Source of the DNA: Pseudofabraea citricarpa
Taxonomy: Eukaryota; Ascomycota; Leotiomycetes; Helotiales; Dermateaceae
Assembly (NCBI GenBank): GCA_029641185.1
Contig: JAPWGK010000010.1
Location: 558,001-622,000, forward strand
Length of the DNA stretch: 64,000 nt
Direction: 5' to 3'
In this document: piece by piece, positions 1-64,000 of the stretch
Position numbering within the stretch: position 1 is the stretch's first letter
Layout of the letters: the number at the start of each line of letters is the position of its first letter
Program-made: the position numbers and the translations under genes
The notes under the pieces: model-generated
Seen by the model: the letters and a program-made list of their open reading frames with translations, nothing else
Database searches by the model: none
What the model was told of the DNA's origin: nothing

Positions 1-3000
1 GGATGAGGTCCGACACACATGCCTAATGCGTGCGCGCCCCCCGATACCGTTCGGGAATACGATGCCACGGCGAAGGATGGTCGTCCTTCTCCACATTTCC
101 TGGAGATCACATCACCAACCCCAGGATTCGCACTTTCGGGGAAACTATCTGCGGCGGCGGGCGGCGGCCAAAGTGCAACGACAGAACAGCGAGATAGGAA
201 CAAGGAAGTCCTCCAGATGATTGCAGCTGTGAGCCAACGGAGTTGCCCTTCCGGGTCCAGAAGCAAAGAGATTGCGTGTGGGGGAGGAGGAGGATGATGA
301 GGAGAGAGTGAGGAGAAGAGATGCAAATATTGGTTACGCCTTGATGTAGGTTGAGCGGCTAATAATTGAGGCGCATGAGGATAGATTGAGGCCTGTCGAT
401 CTGTGCATCCTCGTTATCGCGGGTATGCAGGAGAAGAGAGATATGAAATATGCACTATGGAGGGGGCCGTGAGCTCCAGCTTCAGGTTCAGGCTGATGTG
501 ATTGATGTTCATGGGGGGGTCGAGGTACACGGTTACACACCAGCCTGTCCAGTTCCAGTGTCCGCGTTGCGAGCGAGCGAGAGCTTCGAGGTTGCGATAC
601 GAAAGCGACGGCACGTGACGAGAATTCCGATATCTCCCGAGCCTGCTACCAATGTGCTGTCTCGGGACACTCTGGGCGCTTCGCTATCAAACGTCGCAGC
701 ACCCTTTTGCGCCTCAACATGTGTATCGCAATTCTTGTCCCGCAAAGTCCCGGTGGAAACACGTGCGGGAGTCTCTAGACACACACCGTCCCGACTCCCA
801 AGCCTAGTGGCTGCTGCACTATTTCTCCAAGAGGCTCGTAGCAGGACTAAGTGGCCAGCGGAAATTTGCATCTCTCACGGAAAACATACGTCCGGAGGAC
901 CTCATCATCTCATCACCTCATCTACAATTTACCCCATACATCCCCCGAAGCCGAACAGCCTCGTGTATGTAAGGTACTCTGATGGAAAGTGTCCAAGCTT
1001 CCATCTATTTTCAATATTTGCATGTGAGAGCAGGAGTGGTGCGAAGGGGGCATAAGATGGAGAAAGCAAGCAGCAGAGAAAGCCCGAAGCCGAGCAGGCC
1101 GCCTCCTCCATCCACTCCATATCCCCACAAAATGCCGAATTTTCTTTGATGGTCTGTCCAATATATCCTCATTTCATTTCGGACTCTCCACGGCTTTCTC
1201 TTGCGTCTTTCCTTTTCACCGCAGAAGCCCACATGCACGTGAAGGAAATTTGGCCGGATCTCGGTCAGATTCTGATGGTGGCATGGGCATGCCATGGCTA
1301 TTTATTGGCGTTCGGTCAAATCCCACCCATTATCGTATCGTAACTTTCCCCACCAAAATTCAAAAAAGGGAGACCCGCCTTTGCTGATGTTTTCCTGGTG
1401 TTTTTCCTTGGGCTTCTCCATGATGGGACGCTGGTGCTATGCCAGATCCGCGTGTATCTGCCGAACAATTCAGCCCTCCTTCACTTGCCCTGAAAGTCTA
1501 CAGGTTCAGGGGGAGAGGAGGCGAGATGGAATGACAGATGGAATGACACGTGGAAGTCTGGAAGTTTGTTCTTGCTATTTTCTGCTCCTCTCACTTTGAT
1601 TGAGGAAGGATTCGATTGCATCATCGTTTCCTTATGCCAATCTTGGCTGGGAAGAAGTTTATGAGCGAGCCATGAGAGAGGTGCGCGTAAAAAGAAAAGT
1701 ATCGTTTACGGAAGCACTGACGGGAGCGCTCAGCACACCATATCGCATCATCATTCACTCTCTATCAAAATCCTCAATGGCTCAACCAAGCACCAGCAAA
1801 AGACCCGCTTGCGGTGAGCGAGATACGCACACGCAGTAGGCACTGTGCGCGCCACACCTTCCCTACCTACCCCAGAAAAAGAGAGAAAATCCTTCACACC
1901 CGGCCGGGTTCTCAGAGGGTCGGGCTTTGGAGGGGAACGAGAATGGGAGTGGGAATGGCAATAATGAGGGAACGAGCGAGATTCATGTCATAATCGTGGT
2001 TCGTGTCATGTCTTGTCATGTCATCATCATCGCAAAGGTCCAACATCGTCATCACACAGCTTTCCCCAGAAAAGGGTAAACTGAGGGATGGAGTGGAAAA
2101 GAAGGAAAAGCTTAATGCTCACTGACACTTTTTTTTTTTTTCCTCATTGAAGGAAAAGAAGAGTAGAGAAGAAAAAAAGTCGGTCCTTCCTCGCTATTTT
2201 CCCCTAGCCATCATCCACTCCACTCTCCACTACTCCCAGAAATCCGCTTTCGGTCATTCTCTCCGCTTTTCTTGAACTCTTTCCGGAACCCACTCTGACT
2301 TTGGTCATGTTGGGGTCTAGGCTGGGCTGACGACCGGTTTCCATTTTTCTTTGTGTCTAAGAAGATCAAAGACCAAGACTAAGATCGCTCATACTCGCGG
2401 TCTCGCTTCGCAAATCTTGAAGGATTTCTTTGCTATTGTTTGCCAACTTACCTGTCTAGGCTGTACAGTGGTACCTAGCGCCTTGTAGGAAGAGGAAGAG
2501 GGGGAGGAGAAGGAGCTGGATTCTTCCACGCCTAGAGGAGGGAGAGTGGGGTTTTCCCCGATATCAAATGATGTGATGTGATAAGAAAGTACGTATTGAC
2601 AAGAAAATTTGAGTGTGGCTTGCTTATACTTGCTCCTCTCTTGCCCTGTTGGCGCTTACACTTTCCTTCCTTATCTTAGCTTTTTTCTTTTAGGGAGGAG
2701 ACTCGGTGAGTGAAGAAGCGAGGCTTTGGCGCAATTGTTTTCTTTCTCGTTGTTATACGGAGAGACAGACTAGAGAAGAAGAGACGGATAGGTGGGGTTG
2801 AGGAATTGCGATTGCGGTTGCGGTTGCGATAGGGATAGGGAATGGGGTCATGAGGTAAGGCAAGGTAAGGCTGCAGTAGTCTAAAGCATAACCAAATCAA
2901 ATGCCGTGAACTAGAAAAGAAAACAGAAGAAGAAAAACGCTACTCGAGGTACAGCACAGTGAGTGTACGTCATGCACACCCTCTCTTTTTTTCTTCTGCT

Positions 3001-3305
3001 TTCTTTTTCGCTTTGCTGGTGAGTCTGGTTGGGCGTTGTTGCGGACGGAGCAAAGGAAGTAGAGGGAGAGGGAGAGATACCGAGGCTATACCGAGCGGCT
3101 TGTTTACGTTCGGCGCTCTGCTGCTCAGGTCGGTTTCTCTCGAAGCGCGGTGAGCTGAGGTGAGATGCCGAAAGATAACGAGAGGAAAAGGTTACGTATG
3201 ACCGAGGGCAGAGAAGGGCTCTTGGGGAGACTTGGGGGATCATTGTCGTACGGTAGAGAAGAAAGGGAGATTTGGGGGCTGGAACTGTCCTGTCTTGTCA
3301 GATAA

Positions 3306-3330
3306 GCTATGCTATGCTATGCTATGCTAT
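3306..3330. repeat. GCTAT pentanucleotide microsatellite, 5 copies
   Basis: Five perfect tandem copies of GCTAT, followed by a diverged GCC. It lies in the gene-poor left region. Confidence 0.95.
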
Positions 3331-3465
3331 GCCAGGGCATGGGGGATCGCACCGGCACCGTGCAGGCAGGGGAGAGCAGGATGGGCCATGGTGGGGAGGG
3401 ATTGGGGGGGGGGATGAGCCCGTTTAAGCGCTTCAATCACTGTGCGAGCATTCTTTTCCTTCTTC

Positions 3466-3485
3466 TTTTTTTTTTTTTTTTTTTT
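3466..3485. repeat. T20 homopolymer
   Basis: A run of twenty T, preceded by TTCTTC and followed by GG and further T-rich sequence. It is a likely site of length variation or sequencing error. Confidence 0.95.
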
Positions 3486-3587
3486 GGTTTTTGTTTTTGT
3501 GGTGATGTATGTGGTGATGTGTGTGATGATTGATGATGTGATGATATCTACTACTGTACTGGACTGGACTGTATTGGACTGTTAAGG

Positions 3588-3630
3588 TTGTGGTGGAGGT
3601 GGAGGTGGAGGAGGAGGAGGAGGCGGAGGT
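3588..3630. repeat. GGTGGA / GGAGGA triplet-type microsatellite
   Basis: An imperfect purine-rich triplet array (GGT, GGA, GGC units). The opposite strand encodes a polyproline run in a spurious frame. Confidence 0.85.
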
Positions 3631-3845
3631 CGCTGAGTGAGCTGGAGGGGAGAGACGTATTTCCTATTTAGGATAATGATTCTTTTTTTCTTGAGACAGA
3701 CACAGCTAGTAGTGCGAGGAGATCGGAAGAGAGAAGAAGAAGGAGAAGAAGAAGGAGAAGAGAAAGAACGAGGGGAGGGGGAGCAAGCTCTTTTCGTTTT
3801 GATCTGAAGAGTATTTCCTTTTTCATCTCCCATTTCACCTCACCA

Positions 3846-3886
3846 AAGAATCAAGAACCAAGAACCAAGAATCAAGAATCAAAAAC
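3846..3886. repeat. AAGAAYC heptamer-like tandem repeat
   Basis: About five or six adjacent copies of a 7-bp AAGAACC/AAGAATC unit. Confidence 0.8.
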
Positions 3887-4569
3887 CAGAGATAAACGAG
3901 CCCTCCAGGAGGTCGGCCTGCTGCGATGTAGGAGACGAGTCCTCTCTCCGTCCTGCACCCATCTCGGCTGTCTTCGGTATCATTGTAGATTTTACGCTAC
4001 CCTCCTTTCCTTCTCTTTTTTTCCCCCTTCCCGTCCCCTCTTTGGCTTCTCGCATTCTTGGCCCTGCTTGGCTTTCTTTTTGTTTCTGGTGGACTGGAGC
4101 GGGAGGAGTTTTTGTTCACGTCAGTATGGTAGAGGGATGAGTGATTGATCTTCCTCTGCCTTTTCTTTTGGCCGCGTCATGACTTGGTGTTTTTGGATGG
4201 CTGGCTGGCTGCCTAGCTAGCTGTATGCTTCTTGTACTCATCGGCTTTGCATGTGCTTTTCCCCAATTTCTATCTGTCCTGCGTTTGATGGCACCTGTGA
4301 AGGGGCGAGGGTGATTCAATCGCGTGCCCGTCGTGGAGAATCCTGTCGTCTGCATGCCTTTGTTTTCTCTTTTAGTTTTCCTCTCTCTTGTCTTGCTCTC
4401 TGAGAGGGGCTCTGTTCGCTGCAAGGTGGAAGGTAGGTACGCGGATGAGACAGAAGGACGGTCGTGAAATCATCTCTGTACTTTGTTTCGCCCCTCATTT
4501 CTTTGGTTTGGGGTTTGGTTTTCTTTGGTGTTTTATGTCCTGGGGAGCGGGGTGAAGAAGTATATATTT

Positions 4570-4592
4570 AGAGAGAGAGAGAGAGAGAGAGA
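4570..4592. repeat. AG dinucleotide microsatellite
   Basis: A run of about eleven AG/GA units. Further GATA- and GA-rich stretches follow to about 4800. Confidence 0.9.
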
Positions 4593-5104
4593 TGGATAGA
4601 AATGGTGTGAGAGTGAGATAGATAGAGAGGAGTCTAAGAAATTCTAAAGAGAGATAAGACTCTGTTTTGTAGTAATATGAGTGTGTATCTTCTCCTTTTC
4701 ATCTGTTAGAAGAGCTGTGAAAGAACTAATAACAAGTCATCTCATTCAGAATCAATATTCTCTATATGCTTATAGTAAAGAGATAGATAGAGAGAGAGAG
4801 GTGGGATTTAGTCAGAGTGCAAGGAAGGGTGGTCTCGTCGGCTAACTTTTCTCCAAAGCGACGAACTTCTGGTATCATTTCACAACATTTCTAGATCTTG
4901 CTGCTAGCAGAACTTCTGTTGCCAGCCAACATCCTGTTGTCACTCTTATTCATTCGTGTTTTAAGGCAAGTAAAAAAGCAGGCCACGGTCAGAAATTCGT
5001 GAACTAGTGTTGGTTTTTGACAGAAGACGGATCAACAAAGACGCGTACTAAACCATCAGTAGATTTCAAGCTCCAGTTGCCACTGCTGTGACATTTTCTT
5101 TGCT

Positions 5105-5410
5105 TTTGTTACTTTCGGGGAATTATTAGGCCGAGATGTCATTTGTATACCTGCTCTCTGAGACCCCCCTTCGGGGCATAAATAACGCGTGGTATGACAT
5201 ATGGAATCATATCCCCACCTGCTTTGTGATATGATGCTTATTACTTTCGGGAAATAATTGGAGTGCATTGTTATTTTAATTTCTGTTTTCTAACGCTATA
5301 GTGTTTGCTCTTTCGGAAAACAATGAAAGTGTGGTATGATTTATAGAATCATATGCCCGCCATGTGATATTGTCTGTCAATTTTGGGAAATAATCTGAGT
5401 GTGATCTAAT
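5105..5410. repeat. degenerate tandem repeat with a TTTCGGGAAATAAT core
   Basis: A core reading roughly TTTCGGGAAATAAT followed by GAGTG occurs near 5113, 5245, 5312 and 5383. Around the second and fourth copies the similarity extends upstream: GGTATGAC/T, then an ATAGAATCATAT-like block and CCCNCC, at 5191 and 5333. The period is about 66-70 bp, or about 140 bp for the larger unit. No coding capacity is apparent. It may be an old minisatellite or a relic of a mobile element. Confidence 0.65.
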
Positions 5411-5576
5411 TTTCAGGTGTGGTTTGTGGCAGTGCTATCATACTTGCTACCTTTAGTAGATAGGTAATTAGTACATAGTTTCAGATTACAGAAGCACATT
5501 TCAAACTTTTCTCAATATATCAGTGTCTTATTTCATGTTAATCGTTCCAAACTATCCCTTAACTTAAGGAAGGCTT

Positions 5577-6647
5577 TTATCTCGAGCCAATTGTGATTAG
5601 CATCTCCAATTGTGCAATTGCAATTGCCTTGTACAGTTCCTCCGGATTTCCACTCTGAGCATCTAAAACCATTCTCAAGTAATCCTTCCCAGTCACATTG
5701 CAGAGAACCACAGGTAAAAATCCATACTTTACCAAGGAATCTGCCATTAAGGCTCTACCCATCCTTGCATTAGCGACAGGAAACGGATGGATATGGCTGA
5801 AGTAGATGAGCATCTGCGCAGCGCGAAGTATGGGATGTAGATTCCGAGCTGCAGAGCCGAAACAGGCTTTTCGCCAGTTCAGGAAATGTTTCATGCATGC
5901 GGGTGCTTCTGTATGGAATGGGAGGATATTAGATGCTGTCGATTCGGCGCTTCCTGCACTTGAATGAGAATCTCCAGATTTCGTATCCGCACCCCATCCG
6001 TGCAGATAGATGTCTTCGGCTTGCGTACCTCTCAACATGACTGAGCATAGATTGCCGAGGCTTTCGTCTGATAGTGATGTAGAATATGACTTCGTGAGAG
6101 CCTTCTCAACCAGAAATCTCGTCACGAGGATTTGGTTTCTCAGTTCTGCGACTTGGTCCTCATCTGAACCAGGGAGAAGCATTTTCGGCAAAGGCAGTTC
6201 AAGAGCTGCAAGCTGTTCAGAATCGAGGCATACGATATTAGCCGACTCGTATAAAAGTTGAGTTTCCAGTCCGTCATCAATCTTCATCGCGTCCGGAAGG
6301 CTGAGAGTATTTCCACCAAATACAGCACTCTGATGAGCATATTCCACAATCAAGGACCTCACTGCCTCCTTGCGCATTTCTGGTCGTCGCGCAAACCGCT
6401 CCTTCCATTCATCGGCGTGCTCCAGTACCCTTTTCAGATTCTCTTGCGTTTCAAGATCCTTTTCAATATTCTGCGGCGTGGCGTACTCTTCCCATATTTT
6501 CCCACAATCGACCAGGGGATAGTGCTCGGAGGACTTCCCGAGCGGGCTTATGGGAAAGTAAATCGGGTTCAGAAGTTTGCGATGAGTTGCTCGGGTGGAG
6601 AATTTTCGGGGACTCGATTGGAGGATGAGCTTTCGTAGAAAGGTCAT
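5577..6647 (-). CDS. Fic-domain protein with divergent active-site and inhibitory motifs
   Basis: An intronless ORF of 356 residues starting at ATG 6647. Fic enzymes typically transfer AMP or other phosphate-containing groups to target hydroxyls, using HPFx(D/E)GNGRxxR. Here residues 287-298 read HPFPVANARMGR. The catalytic His, the Asn and both Arg are kept, but the metal-binding acidic residue is Val and two loop Gly are Ala. The upstream inhibitory-helix motif (S/T)xxxE(G/N) aligns with SAVFGGN at 107-113, with Gly111 in place of the autoinhibitory Glu. The N-terminus is basic and Ser/Arg-rich (residues 1-25), which could be a mitochondrial presequence. The gene lies 191 bp downstream of the NLR-like gene on the same strand. 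The Fic fold is well supported; catalytic activity is uncertain. Confidence 0.85.
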   Translation of the reverse strand: MTFLRKLILQSSPRKFSTRATHRKLLNPIYFPISPLGKSSEHYPLVDCGKIWEEYATPQNIEKDLETQENLKRVLEHADEWKERFARRPEMRKEAVRSLIVEYAHQSAVFGGNTLSLPDAMKIDDGLETQLLYESANIVCLDSEQLAALELPLPKMLLPGSDEDQVAELRNQILVTRFLVEKALTKSYSTSLSDESLGNLCSVMLRGTQAEDIYLHGWGADTKSGDSHSSAGSAESTASNILPFHTEAPACMKHFLNWRKACFGSAARNLHPILRAAQMLIYFSHIHPFPVANARMGRALMADSLVKYGFLPVVLCNVTGKDYLRMVLDAQSGNPEELYKAIAIAQLEMLITIGSR

Positions 6648-6838
6648 CTTGAGGTTTAACGTGAGCGGCGTGGTATTATTGTTATATGGACGAAGATATT
6701 CTCGGAAGGTAAGATTAAGAACGGGTTGCAGTGAATATTTGAGATGTGCTTGGCTTTTTATCTAAGCGACGCACCAAAATTTAGGTGTACCATCATCACC
6801 ATTTAACGGTAGTTGGAAGAACTATTTTTTACATCGCG

Positions 6839-9800
6839 CTAGTGTACTTCAGTGCCTGCATAGTAACCAATTTCTTGCCAGATATCCACAAAATCACTTT
6901 CCGTCTCCCAACCTGTCTCCTGACCGAAGAGACAAAGCATGGCAGCATATTCCGGATCCGAGCTGAGATAGAGGCTCCAGGATTGTGGGTCACGGTTGCG
7001 AAGTACCCTCATGGATTCCATGACGTCTTTGTCAAATATGGCTCCTTTTTCAAGTAGCAATTTAATTTGCCATGTAAACACATACGGCGCGTTGAAAGAT
7101 ACTGCTAAAGCGTTGCAGCCATATATAGAAGCCATGTTCGGATCGGCATCCCTTTCCAGAAGAATTTCGACTATTTCTACAAGACCTTTTTCGCATGCCA
7201 TATAGAGTGCTGTTTTCCCGTCAAAAACAGAATCGATATCCACCAGGTTGTTTATTATCACTCTGGCTAGAGGAAGCCAAATGTGACGATATGCCTGGAT
7301 ATGACCCGGATTCTGAAGTAAGACATGTAAAGCATTCCCTCTGGGACCTGATCGATTGGGATCAATTCCATGGCTAATGAAGATTTCTGCAAGTAAGTTA
7401 TGAGGAACAAAGCGTTCTAAATCTTGGTCTCGATTCTGGCGGGTAAGTGCCCAGTCTGGCAGAGATAACTGCAAAAGTAGATACCACGGATCTATCCCAC
7501 GCTCGACCAAGGCAGAAAGGCTTGCCCCGTTGCATATAAGTTCCTGTACCTCGGTAGTATGGCCTCGTTTAATACTATCGAGTAGCTGTGCGTTCAGAAA
7601 TCCTTGGTGGTTTTGTAGGAAGCCCAATACATCCCAATTAGCATTCTTTCTCGCATACCACCATGAATCACTAAAGTGTTGAGACTGAACTTCAGCACCA
7701 GCATTGAATAGCAGGCTGAGTATCTCGTCGAGCTAAGAAATATGATGTGACTCGCTCCTTTCTATTGCGATGTAGACTGGCGTCCTCCCTTCACTATCAG
7801 AAATATTAGGATCAGATCCATGATCTAGAAGAATATGTACTAAGTCCGGCGAGAGTTTTTCAACAGCAAGCAGCAATGGATAGCCGTTCTCGTTATGTGG
7901 AAACGCGTGTTCGAGACGCGCTTGGAGCAATATCCTGTTACCATTTTCACTGCCCTGTGATAGTTTTAAGGTGCGCGGGGATCCATCTAACAATCTTCTC
8001 ACCAACTTCGCATTTCCGTTTGACACAGCGCATTCTAATGCTGTCCAGTTTTTATTGTGAATTAGGATGTGACTGTCGTTTACTGATCCTCCGGACTCTA
8101 AAAGAAACTCGACTGCTTCGATGTCTCCACGAAAGGCAGCAACACAAATAGCTGATCCCAGTTCTCGGCGATCTAATATCTCATGTTTGACTATCCGACG
8201 AGCCTCGGGCATATACTCGAAGAATATTGAAAGTCCAAGTTCCTTCAACTCAGGATAAGGACCCAGTTCGCCATGATAGCTCCTATCGACACCAGACCAG
8301 CACATATGTTCGTATGCAGCTCGAACTGTTGCAATTGCTTCGGAATTCCAGAGTCTCTTAACTTGGTCCCAAATTTCAGGCCCAATTTCATCCCGAATAT
8401 GTTGCACAGTATGTAGAATCGCATATCTTGTGAAAGTCGACTCGTCGAAGTCATCTTCGCTGAGCTCTATGACGCCATGTGAGTTTTCGGCCGAATAGTC
8501 TTCTAAAATCATCCTGAACTCAGGCTGACCAAGAGATCTTTTTGATTTAGAGTTGTGTTTTGTGACCAGATGGTTTGCACAAGTTCTTGAGATTTGCCCT
8601 TGTGCTGCTGGAAAATAGGTAGAGAGTTCTCCCAGGAAAAAGCTTGCTGCTGTGTGATGCACCAATTGTATAATACCCCTGTCGTTGTCAATGACAATGA
8701 GACCTGCGCAGACGGAGACTATGAAACTAGGATCAATCAGAAATTCCTCGTCCCATTCAGGATCATCTTGCTGGATTGCCAAGGCTTGTTGTAGCTGACG
8801 GACCCGGAGGTGCTCATAGGCATAGCAAACCCAAGTAAGAATCATCATAGCAAGCTCAAAATCTTCTTCGCTCTGATTTTTAATTCTATCAAGGGTGTCT
8901 CGATATGTTTCGTCAAGTTCAACTGGCAATTTGTGCACTGCACTACGAACTGCAGCCTTGCTTCGCAAAGCTCTCTTCGCGAGAGTATCTAAATGTAACT
9001 TAACAAGGAGGAACCTAGATGCAATTAGCAGACTATCTTCAAGTAAATCTGATTAACAAGCTTACATCCCCTGACTTTTATCTATAAGTGTATCTTTGAT
9101 AGTGCTCAAGAGCTCAGAATCGCCTGTTATGTGCTGTCTCAGTTTCCTATCCGAATTGAGCCTTTTGATAATGTACCTCCCTAGATCATCATCATGAGCA
9201 GCTATGGTAATCTTTTGAGCACTCTGAAAATTCTCTTCGATGGCTGAGATAAGACGAGAAGTGACCATTAATTGAATGTTTGGCTTGACTTCCTGAAGCT
9301 CTTGGACAATAGCTTCTAGAACTTCACTCTCAGCACACTCATCCAGAGCATCTATCACAATGAAGCTTTTCTCAAAGTGCTTCAATGCAGCTCTGAAAAC
9401 CCTCCGGCTTTCTGAAAGTCCAGGTAATCTTGTAGTAGTCGAATGATTTTCGAATACTTTATATACTTCAGATGGCATGGCAGTTTGCTGGCTAAGAAGC
9501 TGACTGGCAAGGCTACATAGGATGGCTTCTACACTCTGTGACGATATATCTTTGTAGTTGAAGTAAATCCAAGCTACAGCCTGGGCGGATTTGCAAGTGC
9601 GGATGCTCTCCTGCAGGTTATTGATTGCTAATGAGGCAATCGAACTCTTCCCTGCGCCCGGAATCCCAGTACAGAGAAGAGCATCATAACTACAAGACCG
9701 CCACTGCTGATATTCTGTACTTCCTAGAAACCATTCGCCAGTACCGGGCTCAACCTTGTCAAAGATCTGAGCCTGAGGAGACGTGAAATTCGGATGCGAT

Positions 9801-10554
9801 AGCCATGAAACGATTTTTTTGTGGTCTTCAACTGTCATAAATATTAATACAAGGACAAAATAAAGCCTAATCGCTTGAGAATTCTTATTGTGCTGTGTAG
9901 AATCTTGACTCAAAACATAGAATTGAAAAGTGATTCTATTGTCTTACCTTCGGCTTTCAAGTTGAGGTTTGAAATTCCTGCCACTACCTCCTGGGATTCA
10001 TCGTGCACCAATTTCAACTCGCTTTGAATAGCAACCGTGTCTTCTTTGATAGAGCGAGTCTCGTTGGCAATCAGTTCGGTCGTGACTTTAAGTGCCATAG
10101 AATATTGCTCAATAGAGGCTAGAATTTGCACCTGGTCATTGGACAAAGCCAATGCCAAAAGAGACTTCTGTCGCTCGATGATTTGAATAACATCCTTTGC
10201 TTGTTTCTTGTTGAATGGCCACTTCAAGGACTTTGTCAGACGTTTATAGTTTGAAGCCGAAGCAGAAACAGAAAACGCGTCTTTCAACTGAAGGAGTAAA
10301 ACTCTTGATTGTTCCAGGATACCATCAGGCTTCTGAGTTAGTAGTTGCAGGGTCGCTGACCACGATTTCATCTCATTCGCATCTTCTAATGTATCTTGAA
10401 GTGTCTCAAGTAAGCCCCTTGTAGTCATGAGCTCGACAGTCAAATCTCTACACTCTTTTGGCGCATCTTTGACGTCGCGCAAATACGTAACAACAGTGCT
10501 CGTCAGTTGAAGAACAGCAATTACACTGGCCGTAAGACTTAAAGGATCTGCCAT
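6839..10554 (-). CDS. NLR-like STAND protein (HeLo-like / NACHT / ankyrin), interrupted by one in-frame TAG
   Basis: Exons: 10554-9948, 9831-9066 and 9014-6839; introns are 116 and 51 nt. Residues 1-200 resemble the HeLo-like N-terminal domain of fungal STAND proteins (start MADPLSLTASVIAVLQL). NACHT follows, with Walker A GIPGAGKS at about 257-264 and Walker B FIVIDALDEC near 373. Then come a winged-helix-like part and C-terminal ankyrin repeats (EAVEFLLESGGSVN, LVHILLDHGSDPN, EIVEILLERDADPN). Proteins of this plan act in fungal non-self recognition and regulated cell death. Codon 885 (7735-7733) is TAG, and ankyrin-like sequence continues in the same frame for about 297 codons to 6839. With the TAG the product is 884 residues; read through, it would be 1,182. 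No intron restores the frame at that site. It may be a null allele, a pseudogene or a readthrough gene. Confidence 0.8.
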
Positions 10555-11172
10555 CGCATGTCTAGGGTAATTTCAGTCGACTAAAAAATAGGTTGTCAGT
10601 CATTCCAGCATGTTTGTGGATTAAAATTCCGTGCGACGTGAGGTGACAGCTGGTTGTCTTTATCTGACGGATCTTGAGCGGCTGAGTAAACCCACTAATG
10701 CATGAGCAGGGGAATCTCTGTGGCTTGCGTTTCAACAACGCATCTGCCTAAATTGAGAAGATAATACGTGCTATTTAGTTTTACATCAAATAATGTTATG
10801 AAAACATCAAGCTTGCCAAAATTCACGGAAGATCAATAAGAAGGTTAGTATGGAGTTTTGGGTAATATATTGTAGTATAACAAGTGATATTATTTTAGAT
10901 CCGCGTATCTAAGCTAAGTAGGCACACTGGCAATATAAGACTGATGTGAGAATGGATCTATCTTTCTTGTTAATTTTGGTGGTTATCTCAAGCGAAGTTA
11001 TTGTCTCAGTAGTCTTGTTATTGGAGTCAGATATAAAACATTAACACAAACAAGCAATTAACATTGAACTCCATGGTTTAAGGAATAAGAATATATCATA
11101 TATCATTGCATGATTTAAAGGAGTTCTTATGCTCAGTACAGTTTGGCCTGAAGACTCAATTCGTAATGTTCC
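10555..11172. other. intergenic, 5' region of the NLR-like gene
   Basis: AT-rich, with no supported ORF or RNA gene. It should contain the NLR-like promoter and the 3' end of the acyl-CoA dehydrogenase gene, both on the minus strand. Confidence 0.6.
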
Positions 11173-12507
11173 TTAATAACTTCGCGGCAGGTGAAGCGAC
11201 TTTTCACCAATATAATTCAATATCATCTCGCGGCTGACAGGAGCAATACGAGGCACAAGACACTCTCTGAAGTATCTCTCAACATCATATTCAACAGCAT
11301 AGCCCATGCCACCATGCGTCAATACAGACTTTTCACAAGCAGTAAAAGCTGCTTCCGCAGCAACGTATTTTGCACTGTTGCAAGCTACTCCGACAGCATC
11401 CTGTCTAATAGAACTATCCGACTGGCTTGCATCGTACAACCTAGCAGCGTGGTATGTTGCCAGCTTTGCTGCCTCCAGTCGCATATAAGCATCTGCTAAA
11501 GGATGGGCAATCCCCTGGTTCATTCCGATGGGTCTCTGAAAGACAATGCGTTCTCTGGCGTATGTAGCAGCTTTGGCCAGTGCTGCATACCCCAAACCGA
11601 GTGCCTCACCTGCAAGAAGACATCTCTCGGCATTCATGCCATGAAGGATTATTTTGAAGCCTTGATTTTCAGCGCCGATCAATGAATCAGCGGGGATTTG
11701 GTAGTTATCGAAAAAGACCTCATTTGCATCAACAGCACGACCACCCATCTTCTTGATCTTAGACATCTCCAGTCCGGGCTTGGTCCGGTCAAGATCAATG
11801 CAAAACAATGACAAGCCCTCACTGGGTTTTTTGACCTCTTCAAGCGGTGTGGTTCGGGCGAGAAGAATCATCTTGGAAGCGACTTGAGCACAAGTGATCC
11901 AAATCTTCTGACCTGATATGCTGTAGGAGCCATCGTCCTGCTTCTTTGCCGCAGTACTGAGTCGCAAGGTATCAAGCCCAGCATTTGGCTCTGTGACGCC
12001 AAAACAAGTACGCCATTTTCCAGAAATAATGTTTGGGATGGTACTTTCTAACTGTTCCTTGGTGCCAAACCTGGCGAGTGGTTGTGTCGCATAAACATTG
12101 GCATGTATAGCCTGAGCCCCAGCCATTCCAGCACCCGATTCGGTTATTGTCTGCATCATCATGACTGCTTCCGAAATGCCGAGACCAGAGCCTCCGAGGC
12201 CCTCAGGAAGCGCTATACCGAGCCAGCCATCTTTGGCCAACGCAGCATGGAACTCTTTCGGATCTTCTTCTTTTTGATCGTGTTCTTGCCAATATGTGTT
12301 TGGGAATTGTGAACATACTTGGCCAACGGCTTCTCTAACAGTGAGTTGTGTCTCTGTGAATCCTGTTGTCTCCATTATTGGTCGGCAGGATGTGGTGGAG
12401 AAGTCATGACTGTGAGGATGACGACGTCCGACCCCGCCACTATAGCAAATCGATGTGATTATAGCTCGACCTGGCCTTGCCAGGCGTGGTGGAAGTGACA
12501 CAAGCAT
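11173..12507 (-). CDS. acyl-CoA dehydrogenase, probably mitochondrial
   Basis: A single-exon ORF of 444 residues. The first true ATG is at 12507; the frame is open a little upstream but only with TTG. Residues 1-45 are Arg/Ser-rich without acidic residues, fitting a mitochondrial presequence. The full ACAD fold follows. The FAD/substrate region is CFGVTEPNAGLDT (family AVTEPxAGSD). HGMNAERCLLAGEALG holds a Glu where isovaleryl- and long-chain ACADs carry the catalytic base. THGGMGYAVEYDVERYFRE is the conserved C-terminal region. The enzyme would oxidise an acyl-CoA to the enoyl-CoA and pass electrons to ETF. Branched-chain or short-chain substrates are possible, but specificity cannot be read from the sequence. 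Confidence 0.93.
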   Translation of the reverse strand: MLVSLPPRLARPGRAIITSICYSGGVGRRHPHSHDFSTTSCRPIMETTGFTETQLTVREAVGQVCSQFPNTYWQEHDQKEEDPKEFHAALAKDGWLGIALPEGLGGSGLGISEAVMMMQTITESGAGMAGAQAIHANVYATQPLARFGTKEQLESTIPNIISGKWRTCFGVTEPNAGLDTLRLSTAAKKQDDGSYSISGQKIWITCAQVASKMILLARTTPLEEVKKPSEGLSLFCIDLDRTKPGLEMSKIKKMGGRAVDANEVFFDNYQIPADSLIGAENQGFKIILHGMNAERCLLAGEALGLGYAALAKAATYARERIVFQRPIGMNQGIAHPLADAYMRLEAAKLATYHAARLYDASQSDSSIRQDAVGVACNSAKYVAAEAAFTACEKSVLTHGGMGYAVEYDVERYFRECLVPRIAPVSREMILNYIGEKSLHLPRSY

Positions 12508-13242
12508 GGTTTTTTGAAGTAGCAATGGAGGGTGAGTTTTGACTTGAGATTGAAGTGAGGAGGTCTTTGGCCACTTCGGGAAACCCCACGATCATCTCTC
12601 GGATGTCTCTGCCGACAAGCATATCCGAGATTCTGTTACCCAAGCGAATGCGAAGTTGCAACACTCAATGCTGTACGGCATGCTTAATAAACTAAGTTCA
12701 GGTAGATTTGTGATTCTTTTTTACTTGGTTCAGTTAGCTAATATGTCTTGCTCACATATAAAAGCATTGCGTGGTAAGTGAAACTGAAGGTACTTTGCAA
12801 TTGAGCTGTCTCCTAGCACCATAGTGTATCTAGAGATGCCTTCAAAAGCAATTTTAGTCAGAAAACAACACAACTATCCTTGGAAATCGCATTTCATTCA
12901 TTAGCCTCTTTGGCTATATGCTAAAAAATGCCAATAGTATCTGATACGATCGACATCCATATCTTGCCTTCTATAGAAGTTGCCATGTCTTTCTGGATCG
13001 TTGCTTAAGCTGCTCGCAAAAGTGCACCAGTTTTTCTGTAGAGATGTGGCAATGACAGATTGCTTGCAAGCCGCCAGAATTTTATGACGTGGATTCAAAA
13101 ATCAACTTTCATGTCGAACTGCGAGTCTTCAATGAGAGCATGGAAAACATCGATAGCAGCCATCCAGATCTCTACCATATCCCCCATGTAAACTGCCCAC
13201 TTTCCGTCAATTCAACTTCTTAACCGACCGTTGGCCACTCTA
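12508..13242. other. intergenic between two minus-strand genes
   Basis: No supported gene. A minus-strand reading around 12664-12540 has protein-like composition but no ATG and an immediate upstream stop, so it is at best a coding relic. Confidence 0.5.
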
Positions 13243-14178
13243 TTATTCCACATCGATTTCATATCTCAGATCTGCTTGTTCGAGAAAGTCTTTGTCATAG
13301 AAACCATTAGATGCATTCGGGCCATTCCGAGTTGGTTTCCAACGCTCACGCTCATACAATTCAAATTGTGCCAATGCCCGTAGCCGTTCCAGATTCTGAC
13401 TCTCAACCACATTCAATTCCCTGCTTTCGGAGCTCCTGAGTGCAAGCATGAGTATCGCATGCAAGGTAAAAGTTGCATCATTGCCAGCATTATGGAGATC
13501 GTGTTTCTTAAATGGAACTTTAAGTTCATTCAAAACAGCCCCGAGAGCAAACTTCTTCATGGGCGTACTAGAGATGGATTTTTCATTGTCGCCAAGGAGG
13601 TTCTGAGTTATTCTGTGCGTGTCTAGTATTGCAACCACAGGTGCAATCTCATAAACGATTATCCCATTTCGTTTCAGCATCTTTAGATCCTCTTTGATTG
13701 AGTGGCCGATAATAACGATATTTCGCAGAGCGTGGGAACCAGGAGAGCTGCTGTCTTCAATGCGCAGGCACTTTTTAATGGTTTCAAGTAGATCGACCTG
13801 TTTCTTCTTGAGAAACGTCTCTGCGAACACGCATTCCGTGAAATTCGTGACATCGCAGTATATGAATTCTTCTGAGGCGTGAAAGGCTGAAAACTGCTGG
13901 GTCGCAATGGATTCGCTAGGGAAAGAGCGGGATTTGGATTTGAGATGTCGAGTATCGAGGGTCGCAATGCCAAATTCCTTGATAGCAGGGGCGCCGGGTT
14001 TGCCCTTCTCGTATCTTGATACTTCGAGATCGATAGCTACGAGAACGACATCTGAAAGGGGGTCTGAGTCTTTCAAATCTCGAAGGCCAAGTGATTGCTC
14101 AGCAAACATCAACCCTTCTTTCGCGGCAATGCGCCACTCGAGGTCTTTCTCCTGTTTCTTCTGTTTTAAAGACGCCAT
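13243..14178 (-). CDS. DEDDh 3'-5' exonuclease-like protein (Gfd2/YDR514C type)
   Basis: An intronless ORF of 311 residues from ATG 14178. The ribonuclease-H-like exonuclease signature is present in order: VAIDLE (Asp and Glu), IIGHSIKEDLKML (Asp) and HNAGNDATFTLHAILML (His and Asp). All four acidic residues and the His of a DEDDh active site can therefore be assigned. The region between motifs has the layout of fungal Gfd2/YDR514C-like proteins, whose substrates are poorly known. No signal peptide or membrane segment is visible. Nuclease activity on RNA or DNA ends is inferred from the residues. Confidence 0.85.
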   Translation of the reverse strand: MASLKQKKQEKDLEWRIAAKEGLMFAEQSLGLRDLKDSDPLSDVVLVAIDLEVSRYEKGKPGAPAIKEFGIATLDTRHLKSKSRSFPSESIATQQFSAFHASEEFIYCDVTNFTECVFAETFLKKKQVDLLETIKKCLRIEDSSSPGSHALRNIVIIGHSIKEDLKMLKRNGIIVYEIAPVVAILDTHRITQNLLGDNEKSISSTPMKKFALGAVLNELKVPFKKHDLHNAGNDATFTLHAILMLALRSSESRELNVVESQNLERLRALAQFELYERERWKPTRNGPNASNGFYDKDFLEQADLRYEIDVE

Positions 14179-14998
14179 CGAATTCTCGATTTGCAGTGAG
14201 CAATAGCTTATGCGGAAGAGGAGGCTGGATAACGACTAGATTTATGGTTTGTGTAAAAAGTTGTTTGGGCGGATGCAGAAGATGTAGCTGCGCAACCGCA
14301 GGAGGATTTGAATGCACGATTATGTTCCTGCCTCGTAGGGCCGCGCTAATAGCGAAATAAATTTGATAGAGCAGATTGTTATGTTCGATCCAATTGCGGG
14401 ATCTAAGTCTTTCTTGGGAAACAGCAACACGTGAACAATAATATGGGGAGCAGGAACGGCTAGAAGAAAATAGGGTCTTTTCTTTTTGTTACATTGGCAT
14501 TCCCATTGCCATCGTTCGTCAATGGCAACTTGCGAAACACAAGGGCATACAGTAGGTAGCTCAATGGCCAAGAGGAAGGTTTCTATCGAAGTAAGACCCA
14601 GATAGTCATACCGCCATATTTGCTACTTGAAAGTTGTCAGGATATTAATGCTTCAAAGGTCTTTCCACAAAGTTGGAGAATAGCTCAGGAAGAGTGTTAA
14701 TGACTTCGAATTAGACAATGTCATATTACATAACCATCAAGCGTAAAAATATCATAGAGATTATTTCTTAAAGCAACTAAGTAAAGTGGCTGATAGTTAG
14801 TTTTCAACAATGCAAGTACTTTATCTAATTGTGGATCACATAGGTATGTTTAGGTTTTTTTGGTTTCTGTATAACGTCATATAATTACATGCTTGATTAA
14901 TTTAATTATTATTTTATGTACAAGTTAAGTGATTGTTCACGATCCACTTTGTACTTATGTTCATCTTATGGCATGCTATTTTTTTAAACACTTACTGC
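14179..14998. other. intergenic, no gene seen
   Basis: An AT-rich spacer between the GH32 gene end and the exonuclease-like gene start. No ORF with recognisable features and no RNA gene was found. Confidence 0.6.
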
Positions 14999-16908
14999 TC
15001 ACCCACTCCGTTCTGGCCAAGCATCAAATAATCCTTCGTAAATCGTCACGTTTCCGAATTCTACCTCGCCTTCTCCGTCGTGAAAGAACTGAATCTCTTT
15101 GGAAGCTGCGTACCACGATCTATGAAGTTAAGTCAGCATTTATGATATAAGAGATAAAACATGACTTACCGGGCCCAGGTGCTCACAGCGAATCTGCTAT
15201 TAGCATGGACTTCTACGATGGCATTATCAACCACAATAGTCAATTCCAGCGTCTCAATCTGCTCCTCGCCATCCTGTAGAACATCAAACAAGCGTAGTTT
15301 ACCGCTCTCGTTGCGTGAGTCGATCCCGTTCGTAGTCTGAGCCGCAGCACTGGTGTTGGTCCGGTCTATGATAATCGACTCATTGGAGAATTGGTAATAG
15401 ATCGTTGTCGTCTCGAACTCCGAGGACAAAATCTGGAACCCAGCTTTGAGGTCAGAGTCACGAGCTGCTGTTGGAAAAGAGATTGACGCAGTCAGGACAT
15501 AGAATTTCGTTTCTGGGGAGCGTTGGAAGGCCACTGATCCTGGTGAGCTCAGAGTCTGGCTGGGCTCGGTAAATGACGCTCCACTTGTCAATTGAGCCAG
15601 AGTCTCTCGTGCAATCTCTTGCTTTAGAGTGGTAAGTTCTAGGACACCCGACTCAGAGTCACTACTAGCAACTCGCCATGAACCTGTCTCGCGAGCAAGC
15701 TCGTTGTCCACCACATTGGATATCGTTCCAACGCTCAGCTCCCGAGGAAGCAACAAAGAGCCGGTCCAGTTCTGCTGCAGAGTGGGAAAGAGTTGCGTGC
15801 CATAGAAGTCGCCCGTAAGCCACAAATATGTTATAAATCGATCTGGCACGCTGCTCTTCATCGACGCTTGCGAAGAAGCAGGTAGATCTTTCCCAGCAGC
15901 AGCATATGATGATGCACCCCAATCGAGAAAACCCGCCATGGTCGGCGTGAACTTGGCTTTCCCATTTTCGAGAGTCACGTTGCCCGCTGCCCAGAGCATG
16001 TCCCGGGAGTCCGAGACTTGCGGGACGATAGGCGCATACGACCATTCTGCGCCGATCGTGGTGAAAACTTCGCCCTCGGCGTTGTAGCCGTACTCGTCCA
16101 GGCCGAATACGTTAGCGACCTCGAAGTTAAAGCCCCATCGGCCCGCCCAGTCACCACTGCCCCAGGTCGAGTTCGCTTCTTCGTGCCACCAATCGCCGAG
16201 GTACTCCCAGTATTGAAAGTCTGGGTCATATTGGCGGTAGAGAAATTCGGAGGGGCCTTCTTGATGCACGCCACCAGAGATGACGGTATACCATGTCCCC
16301 GGGATGCTTTCGAGAAGAGAATCGAGTTTGGCGTTTTGAAAAACGTAAGGGTCACGCCAACCTGTTACGTTGAGAGCGAAGGGCGGGGAGGAGATGGCTG
16401 GTCCTTGGTGCAATTTGGTGAAGTTGCGACCACTGTCATAGGATACTGCCAAAGACTGCGTCTCGCTGCCTCGGGTGTAGGGAATAGTCCATTGAATAGG
16501 CAGATAGGAGACCGAAGTGTACAGCAGAGTAGGCTTGCCGCCAATTCCTCTGGGAATAACAGAGCCATCAAAGACAAAGATGGGATCATTCACTCCACCT
16601 GCAACAATGAATTGTTTTCCATCCGGATTCAGGTCACGGTAGGTTACAAGATCATCTGTCGTAGCTCCGGAAGCGCCGCTGTATAGCCAACCGACGTGAA
16701 AAAGTCCTGTATCAGGATCAGTGTAGTGCATACACGGATCACCAATTTGGCCGGAGGGTGGAAGAACGTGGGCTTTGGGTCTCCAAGTTTCGAACAGGCT
16801 GCTATTAGCAAGTGTCGAGAGGTTGGGTGGTGCCGAATTATAGTCGATTGAGTATGTGCTCTGTCGTGTGGCGACGTAGCCAGCTGCAGCAACTGTTGAG
16901 AGCTTCAT
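14999..16908 (-). CDS. GH32 beta-fructofuranosidase / fructosyltransferase
   Basis: Exons 16908-15170 and 15119-14999 (50-nt intron, GTAAGT donor) give 619 residues. The second exon adds the C-terminus starting SWYAASKEIQFFHDGEGE and completes the beta-sandwich. GH32 hallmarks: SGQIGDPCMHY near the N-terminus carries the nucleophile Asp, GWRDPYVF is the RDP motif, and WGFNFEVANVF carries the acid/base Glu in place of the usual EC motif. This motif variant and the run PPNLSTLANSSLFETWRPKAHVLPP resemble the Aspergillus-type fructosyltransferase/invertase group, which acts on sucrose and makes fructo-oligosaccharides. A short hydrophobic N-terminus may be a weak signal peptide, and there are many N-glycosylation sites. 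Hydrolase versus transferase preference cannot be decided here. Confidence 0.93.
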
Positions 16909-17623
16909 GCTGACGCTGTAAGCTGTAGATGAACTGTTGGAGTGCTAGGCAGAGTACTTCAAAAGTTTCCATCGTACTTCTTAATATATTTATATTCGCT
17001 CAAATACACGGGGAATCCTCGAAGGCTCGAATAATAGTATGACAGGGTAAGAATATAGGCGATACCTCGGTGGGTTAGAGGCGGGGAATCCGATTGTGGA
17101 GATTCTAAGTCCCCCATCTTCGACACAAAGGACCTAAGCAAACTAGGGTTCGTCCGAGGCTTTGAAGAACGGTGAGAATCTCTTAATTAAGAACCTGTTT
17201 GGTTGGCGAAATAGACTTCATCCGAAGTGCGAAATGCGGGTCCACTTTCCGAACCAAATACTATAACCTCGCATAATAGCTTTTATTCTCGCATATACAA
17301 AGCGATTAATCCGCGAGGGTCAGTGAGGATTTGTATATTTTATTATAAACAGACCTACTAGTAAATTATATGACTCCTAAGTAGGTAGGTCGAAGAGCAA
17401 TGTTGAGAACCTGCCGGCAAGGCAGGTTAGCCGATTGCCAAGTTACTCAATAGCCGACGGCGAGGGGTCAGACACGACATTGTGGGGCTGGCGAATTAGA
17501 AAAGTCTCTCCACTGAGCCGCTGAATCCGGGGATGCTGCACCACAACATCTCGGATCATCTTTAACCTTCATTGACTGACGATTGCACCATCAGGCTGAG
17601 CAGGATTGATTAGTCACTAAATC
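16909..17623. promoter_or_regulatory. divergent intergenic region of the GH32 (-) and HTD2-like (+) genes
   Basis: A shared 715-bp upstream region, AT-rich with scattered short palindromes such as TTAATTAA near 17183. No binding site can be named with confidence. Confidence 0.5.
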
Positions 17624-18687
17624 ATGGTTAGATTGTCTATGCGCCTCTGCTCTGATGTTACCTCATCAGCATCGAGAGTAGCTACCGAATTTCTAGAGAG
17701 TACGTCCAGGAATGGCACATTCGTCCAGGAGCAACTCCTTGATGGCAACCAGTTACAGAAATTATCGCTATCGCTGAATCGACCTCTTTTATACGAATCC
17801 CTGAGCATTGAATCCAAGCCGCCCGTACCAGGCACTCCACTTCCTCCTGGATATCATCTAGTCTATTTCACACCAGCAGGATGCGAGCAAGACCTTGGTC
17901 GCGATGGTTCAGATAGAACAGCAAACCCACCGCACACCTTCACTAGAAGAATGTGGGCTGGTGGTTCATTACACTGGGATCGTGATAATTTGCTCAGAGT
18001 TGGCCAGACAGTAAAAGAAACAACAGAAATTCTATCCGCTATTCCAAAGAAGACCAAAGCAGGAGACGCAATGATTGTGGTTGGTGTTAAAAAGACGTTT
18101 GAAAATGAATCTGGAGTAGCTCTTGTTGATAATAGGTATTGTCACCAAAACCCCGTTTCGTGATGAAGCTGATGATTCTGTAGAAATTGGGTCTTCCGTC
18201 CGGAGCTATCTAGACGCCAAAAAATACTTGAAAAAGAGAAATCTGTTGAGTTACCAAAAGGTTCTTCCAGCTATCCATTCCCATGCAATCGCAAAATTCT
18301 AAATGTGTTGATACCACAGGAACCATAATGCGTGACTTTTGCCAGTCACCGGTTTCGCTATTTCGATTTTCTGCCCTCACATTTAACGGGCACAAGATTC
18401 ACTATTCAAAAGAATGGTGTCGTGATGTCGAAGGCCATCGAGACTTGGTTGTGCATGGCCCGCTCAACCTCATCAACATGCTGGATGTTTGGCGTGATCA
18501 TCACGAACTTGGCGATAAAGAGATCCCTCAGAGCATTTCTTACCGAGCTACTTCGCCGCTTTACGTTGGGGATTATTACCGAACAATAATGGAAAGGAGT
18601 GAAACAGGACAAGTCTCGAATCAGACCATTTATTCGCCTTCTGGAAATATCGCTATGAAAGGAGAGATAGTAGGCTATGATCCTTAG
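17624..18687 (+). CDS. HTD2: HTD2-like mitochondrial hydroxyacyl-thioester dehydratase, apparently frameshifted
   Basis: Exon 1 is 17624-18135. A 48-nt intron (GTATTG donor, GCTGAT branch, TTCTGTAG acceptor) precedes exon 2 at 18184. The joined reading gives VALVDNRNWVFRPEL, as expected for fungal HTD2/MaoC-type dehydratases, then ELPKGSSSYPFP. At 18304-18309 the frame breaks. Dropping one GT from TGTGTT, or adding one base, restores the reading NVDTTGTIMRDFCQSPVSLFRF and SALTFNGHKIHY up to 18687, giving about 337 residues. HTD2 catalyses the 3-hydroxyacyl-ACP dehydration step of mitochondrial type II fatty-acid synthesis. The hot-dog segment with NGHKIHY and the C-terminus are intact. The break may be a sequencing error, a real null allele or a missed splice event. 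Confidence 0.8.
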
Positions 18688-19394
18688 TTGATGGGTTGGC
18701 TGTGTGTCTATATGACATGTTATGATTCACATTAATTGAAATTCTACGAACCAAGTTACATGATACTTCTTTACTGTCTAGGTATTTACGTGGTGAAACG
18801 TGATGAGTGACTTGAGTGACTTGACTTCGGCTCTTAATTTAATGACCAAACAACTCCATGGGCATACAACAACAATCAACACCAATTAGTATCACTTCTA
18901 ATCCTGTTTATTTCCACAACTACCCGCCACGATAGTCATGTAACTACCTACTCAGCCAAATATATCTCTTTGCTTTCCCTGAACTAGTCTAAAGATCTTT
19001 GCTAATTTCTTATTTTTCGCAAATCATCATGCAAAACTTTATTCGCATCAATTACTTGTTATGCCAAGTTGCAACTACGCAGCACACAGCCCAAAAGGGC
19101 TCTGGCATTTACTGGTCACTCTCCAATACGCGTGTTGCGGTCTCGCTAATTTTGGGCGGGTGGCTCGCGTATGTAATACGCGTATAGCGTATCCCTTAAA
19201 ATAGGTTCACCGATCAAAGAGCCCATAATGAAGGGTAAGTGGAGATAGTAAAGGCTTGAGTTGATTAAGAATCAAGTGCCGTATACAGTACGGTACCAAG
19301 AATCAGGACGTACTCAAAAGATGCCCCCCTCTTTAATTTTAAATTCCGGCCCGCACCACTCCAAATTCCATGATCCAAGGCATTGAAGTTCACA
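18688..19394. other. intergenic, upstream of the tannase gene
   Basis: No supported gene. It should include the HTD2-like terminator and the tannase promoter. Short ORFs here lack any protein-like features. Confidence 0.55.
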
Positions 19395-21210
19395 ATGGGA
19401 CTTTGTAAGATTTCTATAAGAGGGATCTGGTATCTCTTTCCTCGGCTTCAAGCTTACCTTTTCACTATCCTTCAACAACCAGGAAAGGTTCAACTTTTCG
19501 TCGCCATGGACGCCTCACTCTTTAATACGTCTAATCCCTGTTCTTCTACTTCAATCCCTTATCCAGAACTTTATGGAGCTGAGTTCTTATCGCTAGAGAC
19601 GAATTTGGTTACAAATTACTCTGCCAGTATTCACACTGGCCTGTATACCAACCATGGAGGAGTTACGGTCGAAAATGTCAACTTCTGTAACGTCACTGTG
19701 TCATACACGCATCCTGGCCAGAACGATGTCGTCAATGTTCAAGTCTGGCTCCCTGAGAAGACCTGGAATGGTCGTCTTCAACACATTGGTGGTGCAGGAT
19801 GGCAAGCAGGCTTACATTATGCCGGACTCCTAGGCATGATGGGAGCAGTTGGTGAAGGCTATGCTAGTCTCGGTACCGATGCAGGACTTGGGTCTGATGT
19901 GACGCCTGAGAATTGGGCCATGATCAGTCCTGGCAATGTCAACCGCTACCTTCTCCAGAACTTGATCTCGACCTCCTTGAACGATGCTTCAATAATCGGC
20001 AAAAGCATCGTCAACAGCTACTATGGGCAACCTCCCGCCTTCTCTTATTTCTCTGGATGCTCTCAAGGTGGACGTCAAGGAATGATGCTTGCTCAACGGT
20101 TTCATAATGCTTATGATGGCATCGCAGCTTCAGCACCGGCTATTAATTGGAACGAATTGTTCATCGGCGACTACTTTCCAACACTTCTCATGAACGTTTT
20201 AGGAGAAGCGCCAGCCCCTTGTGAACTCAATGCAATTACAGAAGCCGCTATTTCAGCTTGCGATGGTAAAGACGGTGTTCTTGATGGCGTTATCGCTGAT
20301 CCTGCAAGCTGCGAATTTGATCCACAGACTATGATTGGCACTACGATCAATTGTACGGATACTGGGTCTAACAGACAGATATCTTCTATTGCAATCCAAA
20401 TCGCCGAAGCAGCTTGTAAGTACTTCCTCAGCCACTTCATAAACTCTTACCTTAGGTTGCTCACGGAGATAAATTGCTCACTGTTGTCGATAGGGAATGG
20501 CCCAGAAACAGCTAATGGTACGAACCTTTGGTATGGTATTGAGAAGGGATCTGACCTGTCCATGAGTGCTATAACACTCACCTCAGGAATTGCAGCGACT
20601 ACGTGCAACGGAAATGGTACCTGTGTACCGGCAGGCTTTGATCTTGTTTCTGCATGGATCAAACTTTTCGTACTAAAGAACGCAACTGCTGATCTATCGG
20701 CCTTGACCCATGAAGATTTTGATGCCATATTTCGTTCATCAAAGCAAGAGTATGGTTTTATGGACACAAATGATCCTGATCTTTCTGAATTTCGTAACCG
20801 CGGGGGCAAATTGATTTCATACCATGGTCTGGTATGTTCAAATTTTTCGAACCGAGATTCTTTCTAGCCCTAACTTTTCTTAGTCCGATCTAATCATAAC
20901 TCCCCGCTCAACTCAGCACTATTACGACGCTGTTACTGCCCTCGACGAGAATGTGCATGACTTTTATCGACTTTTCTTGGCACCTGGACTTGATCATTGC
21001 TTTGGTGGTCCCGGTGCTTATCCATCAGGCACATTTGATGCGATGCGCAACTGGGTCGAGAAAGGCATCGCGCCCGAGACTTTAAGTGCAGAGAGCTTGG
21101 AGGACGCTTCTGGGAATACTCTCAAGAGGACGTTGTGCCCATATCCTAAAAAGCAGTATTATAATGGTACTGGTGATGCAAGCACTGGAGATGGGTTTTA
21201 TTGTATGTGA
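19395..21210 (+). CDS. tannase / feruloyl esterase family protein
   Basis: Exons 19395-20415, 20494-20831 and 20884-21210 (introns 78 and 52 nt) give 561 residues. The joins restore AEAAWNGPETANGT and LISYHGLSDLIITPRSTQHYYDAV. The alpha/beta-hydrolase elements are the nucleophile elbow GCSQGGRQG, the acid in YHGLSD and the His-Cys pair in GLDHCFGGPG. Together they form the CS-D-HC arrangement in which a disulfide holds Ser and His in place. Paired Cys around CELNAITEAAISACDGKDGVLDGVIADPASC match the calcium-site lid. The family hydrolyses ester bonds in gallotannins or feruloylated polysaccharides. The chosen ATG gives a basic, hydrophobic start but no classic signal peptide. A second ATG at 19506 (MDASLFNT) is possible, and an unrecognised 5' exon could supply the secretion signal. 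Confidence 0.9.
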
Positions 21211-21875
21211 TGGACGGTCCTGATATCACTAATCGACTTTTTCTCGCTTTCTTTTCGTTTTTGGAAGATGTGGCTAAAGCTGTCTCTTGAACTTCATATT
21301 AGTTGGTGTTTGAGATTGTAGTAGCCTCGCTTCTTTCAAGTTCTAGTCAAAAGGCAAATAGTACCTGTTAAAACGAGCAAGAAAATATATGTAACTACCT
21401 GCCTATGAGTATTTTCAGAGATATCCTGTGGTAAGAGGGTGATGACTACTTTTGATATTGGCGATTTTGAAAAAGAAAAAAGAAGTTACCGCTTACTGTT
21501 TAGTCGCAAACGAGAAGAACAAGAAAGGATGCCTTACGACTTTACACATTTGCTGAACAGGAAAGCTTTAAATTCAAACAATTAGTCATTCTTTTATTGC
21601 TTGTCATTGATATCTCTTATGTTGTTAGCCTGGTTATGTTGCGACGACAAATACAGCCCTAAAACAATTCGGTACTTTATAAAGTTATTAGTCTTTATTA
21701 GTGTCTAGGTATTTACCTTAAAGTATCTCTTTTGCAATAAAACGAAAAGACTTATCAAACATATCACTAAGCCATGGAAACAAGTATGGTTACAGGCATT
21801 CTTGATTTGCCTAATCGGCGCCAGGCCTGGTAATTCTACCTCCTATCTATTCTCATCATGATCATGAATCGTAAT
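21211..21875. terminator. convergent 3' region between tannase (+) and a 202-residue protein (-)
   Basis: A 665-bp AT-rich spacer between converging genes. It is expected to hold both polyadenylation regions. No ORF or RNA gene is supported. Confidence 0.45.
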
Positions 21876-22586
21876 CTAGTAGACTGTCATCTCGATGACA
21901 GCATCATCAACCTTGCCGTAGCTGGAGTACTTCTTCCAGGCATCCTCAGCTCCTGGCAATTTCAAAACCTTCTCAAACTCCTAAAGACGGTTCAGATTAG
22001 TAAACACTCAACTAAGCTTTGATGGTATCAAGAAGGCATACCTCGCGACTGTCCCAGCCGACTATTCCCATGCCTACATTTCCACCCTCGTCATCGGTCT
22101 TTCCGCCCCAGGATTCCTTTCCTGAGAGGGCGTTCAGTGCGTCCCATGCTTTGTGTGCCTCATCGCCCTTGCTGGGATCTGAAAGCTCCAAACGGGAGAA
22201 TGAGACGTATTTCTTTGCAGCTCCCTCTGGGAACTCTGCACATTGGAATGAAGAGTGGAGTGGTACTGGTGCACCATGCTCTTGGCGCTTCTTCTCGGCC
22301 TCCTTGAACCAATCTGAAGCGAGGAATTCCTTCTCGCCCTCCTTAGACTCGAAAGCTGGAACTGTTAGTTATGTCATTGGTTGTGTGGTACTATTCCCAT
22401 ACCAATGGTGTAGATAAACTCGAAGCCCTTGAACTCAGCTCCATCCTTTGCAACAACTGGGCCGCCTGCGACACCCTTTACCATAGGCAGAGCCTTGATC
22501 TCAGAAGCAATCTTTGGCCACATTCCGAGGAAATCATCCTTCTTGGCCTCTGGGATTTGTGGGAGGACGACTGCGAGATAAGGCAT
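21876..22586 (-). CDS. hypothetical protein, 202 residues
   Basis: Exons 22586-22403, 22361-22042 and 21980-21876 (introns 41 and 61 nt). The phases are consistent, and the branch point in intron 1 is CTAAC directly before the acceptor. The protein starts MPYLAVVLPQIPEAKKDDF and ends DDAVIEMTVY. No signal peptide, membrane segment or named motif is seen. The alternation of short beta-like segments (LAVVLPQ, FEFIYTIVP, KYVSFSRLEL, VGMGIVGWDS) with amphipathic helices suggests a ferredoxin-like or dimeric alpha/beta-barrel fold, as in EthD/ABM-type proteins. That is an inference only. The gene structure is well supported; the function is unknown. Confidence 0.8.
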
Positions 22587-25091
22587 TTTGAGTAGATGTT
22601 GATTTTTTGGTTACTGCGAACTTGTCAAAAGTCGGAAGTTGTTGGAGATTGTTGTAGTGTTGTTGATGTGATTGAACTGAGATGATTTGAATGAAGAAGG
22701 AAATTTGAGGGAGATCATCTGCAGTATATATACTTGACCATGGCCTTCTGAAGTTAAGCATTTGGCCCCATTGGGACGGAGACACAGCAGCGGTGATTTC
22801 GGACTGTAGAATAAGTCCGTTGCCTAGTGCTCCCCGGCCTGGAGCAGAGGTTATGCCTACATGCATTGCGTTCGGCTCGCTTGAAGTTGCTCGTGTTTCA
22901 AATGATGCTGTGATTCGTACACCGCCGAGAGTAATTCTCAATGTCCGCGATGCCACCAGAACTGTTAGTGGCCAATACAGACAAGCATCCTACAGTGCCA
23001 AAGAGTATTAAGGTTATAGGAAGTTCAAAATCACTACACCGAGTGCGGTTGCTGCCGGCTAGCTTACTAGTCCGCGGCGGCCGATCATGCTTTCCGTGCT
23101 TCCGATTCGAGCATCCATCGTTTCGGATGCCGCCATACTCAACTTGGTGGTTATGCTCTAGACTTGGTACCTATCTGCATGGGAATTATCAATTCCACGT
23201 GCGATCACTCTATTCGTTCAAATGATTTTCAAAGGGGCAGATCTAAACAGTCCGGCCCTGAACCTAACCTACTAGACAACGCGCTATTATGCAACAATTC
23301 CATCTATGCCTCAAAAAGTGAGCCAGCATAGCCCTTTCGCATTAGCTATCGAAGCTCTTAAGATCGAAGCCAGTTCTAACACAACCTTGCCATTGGAGCT
23401 CGGCAGCGATGATCTTCAAACGAACTACTTTTTTAAGATTTTGGTAACAGGAATAGGGGCATCATGCCATCGGAGTCCGCGGAATGAACTCTAAATTCTC
23501 GCTAATCTTTCATGGACACGGCTTCGGATCACGCTGATTGTTTTTAACCGACTTAAACCAGTTACTTTCATTGTAGAGTCAAGATGATTCTCCTTCCTGA
23601 TTCTTGTTCATCTTTTCACCTTGAAATAAAATTCTGTTAGCAGACAGTCCAGCAAAAAGGAAAGTTCTTGCTTTGAAACTCCTCTCCATTTACACCATTT
23701 TTCTAACGTCAGCGGCACCTTCAAAACCCCATCTTTTAACAGCTAGTCCTCAACTAAATGCTACCATTCAGCTACTCGCATATTCAAAATTTTCTTCTTT
23801 CTTTCGAGCAATACTTCAATATTCCAGGGAGACTGATCTGTCAAAAAATAGATTCATAGCACTTTCATGACGAATTGAGAAAATAATACGCCATACACCA
23901 GGCTGCTAGCGCTATATAAAGTCCAAATTCTCCATCGTCTTCACAGAAAGTTTGTACACTCAGCCGAAGTGTTGATCATGTCAGAACGAATGCAAAATAC
24001 TTGCAAAATCATGACATCAAGGTCCAATTTCTAGAGAGTGTTTAGGCAGCCGAGAGAAAGTGAGGGAGCGGAATGAAGCTATAGCTACCTTCACCGACTG
24101 CCATCTGCTCGCTTGGTACAAAATGAAAGCATTTTTGTGAAGTTGCTGGTTTACCGCATTATCCCTCAAGGTGGCTGATTCTGTTGAGATGGGCCTCGGT
24201 GTGAAACGGAGTCTCATGACAGCAGGTATAGGCTGTCTGTATGAGGCTTGAAATACTGGCTTTTGAATAATGTGCTCTACTGCAGTATGCATTATGCACT
24301 TTGAAGGCGTGATGCTAAGCGTCGCCAATTAATGCCACATGCTTCGCTTAGCACTAAGACAAAGTGTTGATCCATTCATAGTCTAGTACAATGCAAATGG
24401 TGCAGGAATGGCAATGAAGTCTCATTGAGCTGGATATTTTCTTTATTTTCCCTCTCATTCTTTAAATCCACTAGGAAAGACTCCTGACTATCTGAGTCTT
24501 CACCGTATGACTTCGAAGGAGCTGTTCATGACAACCTCGCTGCCCAACCCGACAAACTTCCTCAATTGGATCAAAAATTAAAACTCAGCCTCTCATGTGG
24601 AGATGACGAAACAAGAAAAATATGAGCAAATGTGCAGTCTGTCAGCAATTGTACGAGAATCACCTGACCCCGCTCCGGAACCTGGTTTTCTGAATGGTTA
24701 CAGGCTTCTCCGCAGTCGCTTAGTGACCTTGGTACTTGTTGTGCCTAAATTGCATTTACCCCACCGGAAATTGTTTCTGCACCAACGAACACTCAAGTAT
24801 ATGTGCGGAACGTCCTCTAATCTCGCTAATAAGTACACGAGATCTCGGATTCTAAGCTGATTCTAACTCATTTTCCCTTTCTCAACTCCAATTTTGCGGT
24901 GGCGTATTGGCTTCGCCATCTCGCGGAGGAATATCGGCCCGTCTAGACCGTTATGATCCCATCTGGGGTCTCCGCGTTCGTTTTTATGACAGTTTGAAAG
25001 TATATAGAGCTCGCTCGCAGTTCGAACGTTGAAGTGTACTTTCCTGGTTCGACTGGCCGTTTATGACTGGGAACTCATCCGGACCGATACA
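22587..25091. promoter_or_regulatory. 2.5-kb divergent intergenic region upstream of GH74
   Basis: No supported gene; the ORFs are short and without features. The 330 bp before the GH74 start hold three matches to the CreA carbon-catabolite-repressor consensus SYGGRG: GTGGGG on the minus strand at 24759-24764, GCGGAG at 24923-24928 and CTGGGG at 24963-24968. A TATA-like TATATAG lies at 25001-25007. The consensus is short and matches by chance often, so CreA control is plausible but not shown. Confidence 0.4.
25001..25007 (+). promoter_or_regulatory. TATA-like element of the GH74 gene
   Basis: TATATAG lies 85 bp before the ATG at 25092, a usual distance for a strongly inducible fungal promoter. 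Confidence 0.45.
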
Positions 25092-27587
25092 ATGGTAGCA
25101 ATTAACAGTTTCAAAGCCAGCGGCCTGATGTTCTGCAGCATCGTTCTACTTCTGGCCAATGTGATCTCCGCAGCTTCAACGAGGAAATTTTTATCTCCTA
25201 GAACTACCAATGGAACTAAGGACCATCCGTACAGATTCAATTCTGTAGCCGTGACCGGTGGTGGGTTTATTACAGGTATCATTGGTCACCCAGACGAGCC
25301 AAATCTGTTGTACACGAGAACAGACATTGGAAGTTCTTATAGATGGAGCCAGGAAGAAGACAAATGGCTTCCTTTGACGGATTTCATCAGTGAAGCCAAT
25401 ATCAATTGGCTTGGAACCGAGAGTTTTGCTCTGGATCCAACAAACACCAACATGCTGTATCTAGCTCAGGGCCAATACACGACATCAAACAACTCGGTGT
25501 TTTTCGTCTCAGAAGACAAGGGGGATACTTTCTCTATCTATCCAGCTCCTTTCCCCATGGGATCTAACGAACTTGGTCGCAATAATGGAGAGCGGTTAGC
25601 AGTTAATCCTTTCAACCCCAATGAGCTATACTTTGGCACACGTACCGAAGGATTGTGGAAGAGCACAGATCAAGCAAAGACTTGGACCAACGTAACAGAC
25701 TTTCCCGATGCTTTTGCCAACGGTATTGGAATGATCTTCGTCGTTTTTGACCCAACTCATGAGGGCACGATCTATGTAGGTGCCAACGTACCGAATGGCA
25801 TCTACTTCACAACGGACGGCGGTGCAAGTTGGGACGTAGTCCCAGGCCAGCCATTAGAGTGGACTGACGAGGTTCTAAATTTTGCAAATTCTACTCCTAC
25901 CACACCTCCACTGAGCACAGGTCCTCAGCCAATGAGAGCTTCTTTGGCATCTAATGGAGTTCTGTACGTCACGTACGGAGATGGACCCGGTCCTTACGGT
26001 GTCTCTTATGGAATTGTTCAGAAATTCGATACTACCACATCAACATGGACTGACATCACACCTGGCGCCAATAATTCCTACCCGCTTCCATACACCCCAC
26101 AAGCATTTCCCCGGGGTGGTTACAATGGATTGAGTGTTGCTCATGATGATCCTGACACGCTCGTTGTAGTATCTCTAGATCGCGATCCTGGACCAGCAAT
26201 CGACAGCATGTACTTCTCCCGAGATGGCGGGAATTCATGGAAAGATGTTTCGCAGCTCGGAACCCCATATCAAACCTATGAAGATGGTGGGTTCTGGGGA
26301 CATCCAGTGAAAGAAGCGGCTTTGAAGAACGGGACTGCAGTGCCATGGCTGAGCTTCAACAATGCCGAAAGATGGGGTGGCTATGGAGCTCCAAGCCCAA
26401 ATATTGGACAGACGAAATTCGGCTGGTGGATGTCAGCTGTGCTTATCGATCCGAATAATTCAGATCATGTCATGTACGGCACTGGAGCAACTATCTGGTC
26501 TACTGACACCATTTCCCGAGTCGATAATGACTGGGCTCCAACTTGGTATGTACAAGCTCAGGGCATTGAAATGACAGCCATTCTTGCTCTCGTCAGCCCA
26601 ACAGAGGGAGCAAATTTGCTCAGTGGATTTGGCGACATCCACGGATTTAGACATGATGATTTGTTCACACCACAACCGATGTTCGGCGAACCGCAATTCT
26701 CCAATCTCGATGATCTCGATTGGGCTGGACTACATCCTAATGTTGTGGTCAAAGTTGGTTCTACCGGGTATCCATTCATAGATAGTTGTCCCATGGGAGC
26801 AATCTCAACAGATGGTGGCTTAGGATGGAACAGATTCGACACATGCGCGCCACAGACCAACAACAGTTTCCAAACTGGCGGAACGATTGCTGTTGATGCT
26901 TCAGGGGAGCATCTCGTTTGGAGTACAGGTGGTCTTCAACGTTTCCGCAACGAAACTGGGCCATATTTCTCTGCTGATTATGGCAAAGAATGGTCTGCAC
27001 CCGAAGGTCTCAACATTGGCACCGGCAACATAAGTTCAGACAAAGTTCAACCAAAAACCTTTTACGCCTATGATTCTGGTGTCTGGTACGTCAGTGATGA
27101 TGGTGGAGCCTCTTACAACTCTAGCAAGGCAAGCGATATTGGTTTGCCGGAAGATACTGGAGCCATCCCGATTGTGAGCTTCAAGGATGCAGGTGAGATT
27201 TGGCTTCCCCTTGGTGAAGATGGTGTGTACCATACAAAGGATTTTGGTGCGAGCTGGACAAAGATTGGCCATGAAGGTTTGTCCACAACTATCTTTTCCG
27301 TGGGAGCTCCAGCACCAGGCTCTGTAGAGCCTGCACTATACCTGTGGGGAAATACAACAAATGTTGATCCTGTGACTGGTCTTTTCCGCTCAGATGATAA
27401 TGGGGCTAGCTGGGTTCGTGTCAATGATGAGGCTCATCAGTATGGTGGACCACGAATTGTTCAAGGTGATCCAAGAGTGTATGGGCGTGTTTACCAAGGT
27501 TATTTCGGCAGGGGTATTATCTATGCTGATATTGACACGGAAAGCAATAGCACAAGTGGTGTACGACCTGGAACTTATGGCATATAA
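25092..27587 (+). CDS. GH74 xyloglucanase / oligoxyloglucan-active cellobiohydrolase, secreted
   Basis: An intronless ORF of 831 residues. The first ATG in frame is at 25092; earlier codons are open only from TTG. Residues 1-27 form a signal peptide (hydrophobic LMFCSIVLLLANVISA). Two seven-bladed beta-propeller halves follow, with repeated SxDGGxSW-type BNR signatures (TTDGGASW, SRDGGNSW, SDDGGASYN, SDDNGASW). The catalytic Asp pair maps to LYTRTDIGSSYRW near the start and LLSGFGDIHGF in the middle. The enzyme cleaves the glucan backbone of plant xyloglucan. No C-terminal carbohydrate-binding module is present. Endo- versus reducing-end-specific action depends on an active-site loop that cannot be judged here. 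Confidence 0.95.
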   Translation: MVAINSFKASGLMFCSIVLLLANVISAASTRKFLSPRTTNGTKDHPYRFNSVAVTGGGFITGIIGHPDEPNLLYTRTDIGSSYRWSQEEDKWLPLTDFISEANINWLGTESFALDPTNTNMLYLAQGQYTTSNNSVFFVSEDKGDTFSIYPAPFPMGSNELGRNNGERLAVNPFNPNELYFGTRTEGLWKSTDQAKTWTNVTDFPDAFANGIGMIFVVFDPTHEGTIYVGANVPNGIYFTTDGGASWDVVPGQPLEWTDEVLNFANSTPTTPPLSTGPQPMRASLASNGVLYVTYGDGPGPYGVSYGIVQKFDTTTSTWTDITPGANNSYPLPYTPQAFPRGGYNGLSVAHDDPDTLVVVSLDRDPGPAIDSMYFSRDGGNSWKDVSQLGTPYQTYEDGGFWGHPVKEAALKNGTAVPWLSFNNAERWGGYGAPSPNIGQTKFGWWMSAVLIDPNNSDHVMYGTGATIWSTDTISRVDNDWAPTWYVQAQGIEMTAILALVSPTEGANLLSGFGDIHGFRHDDLFTPQPMFGEPQFSNLDDLDWAGLHPNVVVKVGSTGYPFIDSCPMGAISTDGGLGWNRFDTCAPQTNNSFQTGGTIAVDASGEHLVWSTGGLQRFRNETGPYFSADYGKEWSAPEGLNIGTGNISSDKVQPKTFYAYDSGVWYVSDDGGASYNSSKASDIGLPEDTGAIPIVSFKDAGEIWLPLGEDGVYHTKDFGASWTKIGHEGLSTTIFSVGAPAPGSVEPALYLWGNTTNVDPVTGLFRSDDNGASWVRVNDEAHQYGGPRIVQGDPRVYGRVYQGYFGRGIIYADIDTESNSTSGVRPGTYGI

Positions 27588-28476
27588 GCTCTCATATAAC
27601 TCAAGTACTATGACTTGAACCTAGAATACTTGTAAATTATCTCATTCTTAATTTGGCACTTCATTCGCTCAAAAATGGCTTTTCTTAGACGCGTGAGCCA
27701 ATACTGATTGACCTGCTTCATTTCTTCTTACAAAAACTGGTCAGCCATCACGTTATGACAAGCGTTACGGAAGGTATCAATGGCAAATATAACACGGGGC
27801 TTACGACAGACTGCTATGATATTAAATAGTGTTATATCTGCATCAATTCTGTGCGATATATCATGTTAGGCACTCCAGACTCCAGTCTCAGATAAAGCAA
27901 GCAAAGCCCATGGTATCGTTCCTGTTTAGGACAAGTTTGAAATTTAATTTAAAATGAAGTGCGTACCCAGCTGTGGCGAGAAGATTATTAAACTAGCAAA
28001 TTACACACTTGATCTTGGGACTGAAATGCCATCAAGTATCATGCACACCAACTGAACAGATACAGAGATACTACCGAACAAGTCTGTGACCAACGGAAAG
28101 GAAATAAATATTACTTCGATATGTCACAAAAAACAAAACTTGTACAGGGACCAGAGGTAGACAAACGATTAAATTTTATAATTAGCGAGCAAGTATGCTC
28201 AAAGATCAATACCAGATGAATCCCAGTGCCCGATATACCAAAACCCCCTACCAACAAGAAGGGTACCTAGTTCGTGAGTGGGTTTACGGTATCAAGCAAG
28301 TGGGTGGGGGGGTTTGTGACCTACGATTACGATCCACCAGACGAATTCGCTAAACTTTAGCGACGGCCTTAAGGCTCGTAGATTTTTAATCCCGTTGCTT
28401 GTGAAAGAGCGAAGATTTAAGTTTTCGACCGGTATATGTTGAAATAAGGAATTTCGGACAACAAATTTCCTTCACC
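27588..28476. other. intergenic between GH74 and the interrupted tRNA locus
   Basis: AT-rich, with no supported ORF. The 3' processing region of GH74 is expected near the left end. A TATATG at 28432-28437 lies about 40 bp before the tRNA 5' end. Confidence 0.5.
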
Positions 28477-28674
28477 GCCCGGCTGGTAAGTCGATTCCAT
28501 CCATGTATCAATCCGAATTTTCTCTAATGCGAACTCCAGGCACAATTGGTTAGCGCGTGGGCCTTTTATGATCTTGCATCAAAGGTAGCCCAAGGGTAAG
28601 CAGCTACATTCTTACAAACATCATCAAATACTAATGATCAACCGCAGTTGAGAGTTCGAGCCTCTCGTCGGGCG
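28477..28674 (+). tRNA. tRNA-Lys(UUU) gene interrupted by two spliceosomal-type introns plus a canonical tRNA intron
   Basis: Segments 28477-28485, 28540-28568, 28587-28595 and 28648-28674 join into a 74-nt cloverleaf. The acceptor is GCCCGGC with GTCGGGC (one G-T wobble) and discriminator G. The D stem GCAC/GCGC has one A-C mismatch, and the D loop is AATTGGTTA. The anticodon stem is TGGGC/GCCCA with loop CTTTTAA, reading UUU. The variable loop is AGGTT. The T arm is GAGAG-TTCGAGC-CTCTC. Interruption A (28486-28539) has GTAAGT, CTAAT and CCAG. Interruption B (28596-28647) has GTAAGC, ACTAAT and GCAG. An 18-nt intron (28569-28586) follows position 37 and contains AAAGG, complementary to the anticodon region. 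The B box is intact, and seven T follow at 28680. Each junction falls exactly where the cloverleaf needs it. It could instead be an invaded, silent tRNA copy. Confidence 0.75.
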
Positions 28675-28687
28675 TTTAATTTTTTTG
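28675..28687 (+). terminator. Pol III-type oligo-T terminator
   Basis: TTTAATTTTTTT begins directly after the discriminator base of the tRNA-Lys. A run of at least four T is the usual RNA polymerase III stop signal. Confidence 0.65.
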
Positions 28688-29008
28688 CCCTCTTTTACAT
28701 CATGAGAGATCTCTCGCTTGAAAAATTGTGTTCGGTTTTCAAGACGGTTCGCCTCATAGTGCAAGTGTGGGTTAAGCCATGCTGAGAGCTTTGTGCCTGA
28801 GGCATTAATAGCTAGGGCTTGTCCCATGGGTAGAAGAACTCCTCTGTCAACTAGAAATATACTCTAATTCATGTCGTGGTTGTTCGTCTTCTATTTTTAT
28901 ATGTATATACATCTTTTATGCTCCTCCGAAAGGCTCTCCCAATGCTGGTATCCAAACGCCGGAACACCGAAAAATGCCATGTTATGCAAAACGCCAAACC
29001 ACCAAACA

Positions 29009-30519
29009 TCACAACCCAATGCCCACTGAAACCGCACTTCCCAATAGAGCAAGAACAGCAAATGGCCGGAGTTCCCTCGCAGCACTTTGAAAACTGATCT
29101 TGGTAGGCGAAACCGAGGGCGAAACCGAAGTCGTAGAACTACTCGTATTTCTCGGCAAAGGAGCAGTCTCGGCAGTTGGTGTAGCAATGAGATGAACCTG
29201 CTGTTGATATACAGGAGGTGAGCTACTCGAGACGAGAAGCCCTTGCATAACTTCTAGAGCACTCATTTGCTGCCCAATGCCCACGCTACCATCGAATGTA
29301 CCAGTGTACCATTTCTGGCCGCATGTTTCGCCTTCATTACTGAATCCATTGGCAGGACCTGAACATGCAGTTGCTGCGGAAGCTGCAGAGGTTTGGAGGA
29401 GCGAATTAACGGTGCTTGTGGTGAATGAAGCCATAAGAGTTGTCTTCCACATGAACCGGGCCAGGTACCCTTTGAAAGAATACTGGTCAATATTACATGT
29501 TTGGTATGGCTCACATGCATTTTCGTACATGACATTCGTGCTGTTCTCGAACGGAGAGAAGAAATCCTTTGCCGAGTCCAAGAACCCCTGAGTTCTCTCT
29601 TGCCAGACAGTCGAGCCGTTGGTGAAATTGTACAGGACTGCTGAGCCGTACATGTAGATACCATTGCTGTAAGACCATGTAATATGGTTGAGCTCTGTGC
29701 AATTAATCTTATCGTCCGTGCCATCATATACGTCGTAGGTGTCAGAGATAAGTCCAATCGCCGTGGTCCAATCATAAACCCGCTCCGCCCACTCAACATA
29801 TGTCTGGTTTCCTGTGAACCTGGCGAGCCGTGCAGACAGCTGAAAAAAGGCACCGTTGGAAACGGCATTCTTGTAGTTATACCCATTATTGAACGAGAAG
29901 ATCTGCCACTTTAATCCACCTCCACAAGTAGCCGTGTCCCATCTTCTCGCCTGTGTATTCCAGAGGTTTTCCGTCAACTGGACCCAAGAATATGGGCCAA
30001 CGGTTGGTGCGGGATAGTCCATTTCCGCCGCAGCCATGGTAGCGAACCCCCAAAATGCCTGATCGTCATTCCCCTCGTCCTTCTCGTGAAGAGGAACCAT
30101 GTAGTCAAAATTCGGACCGACCTGAGAGAGAAGCGCTTGAATAGTAACGTTATTGTAGGTTTCGTCGCCGGTATAGTGGTAATAATCAAGCATAGCACCC
30201 CACATAGCACCTGCTTGCCACTATTCTTCGTCAGTTTTAGTCTGCAAATCTTGCGAAGGAAATGCATACCCAATAATGTGGTTGTGGTAGAACGGCAATT
30301 GTCTCCACGGTATTGGTGATATTCCCGGTGTAGTACTTCAAAAGTCCATACGCAACCTTGCTTGTCGCATCTTGAATCGAAGCTGGAAAATTTATTAACA
30401 AGAACATGTAGAAACATGTTACAGAAAAGATTACCTCTATCAGTAATAGTGAGCTGAATCGCGAAAACTGTTTGGGCGACAATTGCGGTGAGAGCAACAC
30501 AAGCCCGGGATGACCTCAT
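29009..30519 (-). CDS. GH76 mannan endo-1,6-alpha-mannosidase (DCW1/DFG5 family), GPI-type
   Basis: Exons 30519-30435, 30382-30270 and 30220-29009 (introns 52 and 49 nt) give 469 residues. Residues 1-21 are a signal peptide (MRSSRACVALTAIVAQTVFA). The exon join gives PHYWWQAGAMWGAMLDYYHYTGD, a conserved family stretch. The catalytic Asp pair lies in GNDDQAFWG. Many Asn-X-Ser/Thr sites and paired Cys are present. The Ser/Thr-rich stretch before the C-terminal hydrophobic tail (FAVLALLGSAVSVGIGL) fits a GPI-anchor signal. Family members act at the plasma membrane or wall, transferring GPI-mannoproteins onto the cell-wall glucan. The gene converges with GH74 across the tRNA locus. Confidence 0.93.
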
Positions 30520-31799
30520 TTTGACTTCTTTATCGTTATCGTTATTGTATCATTATCGTGAAAGAGAGACAGCAGGAACTTCAAAAAAAGCAAAAGAAAA
30601 GAGTGGCGGTTCAAAATAGAGAGAGAATAGGTATGTAAGTACGAGGGAGGGAAAAGAAGGGAAAGGAGGATCAGGGTGAATAAATAGATGAAGCAAGTTG
30701 AAGGAGGCGGAAGAAAAGAAGCTCGTCTGAAGCATCCTGACTTCTCCTGATGTCTCCTGCCGCAGCGAATCATGATCATGCAACTGGGAACTTCCCCATG
30801 TAACCTTGATCTGTCGATCCTTCAGGCGCCCCCAAGCGACGACCAAGCCCCGCGGATAGATTGGATGCTTTTAGCGCTGTTTCCCAACCCCTCACCCCGC
30901 ATCCTTCCAATTCGTTCTCGTCTTGTTTCATCACTGACGAAACAAACAATTCTCTCTCCTGTCATTAGCTTCGGGAAGCCTTGTGTTGAGCTTTAAACGC
31001 TTTGAATGGTCATTTGCCGACCGTGGCTAAAGACCGTGCAACATGCGAAAATAAAGATTGGCTCCACGAGTCACTACCCCGCCACGTACCTGCCACGTAC
31101 CTGCTGCATTGTTTAATCTGTTTGCCATCTTTTGAGAGACATGAATCATAGATCTTACTCATTTTTGGAGCATAGGTAATTACGGAATTGTAAGTGCTTA
31201 CTTGTGATTTAAGGGTACAAGTACTTTTGGCTTCCTGTATCGTAGATTCAATGGCCTTACTGACAAATTTTAGCAATTGAGTTGGATAAAAACCATCTCA
31301 ATATTTCAGCAATCACTTGAGTAGTACCAATGGGAACTAAAAATAATATCATTCGAATTAAACTCATTCATAGGCCAATCAATCGAAAATAGCCATATTA
31401 AAAAGTAGTACAAGTTATCAGGAGTCTTAAGCGATCACGATATGCGGATTCATCAAACTTCCACCCCCCGAGTCACCCAGGCACAAAAAAAAGGACATGC
31501 ACCAAACACCTTTCCACATGATGGAAACATTCCCATTCAAGAGTTGCCTATATTCGATCCGCTCTCTTACTAAGCATAAGCATGCGAACAGACAAATCGG
31601 AAGAAGTGAAAATTACGGATGTACAAGACCTTGTACACGGGGCTCGGTGCAACTCAAAGCAAAGCAAGAAGATACTCACAGCACGCGAGCAATGCGATTC
31701 AAAGTTCTATAAAATGCCCTTTCGTTCCTCCAAGTTTCCTGTCCATGATCCATCTCATCAATCCATTTCTTCACAAAGACAAAGACACAAGCCGGAAGG
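30520..31799. promoter_or_regulatory. divergent intergenic region of GH76 (-) and the DJ-1/PfpI gene (+)
   Basis: A 1.28-kb spacer. It is purine/pyrimidine-skewed near GH76 (C/T-rich on the gene's sense strand, typical of fungal 5' untranslated regions) and AT-rich in the middle. No supported gene. Confidence 0.5.
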
Positions 31800-32531
31800 A
31801 TGACTTCCCAATCCAAACCCATCAACCTCGGAATATTGATTGGTCTAGGGGGCCCGTTCGCAGCACTCGATGCCATAGGACCTGCCGATATGTTCGGGAG
31901 CGTATCTAGTATGACGAGCGGTGCACTGCAAGGAACCAAAGACGCTCATCTGATCCCCTCTCTGCTCGATATAAACTACCACTGGATCGGCAGCAGCACT
32001 CTCGCGCCCGTAACCGCAACAGGTGGGCTTCAGATCCAGCCTACATGCACGATTGCCACTTGCCCACCTCTAACGTACCTGCTCATCCCGGGCGGATCAC
32101 CAACATTGCTCCTCAGCGATGAAATCAACACGTTCATCCGTGAGAGATGTGCAGAATGCGACGCGGTGTTTGGGGTCTGTACAGGCTCTCTCCTGTTGGC
32201 GAGGACGGGCGTGCTCGATAACAAGAGAGCCGTATCGACGAAGATGATGCTGAAGTTGTTGGTCGATTTGCCAGAGGGCGAGATGAAGGAGAGGGTTCGC
32301 TTGCCGAGGGGGGTGCTGTGGCAGAGGGATTTACGATGGGTGAGAGATGGAAAGTTCTGGACGACGTCGGGAGGCGCTCCGGGATTAGAGATGATTGAGG
32401 GGTTTCTGAGAACGATACTTGACAAGAGAATTGTGGACGGTGGGTTGATGCTCACAGAGACAAGACCTGCTGCGAGGCCGGAGGATGATCCATATGCGTT
32501 TATTTTGGAGGGCGTGGATCTTCAAGTCTGA
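31800..32531 (+). CDS. DJ-1/PfpI (ThiJ) family protein
   Basis: An intronless ORF of 243 residues. The class I glutamine-amidotransferase-like fold of the DJ-1/PfpI superfamily is recognisable. NLGILIGLGGPFAALDAIGPADMF is the first strand and ligand loop, YLLIPGGSP is the central strand, and FGVCTGSLLLARTGVLDNKRA is the nucleophile elbow with its Cys. WTTSGGAPGLEMIEGFL matches the usual TTSGGVSAGIDMAL region. This arrangement is like isonitrile-hydratase and ThiJ-type members. Chemistry (hydratase, glyoxalase or chaperone) cannot be assigned from sequence. It converges with the sugar transporter gene, with 276 bp between the stop codons. Confidence 0.9.
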   Translation: MTSQSKPINLGILIGLGGPFAALDAIGPADMFGSVSSMTSGALQGTKDAHLIPSLLDINYHWIGSSTLAPVTATGGLQIQPTCTIATCPPLTYLLIPGGSPTLLLSDEINTFIRERCAECDAVFGVCTGSLLLARTGVLDNKRAVSTKMMLKLLVDLPEGEMKERVRLPRGVLWQRDLRWVRDGKFWTTSGGAPGLEMIEGFLRTILDKRIVDGGLMLTETRPAARPEDDPYAFILEGVDLQV

Positions 32532-32807
32532 GGGATTTGTTGGTTGGTTAGAAATTTCAGTAGACAATATCTAAATCTAGTAGTTTATTTATCATCCTAC
32601 TAATCTAAAGTCATTCATTCCTGCTCGAGCAGTATATAAAACCAGCTCGCCAATACATGCTCTCAGCCTAATCTGTCTCTTCAGATCAGACTAAGGTGGA
32701 AAAGAAAAATCTATCATCTAACTTCAATTCTCAATCAAGCAATCATCTCCCCGGGGTATCGTGATGCACTGCCGCAACAAAAACATTCCACAACAAAAAC
32801 CGGGAAT

Positions 32808-34747
32808 CTACTCGGAGTCACGAGCAACTTCTTGGCCCTCGGCGTAAGCCTTCTCATCCTTGTCACTGCCAATCTTGGCCTCGGAGTCTTGGTCGACGAA
32901 GCCGTATTGACGAGCCATGGTCTCGATCTCCTCCTCTGATAGATAAGGCATAGTCTGACTGACTTTGACGTAGTTGGTCTTCTCGAGGAAACCCTTGGCA
33001 AAGATCAAGTCGATCTCTTCGAGAGAACGGCGTTTGGTCTCGGGGTAGAAGAAGTAAATGACTGGAATGAAGCATGCGTTCATAACAGCGAAGAAGAGGT
33101 AAGTTCCCCATCCAATACTGGTGATCATGATAGGAACAACCATGACGACGAGGAAGTTGAAACCTGCGGATAAACGTTAGTAAATGAAAATATTTAGTCT
33201 GGAATCGAACTGTACATACCCCAGTTGGTCATTGTGCTGATGGCGTTCGCCTTCATACGGGTCTTGAGAGGGTTGATCTCTGCTGGATACAACCATGGAA
33301 GTGGAAGCCATGTCGCTCCGAAGAAGGCAATGTAGGTGAAAAGACCGACGGCGGCACCCTTTGCTGCACTTTCAGTGCCAGGGATGAGGCATGCGAAAGT
33401 CAACACCATTGAAAGACCTTGACCAACGGAACCGATAAGGAAGAGCTTGCGACGGCCCGCACGTTCAATGATGAACCAAGAGACGGTGGCAAAGATAGAG
33501 TAAACAATCATGTTAATACCACCCAAGAGAAGGGCGAGATCGTGAGAGACTCCGATAGACTAGTGCCAATGTTAGAATATTTACTAGAAATGTTTTCGTA
33601 ATGCTAAAAATATTTGGGATACGTATTCAATAGGGGATAAAACATAGATAGATAACTTACATCTTGGAACAGAATAGGGAAGTAGTAAATGACAGCGTTG
33701 CAGCCACCAATCTGTTGCATAAATTGGGAACTGGCACCGAGGAGCATACGACGGAAGTGCTGTGTCTTGCCACCAGTAAGAACTGCTTTGAAAGGAGTTT
33801 TGGTTCCAGAGCCAGATGCAGCGATCGAATCCAAGATGATGGTCTTTTGGAGTTGTGCCTCAGGACTATCAATTGCTACACCTCTCAGTGCAGCAATGAC
33901 ATTAAGTCCCTCTTCGTGGCGATCTTTACTCAAGAGCCAGCGAGGAGATTCGGGAAGGAACATGATTCCGAAAACCAAAATGAGACCGAAGACGATTTGA
34001 AAAGCGATGGGGAAGCGCCACTACATTTTGCGAATTAGCTGTGCTCGGGTTTTGTTTGAATTTCTCCAAATGAATCGTGTTGCATACCGTGAAGTTGTCC
34101 TCTCCATATGACGCGCCATAGTCAACCCAATAAGCGATCAATGTACCGAAGGCAATAACACCACCTTCGATACAAATCAAGAGACCACGATTGGTAGATC
34201 GGCTACATTCGGCTTGATACGTTGGGATTGTTGATGTATTCTGAGCTGATTAGCGAAAGCGAGACAATTTTAGGGAAGCAAGCTTACAATGCCATTTCCA
34301 ACACCAGTGATTGTTCTACCAATAATAAATTGCGCAGTCGCATGGTAACCCTTGACAGCGGTGACTTGGATAATAACACCAATAATCATAATTGAACCAC
34401 CCAGCATCATCTGTACCCAGTAAGTTTTTGGAAGGGGTAGAAATATCAGGAGATGAACTTACAGATCGCCGACGACCCAGAGAATCTCCAATCCAAAGAA
34501 TGAAAGCCGCTCCTAACAAGCAACCAACCTCGTAGATTGCTGTGACAAAACCTCGGTATACAGATGCTTGCGCATCTTCTCCAGCAGTATCGGGAAAGTA
34601 AGTATTGAATGGCACTGCAGAAATGATACCACTCATCACACCCTGATCATATCCAAATAGGAGGAAGCCCGTCGTCGCTACGGTCGACACTGCCAGATTC
34701 AAAGAGCGACCTCGCAGGCCCATGAACGTCTGCTGTTGTACCGCCAT
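32808..34747 (-). CDS. MFS sugar (hexose-type) transporter
   Basis: Six exons: 34747-34463, 34410-34288, 34240-34088, 34020-33661, 33559-33220 and 33163-32808. Introns are 52, 47, 67, 101 and 56 nt, and the product is 538 residues. The ATG at 34747 is used because the frame upstream is open only from TTG. Sugar-porter signatures: GDSLGRRRS after TM2, NTSTIPTYQAECS (PxYxxE type) in the first half, PESPRWLLSKDRHEE at the end of TM6, QQIGGCNAVIYYFP in TM7 and YPETKRRSLEEIDLIF at the end of TM12. It would import hexose or a related sugar across the plasma membrane by proton symport. Substrate range cannot be read from sequence. Confidence 0.95.
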
Positions 34748-37108
34748 CGTGAGAAACAATTTGTAGAACCAATCTCTTTTGTCCAATACCAGCAACCTTG
34801 TGACCTTTCAGACGTTACTGTGGTGAATCGGAGGTGTGGGAAAAGGATGAAGACCAGAAGCAAGAGAAATTATGGCCATTGGAGGTAATATATACTCAGG
34901 CGCATGCATCTTGAACTCTCGGTACCTGACGTACATCGATGCCCATGTCACTTCACCTTAGCTGGCATCCTGGCGATGGACGCTTGTCTTGGTTGTCTTG
35001 GTTGTCTTGGAGGTTCTTGGGTGTTCTTGGTGCTCACGAGGCAGAGTGAGTGCAGTAGACATACCATGCAATGCACGTCGTGTAAGGGTATAGAAAACGA
35101 CTGTTTGATTTCTTTTTTGCCGTTTTCGATCACACCAAGCAAGACAGGCATTATCTCTTCTCGGACATGGAGTCTAGCCATCTGAATAGCCTCAATAATG
35201 GCTCGTTTACCTTGACATCAAGGTCTTTTTCGTTTGCAACATGCAAACACTGATTCCAGCCAAGATTGACGGTATCTGGAGGACAGTACACCGAGTAAGC
35301 AACGAGAAGATCTTGTCCCAAAAGCCACATTGAAAGTGGGTCAATTAGGCCGAGAGAGGTTTTCTCGCCGAAGGACGGAGATGTGGAGGAAGGGGTGTGA
35401 GTGTCCCACGGTCCCCAATGGCGGAGGAGTGTGGTGGTGTTTGCGGGATGCAAGTAAGTGACGGGCACTGACGGCACACCATCACCAACATCGGGCGGCT
35501 GACTTGCTGGCGCTTCGACCCCTTTGCCCTTTGCGAGCATCGGCTTGCCCGAACAGTGCAGTTCCGAAATGGTGTCTGGCCGTACCCTCTTTTCGTAGGG
35601 TAATGTCGGGGGGTGGGGAGCCAGTGTGGGGAGTGCCATGGCTGCCATGCCGCCTAGTTGCTCTGTTCAAGACTTTCGGCGAGAGACGATGATAAATGAT
35701 CTGACGTGACGTCAGACTCAAGCTTCAGGGCGTCGACGGGACAGTGCTTTTCAGAGCAAAGCATTTACGCGGCAATCTTGGAAGGCGGGAGGCTTCTAAC
35801 CTTATCTCATCGTTGTCGACTGTACGAAAAGTACATAGCGAGTCTGGATAAATGCCAACATGTCGACACTTCACCAGCCCGCTAAAGTATGCCGGCCGGT
35901 ATGCAGCACCGGTGAGCAATCACAACCCAGCTCTGCAAATGCAACCCCAACTCAGTTTGGCCCTCCCAGGAATCAAGGTACATGCGAAAAACGGGGATAT
36001 ATTCGCACATTAATCGCATCCCTGTATTGGACCCATTCACGTGACATGATTCCGAGGAAGCTCCGTCACAGGTAGAAAGATTGCCATTTGCGTTATCGTC
36101 ATAACTTGGCAAGATCAAAACGCCGTAGCATTGTGATGTGCCTTATCCACGAGCAGGGTTGTCTTTTTAACTTTGCTACAGAGTTTTTTGGCCTCTCTCC
36201 TTCGTCTCCTTTTGGTTTAGAGCAGGCAAAGTCATTGTAGGATCGCGTTGTGCCGTAAAATAAGCGACGTGTGAAGCAGCAGATTGCAACAGCCGTGAAC
36301 ACGAATACATATGCCGCTTATTACCGCACCATGATTTTTATTCCATGTGTCAGAGCAGTTGTTAGGACGACGCAACTATACATGCTAAGTCATCATTATG
36401 AATCAGGACAGCACTAGATGCATTTCATGTGGGGAATGGAAAGTTGGGTCAAATTTCCCCAGCCCCCTCTTCCCCGTCACCCACTGTCCCGTTTAACAAT
36501 ACGAGGCTGAAAACATCCAACATCTCACGATAACGCTGCCGAGGCGTTTTCTCTTTCCAGCTTTCACATGGTAGGATTTTCTGTGGGAATTTTCCACGGC
36601 TTACTGGCTGAGAGATTAAATGCGGAGCGCCTAACGCGTCTTTTCTTTCTTCATCCCAGCTTCGCAAGCATTACTCCGTATCACGTCCACCCTACCACAA
36701 CACCACACAATCCTCAAGCACAATTCCAGATAAGGCTCAATTCATATCCGGGGCCAATCAGATAGTTCTTATTGAAGCCAGTTATGAATATCTGTGTCTT
36801 CACCGCTTCGGTTCGGTTATGATGCACACTTCATGTATAAATCATGATTGCAGAGCGGTTCATGTTTAAAATGCTACCGCCAAGCTTTCTCTCCAGTCAT
36901 TGACTCGTCGTATCCACACTAATCGTTGATTAGGCAGGACTGTGGTTTCTAGAGATCGGGATCGAGATTTGGGTGAAGATGCATCACATGATTTTCCTAT
37001 ACCAATTTCCATTGTAAAGACAAGTGAATGCCGTCCCACCATTATAAACATCACTAGAAGTCCAGCTTCTCACCAGACTTTAATCTACTCTCAAATAAAG
37101 CACCACAT
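34748..37108. other. 2.4-kb intergenic region, no gene seen
   Basis: The ORFs here (up to 165 codons, 35151-35648 -) have no recognisable domain, no intron support and low-complexity composition. The left part is the sugar-transporter promoter. Confidence 0.55.
34988..35032. repeat. CTTGGTTGT-type minisatellite
   Basis: Adjacent imperfect copies of a 9-10-bp unit: CTTGGTTGT, CTTGGTTGT, CTTGGAGGT, CTTGGGTGT, CTTGGTGCT. It lies upstream of the sugar transporter. Confidence 0.8.
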
Positions 37109-38527
37109 CTAGCAACACCTCAACCCCTCCATAAAATCCCCACGAGACATATCTGCCACGCCAAAATCATTGTCAAACTCATTCTTCATCTTCTTAGCCA
37201 CCACATCATCAGTTAATATTTTCCAAGCAGAAATACCCATCCCTTTTGCAGTGACAATACACAACTGATGAGCCTCCTCAGTTCGTGCCGCAGCTGTAAA
37301 TTCTTCTGTGTGGTTTGCTGCTCCTTTCGCAGTTGGGATGCCAAAACTACCATGGAAGCCAGGTACTATATAAGTTACGTTTCCTGCTCATGTTAGTTTT
37401 TGTTTTAGTAGAGAGAGAGATCAAATACCCATATCTGTTGATGCAGAACCTGGTGTCGCATTGAAATCACAGGCGACGGGAGAATCGATAGAAGCCATAG
37501 CATCAGCATAGAGAGAGCAGATGACTTTATTTGGTCGCAGTTCTGCGTACGAATTGGCTCTGCACTTATCAGCATATTGACATCGTTCATCGAGGGAGCG
37601 ATATAACTTACTCCTCAAACTCGACAGCACAACCAGTCGCAATTGCAGCTCCTTCAAAGCACTTCTTAACCCTCGTCTTCAGTTCCTCAGCCTCTTTCAA
37701 TGTCCAGCTCCGGATCAGATATTCGAGACTAGTCCTTGCAGGAATGATATTCGATTTCTGGCCCCCGTCAAGAATAATGCCGTGAACCCGCTCGTACGGT
37801 TTGATCTGCTGTCTAAGGGCCGAGATGCCATTATAGGCCAGCACCACAGCATCGAGAGCATTAATGCCATCCCAGGGATGTGCCGCCGCATGGGCAGGTC
37901 TCCCCGTAAAATGGACGTTAAATTTATAGTTTGCGAGCGACGACGCATAAGCAGCTCCTCCTTTGCCGGCTCCAGGATGCACCATGAGACATGCGTCGAC
38001 GTCGGAATATGCTCCGGCCTCAATCAGATCTATCTTTCCTCCACCGCCCTCTTCTGCGGGTGTCCCGAGGAGACGGACACGCCCCGGGACTTGTAGCTCT
38101 TTCAAAGCGCCCGCCACACCCAGGAACGCGGCGATGGAAGCTGTCGCAATCAGATTGTGGCCACAGGCGTGTCCAATATCTGGAAGCGCATCGTACTCGG
38201 CATTGAATGTTATCACTCTTCCTCCGCTTCCGTATTCTGCGAGCACAGAAGTTTGGATGCCGTAGGCGTGTCTTGTGACTTTGAAGCCGAGTGATTCAAA
38301 AAATGAGCTGATGTTATCGTGAGCTTGAGTCTCCTCAAATCCCAGCTCGGGATTATCGTGGATCTGATTTCAACGTTCAGTTACGGTACTTCGCTGAGCT
38401 CACCAACTTGGATTACCTTGAGGTTTATCGCACGCAATTCTTTCTTGAAATTGTCGATCGTCTTCTGAATGATTCTTGATGCTTCGGCGGCTTGAGAACC
38501 AGGATGGGCACCATGAATTTGTGTCAT
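37109..38527 (-). CDS. M20-family metallo-amidohydrolase (PM20D2/AbgB-like)
   Basis: Exons 38527-38417, 38363-37612, 37559-37429 and 37383-37109 (introns 53, 52 and 45 nt) give 422 residues. Metal-site motifs of the family are in order: FNAEYDALPDIGHACGHNLI (Asp, His and bridging residue), GTPAEEGGGGK (catalytic and metal Glu) and VHFTGRPAHAAAHPWDGINA (His, and the dimerisation/lid domain). The C-terminal exons supply TPGSASTDMGNVTYIVPGFHG, the last metal-binding region. PM20D2/AbgB-type enzymes hydrolyse amide bonds in dipeptides or aminobenzoyl conjugates. No signal peptide is present, so the enzyme is probably cytosolic. It is divergent from the Rad51 paralogue, with no functional link apparent. 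Confidence 0.92.
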
Positions 38528-39605
38528 GTCAACTCCAATAATATGAACAAGCAGAACCCGCAGTAATTTCAGTTGTGATAGGTGTTTTAAGCTGTGGTTG
38601 ATAAACTGCTGTCGAATGGTCGACTGATTTCTGTCATGAAGCCCCCATTCTTGAATGCCCCTCTTTTGGGACCTCCCTTATGCAGATCACAAGCCATCCT
38701 AATGGCACCTTCAATTTACACGCTTCATTTCTTCTCATTAAATTCCAAAGCAAAAAACCCCAGGATCGAACACAGGTTAAAAAGAGTTTCCTCGCTTCTG
38801 TCTTTTGCTTCGGGCTACGCCGCGCGCATCGGCTGTTCCTCTTTGGACTTCTATGGAACTTTATCAAGCGGAAAATGTCTTGCGTTGGCCTGTATAAATA
38901 GTATCTTATTTATAAGTTGAGTTGAGTAAATAAGACATGGGGCATCATGTCTTTTGTGTGGGGACTTTATGTGAGCAGAATAAGCCACCACCCCTAGATT
39001 TTAAAACCAACCAATTAGTCAAAATTTGTTACAAAAGACCTTGTTGAGTATGACAATTCTGCATTCTACTAGGAAGATATCTTCTGAGATACCAACATGC
39101 CTCCCAAAATACAATTTCAGAACATCTTCAAGCCCTGGTCAAAACCCCCGAGTTCTCTCTTTTCGAATTCCGGAGCCAGTCTCTTCGCATTCATAGGCCA
39201 CGACTTTTGGCGGGTAGCTGTAACTTTCTAGTTTTAAGATGTTATCTTCAATAATTGAGAGCATGAGTGCTGGTAAAACGGATCAAATGTTTCTTGGGGA
39301 TTTCGCTAATTATAACTTGGCTGCGAAGCATGACAAGGGCTTTTTGGTAATTGATCAAGGCGTCAACTAACAAACCGATTAATGTGTCTTGATAAAAAGC
39401 CAACTCCTAATTTATTAGACAACAAACTGTAGAATGTCTCAATGCAAACAAAAGGTCACAACTTCTCCAACTTCAGATTATCACAGAACAATAGAACATG
39501 CAAGTCCGCTGCTTAGTCGCTTGATCTGACTACTTGATTAGCCCTTCAGAAAAGAACAGGATCAATCTACAATGACTTGAGGGCGTGCGTGACAGAATAA
39601 TATAT

Positions 39606-39630
39606 AATATTGACGTGAAATGTCAATATT
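39606..39630. repeat. perfect 9-bp inverted repeat with 7-bp loop
   Basis: AATATTGAC and GTCAATATT are separated by GTGAAAT. It lies about 240 bp upstream of the Rad51-paralogue start, next to a CACGTG motif. It could be a dimeric transcription-factor site or a chance dyad. Confidence 0.7.
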
Positions 39631-39830
39631 GATGCGAAATGCGTCACGTGGTGGTAACCGGGGAAAGTAGTCAATAGCAGTATCAACTTATTAGTATTTC
39701 TCTTCAAGAGAGAGGTGATGATAAGAGCACATAATCTCGTGTTAGAGGTACTTGAACTCCATACGTTCATGCCAAGGTAGTTCGTTACTGCATATTCATA
39801 CATCACGTGGATTGGTGTAACCCCAAATCA

Positions 39831-39836
39831 ACGCGT
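39831..39836 (+). promoter_or_regulatory. MluI cell-cycle box (ACGCGT) upstream of the Rad51 paralogue
   Basis: A perfect ACGCGT lies 34 bp before the ATG. In ascomycete yeasts the MBF complex binds this box and drives G1/S expression of replication and repair genes. The ORC4 gene in this window has the same box. A 6-bp match alone is weak; the target class makes it plausible. Confidence 0.45.
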
Positions 39837-39870
39837 CGCGAAGCGCACTTGCAGTGCATCATGCAAGAGG

Positions 39871-41581
39871 ATGGATTATCACACAATCCACGGCCAGGAT
39901 GTCTCCAACTTCTCATCCTCTTCTCCTCGTATGTGTCCCTCGCGGGGTTCTCTGCCGGGTTCCACTGACTCACAAATGCTAGATCGCATGCCCACAGTCT
40001 CTGCAGCACAAGCGCTGTTGGACCTGAAATCATCGCCGACACGATACATATCGACGAGTGTCAACTCGCTCGATCAGGCACTGCAAAATCGAGATGCAGA
40101 TAACGACCTGCAGGGAGGCGTATCCAGGGGCAAGTTGACCGAATTTTATGGTCCGCCGGGGGTGGGGAAGACTGCTCTGGGGTACAGATCTTCACATCAC
40201 GTGTATTGTTAAGAATCTAACTCAAGTACAGGATGCAACTAGCTGCGAGTGCTTTGCGTGCTGGTGAGGGTGTTGTATGGGTAGGTCAGTCAATCTACAA
40301 TTTTTATTTGCAAAGTCATCATAGTCAGTCGCATTGTGACGAGGCGAGCACATTACATATGGTAATTCCATGTTATTGGGCTGGGGAATTGAGCAAACTC
40401 CATTATCACAACTACCAATACTGATAATGATGATATAGATTCTGCACACCCTCTTCCAGGACCACGGTTCTCTGGGATCCTAATGTCCTCTAGTTCCTCT
40501 CCAGAAACCAAGCCAGTGTCCGATCTCCTTCTCAATTTCACACACTTCTTTACACCCAGCTTCGCTCATCTCCTCGCCCTCTTTTCCCACACCACACTTA
40601 CTTTCCCATCTCCCAACACAAGTTTAATCATTATTGATTCACTATCTACGCTTATAAGTAATGCATTTCCTCGGTCTGCCGACTCATCCTCTACACCAAA
40701 GAAGCCAGGAGGTAAGTTTCCAAATATTCTTTCGTCTCGATCCTGTAATTGAAACATTGAGCATATATTTGCAGATCCTGGATTCTTACTAATTCTCCTC
40801 AAGTTATCAACCCATCGGCTCGAAAGTTCCCACTCATGCAATATCTCCTCGCCTCTATTTCGAAATTAGCAACTACCAGAAATATTGCCATCGTACTTCT
40901 CTCGCCATGCGTTACAAAGATGCAACCTGGCACAGGAGCTAAGCTTGTGCCAGCTATCAACACAACGGCATGGGACCAAGGGCTCGGATGTCGAGTTGCG
41001 CTATTCCGAGATTGGGACTGGGAGACAGAAGTTGATGGTGCTGGGAAAGGTTCTGTTGAGATCAGATTTGCCGAGGTTCTAAAGGCCGAAGGTGTTCTTT
41101 CCCCTGGTGGAAGAGGAAGACTTGCTGCTTTTGGCATAAATGAGGTGATTGTGCTAATCCATCTATCTATCTTGGTAATGCATGTGCTTATGTTACTTGT
41201 TAGGACGGTATTCATTCTGTTTCGCTACCAGCCAATTTATCACCTGATAAAACGCCTCTACCTTTACCTCAGAATCCTATAACATCTACTCCATCGCTAC
41301 CTCGAAAGCGGAAGCTCTCAGCAACCGATCTTGAAATCCCCGATAGCGAGGGTGAAGATGACGAGGATTATGGATGGGGAGAAGAGGATGAAGAGGCTAT
41401 GCCTGAGATGCCGCCGCAGTGGCAGGGTAGTGAAGATATTTTGATACCGCCTGTGGGAGAGCTCGAAGAGGAAGAAGAGGATGAGGAGCTGGAAGAGCAA
41501 GAAGCTGAGGAAGCCATCCTCCCAAAACTGCCTGAACCAGAAATTGAGGATAGTGAGGATGAGTTAGCTATTGGTCAATAG
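39871..41581 (+). CDS. Rad51 paralogue (RecA-like recombination mediator)
   Basis: Exons 39871-39928, 39983-40181, 40232-40284, 40439-40711, 40804-41144 and 41204-41581; introns are 54, 50, 154, 92 and 59 nt. The product is 433 residues. The RecA core starts after a short N-terminus: GGVSRGKLTEFYGPPGVGKTALGMQL carries Walker A, and TSLIIIDSL is Walker B. The region VINPSARKFPLMQYLLASISKLATTRNIAIVLLSP corresponds to the following helix and strand. WDQGLGCRVALFRDWDW matches the late core. A helix-hairpin domain is absent, and the C-terminus is highly acidic (Glu/Asp-rich from about residue 345). This fits a Rad55/Rad57-type mediator that helps load Rad51 at breaks. Which paralogue it is stays open. 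The fourth-intron acceptor was chosen because the nearer CAG leads into a stop. Confidence 0.88.
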
Positions 41582-42393
41582 AATATTACACTCATGTTGA
41601 TGAAATATGTCTTCTGAGTAGAAGGAGCTCTTAAATGGCATTGCTTTGTTCAAGGTCAAAGTCAGCTTTTCTTGCTTTTGTGAGAAAACTCAGGATGTGA
41701 TACGGAAGTGGTTATAACTAAATGATTCATCTGGGCGGGAGGATATAAAGAGAACAGAAACAAACAACAACCTGTTGGTCAAAGCCAGATAATAGCTGGA
41801 ATTTAATCGACAGTCGAGCAGTTGACGCAGATTGAAATGAAATTGGAGTCAGGCATCTAATAAGCCAAACAAACGAAATGTATTGTAATCAGGTTCACTG
41901 CTGTATATTAACTTCACGAGCGAGACGACCGCGACACACGTATGATGCTAGAGCCTTTCACACTGCCCCCTGATGCCATCCATGGCTATCAGCAAGATAA
42001 TACCAAAGGAAGTAATATCGATAGGGATATATCCATCGGTCACATCATAATTGACGGACCGGATACCTCGGAAACGTTCTTATTTCCCTAGACTTTCGTT
42101 CGAGACGACAGACGGAGTGTGAATGACAACCGGATTACAAATAATAACCGTAATTTCTCTAATAGCAAGAGTTAAATTTTGGGTATATTCAGACTGGCTG
42201 AAACTAAACCTAGGTGTTAGTAGGCAAAAATATGTCGTTGGATTCTAACGTTCAATCTTGTGATCGCTGCTCAGTTGTCGACGAGTTGGGCTGATCCAGT
42301 CGCAGGACTGGCAAGCATCTTTGCGAATAAAAAAAAGGATAAAGGGAGATGGTGGTTTCTTCTTATAGAATTTCTGCCTGTGAGAATCTTAGA
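41582..42393. other. intergenic, no gene seen
   Basis: An AT-rich spacer between the Rad51 paralogue and the repeat array. No supported ORF or RNA gene. Confidence 0.55.
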
Positions 42394-42724
42394 GGTGAAT
42401 GTGGAAGACAGCTACTTCTTCTAGAACTTCCCACTTCAAATTCACGATCCCTCCTTTATTAACAACCGCCAGCTGATCCCCTCTCAAGGTGAATCTTAAC
42501 TCCTTCATCAACAACCGCCAACTGAGCCCCTCTCAAGGTGAATGTGGAAGAGAATTACTTCTTAAAGAACTTCCCACTTCAAATTCACGCTCCCTCCTTC
42601 ATCAACAACCACCAACTGAACCCCCCTCAAGGTGAATTTGGAAGATAACTTCTTGAAGAACCTCCCACTTCAACTTCACAATCCCTCCTTCATTAACAAC
42701 CACCGCCAACTCCACCTCTCTCAA
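42394..42724. repeat. 94-bp imperfect tandem repeat upstream of the first DUF3716 gene
   Basis: Units start with GGTGAATNTGGAAGA at 42394, 42537 and 42631, each 94 bp to the next GG. A 49-bp partial unit starts at 42488 and lacks the middle. Each unit holds CTTCCCACTTCAAATTCAC-like, CCTCCTTCATCAACAACC-like and CCCCTCTCAA-like blocks. The array ends 50 bp before the ATG at 42775, so it is probably the 5' untranslated region or core promoter. Copies differ by substitutions, suggesting an old expansion. Confidence 0.9.
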
Positions 42725-42774
42725 GGCACACTCAGAAGACTTGACAGAGATCTCACCATACCTCGCAAATCATC

Positions 42775-43227
42775 ATGAGTGGCAACCAGAGCAGAGAGAA
42801 AGTCAACCTCAACCAAGAGGACTTGACGTTCTTCTCACACGAGCTATCCATCAACACGGTGCCTGGAATCACGGACAAGCCGCCAAGTCTCGAAAAGATG
42901 CGCGTGCAACACCCAGGACAGAAACGCTGGCCAGAACTACGCGACAACCGGCCGGTCGCTAAGAACGTGCACCACCCGACGTCGAAAGAGGCGATTCTCG
43001 CGCAAACCAACGGCGAGGTCGCGTCACCCCCCTGTACCGACTGCGCCCGAGGCAAGCGCTGCTTCAAGGAATGTGTTATCTTGCCGGGCTTTTTCAACGG
43101 TGCTTGTGCCAACTGCCATTACGTGTTCCAGGCCAAGAAGTGCTCGCATTACAAGCAGCCAGAGGAGGAGCTTCCGGAGAGTCCTCGCTCGACCGGGTCG
43201 AATTATTCGGACACGGCCGAGAACTAG
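42775..43227 (+). CDS. DUF3716-type Cys-cluster protein, paralogue A
   Basis: An intronless ORF of 150 residues. Residues 87-123 carry the cluster C-x2-C-x5-C-x3-C-x10-C-x2-C-x8-C, with the signature CVILPGFFNGACANC. This matches the fungal Cys-rich DUF3716 type, probably a zinc-binding module of unknown role. The N-terminus contains basic and Pro-rich stretches; no signal peptide is visible. The same plan occurs in the neighbouring gene at 44427. The stop is TAG at 43225-43227. In the same frame, 89 further codons without a stop run to 43494 and encode a G-x-A-V-D-x-G-like repeat. The end may therefore be a recent truncation, or the stop may be read through. Confidence 0.75.
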   Translation: MSGNQSREKVNLNQEDLTFFSHELSINTVPGITDKPPSLEKMRVQHPGQKRWPELRDNRPVAKNVHHPTSKEAILAQTNGEVASPPCTDCARGKRCFKECVILPGFFNGACANCHYVFQAKKCSHYKQPEEELPESPRSTGSNYSDTAEN

Positions 43228-43494
43228 ACGCGTTGCCTCCTTCGGTTTTGCTTGGAAATTGCTGTCGATGGCGAGCTGACACCCGGAGGTGAACTGGCAG
43301 CCGGAAGTGGAACGGCGGTTGATCGTGGAAACGACAGTGAATGCTTGACTCGCGCGGATAAGGGAATGGCGGTCGATGGAGGCATGGCGGTGGATCATGG
43401 AACTGCGGCTGATATTGGAACGGCGGTAAATGGAGGCATGACCGTGGATCATGGATTGGATTTGTCTCAAGAGCTATCTGGTAACTCCGCATAG
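43228..43494 (+). other. in-frame open extension behind the paralogue A stop, with internal repeats
   Basis: Eighty-nine sense codons follow TAG 43225-43227 in frame and end at TAG 43492. They include GTAVDRG, GMAVDGG, GMAVDHG, GTAADIG, GTAVNGG and GMTVDHG units. The DNA itself is an imperfect minisatellite of about 15-18 bp units. It may be a 3' untranslated repeat, a lost C-terminal domain or a readthrough extension. Confidence 0.5.
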
Positions 43495-44342
43495 GCAATG
43501 GGCAAACTTTGAGATAAGAGTTGAAGGGATCATGGACATGGCAATTGGATACATGAGTCAGATTCACGGGCTGCAAGTCGATCATAGAGATGTGATAGAA
43601 AGAGAAGTTTACTGGAATGATATTCCAATCCAAGCTATGCAAAGATATCCCAGACTAGCACTTAAATTTTTCCAACTGCCCGCATCTGAGAATTATATGG
43701 TTTTGTGATTCTATGTCATAGAACTTTCTGTTCTGCCTTAAACATTGGTGTATTCTGTACTGTGAGAAGCGGTTATTGTAAAACCTTGCCAAAAGCCCTG
43801 TGATATAACTTGATGATTTGGTTTATTTCACAGTTGCAAATAAGGAAGATGAAAGCACATGAGATTTTCATAGGACACAAAGCCTAGTGAATAAGATGAT
43901 AGCAATTACAGACGCATTTCTGTAGGCAAGACTGGTAGTTTGAAAATATATCATATAAGTTTCCTCCAAGTTTGCATTATATCACAAGTACACTCAAGCG
44001 TCAAACTAAGTAATACTTAGGCAGGCAATCTACACTTGCTATCAAACAGCCCAGATGCTACAAAAGACATGTGTATTTCTAGAAAGGAAAAGTTCTCGAA
44101 ACCGCACGGTGAATCTGTTTCACTTGCCTGCTGGAAGTTCTCCAGAAATTTCTTTGTTGAGAACTCGTTGCCTAAAACTCTTCCCTCTACCAACTTCTTC
44201 TAAAGGTCAACCAAGCGCGTCTACCTCTTGCTAGCCACTTCCCCGCTGAGAAACTCCTCCTTACAAAGAAGCCGCTTTCTGTTTTAAAGCAACAACTTCC
44301 TTCTCAGTTAACCTCGTTCCTCAAGCAAGTTTCTTCACACAG
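43495..44342. other. intergenic between the two DUF3716 genes
   Basis: AT-rich, with no supported gene. The last 250 bp are C/T-rich on the plus strand, as expected for the 5' untranslated region of the next gene. Confidence 0.5.
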
Positions 44343-44396
44343 ATTACGCGAGCACTTCACCATATTACGCGAGCACTCCCCCTATTAAGCGAGCAC
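44343..44396. repeat. three copies of ATTACGCGAGCAC with about 21-bp period
   Basis: ATTACGCGAGCACT at 44343 and 44364, and ATTAAGCGAGCAC at 44384. The array ends 30 bp before the ATG of DUF3716 paralogue B. It parallels the 94-bp array in front of paralogue A but is unrelated in sequence. Confidence 0.9.
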
Positions 44397-44426
44397 GCCT
44401 ACCTCACACACACCAGGCAAGACAAG

Positions 44427-45416
44427 ATGAACCAACAACAAGCCAACAACCTAGTCACCTCGATGCTCAACGGGATGGGCAATGAAAGAGTAGTGCTTAG
44501 ATCCATCAACCAGGCGCACCCGACTCACAAGCGCGATCCCATTCTCCACGTTGGACACACACTCCCAGGAACCAACCGAGCCGAGGCCAGAGAGTCCATC
44601 TACGCGCAGGCGGCAGGAGACACGGCTTCGCCTGTGTGTGAGCGGTGCCGCGTAGGTCGTGGTCATTTCACTCTGTGTGTTGTCGTGCCGGGCTTCTTTG
44701 GCGGCGCTTGTGCCAATTGTCGCTATAGCGGACATCAGGAGGTTTGCTCGTTTCATCCGTCCTATACTGGCAACCAAAATCAAAATCACAATCAAGTTCA
44801 AGTTCAAGGCCAAGGTCAAGGCCAAGGTCACAGTACTGGTCAAGGTCACAGTACTGGTCAAGGTCACAGTACTGGTCAAGGTCACAGTATTGGTCACAGT
44901 GCTAGTCGTGGTACTGGTCATGGAACTGGTACTGGTCGTGGAATTGGTACTGGTCGTGGAACTGGTACTGGTCGTGGAACTGGTACTGGCCGTGGTGGTC
45001 ATAGTGGTCATGGTGGTCGTGGTGGTCGTGGTGGCCGTGGTCGCGGTCGTGGTGCTGGTCGTGGCGCCAGTATTACTCAAGCCCCTGTTCAACCCGTGTC
45101 AGATTACGACAACTATCCAGCCCATCGGATCCCAGAGATGGAGCGGCATCGCGCAACGAGTTATGACGAGCGGCTGGGGGAGCTTCTGCAGCATGCGAGG
45201 GACGACGACTGGCAGTTTGTGGGATTGGCTATCAAAGTTATGGGCAACGACCACTTCGGAGTCCCGCGCGCGCAGAACGAAAGCAGCGACGAAACGGATG
45301 AAGAGAGCGGTGGTGAGAGCGGAGCTGATAACCGGAATGGCGACGGTGGTGAGAGTGGAACTGATGACCGGAGTAATGACGGTAGTGATGAAGAGATGAT
45401 AGGGGAGGGTGAATGA
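44427..45416 (+). CDS. DUF3716-type Cys-cluster protein with GQGHST and RGG-like repeats, paralogue B
   Basis: An intronless ORF of 329 residues. Residues 71-107 align with the cluster of paralogue A with identical spacing, but the third Cys is His (C-x2-C-x5-H-x3-C-x10-C-x2-C-x8-C). This is a conservative swap for a zinc ligand. ASPVCERC and CVVVPGFFGGACANC are shared almost residue for residue. The middle is low-complexity: NQNQ, VQGQG, four GQGHST/GQGHSI units, then GTGRG and GGRGG/GRGRG runs resembling RGG RNA-binding segments. The C-terminus is acidic and ends SDEEMIGEGE. It is probably a nucleic-acid-associated zinc protein, but the function is unknown. Confidence 0.78.
   Translation: MNQQQANNLVTSMLNGMGNERVVLRSINQAHPTHKRDPILHVGHTLPGTNRAEARESIYAQAAGDTASPVCERCRVGRGHFTLCVVVPGFFGGACANCRYSGHQEVCSFHPSYTGNQNQNHNQVQVQGQGQGQGHSTGQGHSTGQGHSTGQGHSIGHSASRGTGHGTGTGRGIGTGRGTGTGRGTGTGRGGHSGHGGRGGRGGRGRGRGAGRGASITQAPVQPVSDYDNYPAHRIPEMERHRATSYDERLGELLQHARDDDWQFVGLAIKVMGNDHFGVPRAQNESSDETDEESGGESGADNRNGDGGESGTDDRSNDGSDEEMIGEGE
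44818..45066. repeat. coding minisatellite in paralogue B
   Basis: Eighteen-bp units GGTCAAGGTCACAGTACT, then GGTCGTGGAACTGGTACT, then GGTGGTCGT-type 9-bp units, all in frame. Length polymorphism of the protein is expected. Confidence 0.9.
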
Positions 45417-45500
45417 ATGAATGAATGGATAAATGAAGCGGGCAGGGAGTTTTAGAGGCGCCTAGATGGATGGATGCATGCATGCATGCATGGATGCATG
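45410..45500. repeat. GAAT and GATG/CATG tetranucleotide microsatellites
   Basis: A GAATGAATGAATGAAT-like run overlaps the stop of paralogue B, followed by GATGGATGGATGCATGCATG near 45466-45498. Confidence 0.85.
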
Positions 45501-46533
45501 ATAAACCACAGAGAGACTATGATCAATCCGAGAATGTGTTTCCGTCAGTTCAAGCGATACAACAACTTCGCAATATAACAAGTGACATATCCATACAACT
45601 CCCAATCTTTGTCCTACCTCTACTCTCCTTGCTTGATCCATGCCGTTATCAGTCCCCACCCGGTTATTATTTGAATTCCGGTTGTCATGTGCCTGCGTGC
45701 CGCAACAGTCGTAGAGAAACGACAGACACGCTCGTGTGTTTCCGATAGGCTATGACAGATAGCCAGAGGAGAGGACAAAAACGTGCGCAGACGTCTACCT
45801 AGGTAATCGATAATGATGTTTTGCATGCGGGGGAGGAAGGAAGCAAGAGATCGGAGGTGATTCTCTTGTTGTTGGTGCAGAGTCGGATCTTCTACGTAGG
45901 AGCCCCGTACTTATAGTCGCTTCGTCGACAGAACAAAAGCAAGACATCGGAAGTGAGTGCCGTCTCGCTAGTACCAAGTTGTGTCTTCTACCCAGAAACC
46001 CTGTACTTATTCGTTTTATCAAGATACTCTCGCATTTGATATGAATCAACTAAACACATTATCACAAGTGTATACACGACATTAAACTAAGGTAACAAAA
46101 CGATCTTTTCATTTCGACACGCTCGCTATATAATTTTATACTCCGTGCCCTCTCTATCTACAAAGGAAGAAAACCAAGTATCTAAAAATACCTACAAGGT
46201 ACTTTGCTGAAAGACATGTATGTACTGTACGCTAGCTGCTGCAATAGATGGATAAGAAAACAAGAAACAAAGCAAAAGGTATCATAGAAATTCGAGCTCA
46301 GCTGCAAGGTAGAAAGAAACGAGAGAAACGCCCAAACGCAGTAAAAAGGAAATGCCGTAGGAAGACAGGTAAAGTCGAACGCCCAAAATATGCTATATAT
46401 GCTGTGCTATGCATGTATATCCCAACCCGAGTACGCCAACCACCCAGTCTATAAAAAGCAAGAGAGGTTCAAAATCGTATATGCGCTAAAGACAAAGAAG
46501 AGATGACGGAAGTGGAAGTGGAAGACGATTAGA
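45501..46533. other. intergenic, no gene seen
   Basis: Convergent spacer between DUF3716 paralogue B (+) and the rhodopsin-fold protein (-). Short ORFs only, none with features. Confidence 0.55.
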
Positions 46534-47882
46534 TTAATGTTTTGATCTAATGCTGAGCTGATCAACAGTTTGCGTGACACGGATCCCGTCGTCTTCGACC
46601 TCGTTGATGCCGATGGAGACGGTTGATGTATGTACGCCTACTCTTTCGGGCTTCGCACTACCCATGCGGAGACTCTTCTCGAAATCTAGCATCTCTTCCT
46701 CATCGGTTGCCGTTCGTTTCGGTGTGAAGTGGGCTTGAGATTGTCCGGATGCATATTGCTGAGAGTGGAAGTCGGAGAGGGAGACTAATGTCATGGAACC
46801 GAAGACGGCTGGGAGATACGTGGTGAAGAAGGGCTTCGTTGCGGGGATGGATGCGCAGATCTAGGTTATCGGTTAGTGGAAGTGTGCCGAAGGCGAAGAG
46901 AAAAACATACAATGCCAACATAAAGCTCGACTGCGGCGCTGACCCAAACTGGGAATGATGCCCATGTCGTATCCCAGGTCTGGAGAACCTTGTACATGTA
47001 ATAGGTACGCACACACCCTGCGATACAAGATGCGAAGCCCAACCCAAAGAGTGTGATAACAATGCACATTTGACGTGCCTGAAGTTGTAGATGCCACACT
47101 GTTCGGATTGGTAGAAGAACGCAGATAAAGTCGGTAAGAGTATTAATGATGCCAGCGGCTAGGAGAGAGCTTCCTTGGTTGATACAGTTTGGCTGTGGAT
47201 CAACAGTGATCTTCCAGTAATCTTGTGGTGGCCTGATACAATCAGCTTTGTTCTGTAGTCTGTTCTCCATACTGCTTACCTGCATTGAAACATTACTGTA
47301 AAGCAAAATACGGTTCCCTGGATAGTAACGATTGCGATTGCTAGTGTAGTGATTCTCCTCCAGAAGACTGAGGCATTGGCCAGCATCCTCCGAACTAACA
47401 TGAGCATAGAAAGCTTCACCAGAGTACAAGCGGCAGCGAACAAGATCTCGGTTGCCAGAACCATCTTTAATCCGGTGGTAACATTCTCTACTGGAATATC
47501 ATACTGTTCAAAGTGAGTTTACATTCTATATTCGCTTTAGGGATTATGGTCTTACCACATGACGAATCCAGAGAAACTTGGCGTGCGCGAGGATACTGAT
47601 GACGAAGAAAGCAGTAGTAGGAATCTATCATAACATGTCAGTCAAAACAGAGTCCTGGATTGGAGGAGTGACACATACCAGTGCGCACAGAATAAAGATG
47701 TCATCAGCACCGAAGACGCGCATCAGCTTCACACGAGTAAATATCCTCAACGACACAAATATAACCAGGATCGTGTACAACACGATATTCAATATGATGT
47801 TGCCGTTCCCCCTTGTGTGCGACGGGTTCTCGTAGTTGGGAGTTGGCCAGGCCAGAATCTGGGAAAGTGGGGGTTGCTGCAT
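46534..47882 (-). CDS. rhodopsin-fold integral membrane protein (PTH11-like family without CFEM)
   Basis: Exons 47882-47679, 47624-47556, 47503-47280, 47232-46911 and 46860-46534 (introns 54, 52, 47 and 50 nt) give 381 residues. The ATG at 47882 is the first in frame; upstream is open only from TTG. Seven hydrophobic segments are visible, from NIILNIVLYTILVIFVSLRIF to the segment before EICASIPATKPF. Family-typical features are VKLMRVFGADDIFIL after TM1, a Cys pair around QCRPPQDYW and PNCINQ, GIINTLTDFICVLLPIRTVWHLQL and GCVRTYYMYK. A hydrophilic tail of about 90 residues follows. Such proteins are a large fungal family of presumed surface receptors; ligands are unknown. Confidence 0.9.
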
Positions 47883-48520
47883 TGTTGCGGGAAGCAGAAC
47901 TCGAGAAGGATTGGTAGGGAAGAGCTCAATTGATATCAAAGACAAAAGATTGCTGGGTGTTCAGGATTCGGTGTGATCTCTCGGCATGTTTGGGGCGACA
48001 GGGATCGAGGGGAGGATTTGACCGTGATGTTGCCAAAGTAGGTTGCGGGAAGGATGCGAAGGATCTCAGATGCAGAGCATGCAACACTGGAAACAACAGA
48101 CGGCAGAAACGAGGAAGGATACTGTGCTGCAAGGTACAGTAAGGTACAGTACAGTATCAATGGGGCAGTCTGTGGGTTGAAGAAGAGAATCGAGGGGCAG
48201 GTAAGGTGGAAGTGAGGGTGAGGGATTAGAGCAACTCTGTCTGTCTGGTCCATGATACTGTACCAACGCCCGCCTTAAGAATCATGTCAACATCTGAGCG
48301 CTGGCCCACTAGGCATGCCGCGATGCTCAGAACGTGTTGATGAAAAGTGAAAAGTGAAAAGGCTTGCAAATAGTATGGTACAGTAGGTAGTAGGTAGTAG
48401 GTACAGTGCAGGCTCCGACTGTAGAGTCCAAGGATGGTCTGCGGAGGTGGGTAGAGGGGTTTTGCTTGGCCTGCTTTGGCTGTTGGGATGGCCATGTACC
48501 ACGGCAAAGAAAAACACAAC

Positions 48521-48565
48521 TCTGGACCTGGACCTGGACTTGGAACTGGACTTGGAACTGGGGAT
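48521..48565. repeat. CTGGAC/CTTGGAA hexamer-type minisatellite
   Basis: Alternating CTGGAC and TTGGAACTGGA units (about 6 or 12 bp), ending GGGGATGG. Confidence 0.85.
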
Positions 48566-48737
48566 GGACGGCTAGAGTCTGCGCTTGCTGAAGACTAGGA
48601 CAGCAAATCGCCTGACCCTCCCCCCGCTAAGGTCCCTGGGCTGGCCATGCGATGAACTCCTGGGCTGTGTCCTGGTTCCTGACGAGGTCAGTGGGGTGGT
48701 TTGGGTGGCATCCATCAGCTGGTGGCATCTGGCGCAA

Positions 48738-48782
48738 TGGTGGTGGTGATGGTGGTGGTGATGGTGGTGATGCTGGTGCTTT
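48738..48782. repeat. TGG/TGA trinucleotide array
   Basis: GGTGGTGGTGAT repeated with small changes. On the opposite strand it encodes a poly-His run in a spurious frame. Confidence 0.9.
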
Positions 48783-49335
48783 GTGGCTTCCACGAGAGGC
48801 TGAACTCTGCGGACGAGCAAGAGGAACGACGAGGGCAAATTGCTGGTGTCCGGCTCCCGGGGCGGAAGACCGCGAACAGACCAGTGCTCAACTACAATGG
48901 ATGTAATGTAATCAATTAGCCCGCCGCATCTAGCAAGGTAACGCTGGAGGGGACGATGAAGAGGAAAGAAACACCGACCGCCATACTCAAGCTCCATCGC
49001 CAATCACTGGTCCTGACTCGGGCTGCAGATGTCCAAGAAAGGGATCCCCTACAGCATCATACTGTACTGTACAGTAGCATAATAGACTTTCTCAGCCGAA
49101 GAATTCTAGCCAAGTATCGCGTTGCCTGGTGTACACTACACGATGCTTTCATTATTCAAATACCGTACTTGATCACATCTCATTATTCTTGCTGGTCCGA
49201 ACTGCATGAGATATCTGCTATGCATACAAGACGACGGCTGTGCCCCTTTTGGGGCGTTCTCAGCTTCCCATTTGCTGCCTTCGGGCCGCTCCCCTTGCTC
49301 TCAGATGGCCTCCATTCATGACTCTGCTGCTCTCT

Positions 49336-50372
49336 TTACTGTGCCTTCTTTGCAAACTCCACTCTCAGGATCAGATGTTTGAAACCATAACCATCCATCT
49401 TCTCGCATGCCTTTGCAGCATCTGTTCTCTCCTGGAAACTGATGAATGCGAAACCCTTTGCCAGACCAGTCTCCCGATCCTTCGCGAGGAAGACTCTTGT
49501 GACCCGACCGAAACGCTCAAACATATCCCGTAACTCTTGCTCTTCGGCCATCTCGGAAACCTGTATTTCATCATCGTTAATTCAAGTCCCACGCCAGCTC
49601 GAGAACCAAAACTTACGTTCGTAACCCGCAGCGTGGCCAAATCGTCTCTTTCGTACTTGCCACCGCCCATCTTCTCTCCAGTTGATGCGCCATTTCGCAT
49701 ATGGGGAGGCACGTATGAACTCTTTCCAGCACCGAGTCCACCTGGTCCGGGTGCAACCTCGTCTCCAGGTCCAGCGGCCACATCCCCGGTGCCCTCCTCA
49801 CCAACTGGTGCCATAGTATCTTTGAAGGGACATCTGGCTGTGAAATGCTCTCCGTTACAAATACGACACTTGACCTTCTTGTCCTTTAACTTGTCCTTCA
49901 TGCTGCCGGCCTCGGTCTTCTCCTCCTTCGCATCCTTTCTCCAGTTTGCGCTAGGTCTGAATATGATGTTCTCTGTAAACTTCAGTCAGCCAATCCCGTT
50001 ACCAAAATATCTCTCCAAGTATAGCATAACCAACCTCCCACTGAAGTCGTATCTGAAGCTGGTCCAGGAGCATCCTTTACACTCATGCCGAATTTTGACC
50101 ACGATTTTCGTTCTGCGACTCTTGGGTTTACGACCTCTTTGACTGTGGTAAATCTAATCCGGCGTGTGGTCTTGACCTTCTTTCCCTCGTCATTGAATCG
50201 GTATGTGATAATAGTCTTGGTGCCATCTTTATTTGTCGTCGTAGTGCTTGGGGGGAGCTCGTTGACGGTATCGTCGAGATCCTCGTCGTCGGCCCAGTCC
50301 TGGGTTCTGTGCTCCATGTCAGCTTGTGCGGAAATATCGGTATAGCAAGCCTTACTTCGCGGCCTTGGACAT
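49336..50372 (-). CDS. TIF35: eukaryotic translation initiation factor 3 subunit G
   Basis: Exons 50372-50356, 50306-50035, 49972-49617 and 49560-49336 (introns 49, 62 and 56 nt) give 289 residues. The tiny first exon (17 nt) supplies MSKAAK, joined to [12 protein letters not shown], the conserved eIF3g start. The order is typical: N-terminal eIF3g domain ([22 protein letters not shown]), zinc knuckle [14 protein letters not shown] (C-x2-C-x3-H-x4-C), linker with [11 protein letters not shown], and a C-terminal RRM with RNP2-like LRVTNV and RNP1 KGFAFISF. The protein is part of eIF3 and aids scanning and reinitiation. The second intron has an unusual GTTGGT donor, which joins in frame to [13 protein letters not shown]. 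Confidence 0.95.
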
Positions 50373-51579
50373 ATCTGCGGTATGTGGTTTTGGAGTACGT
50401 GGGAAGATCTGCGAGCGAAGTTCTCTATGTGGCGTTGTGTTTGATATCGCGATATCGTGTTTCTACACAAAATTCGTGAAATGTTGGTGGGGCGCTAGCG
50501 ATCACGTGTCAAAGGGGAAGACGTCTGGACATTTTTTCTCCATTACAACAACAACCAGGCACGAATTGTAGAACATCGCCTGTCAAAGATGGTCAAGGGC
50601 TTCAGAGTTGTTGTTCAACTTCATACCACGTTCACTTGTTTAGAGTCGGAGATGGAGTCGGAGTCGACTGAGTAATTCCCTGATTTTCAAGAGGCTTGGA
50701 GTGGCATGGCGTCATTCACGCCAGTTCAAGTCTCTGAGCTTTTGCCTTAGTACCCCGTGAAGCCAATCTACAATACGTTTTTGGTAATTGTTCGCGGCCG
50801 TTAAGATTTCTGATCATGCAGGTGAATGACATACCAAGGACGCGGCACCGAAGAAACGGATTGCAAGAGGCCGGGTATTAGCTTCAAACTCCAGCATTCC
50901 TCAAGGTCCGGATTTGGGTTAAATAACTTTATAGTTGCAATGGTCAGAATGGTAACGACAAAGTTCAGTCAGCATATCTCCGAGACATTTCAAAATTCAG
51001 ACACGGCCTCGGTCACCGAGGTTATTCCAATCCAACGAGGCCATTTTCTAATTAGCTATTTCCAGGAACCACTATCACGTTAATTTGCAAAAGTGATATT
51101 CGAATGATTGGTATATGGGATGGAGAAACCCCACATCTGCGGACACGAGTTGAGCTTTGTCTACAATATCTCAATATCATTCCATCTAGTGTCAAGAGCT
51201 GGCGCCTCAACATACGCCTCAAGGGACTCGTACTCGGAGAGACTGGATGTCCGTAGCTAGGAGAAGCCGACGAAGACGTTCAGCTCGGAACTGACGAACC
51301 ACCCAATCAGAAGTGGCATATGGAAATAAGCTCGTTGTGTGCCAGTGCCAGTGCCGTTTTCAACTTAGCACATAACCGGACCAGTTTCCATGACTCTGTG
51401 TCAAGATTGCAGCGAGAAGTGACATTACCGAAAGGGTCCAGCGGAAAGCCTTACCAGACAACAATTTTCTTTGTTTTACTTTTTCATATTCCAAATATTC
51501 TCTAGAATAGCTGCTCAACGGACGTTGTTTGGCTATACCGATGACATTCCTCTACTTTTCTCTATTTGATCCCTTCACC
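50373..51579. other. intergenic, no gene seen
   Basis: The left part is the eIF3g promoter. ORFs are short and without recognisable features. Confidence 0.5.
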
Positions 51580-51932
51580 ATGGTGGGCCGAACCACAGAG
51601 TTAAGGCCAAGGTACCTATAAACATCAAAAGCTTCACAGTCATATCCACGTGGAATCCTTCCGATCCAGTACTGTTCATCTGATGGTAACAACGTAGGAA
51701 AACCGATAGAGTGGCACTGGCACAACGTCGGTTAGCCAGAGAGGAAGAAAGAAAGAAAGGCACAGTGAAAAGAGAAACGAGACTATCGATTCCAACGCCC
51801 GCAAACCAACCAACCACAACATTTCCAGTACAACACACAAAGCCGAGAGAATTCCCGCCAATAGATCCAGTAGAATCGTACGATGTTTTACCTTCTTCTA
51901 GAAGATTTCTAAAGATGGAAACCAATAAGTGA
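51580..51932 (+). CDS. small two-exon hypothetical protein, 88 residues
   Basis: Exons 51580-51611 and 51698-51932, with an 86-nt intron (GTACCT donor, CTGAT branch-like sequence, GTAG acceptor). The total is divisible by three. The start context CACCATGG matches the Kozak optimum. The protein is basic and charged in the middle (ALAQRRLAREEERKKG) and then Pro-rich (PREFPPIDPVESYDVLP). A helix or short coiled coil near residues 15-35 is likely. No known domain, signal peptide or membrane segment. A 163-codon hydrophobic frame on the opposite strand (51575-52066) overlaps it and is the alternative reading. The plus-strand model is preferred for its start context and composition. Confidence 0.42.
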
Positions 51933-53353
51933 AGGGCCAGGAACAGGTTTAACGCCTTGAACCTCGTCATCGCCACGAGGGTATTGTAACCGGCACCAAA
52001 AAAACCAATAAATCTGATAACATAAACTTTCCACCGCGGACTGACTCCCGGAGCTGAAAAGGCCAAACGAAATCGTACGATGTCGTTTGGGTAATGGGTA
52101 AGGAACAGGTATAGCTTCGAGAGACTACTCGAAGAGAAACAGCCATGCTGTTAGCCTCACCCAAGCCAAGAGATTCGTGCATTCTCTCGGCGATGGAAAC
52201 AAGAAATCGAGAATGATAAGGAGATCTTCTGGGTCGCGGAACTGTATGGAGTCAACGCCTCATCGAGAATCACTAATTGATTACCAATCTTTCCTTCAGC
52301 CTCACTTCCCCAGATTGTTCATATCCCCGATCCCCGAATTTGTTGCACATCGCATTTTGGATCGCACCATATCGTGTCATGTCATGTCATATCACCCACC
52401 ACCACCACACCAGCCGCCAAGTGTTACTGTTCTCTTCGCCAATAGATACCTATAGGAAGATGCTCAAGTCAACCCGGGCAGTCCGATCGACTATACATGC
52501 TGGGACTCTGCCTCAAATTAACTAATAGCATCTAACAAATCTAGTGAAACTCAGCAAGCTCGTCTATAGAGAGACATTAACTTAGAGATTAGAAACTCAA
52601 GATTCGCTGCAGCTTCATTTCTCTGTTTCCTTCTTTCTGTCGAAATACTTTAGATACCCACCCACTCACATGAAACCGCAAAAGAGAAGAGAGGCGGCAA
52701 CGTTGGTAGAATGTCCCATTCCCGAACCTCACACCTCACACGGCGTTGCAAGAAAGGAGCGGGACGAAACATATTGTACGTGTGGTAAATGGATTCAAAA
52801 CCAAGAACATAAAGATCCTGAGGAAAATAGCTCTTTTGGCCAGCTTCCAACTCCTGCCAACAGTCTTATAATTAGATTTCCAACGACAAATTGAGATTCA
52901 AGGCGAGGTTGTGTTTGTGCCGTCTGAGCGATTTGTTCAAAAACTGCCCATCTCGCCAACATCCATGTAAGCTACCCAGGTACTTTTTATTATCACCGTC
53001 CGCTTGCATTCACGCTTCATGATTGAATTAAAATGATTGAAAAGACGTTCCAATCAATGTGAGAGGGGATGTCATATTATTCGTCTTATCCTACGAGTAC
53101 TTTTTTATACAGCCTCAGTGATGCCCCCAGTCCCGCGCAAGTAACCTTACAAGAGCCCTTAACGCTGCATTCTAGCGTGAAAGCAAACGCCGCTGCCCCA
53201 GAACAATGAGAACGATGAAGAAGTAGCTATAACAACAGAGAAGAGTCGCAAATGTGCAACATATGAGTACAGGTAATACACGAGGAGCCGTCTATGCGAG
53301 CTGCCCTAAAACGCTGGAATGACAATGAAAGGAAATGGTGCCCTGTTGGCTTT
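51933..53353. other. intergenic, no well-supported gene
   Basis: One plus-strand frame (52670-52894, 74 codons) contains TYCTCGKWIQNQEH but has no further support. The rest is spacer and the 3' region of the mitochondrial Hsp70 gene. Confidence 0.5.
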
Positions 53354-55542
53354 TTACTGCTTCTTCTCTCCCTCTCCCTCACCCTGTTGTGGGTTCTCTC
53401 CAGCTGGTGGTGCCTCTCCAGACTCAGCACGAGCCTTGTGCATCTTGTCGAAGAGGTTCAAGCTGGCCATTTGGAGCTCATCAGTCTTCTCCTTCAACTC
53501 AGCAGCAGTGGCAGTTCCCTCGCCGGACTGGCTCTTGCTAACGAACTCACGGAGAGCGGTGATCTTCTCGCGGATCTGGTCAGCCTCGGTCTTGTCGAGT
53601 CTGTCGGCGAACTCGTTCAAGGCCTTCTCGGTGTCATTTAGAACGCTATCGGAACGGTTGGCAGCCTCGATGGAAGCCTTGCGCTCCTTGTCTTGTTCGG
53701 CGTATTTCTCAGAGTCGTCAACCATGTTCTGGATCTCCTGATCGGAGAGACCTGATCCGGAAGCAATGGTAATAGAGTGGTCCTTGTTAGTGGACTTATC
53801 CTTTGCGTGAACGTGGACAATGGCATCAGCGTCAATGTCGAAGGTAACCTCGACTTGAGGAACACCTCGGTGGGCAGGTGGGATGCCAACAAGCTGGAAG
53901 TTTCCAAGCATCTTGTTGTCACGGACAAGCTCACGCTCTCCCTGATAAACCTTGATCTCGACAGCGGTCTGGAAATCGGCAGCGGTGGAGAAGACTTGAG
54001 ACTTCTTGGTTGGAATGGTGGTGTTACGGTTGATCAGACGGGTGAATACACCTCCAAGGGTCTCGATACCAAGGGACAATGGGGTAACGTCCAAAAGTAA
54101 GACATCAGTAACATTTCCAGCGAGGACACCTCCTTGGATAGCAGCACCCATGGCAACGGCCTCATCAGGGTTGACAGACTTGGCTGGCTCACGACCGAAG
54201 ATGCTCTTGACGGACTCAGCAACCTTTGGCATACGGGTCATACCTCCGACCAAGATAACCTCTTGGATGTCCTTAGCTTGGAGGTTGGCATCCTTCAAGG
54301 CCTTGCGGACGGGTTCGATAGTGCGGGAGATAAGAGGGTCGACAAGCTTCTCGAGTTGCGATCGGGAAAGCTTTTGGTTGATGTGCTTTGGTCCAGATGA
54401 ATCGGCAGTGATGAAAGGAAGATTGATATCAGTCTGCATAGATGAGGACAACTCAATCTTGGCCTTCTCAGCAGCCTCACGGATACGTTGGATAGCCATG
54501 CGATCGTTGGAGAGATCGATACCAGAGTCCTTCTTGAATTGTTGCACAAGGTGGCGGACAAGGTGGATATCGAAATCTTCTCCTCCCAAATGGGTGTCAC
54601 CGTTGGTAGACTTTACCTCGAAAACACCCTTTTGGATCTCGAGAACGGAGATATCGAAGGTTCCTCCACCCAAATCGTAAACGGCAATGATCTTGTCCTC
54701 GTCCTTCTCAAGACCATAGGCAAGAGCAGCAGCAGTAGGCTCGTTAACGACACGGAGAACGTTGAGACCAGCGATTTGTCCAGCATCCTTGGTGGCTTGA
54801 CGTTGCGAATCGTTGAAGTAAGCTGGGACAGTGACGACAGCGTTTTGAATTGGCTTTGTCAAGTAGGCCTCGGCGGTCTCCTTCATCTTTTGCAAAACGA
54901 AACCTCCGATCTGGGAAGGAGAGTATTTCTCTCCCCGAGCGGAAACCCAGGCATCTCCATTTGTGTGTTGGACGATCTTATAAGGGACCTCCTTGATGTC
55001 GCGTTGGACCTCGCCATCAGTGAACTTTCGGCCGATCAATCGCTTTGTGGCGAACAAAGTGTTCTCTGGGTTGACAACAGCTTGACGCTTTGCCGATACA
55101 CCAACTAATCGCTCTCCATCTTGAGCAAAGGCTACAACAGACGGTGTTGTGCGGGCACCTAGTTTGCGTTAGCCACAGAATCTATGCGCTCGTTGCTTTG
55201 ACATTTACCTTCTGAGTTCTCAATAATCTTTGGGGTCTGTCCTTCCATAATGGCTACTGCGGAGTTGGTGGTACCTGTGAAGATACATTGTTAGATCTTG
55301 ATGGATTTGAAAGACTCGGCGAGCAAGGGGAAGTGACTTACCCAAATCAATACCAATGACTGGCCCCTTAACCTTTGAATCTGAGTTATATCGCACGAAT
55401 GATGAACCAAATGGTGCTCTACATAATGGTGCTGATCGTGTGGCGGAAGATGTAGCTCTTGGGAGCTGTTAAAGGAGTTAGCATACGAAGTAATTGGAAC
55501 CCATTGGCAACTTACAGCACGCGCGATTCTTGAGGACAACAT
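53354..55542 (-). CDS. SSC1: mitochondrial Hsp70 chaperone
   Basis: Exons 55542-55516, 55465-55342, 55274-55209 and 55158-53354 (introns 50, 67 and 50 nt) give 673 residues. The first nine codons plus exon 2 form an Arg/Ser-rich mitochondrial presequence, with a cleavage region near [11 protein letters not shown]. The ATPase domain starts [16 protein letters not shown]. Phosphate and adenosine motifs [12 protein letters not shown] and [14 protein letters not shown] are intact, as is the linker [15 protein letters not shown]. The substrate domain and an acidic/Gln-rich C-terminus ([18 protein letters not shown]) follow, without the cytosolic EEVD or ER HDEL. It drives protein import with the TIM23 motor and folding in the matrix. 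The gene diverges from the DUF2415 gene. Confidence 0.97.
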
Positions 55543-56039
55543 GTCTGCAGTTATGGCAAGAAATATGAGATTATGGGTGAAGGGACTGGATTAGATGCGG
55601 AAGATTGAAGATGGAAAAGAAAGTTGAGATGTATGAAGGAGGAAACGGAAGCAGGAGGGAAGGAAATAAATCGGAGCAATGACACTGCTCGACAAAATTT
55701 CGCGTTAGCGTGGATTCTAGCACTTTCTCCGAAATCAACAGGGATATGGCTTCCATGTCCCGGGTCACGTGGGATGTGGGTCGGACAAGCACCGCGGCAC
55801 AAGGCAGGTTGACGTCGCCCAATGCGATGATGTCTGACTGCACTGAAGGCGCTGTATCAGAATGTTGATATCTTAAACCTCTGTATTCCTCCTCCGCTGC
55901 CAACACAAGAACCACCACTTCGATCTACCCATTAACAACCCCCGCACGTCGCGAAACTACGCTATCATTGGGTCACCATACTAAGAGCTCAGCGAGCACT
56001 CATTCATGCGAGCTACATCTCACGCGCGTGGCAGCTATC
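55543..56039. promoter_or_regulatory. divergent promoter of mitochondrial Hsp70 (-) and DUF2415 gene (+)
   Basis: A 497-bp shared region, purine-rich next to Hsp70. A TTCTCCGAA at 55725-55733 resembles a heat-shock element, but the spacing between the two halves is one base too long, so no clear HSE is claimed. Confidence 0.45.
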
Positions 56040-58510
56040 ATGGCTGTCAAAGATGAGAGTCTGTAAGTTGCTCTGAATCTATATTCCAGAGCCCTCATCC
56101 AGTGTTCAAGCCAGCATCTAAGAGCTTGAAAAACCGCGGATAACAGTGCTGACCATTGATCGACAGTCACCACGCCACTGAGTCTTTGATCCTCTCAACA
56201 CCCCGGAAATACTACCGCGCCCATATCCATACCAGTCACTGGCAGTTACGATCTTTGATCAGTTCTCCGACAAATCATAATGTCTATTTCCCTAGCGGAA
56301 GCGATATCATCAGACTCAACACACAGACAAGAGAGCGCGAGGTCATAACTACTCTATCCTTTTCCCCACGATGCCTCACCGCCGCAAAAGGTTGGATCTG
56401 CTGTGGGGGAGAGAAGGGAGAATACACTGCCATTCCTCTAGATGAAGAGGGGGATTATAGCGCACGGGAGGGATCATTTCTGCGGGAATTCAACGAAGGT
56501 CTATCGTCAGATCCTGATGCTCGACTTCCTTTGGACCTTGAAAGTCCACGTCGATCTACACCATTATCACGGCATACAGTTATCATGCGCAGGCTTCGCG
56601 GATTCAATCATCCTACAGCTTCACCTATCAAAACTATTGGGACTGAAATTGTCAACTGCATAACGATCTGGCTTCCACCATCCAAAACTTCAACTGAGAC
56701 ATACCAAATGCCAGTTGCAGTTGTGGCAAACAATGATTGCAGTGTCTGCATCATGGATCTGCAAGAGTCGGAAGTTATTGAGAAGCTTTCATTCCCAGAC
56801 TTTGTCAACCGAGCTGTAATGTCGCCAGATGGAAAGCTATTGGTTGCCATATGTGACGATCCATTTATGTACATTCACAAAAGAAGCCCAAAGCCTAACT
56901 CGCCAAAGGGTTTACATTCTGAGGGGTGCAAACCTATAGAATATGAGTGGACGTTATGGGGGAAGGTTCAGCTCGAAGGTCAGCGCCAAGCTGACAAGTC
57001 CAATATGCGAGGTAGCTTTGCAGCCGCCTTTTCAAAATCTGGCGCATATCTTGCCGTAGCAACTCAATATGGGATCATATCTGTCTTTGACACCAATTCA
57101 CTTTTGCACGAAGACCGTGACCCTTTAATCACACTTTTTACTTCGTCACGACCAACCGACTCAACTACCGGCACAAATGCTCCTGGAGCTGTAAGAGCAA
57201 TGGAGTTTTCACCAGAACCCTTCGATCTTCTTGCTTGGACTGAGGCAAGTGGTCGTGTGGGTGTCGCGGATGTCCGCAATCTCTTTTACTCAAGGCAGTC
57301 CGTCCATTTGGATGCTCATGGCGAAGGTGTCGAGCGAGTGATTGTCACAGATAGAGGCATCGAGAGATTGGAACCATTGATAGACCCGAGACTCCGAAGC
57401 TTCCGATCAGAAACTCCCACTAGCAGCACTCCGGATTACCTTGGACTTGACTTTGAGAGGCGTCAGTTCAGAAATTTGGCACGGGAGATGTTTGATAGAA
57501 ACCAGTCCCCGCTAACACCAGAGGAAATGCAGGTGCTTGAAGCACATCAGATAGCTCGCCGTGAACGAGATGCAGAACGCGATGCTCTTGCCAGAGCCAC
57601 TCCCACTCCTGAAGCAACAGCCAGATTAGTTCATTCATGGGCACCTTGGACCGACGATGCAACTCCAGGATCTGCCTCTAGCGCCTCACCCAATACTGAA
57701 AGATCTTCCGCAACTGATCGTAGCACGGCAGGACTTCCTAGCTCTCTTCGAGACTTTGTGAACACAGATCGGAGTGCTGCATCTTTTAGAGCCTTTATTA
57801 ATGAACGTAACCAAGATCGAGAGAGACGCGGACAAGCACCACAGCCAAGACGCCGTGGCTCAGTTATCTTGGAAGCTGCTCAAAATGAATTAGAACGGCT
57901 CACAAGTGCACGAAATGAACTTATTGCACGAGCGCCACGAACCACAGCCTATTCTATGCGAGCAGGCCCTCCAGAAAGATCTGGTGATTCAGCAACTTCT
58001 AGATTGCTTACAGCCATGCCAACAAACGATTATGAAACTTCTTCGAGCCTTGAACGTCTCCGACTTGATCCAATATCTGCTGCGCCAGCTAGAACAGAGA
58101 GTCCGTTGGGTACCCTCAATTCTACTAACCAAGCGGCAGACCCACCGGTTGATGTTACAACCCGGTTACGGGTGGAGGCTGAAGACGATGTTCAACGAGC
58201 CTTTGCACATCGCTTGAGGCAGCCTTGGCGTCCGTTGGATGAGTTTTCTGCTGCAAATTCCATTACACGATTAGGCAGCAGGTATGAAGGTAGCAGCTAT
58301 TTACTTCGGGCCTCATTGCGTGCAGGTACTGTTGTGGATACGATGGGCTGTTGTTGGAGTGAGGATGGGCGTGTTTTGTAAGTATCTCCTTCTAAAACAC
58401 ACAACCAAAAGCTTACACGAGACAGGTATGTTGGTGCTGAAGATGGCATTCATGAACTCCATGTAAATGTCCAGGGACGGAAGACGTTCCCCAGCCTTGT
58501 ACTAAGATAA
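56040..58510 (+). CDS. DUF2415 WD40-type protein
   Basis: Exons 56040-56062, 56167-58377 and 58426-58510 (introns 104 and 48 nt) give 772 residues. The first exon supplies MAVKDESL, joined to HHATESLILSTPRKYYRAHIHTSHWQLRSLI. The N-terminal half has WD40-like blades: VYFPSGSDIIRLNTQTRE, CSVCIMDLQESEVIEKLSF with AVMSPDGKLL, and AAFSKSGAYLAVATQYGIISVFDT. Next comes the DUF2415 stretch GAVRAMEFSPEPFDLLAWTEASGRVGVADVRNLF. The middle is Ser/Thr/Arg-rich and probably disordered. A last blade (GCCWSEDGRVLYVGAEDGIHELHV) is completed only by exon 3. No transmembrane segment is visible. The family is conserved in fungi; a scaffold role is a guess from the propeller. Confidence 0.88.
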
Positions 58511-58999
58511 TTGCTGTTACGATTAGGATTGAGAGTCACATGGTGCACTGGCGTTGGGACAAAATGGTTGAACAATACAAATGGGATGGTCGTTCTGGTT
58601 TAGTCTCGAGGCTGTATTGAGTAATGATATCCTGGACTGGAAGGAAAAGCTTTCCAACGGGTTTTTTCTCGAGGGAAAAGTACATGAGATTAAAGAAAAT
58701 AATAATGAATGGAAATAATGAACATTAATTAGTTGGGCAACACAAAATCTTGCTTGACCTGACCACTTAGTTCCAAATTCACGTAGCCCGTCTCCCGTCT
58801 AACAGGGTGAATACGATTCGTAACGAGATCTGCTGACAAAGCACATTTCGCGACTTCAGACGCGTCTATGGAATTTGAAGCACAAAGTACTATACAAAAA
58901 CCACATTGCCGCAGACCTATTATGCACTTAGTTTTGCTTTGCAACGCTCCTTCCTGAACACATCTCATGGTTCTGAATCAATGAGTTCATGAGCTCGAG
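58511..58999. promoter_or_regulatory. intergenic region upstream of the ORC4 gene
   Basis: Contains the DUF2415 3' end and the ORC4 promoter, with ACGCGT at 58860-58865. No gene. Confidence 0.5.
58860..58865 (+). promoter_or_regulatory. MluI cell-cycle box (ACGCGT) upstream of ORC4
   Basis: A perfect ACGCGT lies 134 bp before the ORC4 ATG. It is the same motif as upstream of the Rad51 paralogue and is consistent with G1/S control by MBF-type regulators. Confidence 0.4.
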
Positions 59000-61832
59000 A
59001 TGAGCGCTACCAAGACACCAGCGCGAAAGCGCAGTCGACCGTCTCTGCGCAGTACCGACGAATTGACCACTGAAGTTACGAGTACGCCATTGTCCTCTGT
59101 CAAAAAGCCGAAATTGAGTGCTCCTGATCCTTCGCCCGCAGTGGCCCCTCCAAGCAACTTCTTACAAAAGTTGAACAAACGATGGTTCGGTTCTGAAGGC
59201 GCAGGTGTCAAAACTGGGGATAGCCATAATGTCGTTGGTGCATTGGGCGAGGGCAATGGCAATGGCAACAGAGCCACAATCGGGGAAGCATCGCCGATGG
59301 CGGCTTTAAAGAGGAAATATACAAAGAAGACACAAATGAACGAACCTATTGGTGTGGCACAAGATGCAGAATCTACGGACGAAGACGAACCAACACAGCA
59401 GAAGAAACGGGGTCGACCTTCGAAAAGAGCTATGCTGAGCAAAGCAAAATCCCTTGCCAGGAAGGCTGCGCGCGAGAGATTAGAGGCGGCGGCTGATGAA
59501 GCTGAAGATTCTCATGGCGAAACTCCGAAGAAGCCCAAAGGGCGGCAAAGTGAGATAATCGAGTCCTCAACAGCAGAGCCTAAAGGAATCTTGACTCCAA
59601 GCAAGAGAAAGCGAGGCAGACCTAGGAAAAATGTTGCTTTTGAAAATGAAGCGAATGAGGACGTAAACTTGGGGTTCAAGGATCTGCCACCATCTGCTAA
59701 AAAGGCTCGGAAAGGGGATTTAAACAGTTCAAAAGCCAATAGAGTTACGAAACCAGATGCAGCAAGTTCTGAAAAATCAATCTATGATTTTATGAGTTCT
59801 GATACCGACGGCGAGACTCGTCCGACTCCACAAACGTCTGTTAGAGCGTCCAAACCTGCAGCAGGCTCTAAGAAACGCCTGAATGGCACAGCAAGTAAGG
59901 GTGCAGCAGATGATGATCCTTCAATTTATGATTTTGAAGGCTCGGATAGTGAAGAAAATCTCTCAGCTCGCACACCAAAACGTCAAGCTAGCAGACCCAA
60001 GTCGACACCACATCCGAAGAAAGCTGTTCTTAAGGAAGTTTCTGAAGGAATCAGTGATGTTGACACCGAGTCAGAAGACGAGGAAGATGATGAGGTGTGC
60101 CAAATTTGTGGAGATGCCGAGTCAGAAGAGCCCAACCTGATTATATTTTGTGAGACATGCCCTCTTGCTGTACATCAAGAATGCTATGATGTTCCTGTTG
60201 TCCCGGAAGGTGACTGGTTCTGTAAAGATTGTCATCCTGAGACATATGATGACCATATCCTGCCTATATCTAACGATGTAGTTGATGACCACGAACCAAC
60301 GGAGTTGCTGAGCAATCTTCCCGATATTGAAGGATCCGAGAAGTACCTAGCCATAATGCAAAGGCTTGTGCTATCTAAGTTGACGGGCGAGAAACGTCTC
60401 AACCTACGTGGGCATGACGAGGAGATGCAAAAAGTTCATCAGCTAGTGGAGCAAACTGTTCTGGCAGGAGAGGGAAATTCGATGTTAGTCATTGGTGCAA
60501 GAGGTTGCGGAAAGACTACTGTAAGTACTACAGATCCCATCCGGTTTGTCACGGCTAATCGCTGTGTAGCTTGTGGAGTCAGTCATCTCCGATTTGTCTG
60601 TTGAGCATCGAGAAAGCTTTCATGTAATAAGACTCAACGGATTTATACACACAGATGACAAGCTTGCTCTACGTGAGATTTGGCGCCAACTTGGTCGTGA
60701 GATGGAGGTAGAAGACGATGTAACCGGCAAGGTAATTCTTAGCAGTCACTTTACATGATCAATACTAATTTTCCATAGCCCAGCAACCACGCTGATACTC
60801 TGGCATCTCTTCTTGCTCTTCTTTCACACCCTTCGGAGATTTCAGAAGATCAAGCAGAACAAACTGCCAAGTCTGTGATATTTATCCTGGACGAATTTGA
60901 TCTCTTTACAACCCATCCAAGACAGACATTACTTTACAACCTTTTCGATATAGCCCAGGCGAGAAAGGCTCCCATAGCTGTTCTTGGCCTTACAACTCGA
61001 ATTGATGTTGTCGAAGCTCTTGAGAAAAGAGTCAAAAGTCGATTTAGTCATCGCTATGTACATTTGTCATTGCCGAGAAGTCTCCCGGCTTTCTGGGAGA
61101 TCTGTAAAGATGGTCTTGTTGTTGACCCCGAGGAATTCGAATCCGAGACCGATACCGATCTCAAGAAACAAGATGAATTCTTGTCGTGTTGGCAGGCGAT
61201 GATTGAGGTTTGTTGCGAAGATCATACTAAGCGTTCACATAACTAACGTCTGGCAGAACCTCTATAACAATGACACAACATTCAAACAACATCTCCAGGC
61301 GCACTTCTATCGCACCAAATCTGCTCCAGCATTCTTCACCTCATGCATTCTTCCGATTGCCAGTCTCTCGCCCAAAAGCTTCCCACTTACCGGACGATCA
61401 TTTGCTAGCACAAAGATTTCGCTGTCGGCTCCAGACTCAAAACTTCATATTCTGCAGGGTCTATCTGATGTCGAATTAGCTTTGCTCATTTCTGCAGCAC
61501 GACTTGATATTATTCTAGATACGGATACGTGCAATTTTGCAATGGCTTATGATGAATACAGTTCCCTCACCTCCCGCCATAAGATCCAAACATCCAGCAC
61601 TGGCGTAACAGCATTAGGTGCGAGCGCCAAAGTTTGGGGCCGAGAGGTTGCTCTTAGCGCTTGGGAACGGCTTTCAGAATACGACTTGCTCGTCCCTGCG
61701 AGTATGGGCGGGGGTGCAAGAGAAGTCGGAGTAGGCGGACGCATGTGGAAAGTCGACATTGGATTAGAAGAGATATCAGGCAGTGTTGACGGCCTAAGTT
61801 CTGTTATGGCAAAGTGGTGCAGGGAAATATGA
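59000..61832 (+). CDS. ORC4: origin recognition complex subunit 4 with AT-hooks and a PHD finger
   Basis: Exons 59000-60520, 60570-60731, 60779-61207 and 61257-61832 (introns 49, 47 and 49 nt) give 895 residues. The N-terminal 360 residues are charged and disordered, with two AT-hook cores (KKRGRPSKR near 135, KRKRGRPRKN near 202). A complete C4HC3 PHD finger lies at about 365-410 (CQICGD, CETCPLAVHQECYD, WFCKDC). The AAA+ ORC4 domain follows: Walker A GARGCGKTT near 499, Walker B VIFILDEFDLF near 595, and the lid and winged-helix regions to the C-terminus (GRMWKVDIGLEEI). ORC4 binds origins as part of the ORC ATPase. AT-hooks in the N-terminal extension are known from fission-yeast Orc4; the PHD finger suggests chromatin reading at origins. 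Confidence 0.92.
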
Positions 61833-63283
61833 TCGATATGATAAATGATACCAACTAATGCTCATTGCCAATTCCAATACTAACAATCTGTCTTATGCGT
61901 GCCACACATCCGCTGCTTTCGTTCTAATTGGGCTATTAAAGTGATTCACTATCCGTGGCTCAATGTGAAGGGTGAAAAGAAGTCGTCAGTCTTGGCTCCT
62001 CGGCTATTGCCGAGGGAGGGAGTTCTTTTGAGGCCCAGTAGTTTCACATCCTTAGTAGAGAAGTTTGGCAAGTGTATATTTATTCCGCCTTCAAAGACGG
62101 TATCTTCCTTCCCTGTTTTCTCTTAACCAGCGATCAACACAAGTGAAAGTTTAATTAAGAGACATTATTTCAGGATTAGACGAAGAAATGTTCAAATCCT
62201 TGTTTAATTTCTCTACTTCAAGTACAAGGCTCAAAATTCGTGGGATACTAATTTCTCTAGTATTATAACTTCGAGTCAGGTTATATGTATACCATTTGCA
62301 TCAGATAGTATGAAAAGACTAAAAGGATGGATAATTAAGTCTAATACTTTCTATTTAATATTTAAATTTATCGTAAAGGAAACCCGAGGTTAGAAATGTG
62401 CCAAGTAGAAGTACACACTTCGAGTGAAGTAGTCGAAGCAAAACCATAAGGATAAGAAACACCTGACGAGTTTCTGATCGGAGGCATTGGTCTTAACAAA
62501 CAAGCATACCTAAGCATTAAAAGTAAAGTTGAGCTTATGAATAACTAACAAGACCAGGGACCACTTTATAATTTCTGTCAAACCTTGAGGACCTAGGTAT
62601 ATATTAACATGTAAGCAAATGTGAGTAGGAGCAGGCTAGCTTGAGCGCAAGAGTGGCGTGAGGTCATGTGCATATGATAACTAGAAGGTGTTTAGAGTCC
62701 GTGATATAACAGAGCAGATAATGTCGGCTATAAAGCCTAGCGAACCAAGGTTGCGACATGTAAGCTGAAGGCCGCAGCGCCATCAAGCGGGATGCTTATT
62801 CTTGCGCGCCCCAACGATAAGTGAGATTTTGATCATTTACGAGTCATGCGGCGTCATGCAGCTTGCAGGTTACAAATCTCATGGATGCCATGCTTCCAAG
62901 TGTTTCTGGTGCGTTAGTTTTAGTCCAATCCTTTCTCGAGGCTCTGGAGGTTATGCACGAAGAACAGCCTGCATGATGAATCATTGGAACACGAAAATTC
63001 GTCGTATCATATTTTTTTTCAATCTGGGCGTAAGTACGCCCAATTTCTCTAGCGAACAAAAATCTGTGGCTGCCATTGTAAAGCACGATTGGTTCTGTGT
63101 TTCTGACATGCAGCTATTTCATGCCGGTAGCCTTACTTTTCACGCTGTTGAGAAGCGGGGAAAGGCCCCAGATCAGCTGGAGCCTCTGTTGCCTAAGCTC
63201 AAAATTTCCAATAAGTTCTTGTCTCTTTCTGCCTTCTTTCTTTTGTACATTCTTTCTTCATTTTTTACGAGGCGAGTTTGAGC
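61833..63283. other. 1.45-kb intergenic region, no gene seen
   Basis: AT-rich. A 159-codon plus-strand frame ending at 63281 has no domain and shifts composition midway; it probably covers the 5' untranslated region of the next gene. Confidence 0.5.
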
Positions 63284-64000
63284 ATGGCGACAATCGAAGT
63301 CAAGGATGTCGCTGCCAAGCTGAAAAGCATAGCGACATATGGCAATAACCTCGCACAGGTCTTTCATAACCATGCTCTGATTGCATTCAAGATTCCCATT
63401 CGCTTTGAAGGATCCATCAATATTATAGATGCCACTGTCACTACCCTCAATCAACTTGCCGGCATTTTGGTCGACGAAGTTACTGAGAAATCCGTCGTTA
63501 ATGACGATGGTCTCAAATACGTTGAACTACTTGGAGCAGAATGTGCTACTGAAGTAGCAAGAATCGAACTCGCTGTGGTTAAAGCTTCTGTGCTAAATCT
63601 TCAGGGTCATAAAGCTGGACGCAGAAGATATTCCAGGCACCTCCTGAAGCCTTCTGACTATGTTACAACTGCACAGACAGAAATTGCAACCAAGAAATTG
63701 CCTGACGATTTTCTTGTTGCGGTTGAACACGCAAGATGGGACCGGATTGAAAATGACCTCGATGACTGTATTGAGCGACTTTACGAGCTCCAGCTTCATC
63801 TTATGCTCGTCTTTCTCGTTGTCACTGTCGGATCACTGTCTAAAGACGTGTAAGTAGTCTGCCCTTGTAAAGTATTTAGCTAATAATATGTTAGTTCTTC
63901 TGGCAAAGCAAATGTCTCCACCGTAGTCACTTTCCACGACCGTATATGTCGGACTGCTGGTCTTGTAGGTCTCAAACGCCAAAGAGGTTCTAGCAGTGCT
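63284..64000 (+). CDS. hypothetical protein, 5' part only (runs off the window)
   Basis: The ATG at 63284 opens 188 codons, to 63849. A 45-nt intron (GTAAGT donor, GCTAAT branch, TTAG acceptor at 63893-63894) joins in frame to KDVSSGKANVSTVVTFHDRI, and the frame stays open to the end. The visible 223 residues are mostly helical. MATIEVKDVAAKLKSIATYGNNLAQV and the Leu-rich FVHLM-like end near 175 alternate with charged stretches. The layout resembles N-terminal helical domains of uncharacterised fungal proteins. No catalytic motif is visible and no function is proposed. Confidence 0.7.

Follow-up and report, generated by a model that had tools for sequence, protein, structure and literature searches.

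The window, i.e. the whole 64-kb stretch of DNA that was analysed (G000:C2:558001-622000, from a 44-Mb genome in 43 contigs), carries on its forward strand a tRNA-Lys(UUU) gene in three separated exons. The elements of the locus are listed below in positions of the window, with the ground for each assignment in brackets.

28433..28438, + strand, TATA-like TATATG about 40 nt 5′ of exon 1 (read directly)
28459..28463, + strand, CAACA motif 18 nt 5′ of exon 1 (common to other tRNA genes of the genome)
28477..28485, + strand, exon 1 of tRNA-Lys(UUU), nt 1-9 (Aragorn on the joined exons; same as the intact paralog)
28486..28539, + strand, spliceosomal-type intron 1, 54 nt, site 9/10 (GTAAGT, CTAAT 11 nt from the end, CAG; paralog without it)
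28540..28595, + strand, exon 2 region, nt 10-46, enclosing the 37/38 intron (Aragorn, paralog alignment)
28565..28567, + strand, anticodon TTT (Aragorn)
28569..28586, + strand, ordinary 18-nt tRNA intron, site 37/38 (Aragorn; the paralog's has 17 nt and a different sequence)
28596..28647, + strand, spliceosomal-type intron 2, 52 nt, site 46/47 in the variable loop (GTAAGC, CTAAT 12 nt from the end, CAG; paralog without it)
28648..28674, + strand, exon 3 (nt 47-73), containing the T arm and, at about 28653-28663, the B box (Aragorn, paralog)
28680..28686, + strand, T7 run, Pol III-type terminator (read directly)

Both a B box and a T-run terminator can be read from the sequence of the gene, while an intact A box at the usual spacing is missing because intron 1 splits it at 9/10; the half that is kept is preceded by CAG, not CTG. 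The upstream TATATG is a possible TFIIIB site, and in the minimum-energy fold AAAGG of the 37/38 intron pairs with CCTTT of the anticodon region. An earlier note on this DNA had given the same exon joins, lengths, GTAAG starts and CAG ends for the two larger introns, a CTAAT near the 3′ end of both, the 18-nt intron after position 37, a discriminator G and an oligo-T run (here T7); all of these are present as it described them.

Recognition of the gene depends on removal of the introns. No tRNA is called in the raw locus by Aragorn at its default threshold or by Rfam at its cut-offs, and lowering the Aragorn threshold to 80% yields only an Ala call, unrelated and with an intron of 119 nt; the joined exons are called as tRNA-Lys(TTT) with an 18-nt intron. 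When intron 2 alone is removed, Aragorn makes no call at the default threshold; when only intron 1 is removed, it makes a strained Ile call or, with introns limited to 70 nt, a Lys call with a 66-nt intron that scores 101.2, against 110.8 when both introns are removed. The cloverleaf said to be complete after joining holds as far as the Aragorn call goes and is less perfect than claimed: the D stem has one A-C mismatch, present in the intact paralog too, and in the minimum-energy fold computed for the joined precursor the anticodon and T arms are kept and the acceptor and D arms fused, so that no full cloverleaf is formed (z −1.40, with 19/200 shuffles equally good). The case for the cloverleaf rests on the paralog and on Aragorn rather than on a plain energy fold.

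The paralog was found with the 74-nt mature tRNA-Lys sequence as query, which matches the genome at two places, namely the window and G000:C41:413037-413127. The latter is an uninterrupted tRNA-Lys(TTT) gene with a 17-nt 37/38 intron; all 74 mature bases are the same in the two genes, and the 37/38 introns are unlike. This agreement makes the exon boundaries of the window gene exact, with a one-base register ambiguity that is settled by GT..AG. The upstream flanks of the pair show no clear similarity (best local score 22 within 300 nt, where 95% of shuffles reach at most 21 and the maximum is 25; score 12 within 60 nt, with a 95% shuffle level of 17). Downstream, 20 T-rich nucleotides are still somewhat alike (score 25 within 60 nt, where no shuffle exceeds 22), and over 300 nt the score does not exceed the shuffle maximum. 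Six Lys-CUU genes were read besides in the same genome. The intact Lys-UUU gene leaves unsupported the earlier proposal that tRNA-Lys maturation as a whole hangs on the spliceosome, and the window copy could be dispensable.

Elsewhere in the window, a GH74 protein encoded at 25092-27587 is 94% identical to a Phlyctema vagabunda protein and 78% to one from Coleophoma cylindrospora. Together with the ORC4 protein described below, this places the DNA in a helotialean fungus near P. vagabunda yet distinct from it. Adjoining reading frames on the minus strand at 5580-9943, with an NACHT-like ATPase, ankyrin repeats and a Fic domain, are possibly a single NLR-like gene with a Fic end.

Interrupted tRNA genes in the rest of the genome

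A survey pattern that consists of a T arm followed by a T run, and that does not need a full cloverleaf, was applied to the whole genome. It gave 66 plus 34 matches (12 and 9 for the reversed-pattern control), corresponding by hand count to 88 places, 76 of which were read. Nine of these 76 are tRNA genes that score properly only after removal of one GT..AG piece:

C23:1614948 and C23:1627695, Pro-UGG, intron site 4/5, acceptor stem
C10:185247, Pro-CGG, intron site 7/8
C10:275671, Thr-AGU, intron site 19/20, D loop
C28:359566, C34:76647 and C34:218392, Thr-AGU (three copies), intron site 23/24
C39:404452, Thr-CGU (locus L151), intron site 33/34, directly 5′ of the anticodon
C39:889113, Glu-UUC, intron site 49/50

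The observation made at one gene is confirmed and larger than first noted. Together with the window gene there are at least 10 genes with 11 introns on six contigs; the eight sites (4/5, 7/8, 9/10, 19/20, 23/24, 33/34, 46/47 and 49/50, numbered by hand) do not include 37/38. The figure of ten is a lower bound, as 76 of the 88 places were read and as other B-box spellings, that of the window gene included, fall outside the survey pattern; RF00005 scans, for their part, miss L001 and therefore do not constitute a tRNA census. An ordinary 37/38 intron is present as well in the interrupted Lys, Pro, Thr-CGU and Glu genes.

In their raw form the Pro and Glu loci receive no Aragorn call, and the four Thr-AGU loci are taken for Ile or Val genes, with scores of 100.2-102.9, against 120.5 as Thr after removal of the intron. 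The raw Thr-CGU locus is called as tRNA-Tyr(GTA), with a single anticodon-loop intron of 64 nt (111.0), and in its shortest form the Tyr call reaches 118.5 versus 117.0 for the best Thr calls printed. The Thr-CGU reading is nevertheless preferred, because the removed piece shows GTAAGT...TACTAAC...CAG, because the leftover CGTAT...ATACG pairing resembles an ordinary 37/38 intron, and because a G1-C72 pair does not suit a eukaryotic tRNA-Tyr. If this locus (G000:C39:404470-404650) is Thr(CGU), its intron abuts the anticodon, and GUA would stand in the anticodon position of the unspliced RNA.

Splice signals of the tRNA introns and of a U6-like locus

All 11 introns start with GTAAG or GTACG, end with AG and are 50-66 nt long. 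Their 3′ ends are CAG in eight cases, TAG in one and AAG in the two Pro-UGG introns, which do not conform to YAG. A branch-like (C/T)TAA(C/T) lies 10-16 nt from the end in 11/11, as CTAAC or CTAAT and once as TTAAC (L149). On these sequence features the introns are filed as U2-type spliceosomal. The earlier note had likened the two window introns to the mRNA introns of the genome in signals and length, and this likeness holds for the three introns used in the comparison, those of the ORC4 gene in the window, which measure 47, 49 and 49 nt, have CTAAT or CTAAC 9-10 nt from the end and begin with GTAAGT, GTAATT and GTTTGT. They were placed by alignment to two homologs, with GT/AG set by eye. A rough gene model of ORC4 gives 64% protein identity to P. 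vagabunda ORC4.

The positions of the introns were examined by deletion scans, in which all deletions of 40-89 nt (about 3,600-6,100 per locus) were scored with Aragorn. The exact GT..AG cut was first or joint first among the deletions printed in 8/11 tests. It was not among the six best deletions printed for Lys intron 2, the Thr-AGU gene L121 and the Thr-CGU gene; the position of Lys intron 2 is fixed by the intact twin despite its rank.

A U6-like locus of the same genome (L154, G000:C2:955531-955692) is also cut, by a 50-nt GTAAGC...CTAAT...CAG piece. This piece, GTAAGC...ATACTAATCATACAACAG, is placed between AGAGAAGA and TTAGCATGG, and signs of more introns are seen on both sides, with CTAAC...TAG just 5′ of TCAAATTTG and GTAAGTAAC after GGAT. 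With the Rfam U6 model, C2:955536-955687 gives a match that extends over 152 nt and scores 33.2 bits, below the cut-off of 44; sub-threshold U6 matches occur also in 7/14 prokaryote controls. The locus is taken as U6 because of its sequence, which contains the U6 core, and not because of the Rfam score. A spliceosomal intron in a fungal U6 snRNA gene was reportedly described by Tani & Ohshima in 1989, and several gains of such introns in fungal U6 genes are, to go by its title, the subject of Canzler et al. 2016. L154 would thus be a precedent within the same genome for an interrupted non-coding RNA. The fungal U6 precedent put forward in the earlier note stands, with U6 cases cited in PMC5832005 and L154 likewise cut.

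Probable expression and age of the interrupted genes

The exact interruption of the genes, the splice signals, patterns that look like selection and the failure to detect intact copies for three isoacceptors belong to what is seen in the sequence. Taken together, they make it very probable that a functional nuclear tRNA-Lys(UUU) gene lies at this locus of the window, interrupted at 9/10 and 46/47 by U2-type spliceosomal introns and at 37/38 by a tRNA-endonuclease intron, and that it is one of at least ten tRNA genes of this fungus with spliceosomal introns. Transcription, splicing and the order of steps are what we infer. Shared flanks suggest that transcription would begin at an upstream start element, end at the oligo-T terminator and most probably be carried out by Pol III. 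The spliceosome would then take out the GTAAG...CTAAY...AG pieces, as the conserved signals indicate; without this step no acceptor, D or T structure could form. By analogy with established biology, RNase P/Z trimming and excision of the 37/38 intron by the tRNA endonuclease would follow; this enzyme requires a folded tRNA body, so its step probably comes after that of the spliceosome. The predicted product is the same, in sequence, as that of the intact gene.

Spliceosomal introns normally belong to Pol II transcripts, and the introns at 4/5, 7/8 and 9/10, which precede or sit in the A box and shift it some 50-66 nt from the 5′ end, could disturb Pol III initiation. The same spliceosomal removal from a transcript made by RNA polymerase II instead of III is the best of the alternatives and is still unlikely, given an upstream CAACA and a downstream T run as in uninterrupted tRNA genes, and given introns precedented in U6, U3 and Pol I rRNA transcripts. 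CAACA is found within 45 nt upstream in 9/10 interrupted genes, in 34/66 genes called uninterrupted by Aragorn (a set that includes some doubtful tRNA-like calls) and at 134/2000 random window positions. In the four genes with an intron before or within the A box it lies 17, 17, 23 and 18 nt before nt 1, compared with a median of 15.5 (quartiles 10 and 22) in uninterrupted genes, so that the start signal seems to keep its distance from the 5′ end and not from the A box. A T5 run is present within 45 nt downstream in 59/66 uninterrupted genes and at 86/2000 random positions. It was found in 8/10 interrupted genes and, for the other two, where the fetched piece was too short, in the survey match; in nine of the ten it is there by selection, as the survey pattern requires a T run. 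These shared flanks favour Pol III transcription with an upstream start element.

Less probable still is that the loci are invaded silent copies, i.e. now-dead tRNA genes that received introns recently and whose exons are intact for want of time. Intact counterparts exist for Lys-UUU and for Pro-UGG (L150, C41:642380), and a further full-length Pro-UGG match, known from the mature-sequence search, lies at C23:1629531; as it spans the full length (query 217-288), it is not a third interrupted Pro-UGG gene. The earlier note had tied silence of the window copy to such an intact gene together with a lack of junction-spanning reads. The intact Lys-UUU gene is indeed there, and the silent-copy conclusion fits poorly with nine further interrupted tRNA genes. 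Exon decay relative to functional copies is nil, with 0 differences in 74 bases for Lys, in 72 for the four Thr-AGU copies and in 71 for the two interrupted Pro-UGG genes compared with the intact one. Recent insertion into a dead gene would leave introns that are alike, or like a source. The three Thr-AGU introns at the same site agree in 20/35, 23/35 and 20/31 interior columns, where shuffles average 17.7-18.6 and reach at most 21, 22 and 24, so that one pair is slightly above its shuffles; the two Pro-UGG introns agree in 19/29 (shuffle mean 15.2, maximum 20). In the Thr-AGU introns both splice sites and the branch motif are conserved. Interiors near shuffle level beside intact exons and splice signals suggest old insertions; such a pattern would be expected of long-resident introns whose removal is selected for, in genes whose product is selected for as well. 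Exon identity could come in part from gene conversion, and introns at the same site could be independent gains. With the raw window locus as query against its own genome (two candidates scored), only the locus itself and the exons and 3′ flank of the Lys paralog are matched; no source copy of intron 1 or 2 was detected, and recent introner copies were rejected on that ground.

Additional evidence against silent copies comes from genes of which the copies found are all interrupted. Five mature sequences used as query against the genome (11 candidates scored) led to four Thr-AGU places, one Thr-CGU place and one Pro-CGG place, all of them interrupted, and to no intact Thr-AGU, Thr-CGU or Pro-CGG gene of the same sequence. 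Intact copies are detectable by this query, as two full-length Pro-UGG places were found; it is not exhaustive, a Glu-like place at C43:1361261, with the same 3′ end as the interrupted Glu gene, being absent from its matches.

Slightly less probable again is that the 11 pieces are extra tRNA-endonuclease introns of the bulge-helix-bulge type at odd sites, as in some archaea and red algae. Odd-site tRNA introns are known in algae and archaea, and many such introns of the Guillardia theta nucleomorph are without a defined motif, according to PMC3978253; in the present genome, the Lys, Pro, Thr-CGU and Glu genes bear a 37/38 intron too. The signals speak differently: GT..AG and a branch-like motif are found in 11/11 of the odd-site introns, against GT..AG in 0/39 anticodon-loop introns of at least 8 nt from the set of loci read, in any register from −2 to +2 (because the two Glu genes of L137 were treated as one, the test of one of these 39 was made on its neighbour). 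We know of no role of GT..AG and branch signals for the tRNA endonuclease.

Chance resemblance or an assembly artefact has a negligible probability, with ten genes on six contigs following a single logic and with GT..AG removal giving a tRNA in 0/600 random window segments (312 candidate removals) and in 0/20 other T-arm or odd loci, five of which had any candidate intron.

The earlier interpretation is thus partly supported: the coupling to splicing that was proposed for lysine decoding moves to threonine, and to Pro-CGG, where all copies found are interrupted. As the Thr-AGU, Thr-CGU and Pro-CGG genes found are interrupted without exception, reading of the Thr codons ACU and ACC, and possibly of ACG and CCG, may depend on splicing. 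On balance, it is somewhat more probable than not that the spliceosome is obligatory for tRNA processing in this lineage, in which case, with U6 cut too, splicing capacity, spliceosomal RNA and translation would form a closed loop.

Known systems, consequences and other tRNA-like loci

Nuclear tRNA introns are the standard example of splicing by protein enzymes at one fixed site. Among the literature matches listed (titles and starts of abstracts, with subscription papers and preprints mostly outside), no report of spliceosomal introns in nuclear tRNA genes was found, and no such case is reported in the available parts of PMC11782384 and PMC13149111. According to PMC8450103, eukaryotic tRNA genes have a single intron at most. 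Several introns per tRNA gene at sites beyond 37/38, as seen here, occur in red algae, nucleomorphs and archaea (PMC3978253 and PMC8450103), mostly as bulge-helix-bulge introns that are treated as endonuclease-cut, whereas those described here have GT..branch..AG. Fungal U6 introns resemble the tRNA case as spliceosomal-type introns in a short non-coding RNA made by Pol III, with several reported gains, and differ in that the host is an snRNA and a second, endonuclease-type intron is missing. Fungal U3 snoRNA has short, normal spliceosomal introns within a structured non-coding RNA, as here, in a host that is not a tRNA (PMC5832005). Ascomycete and lichen rDNA introns (Bhattacharya et al. 2000, cited in PMC8527467) are likewise ectopic spliceosomal introns in an RNA of translation, with rRNA and Pol I in place of tRNA; yeast removes those of lichens from Pol I transcripts, according to PMC8527467. 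SRP RNA was dropped as a precedent, since PMC4605306 argues that its insertions are not introns.

What is new is the tRNA as host of spliceosomal introns. A second, unrelated splicing route would thereby enter tRNA biogenesis, with the acceptor stem and the centre of the anticodon loop among its eight sites, and would act on a transcript that looks Pol III-made. If this is true, decoding is tied to splicing capacity, and the mRNA-splicing machine is needed for part of the translation apparatus. The genes could serve to examine whether the spliceosome depends on Pol II and, because the four Thr-AGU paralogs have introns at two sites, to study intron gain. Aragorn and Rfam miss or mislabel such genes; fungal tRNAs that seem to be 'missing' may therefore exist in interrupted form.

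Several other candidates were set aside. L100 (G000:C3:1287764), the 3′ part of a tRNA-Arg(UCU), was counted as a fragment, with no candidate intron and with unlike DNA upstream, and the odd Aragorn calls at L130 and L088 have no candidate GT..AG piece. Four calls were judged not to be Thr genes: L088 Thr(AGT) has an irregular stem and does not resemble the Thr-AGU family, the exons of L128 Thr(AGT) are those of Ser-AGA genes and its intron is misplaced, the anticodon arm of L047 Thr(CGT), CAGTCTCATA...ATCTG, is presumably that of elongator Met(CAU), and L146 Thr(GGT) is an odd tRNA-like call. Other tRNA-like loci were observed in passing: L104-L112 (G000:C7:82150-82681) form a cluster of tRNA-like genes that share with L123 (G000:C11:111316) a GATGCGGT D arm, a long variable region and Asp or Gly calls by Aragorn, and L023, L045 and L049 are tRNA-like with 8-nt anticodon loops (Aragorn '???'). 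Finally, L016 and L017 (G000:C12:2400-4200 and 113700-115500) each contain three Arg-TCG genes and one Arg-ACG gene, in mirror order, about 110 kb apart; these clusters, close to a contig end, are probably part of an inverted duplication.
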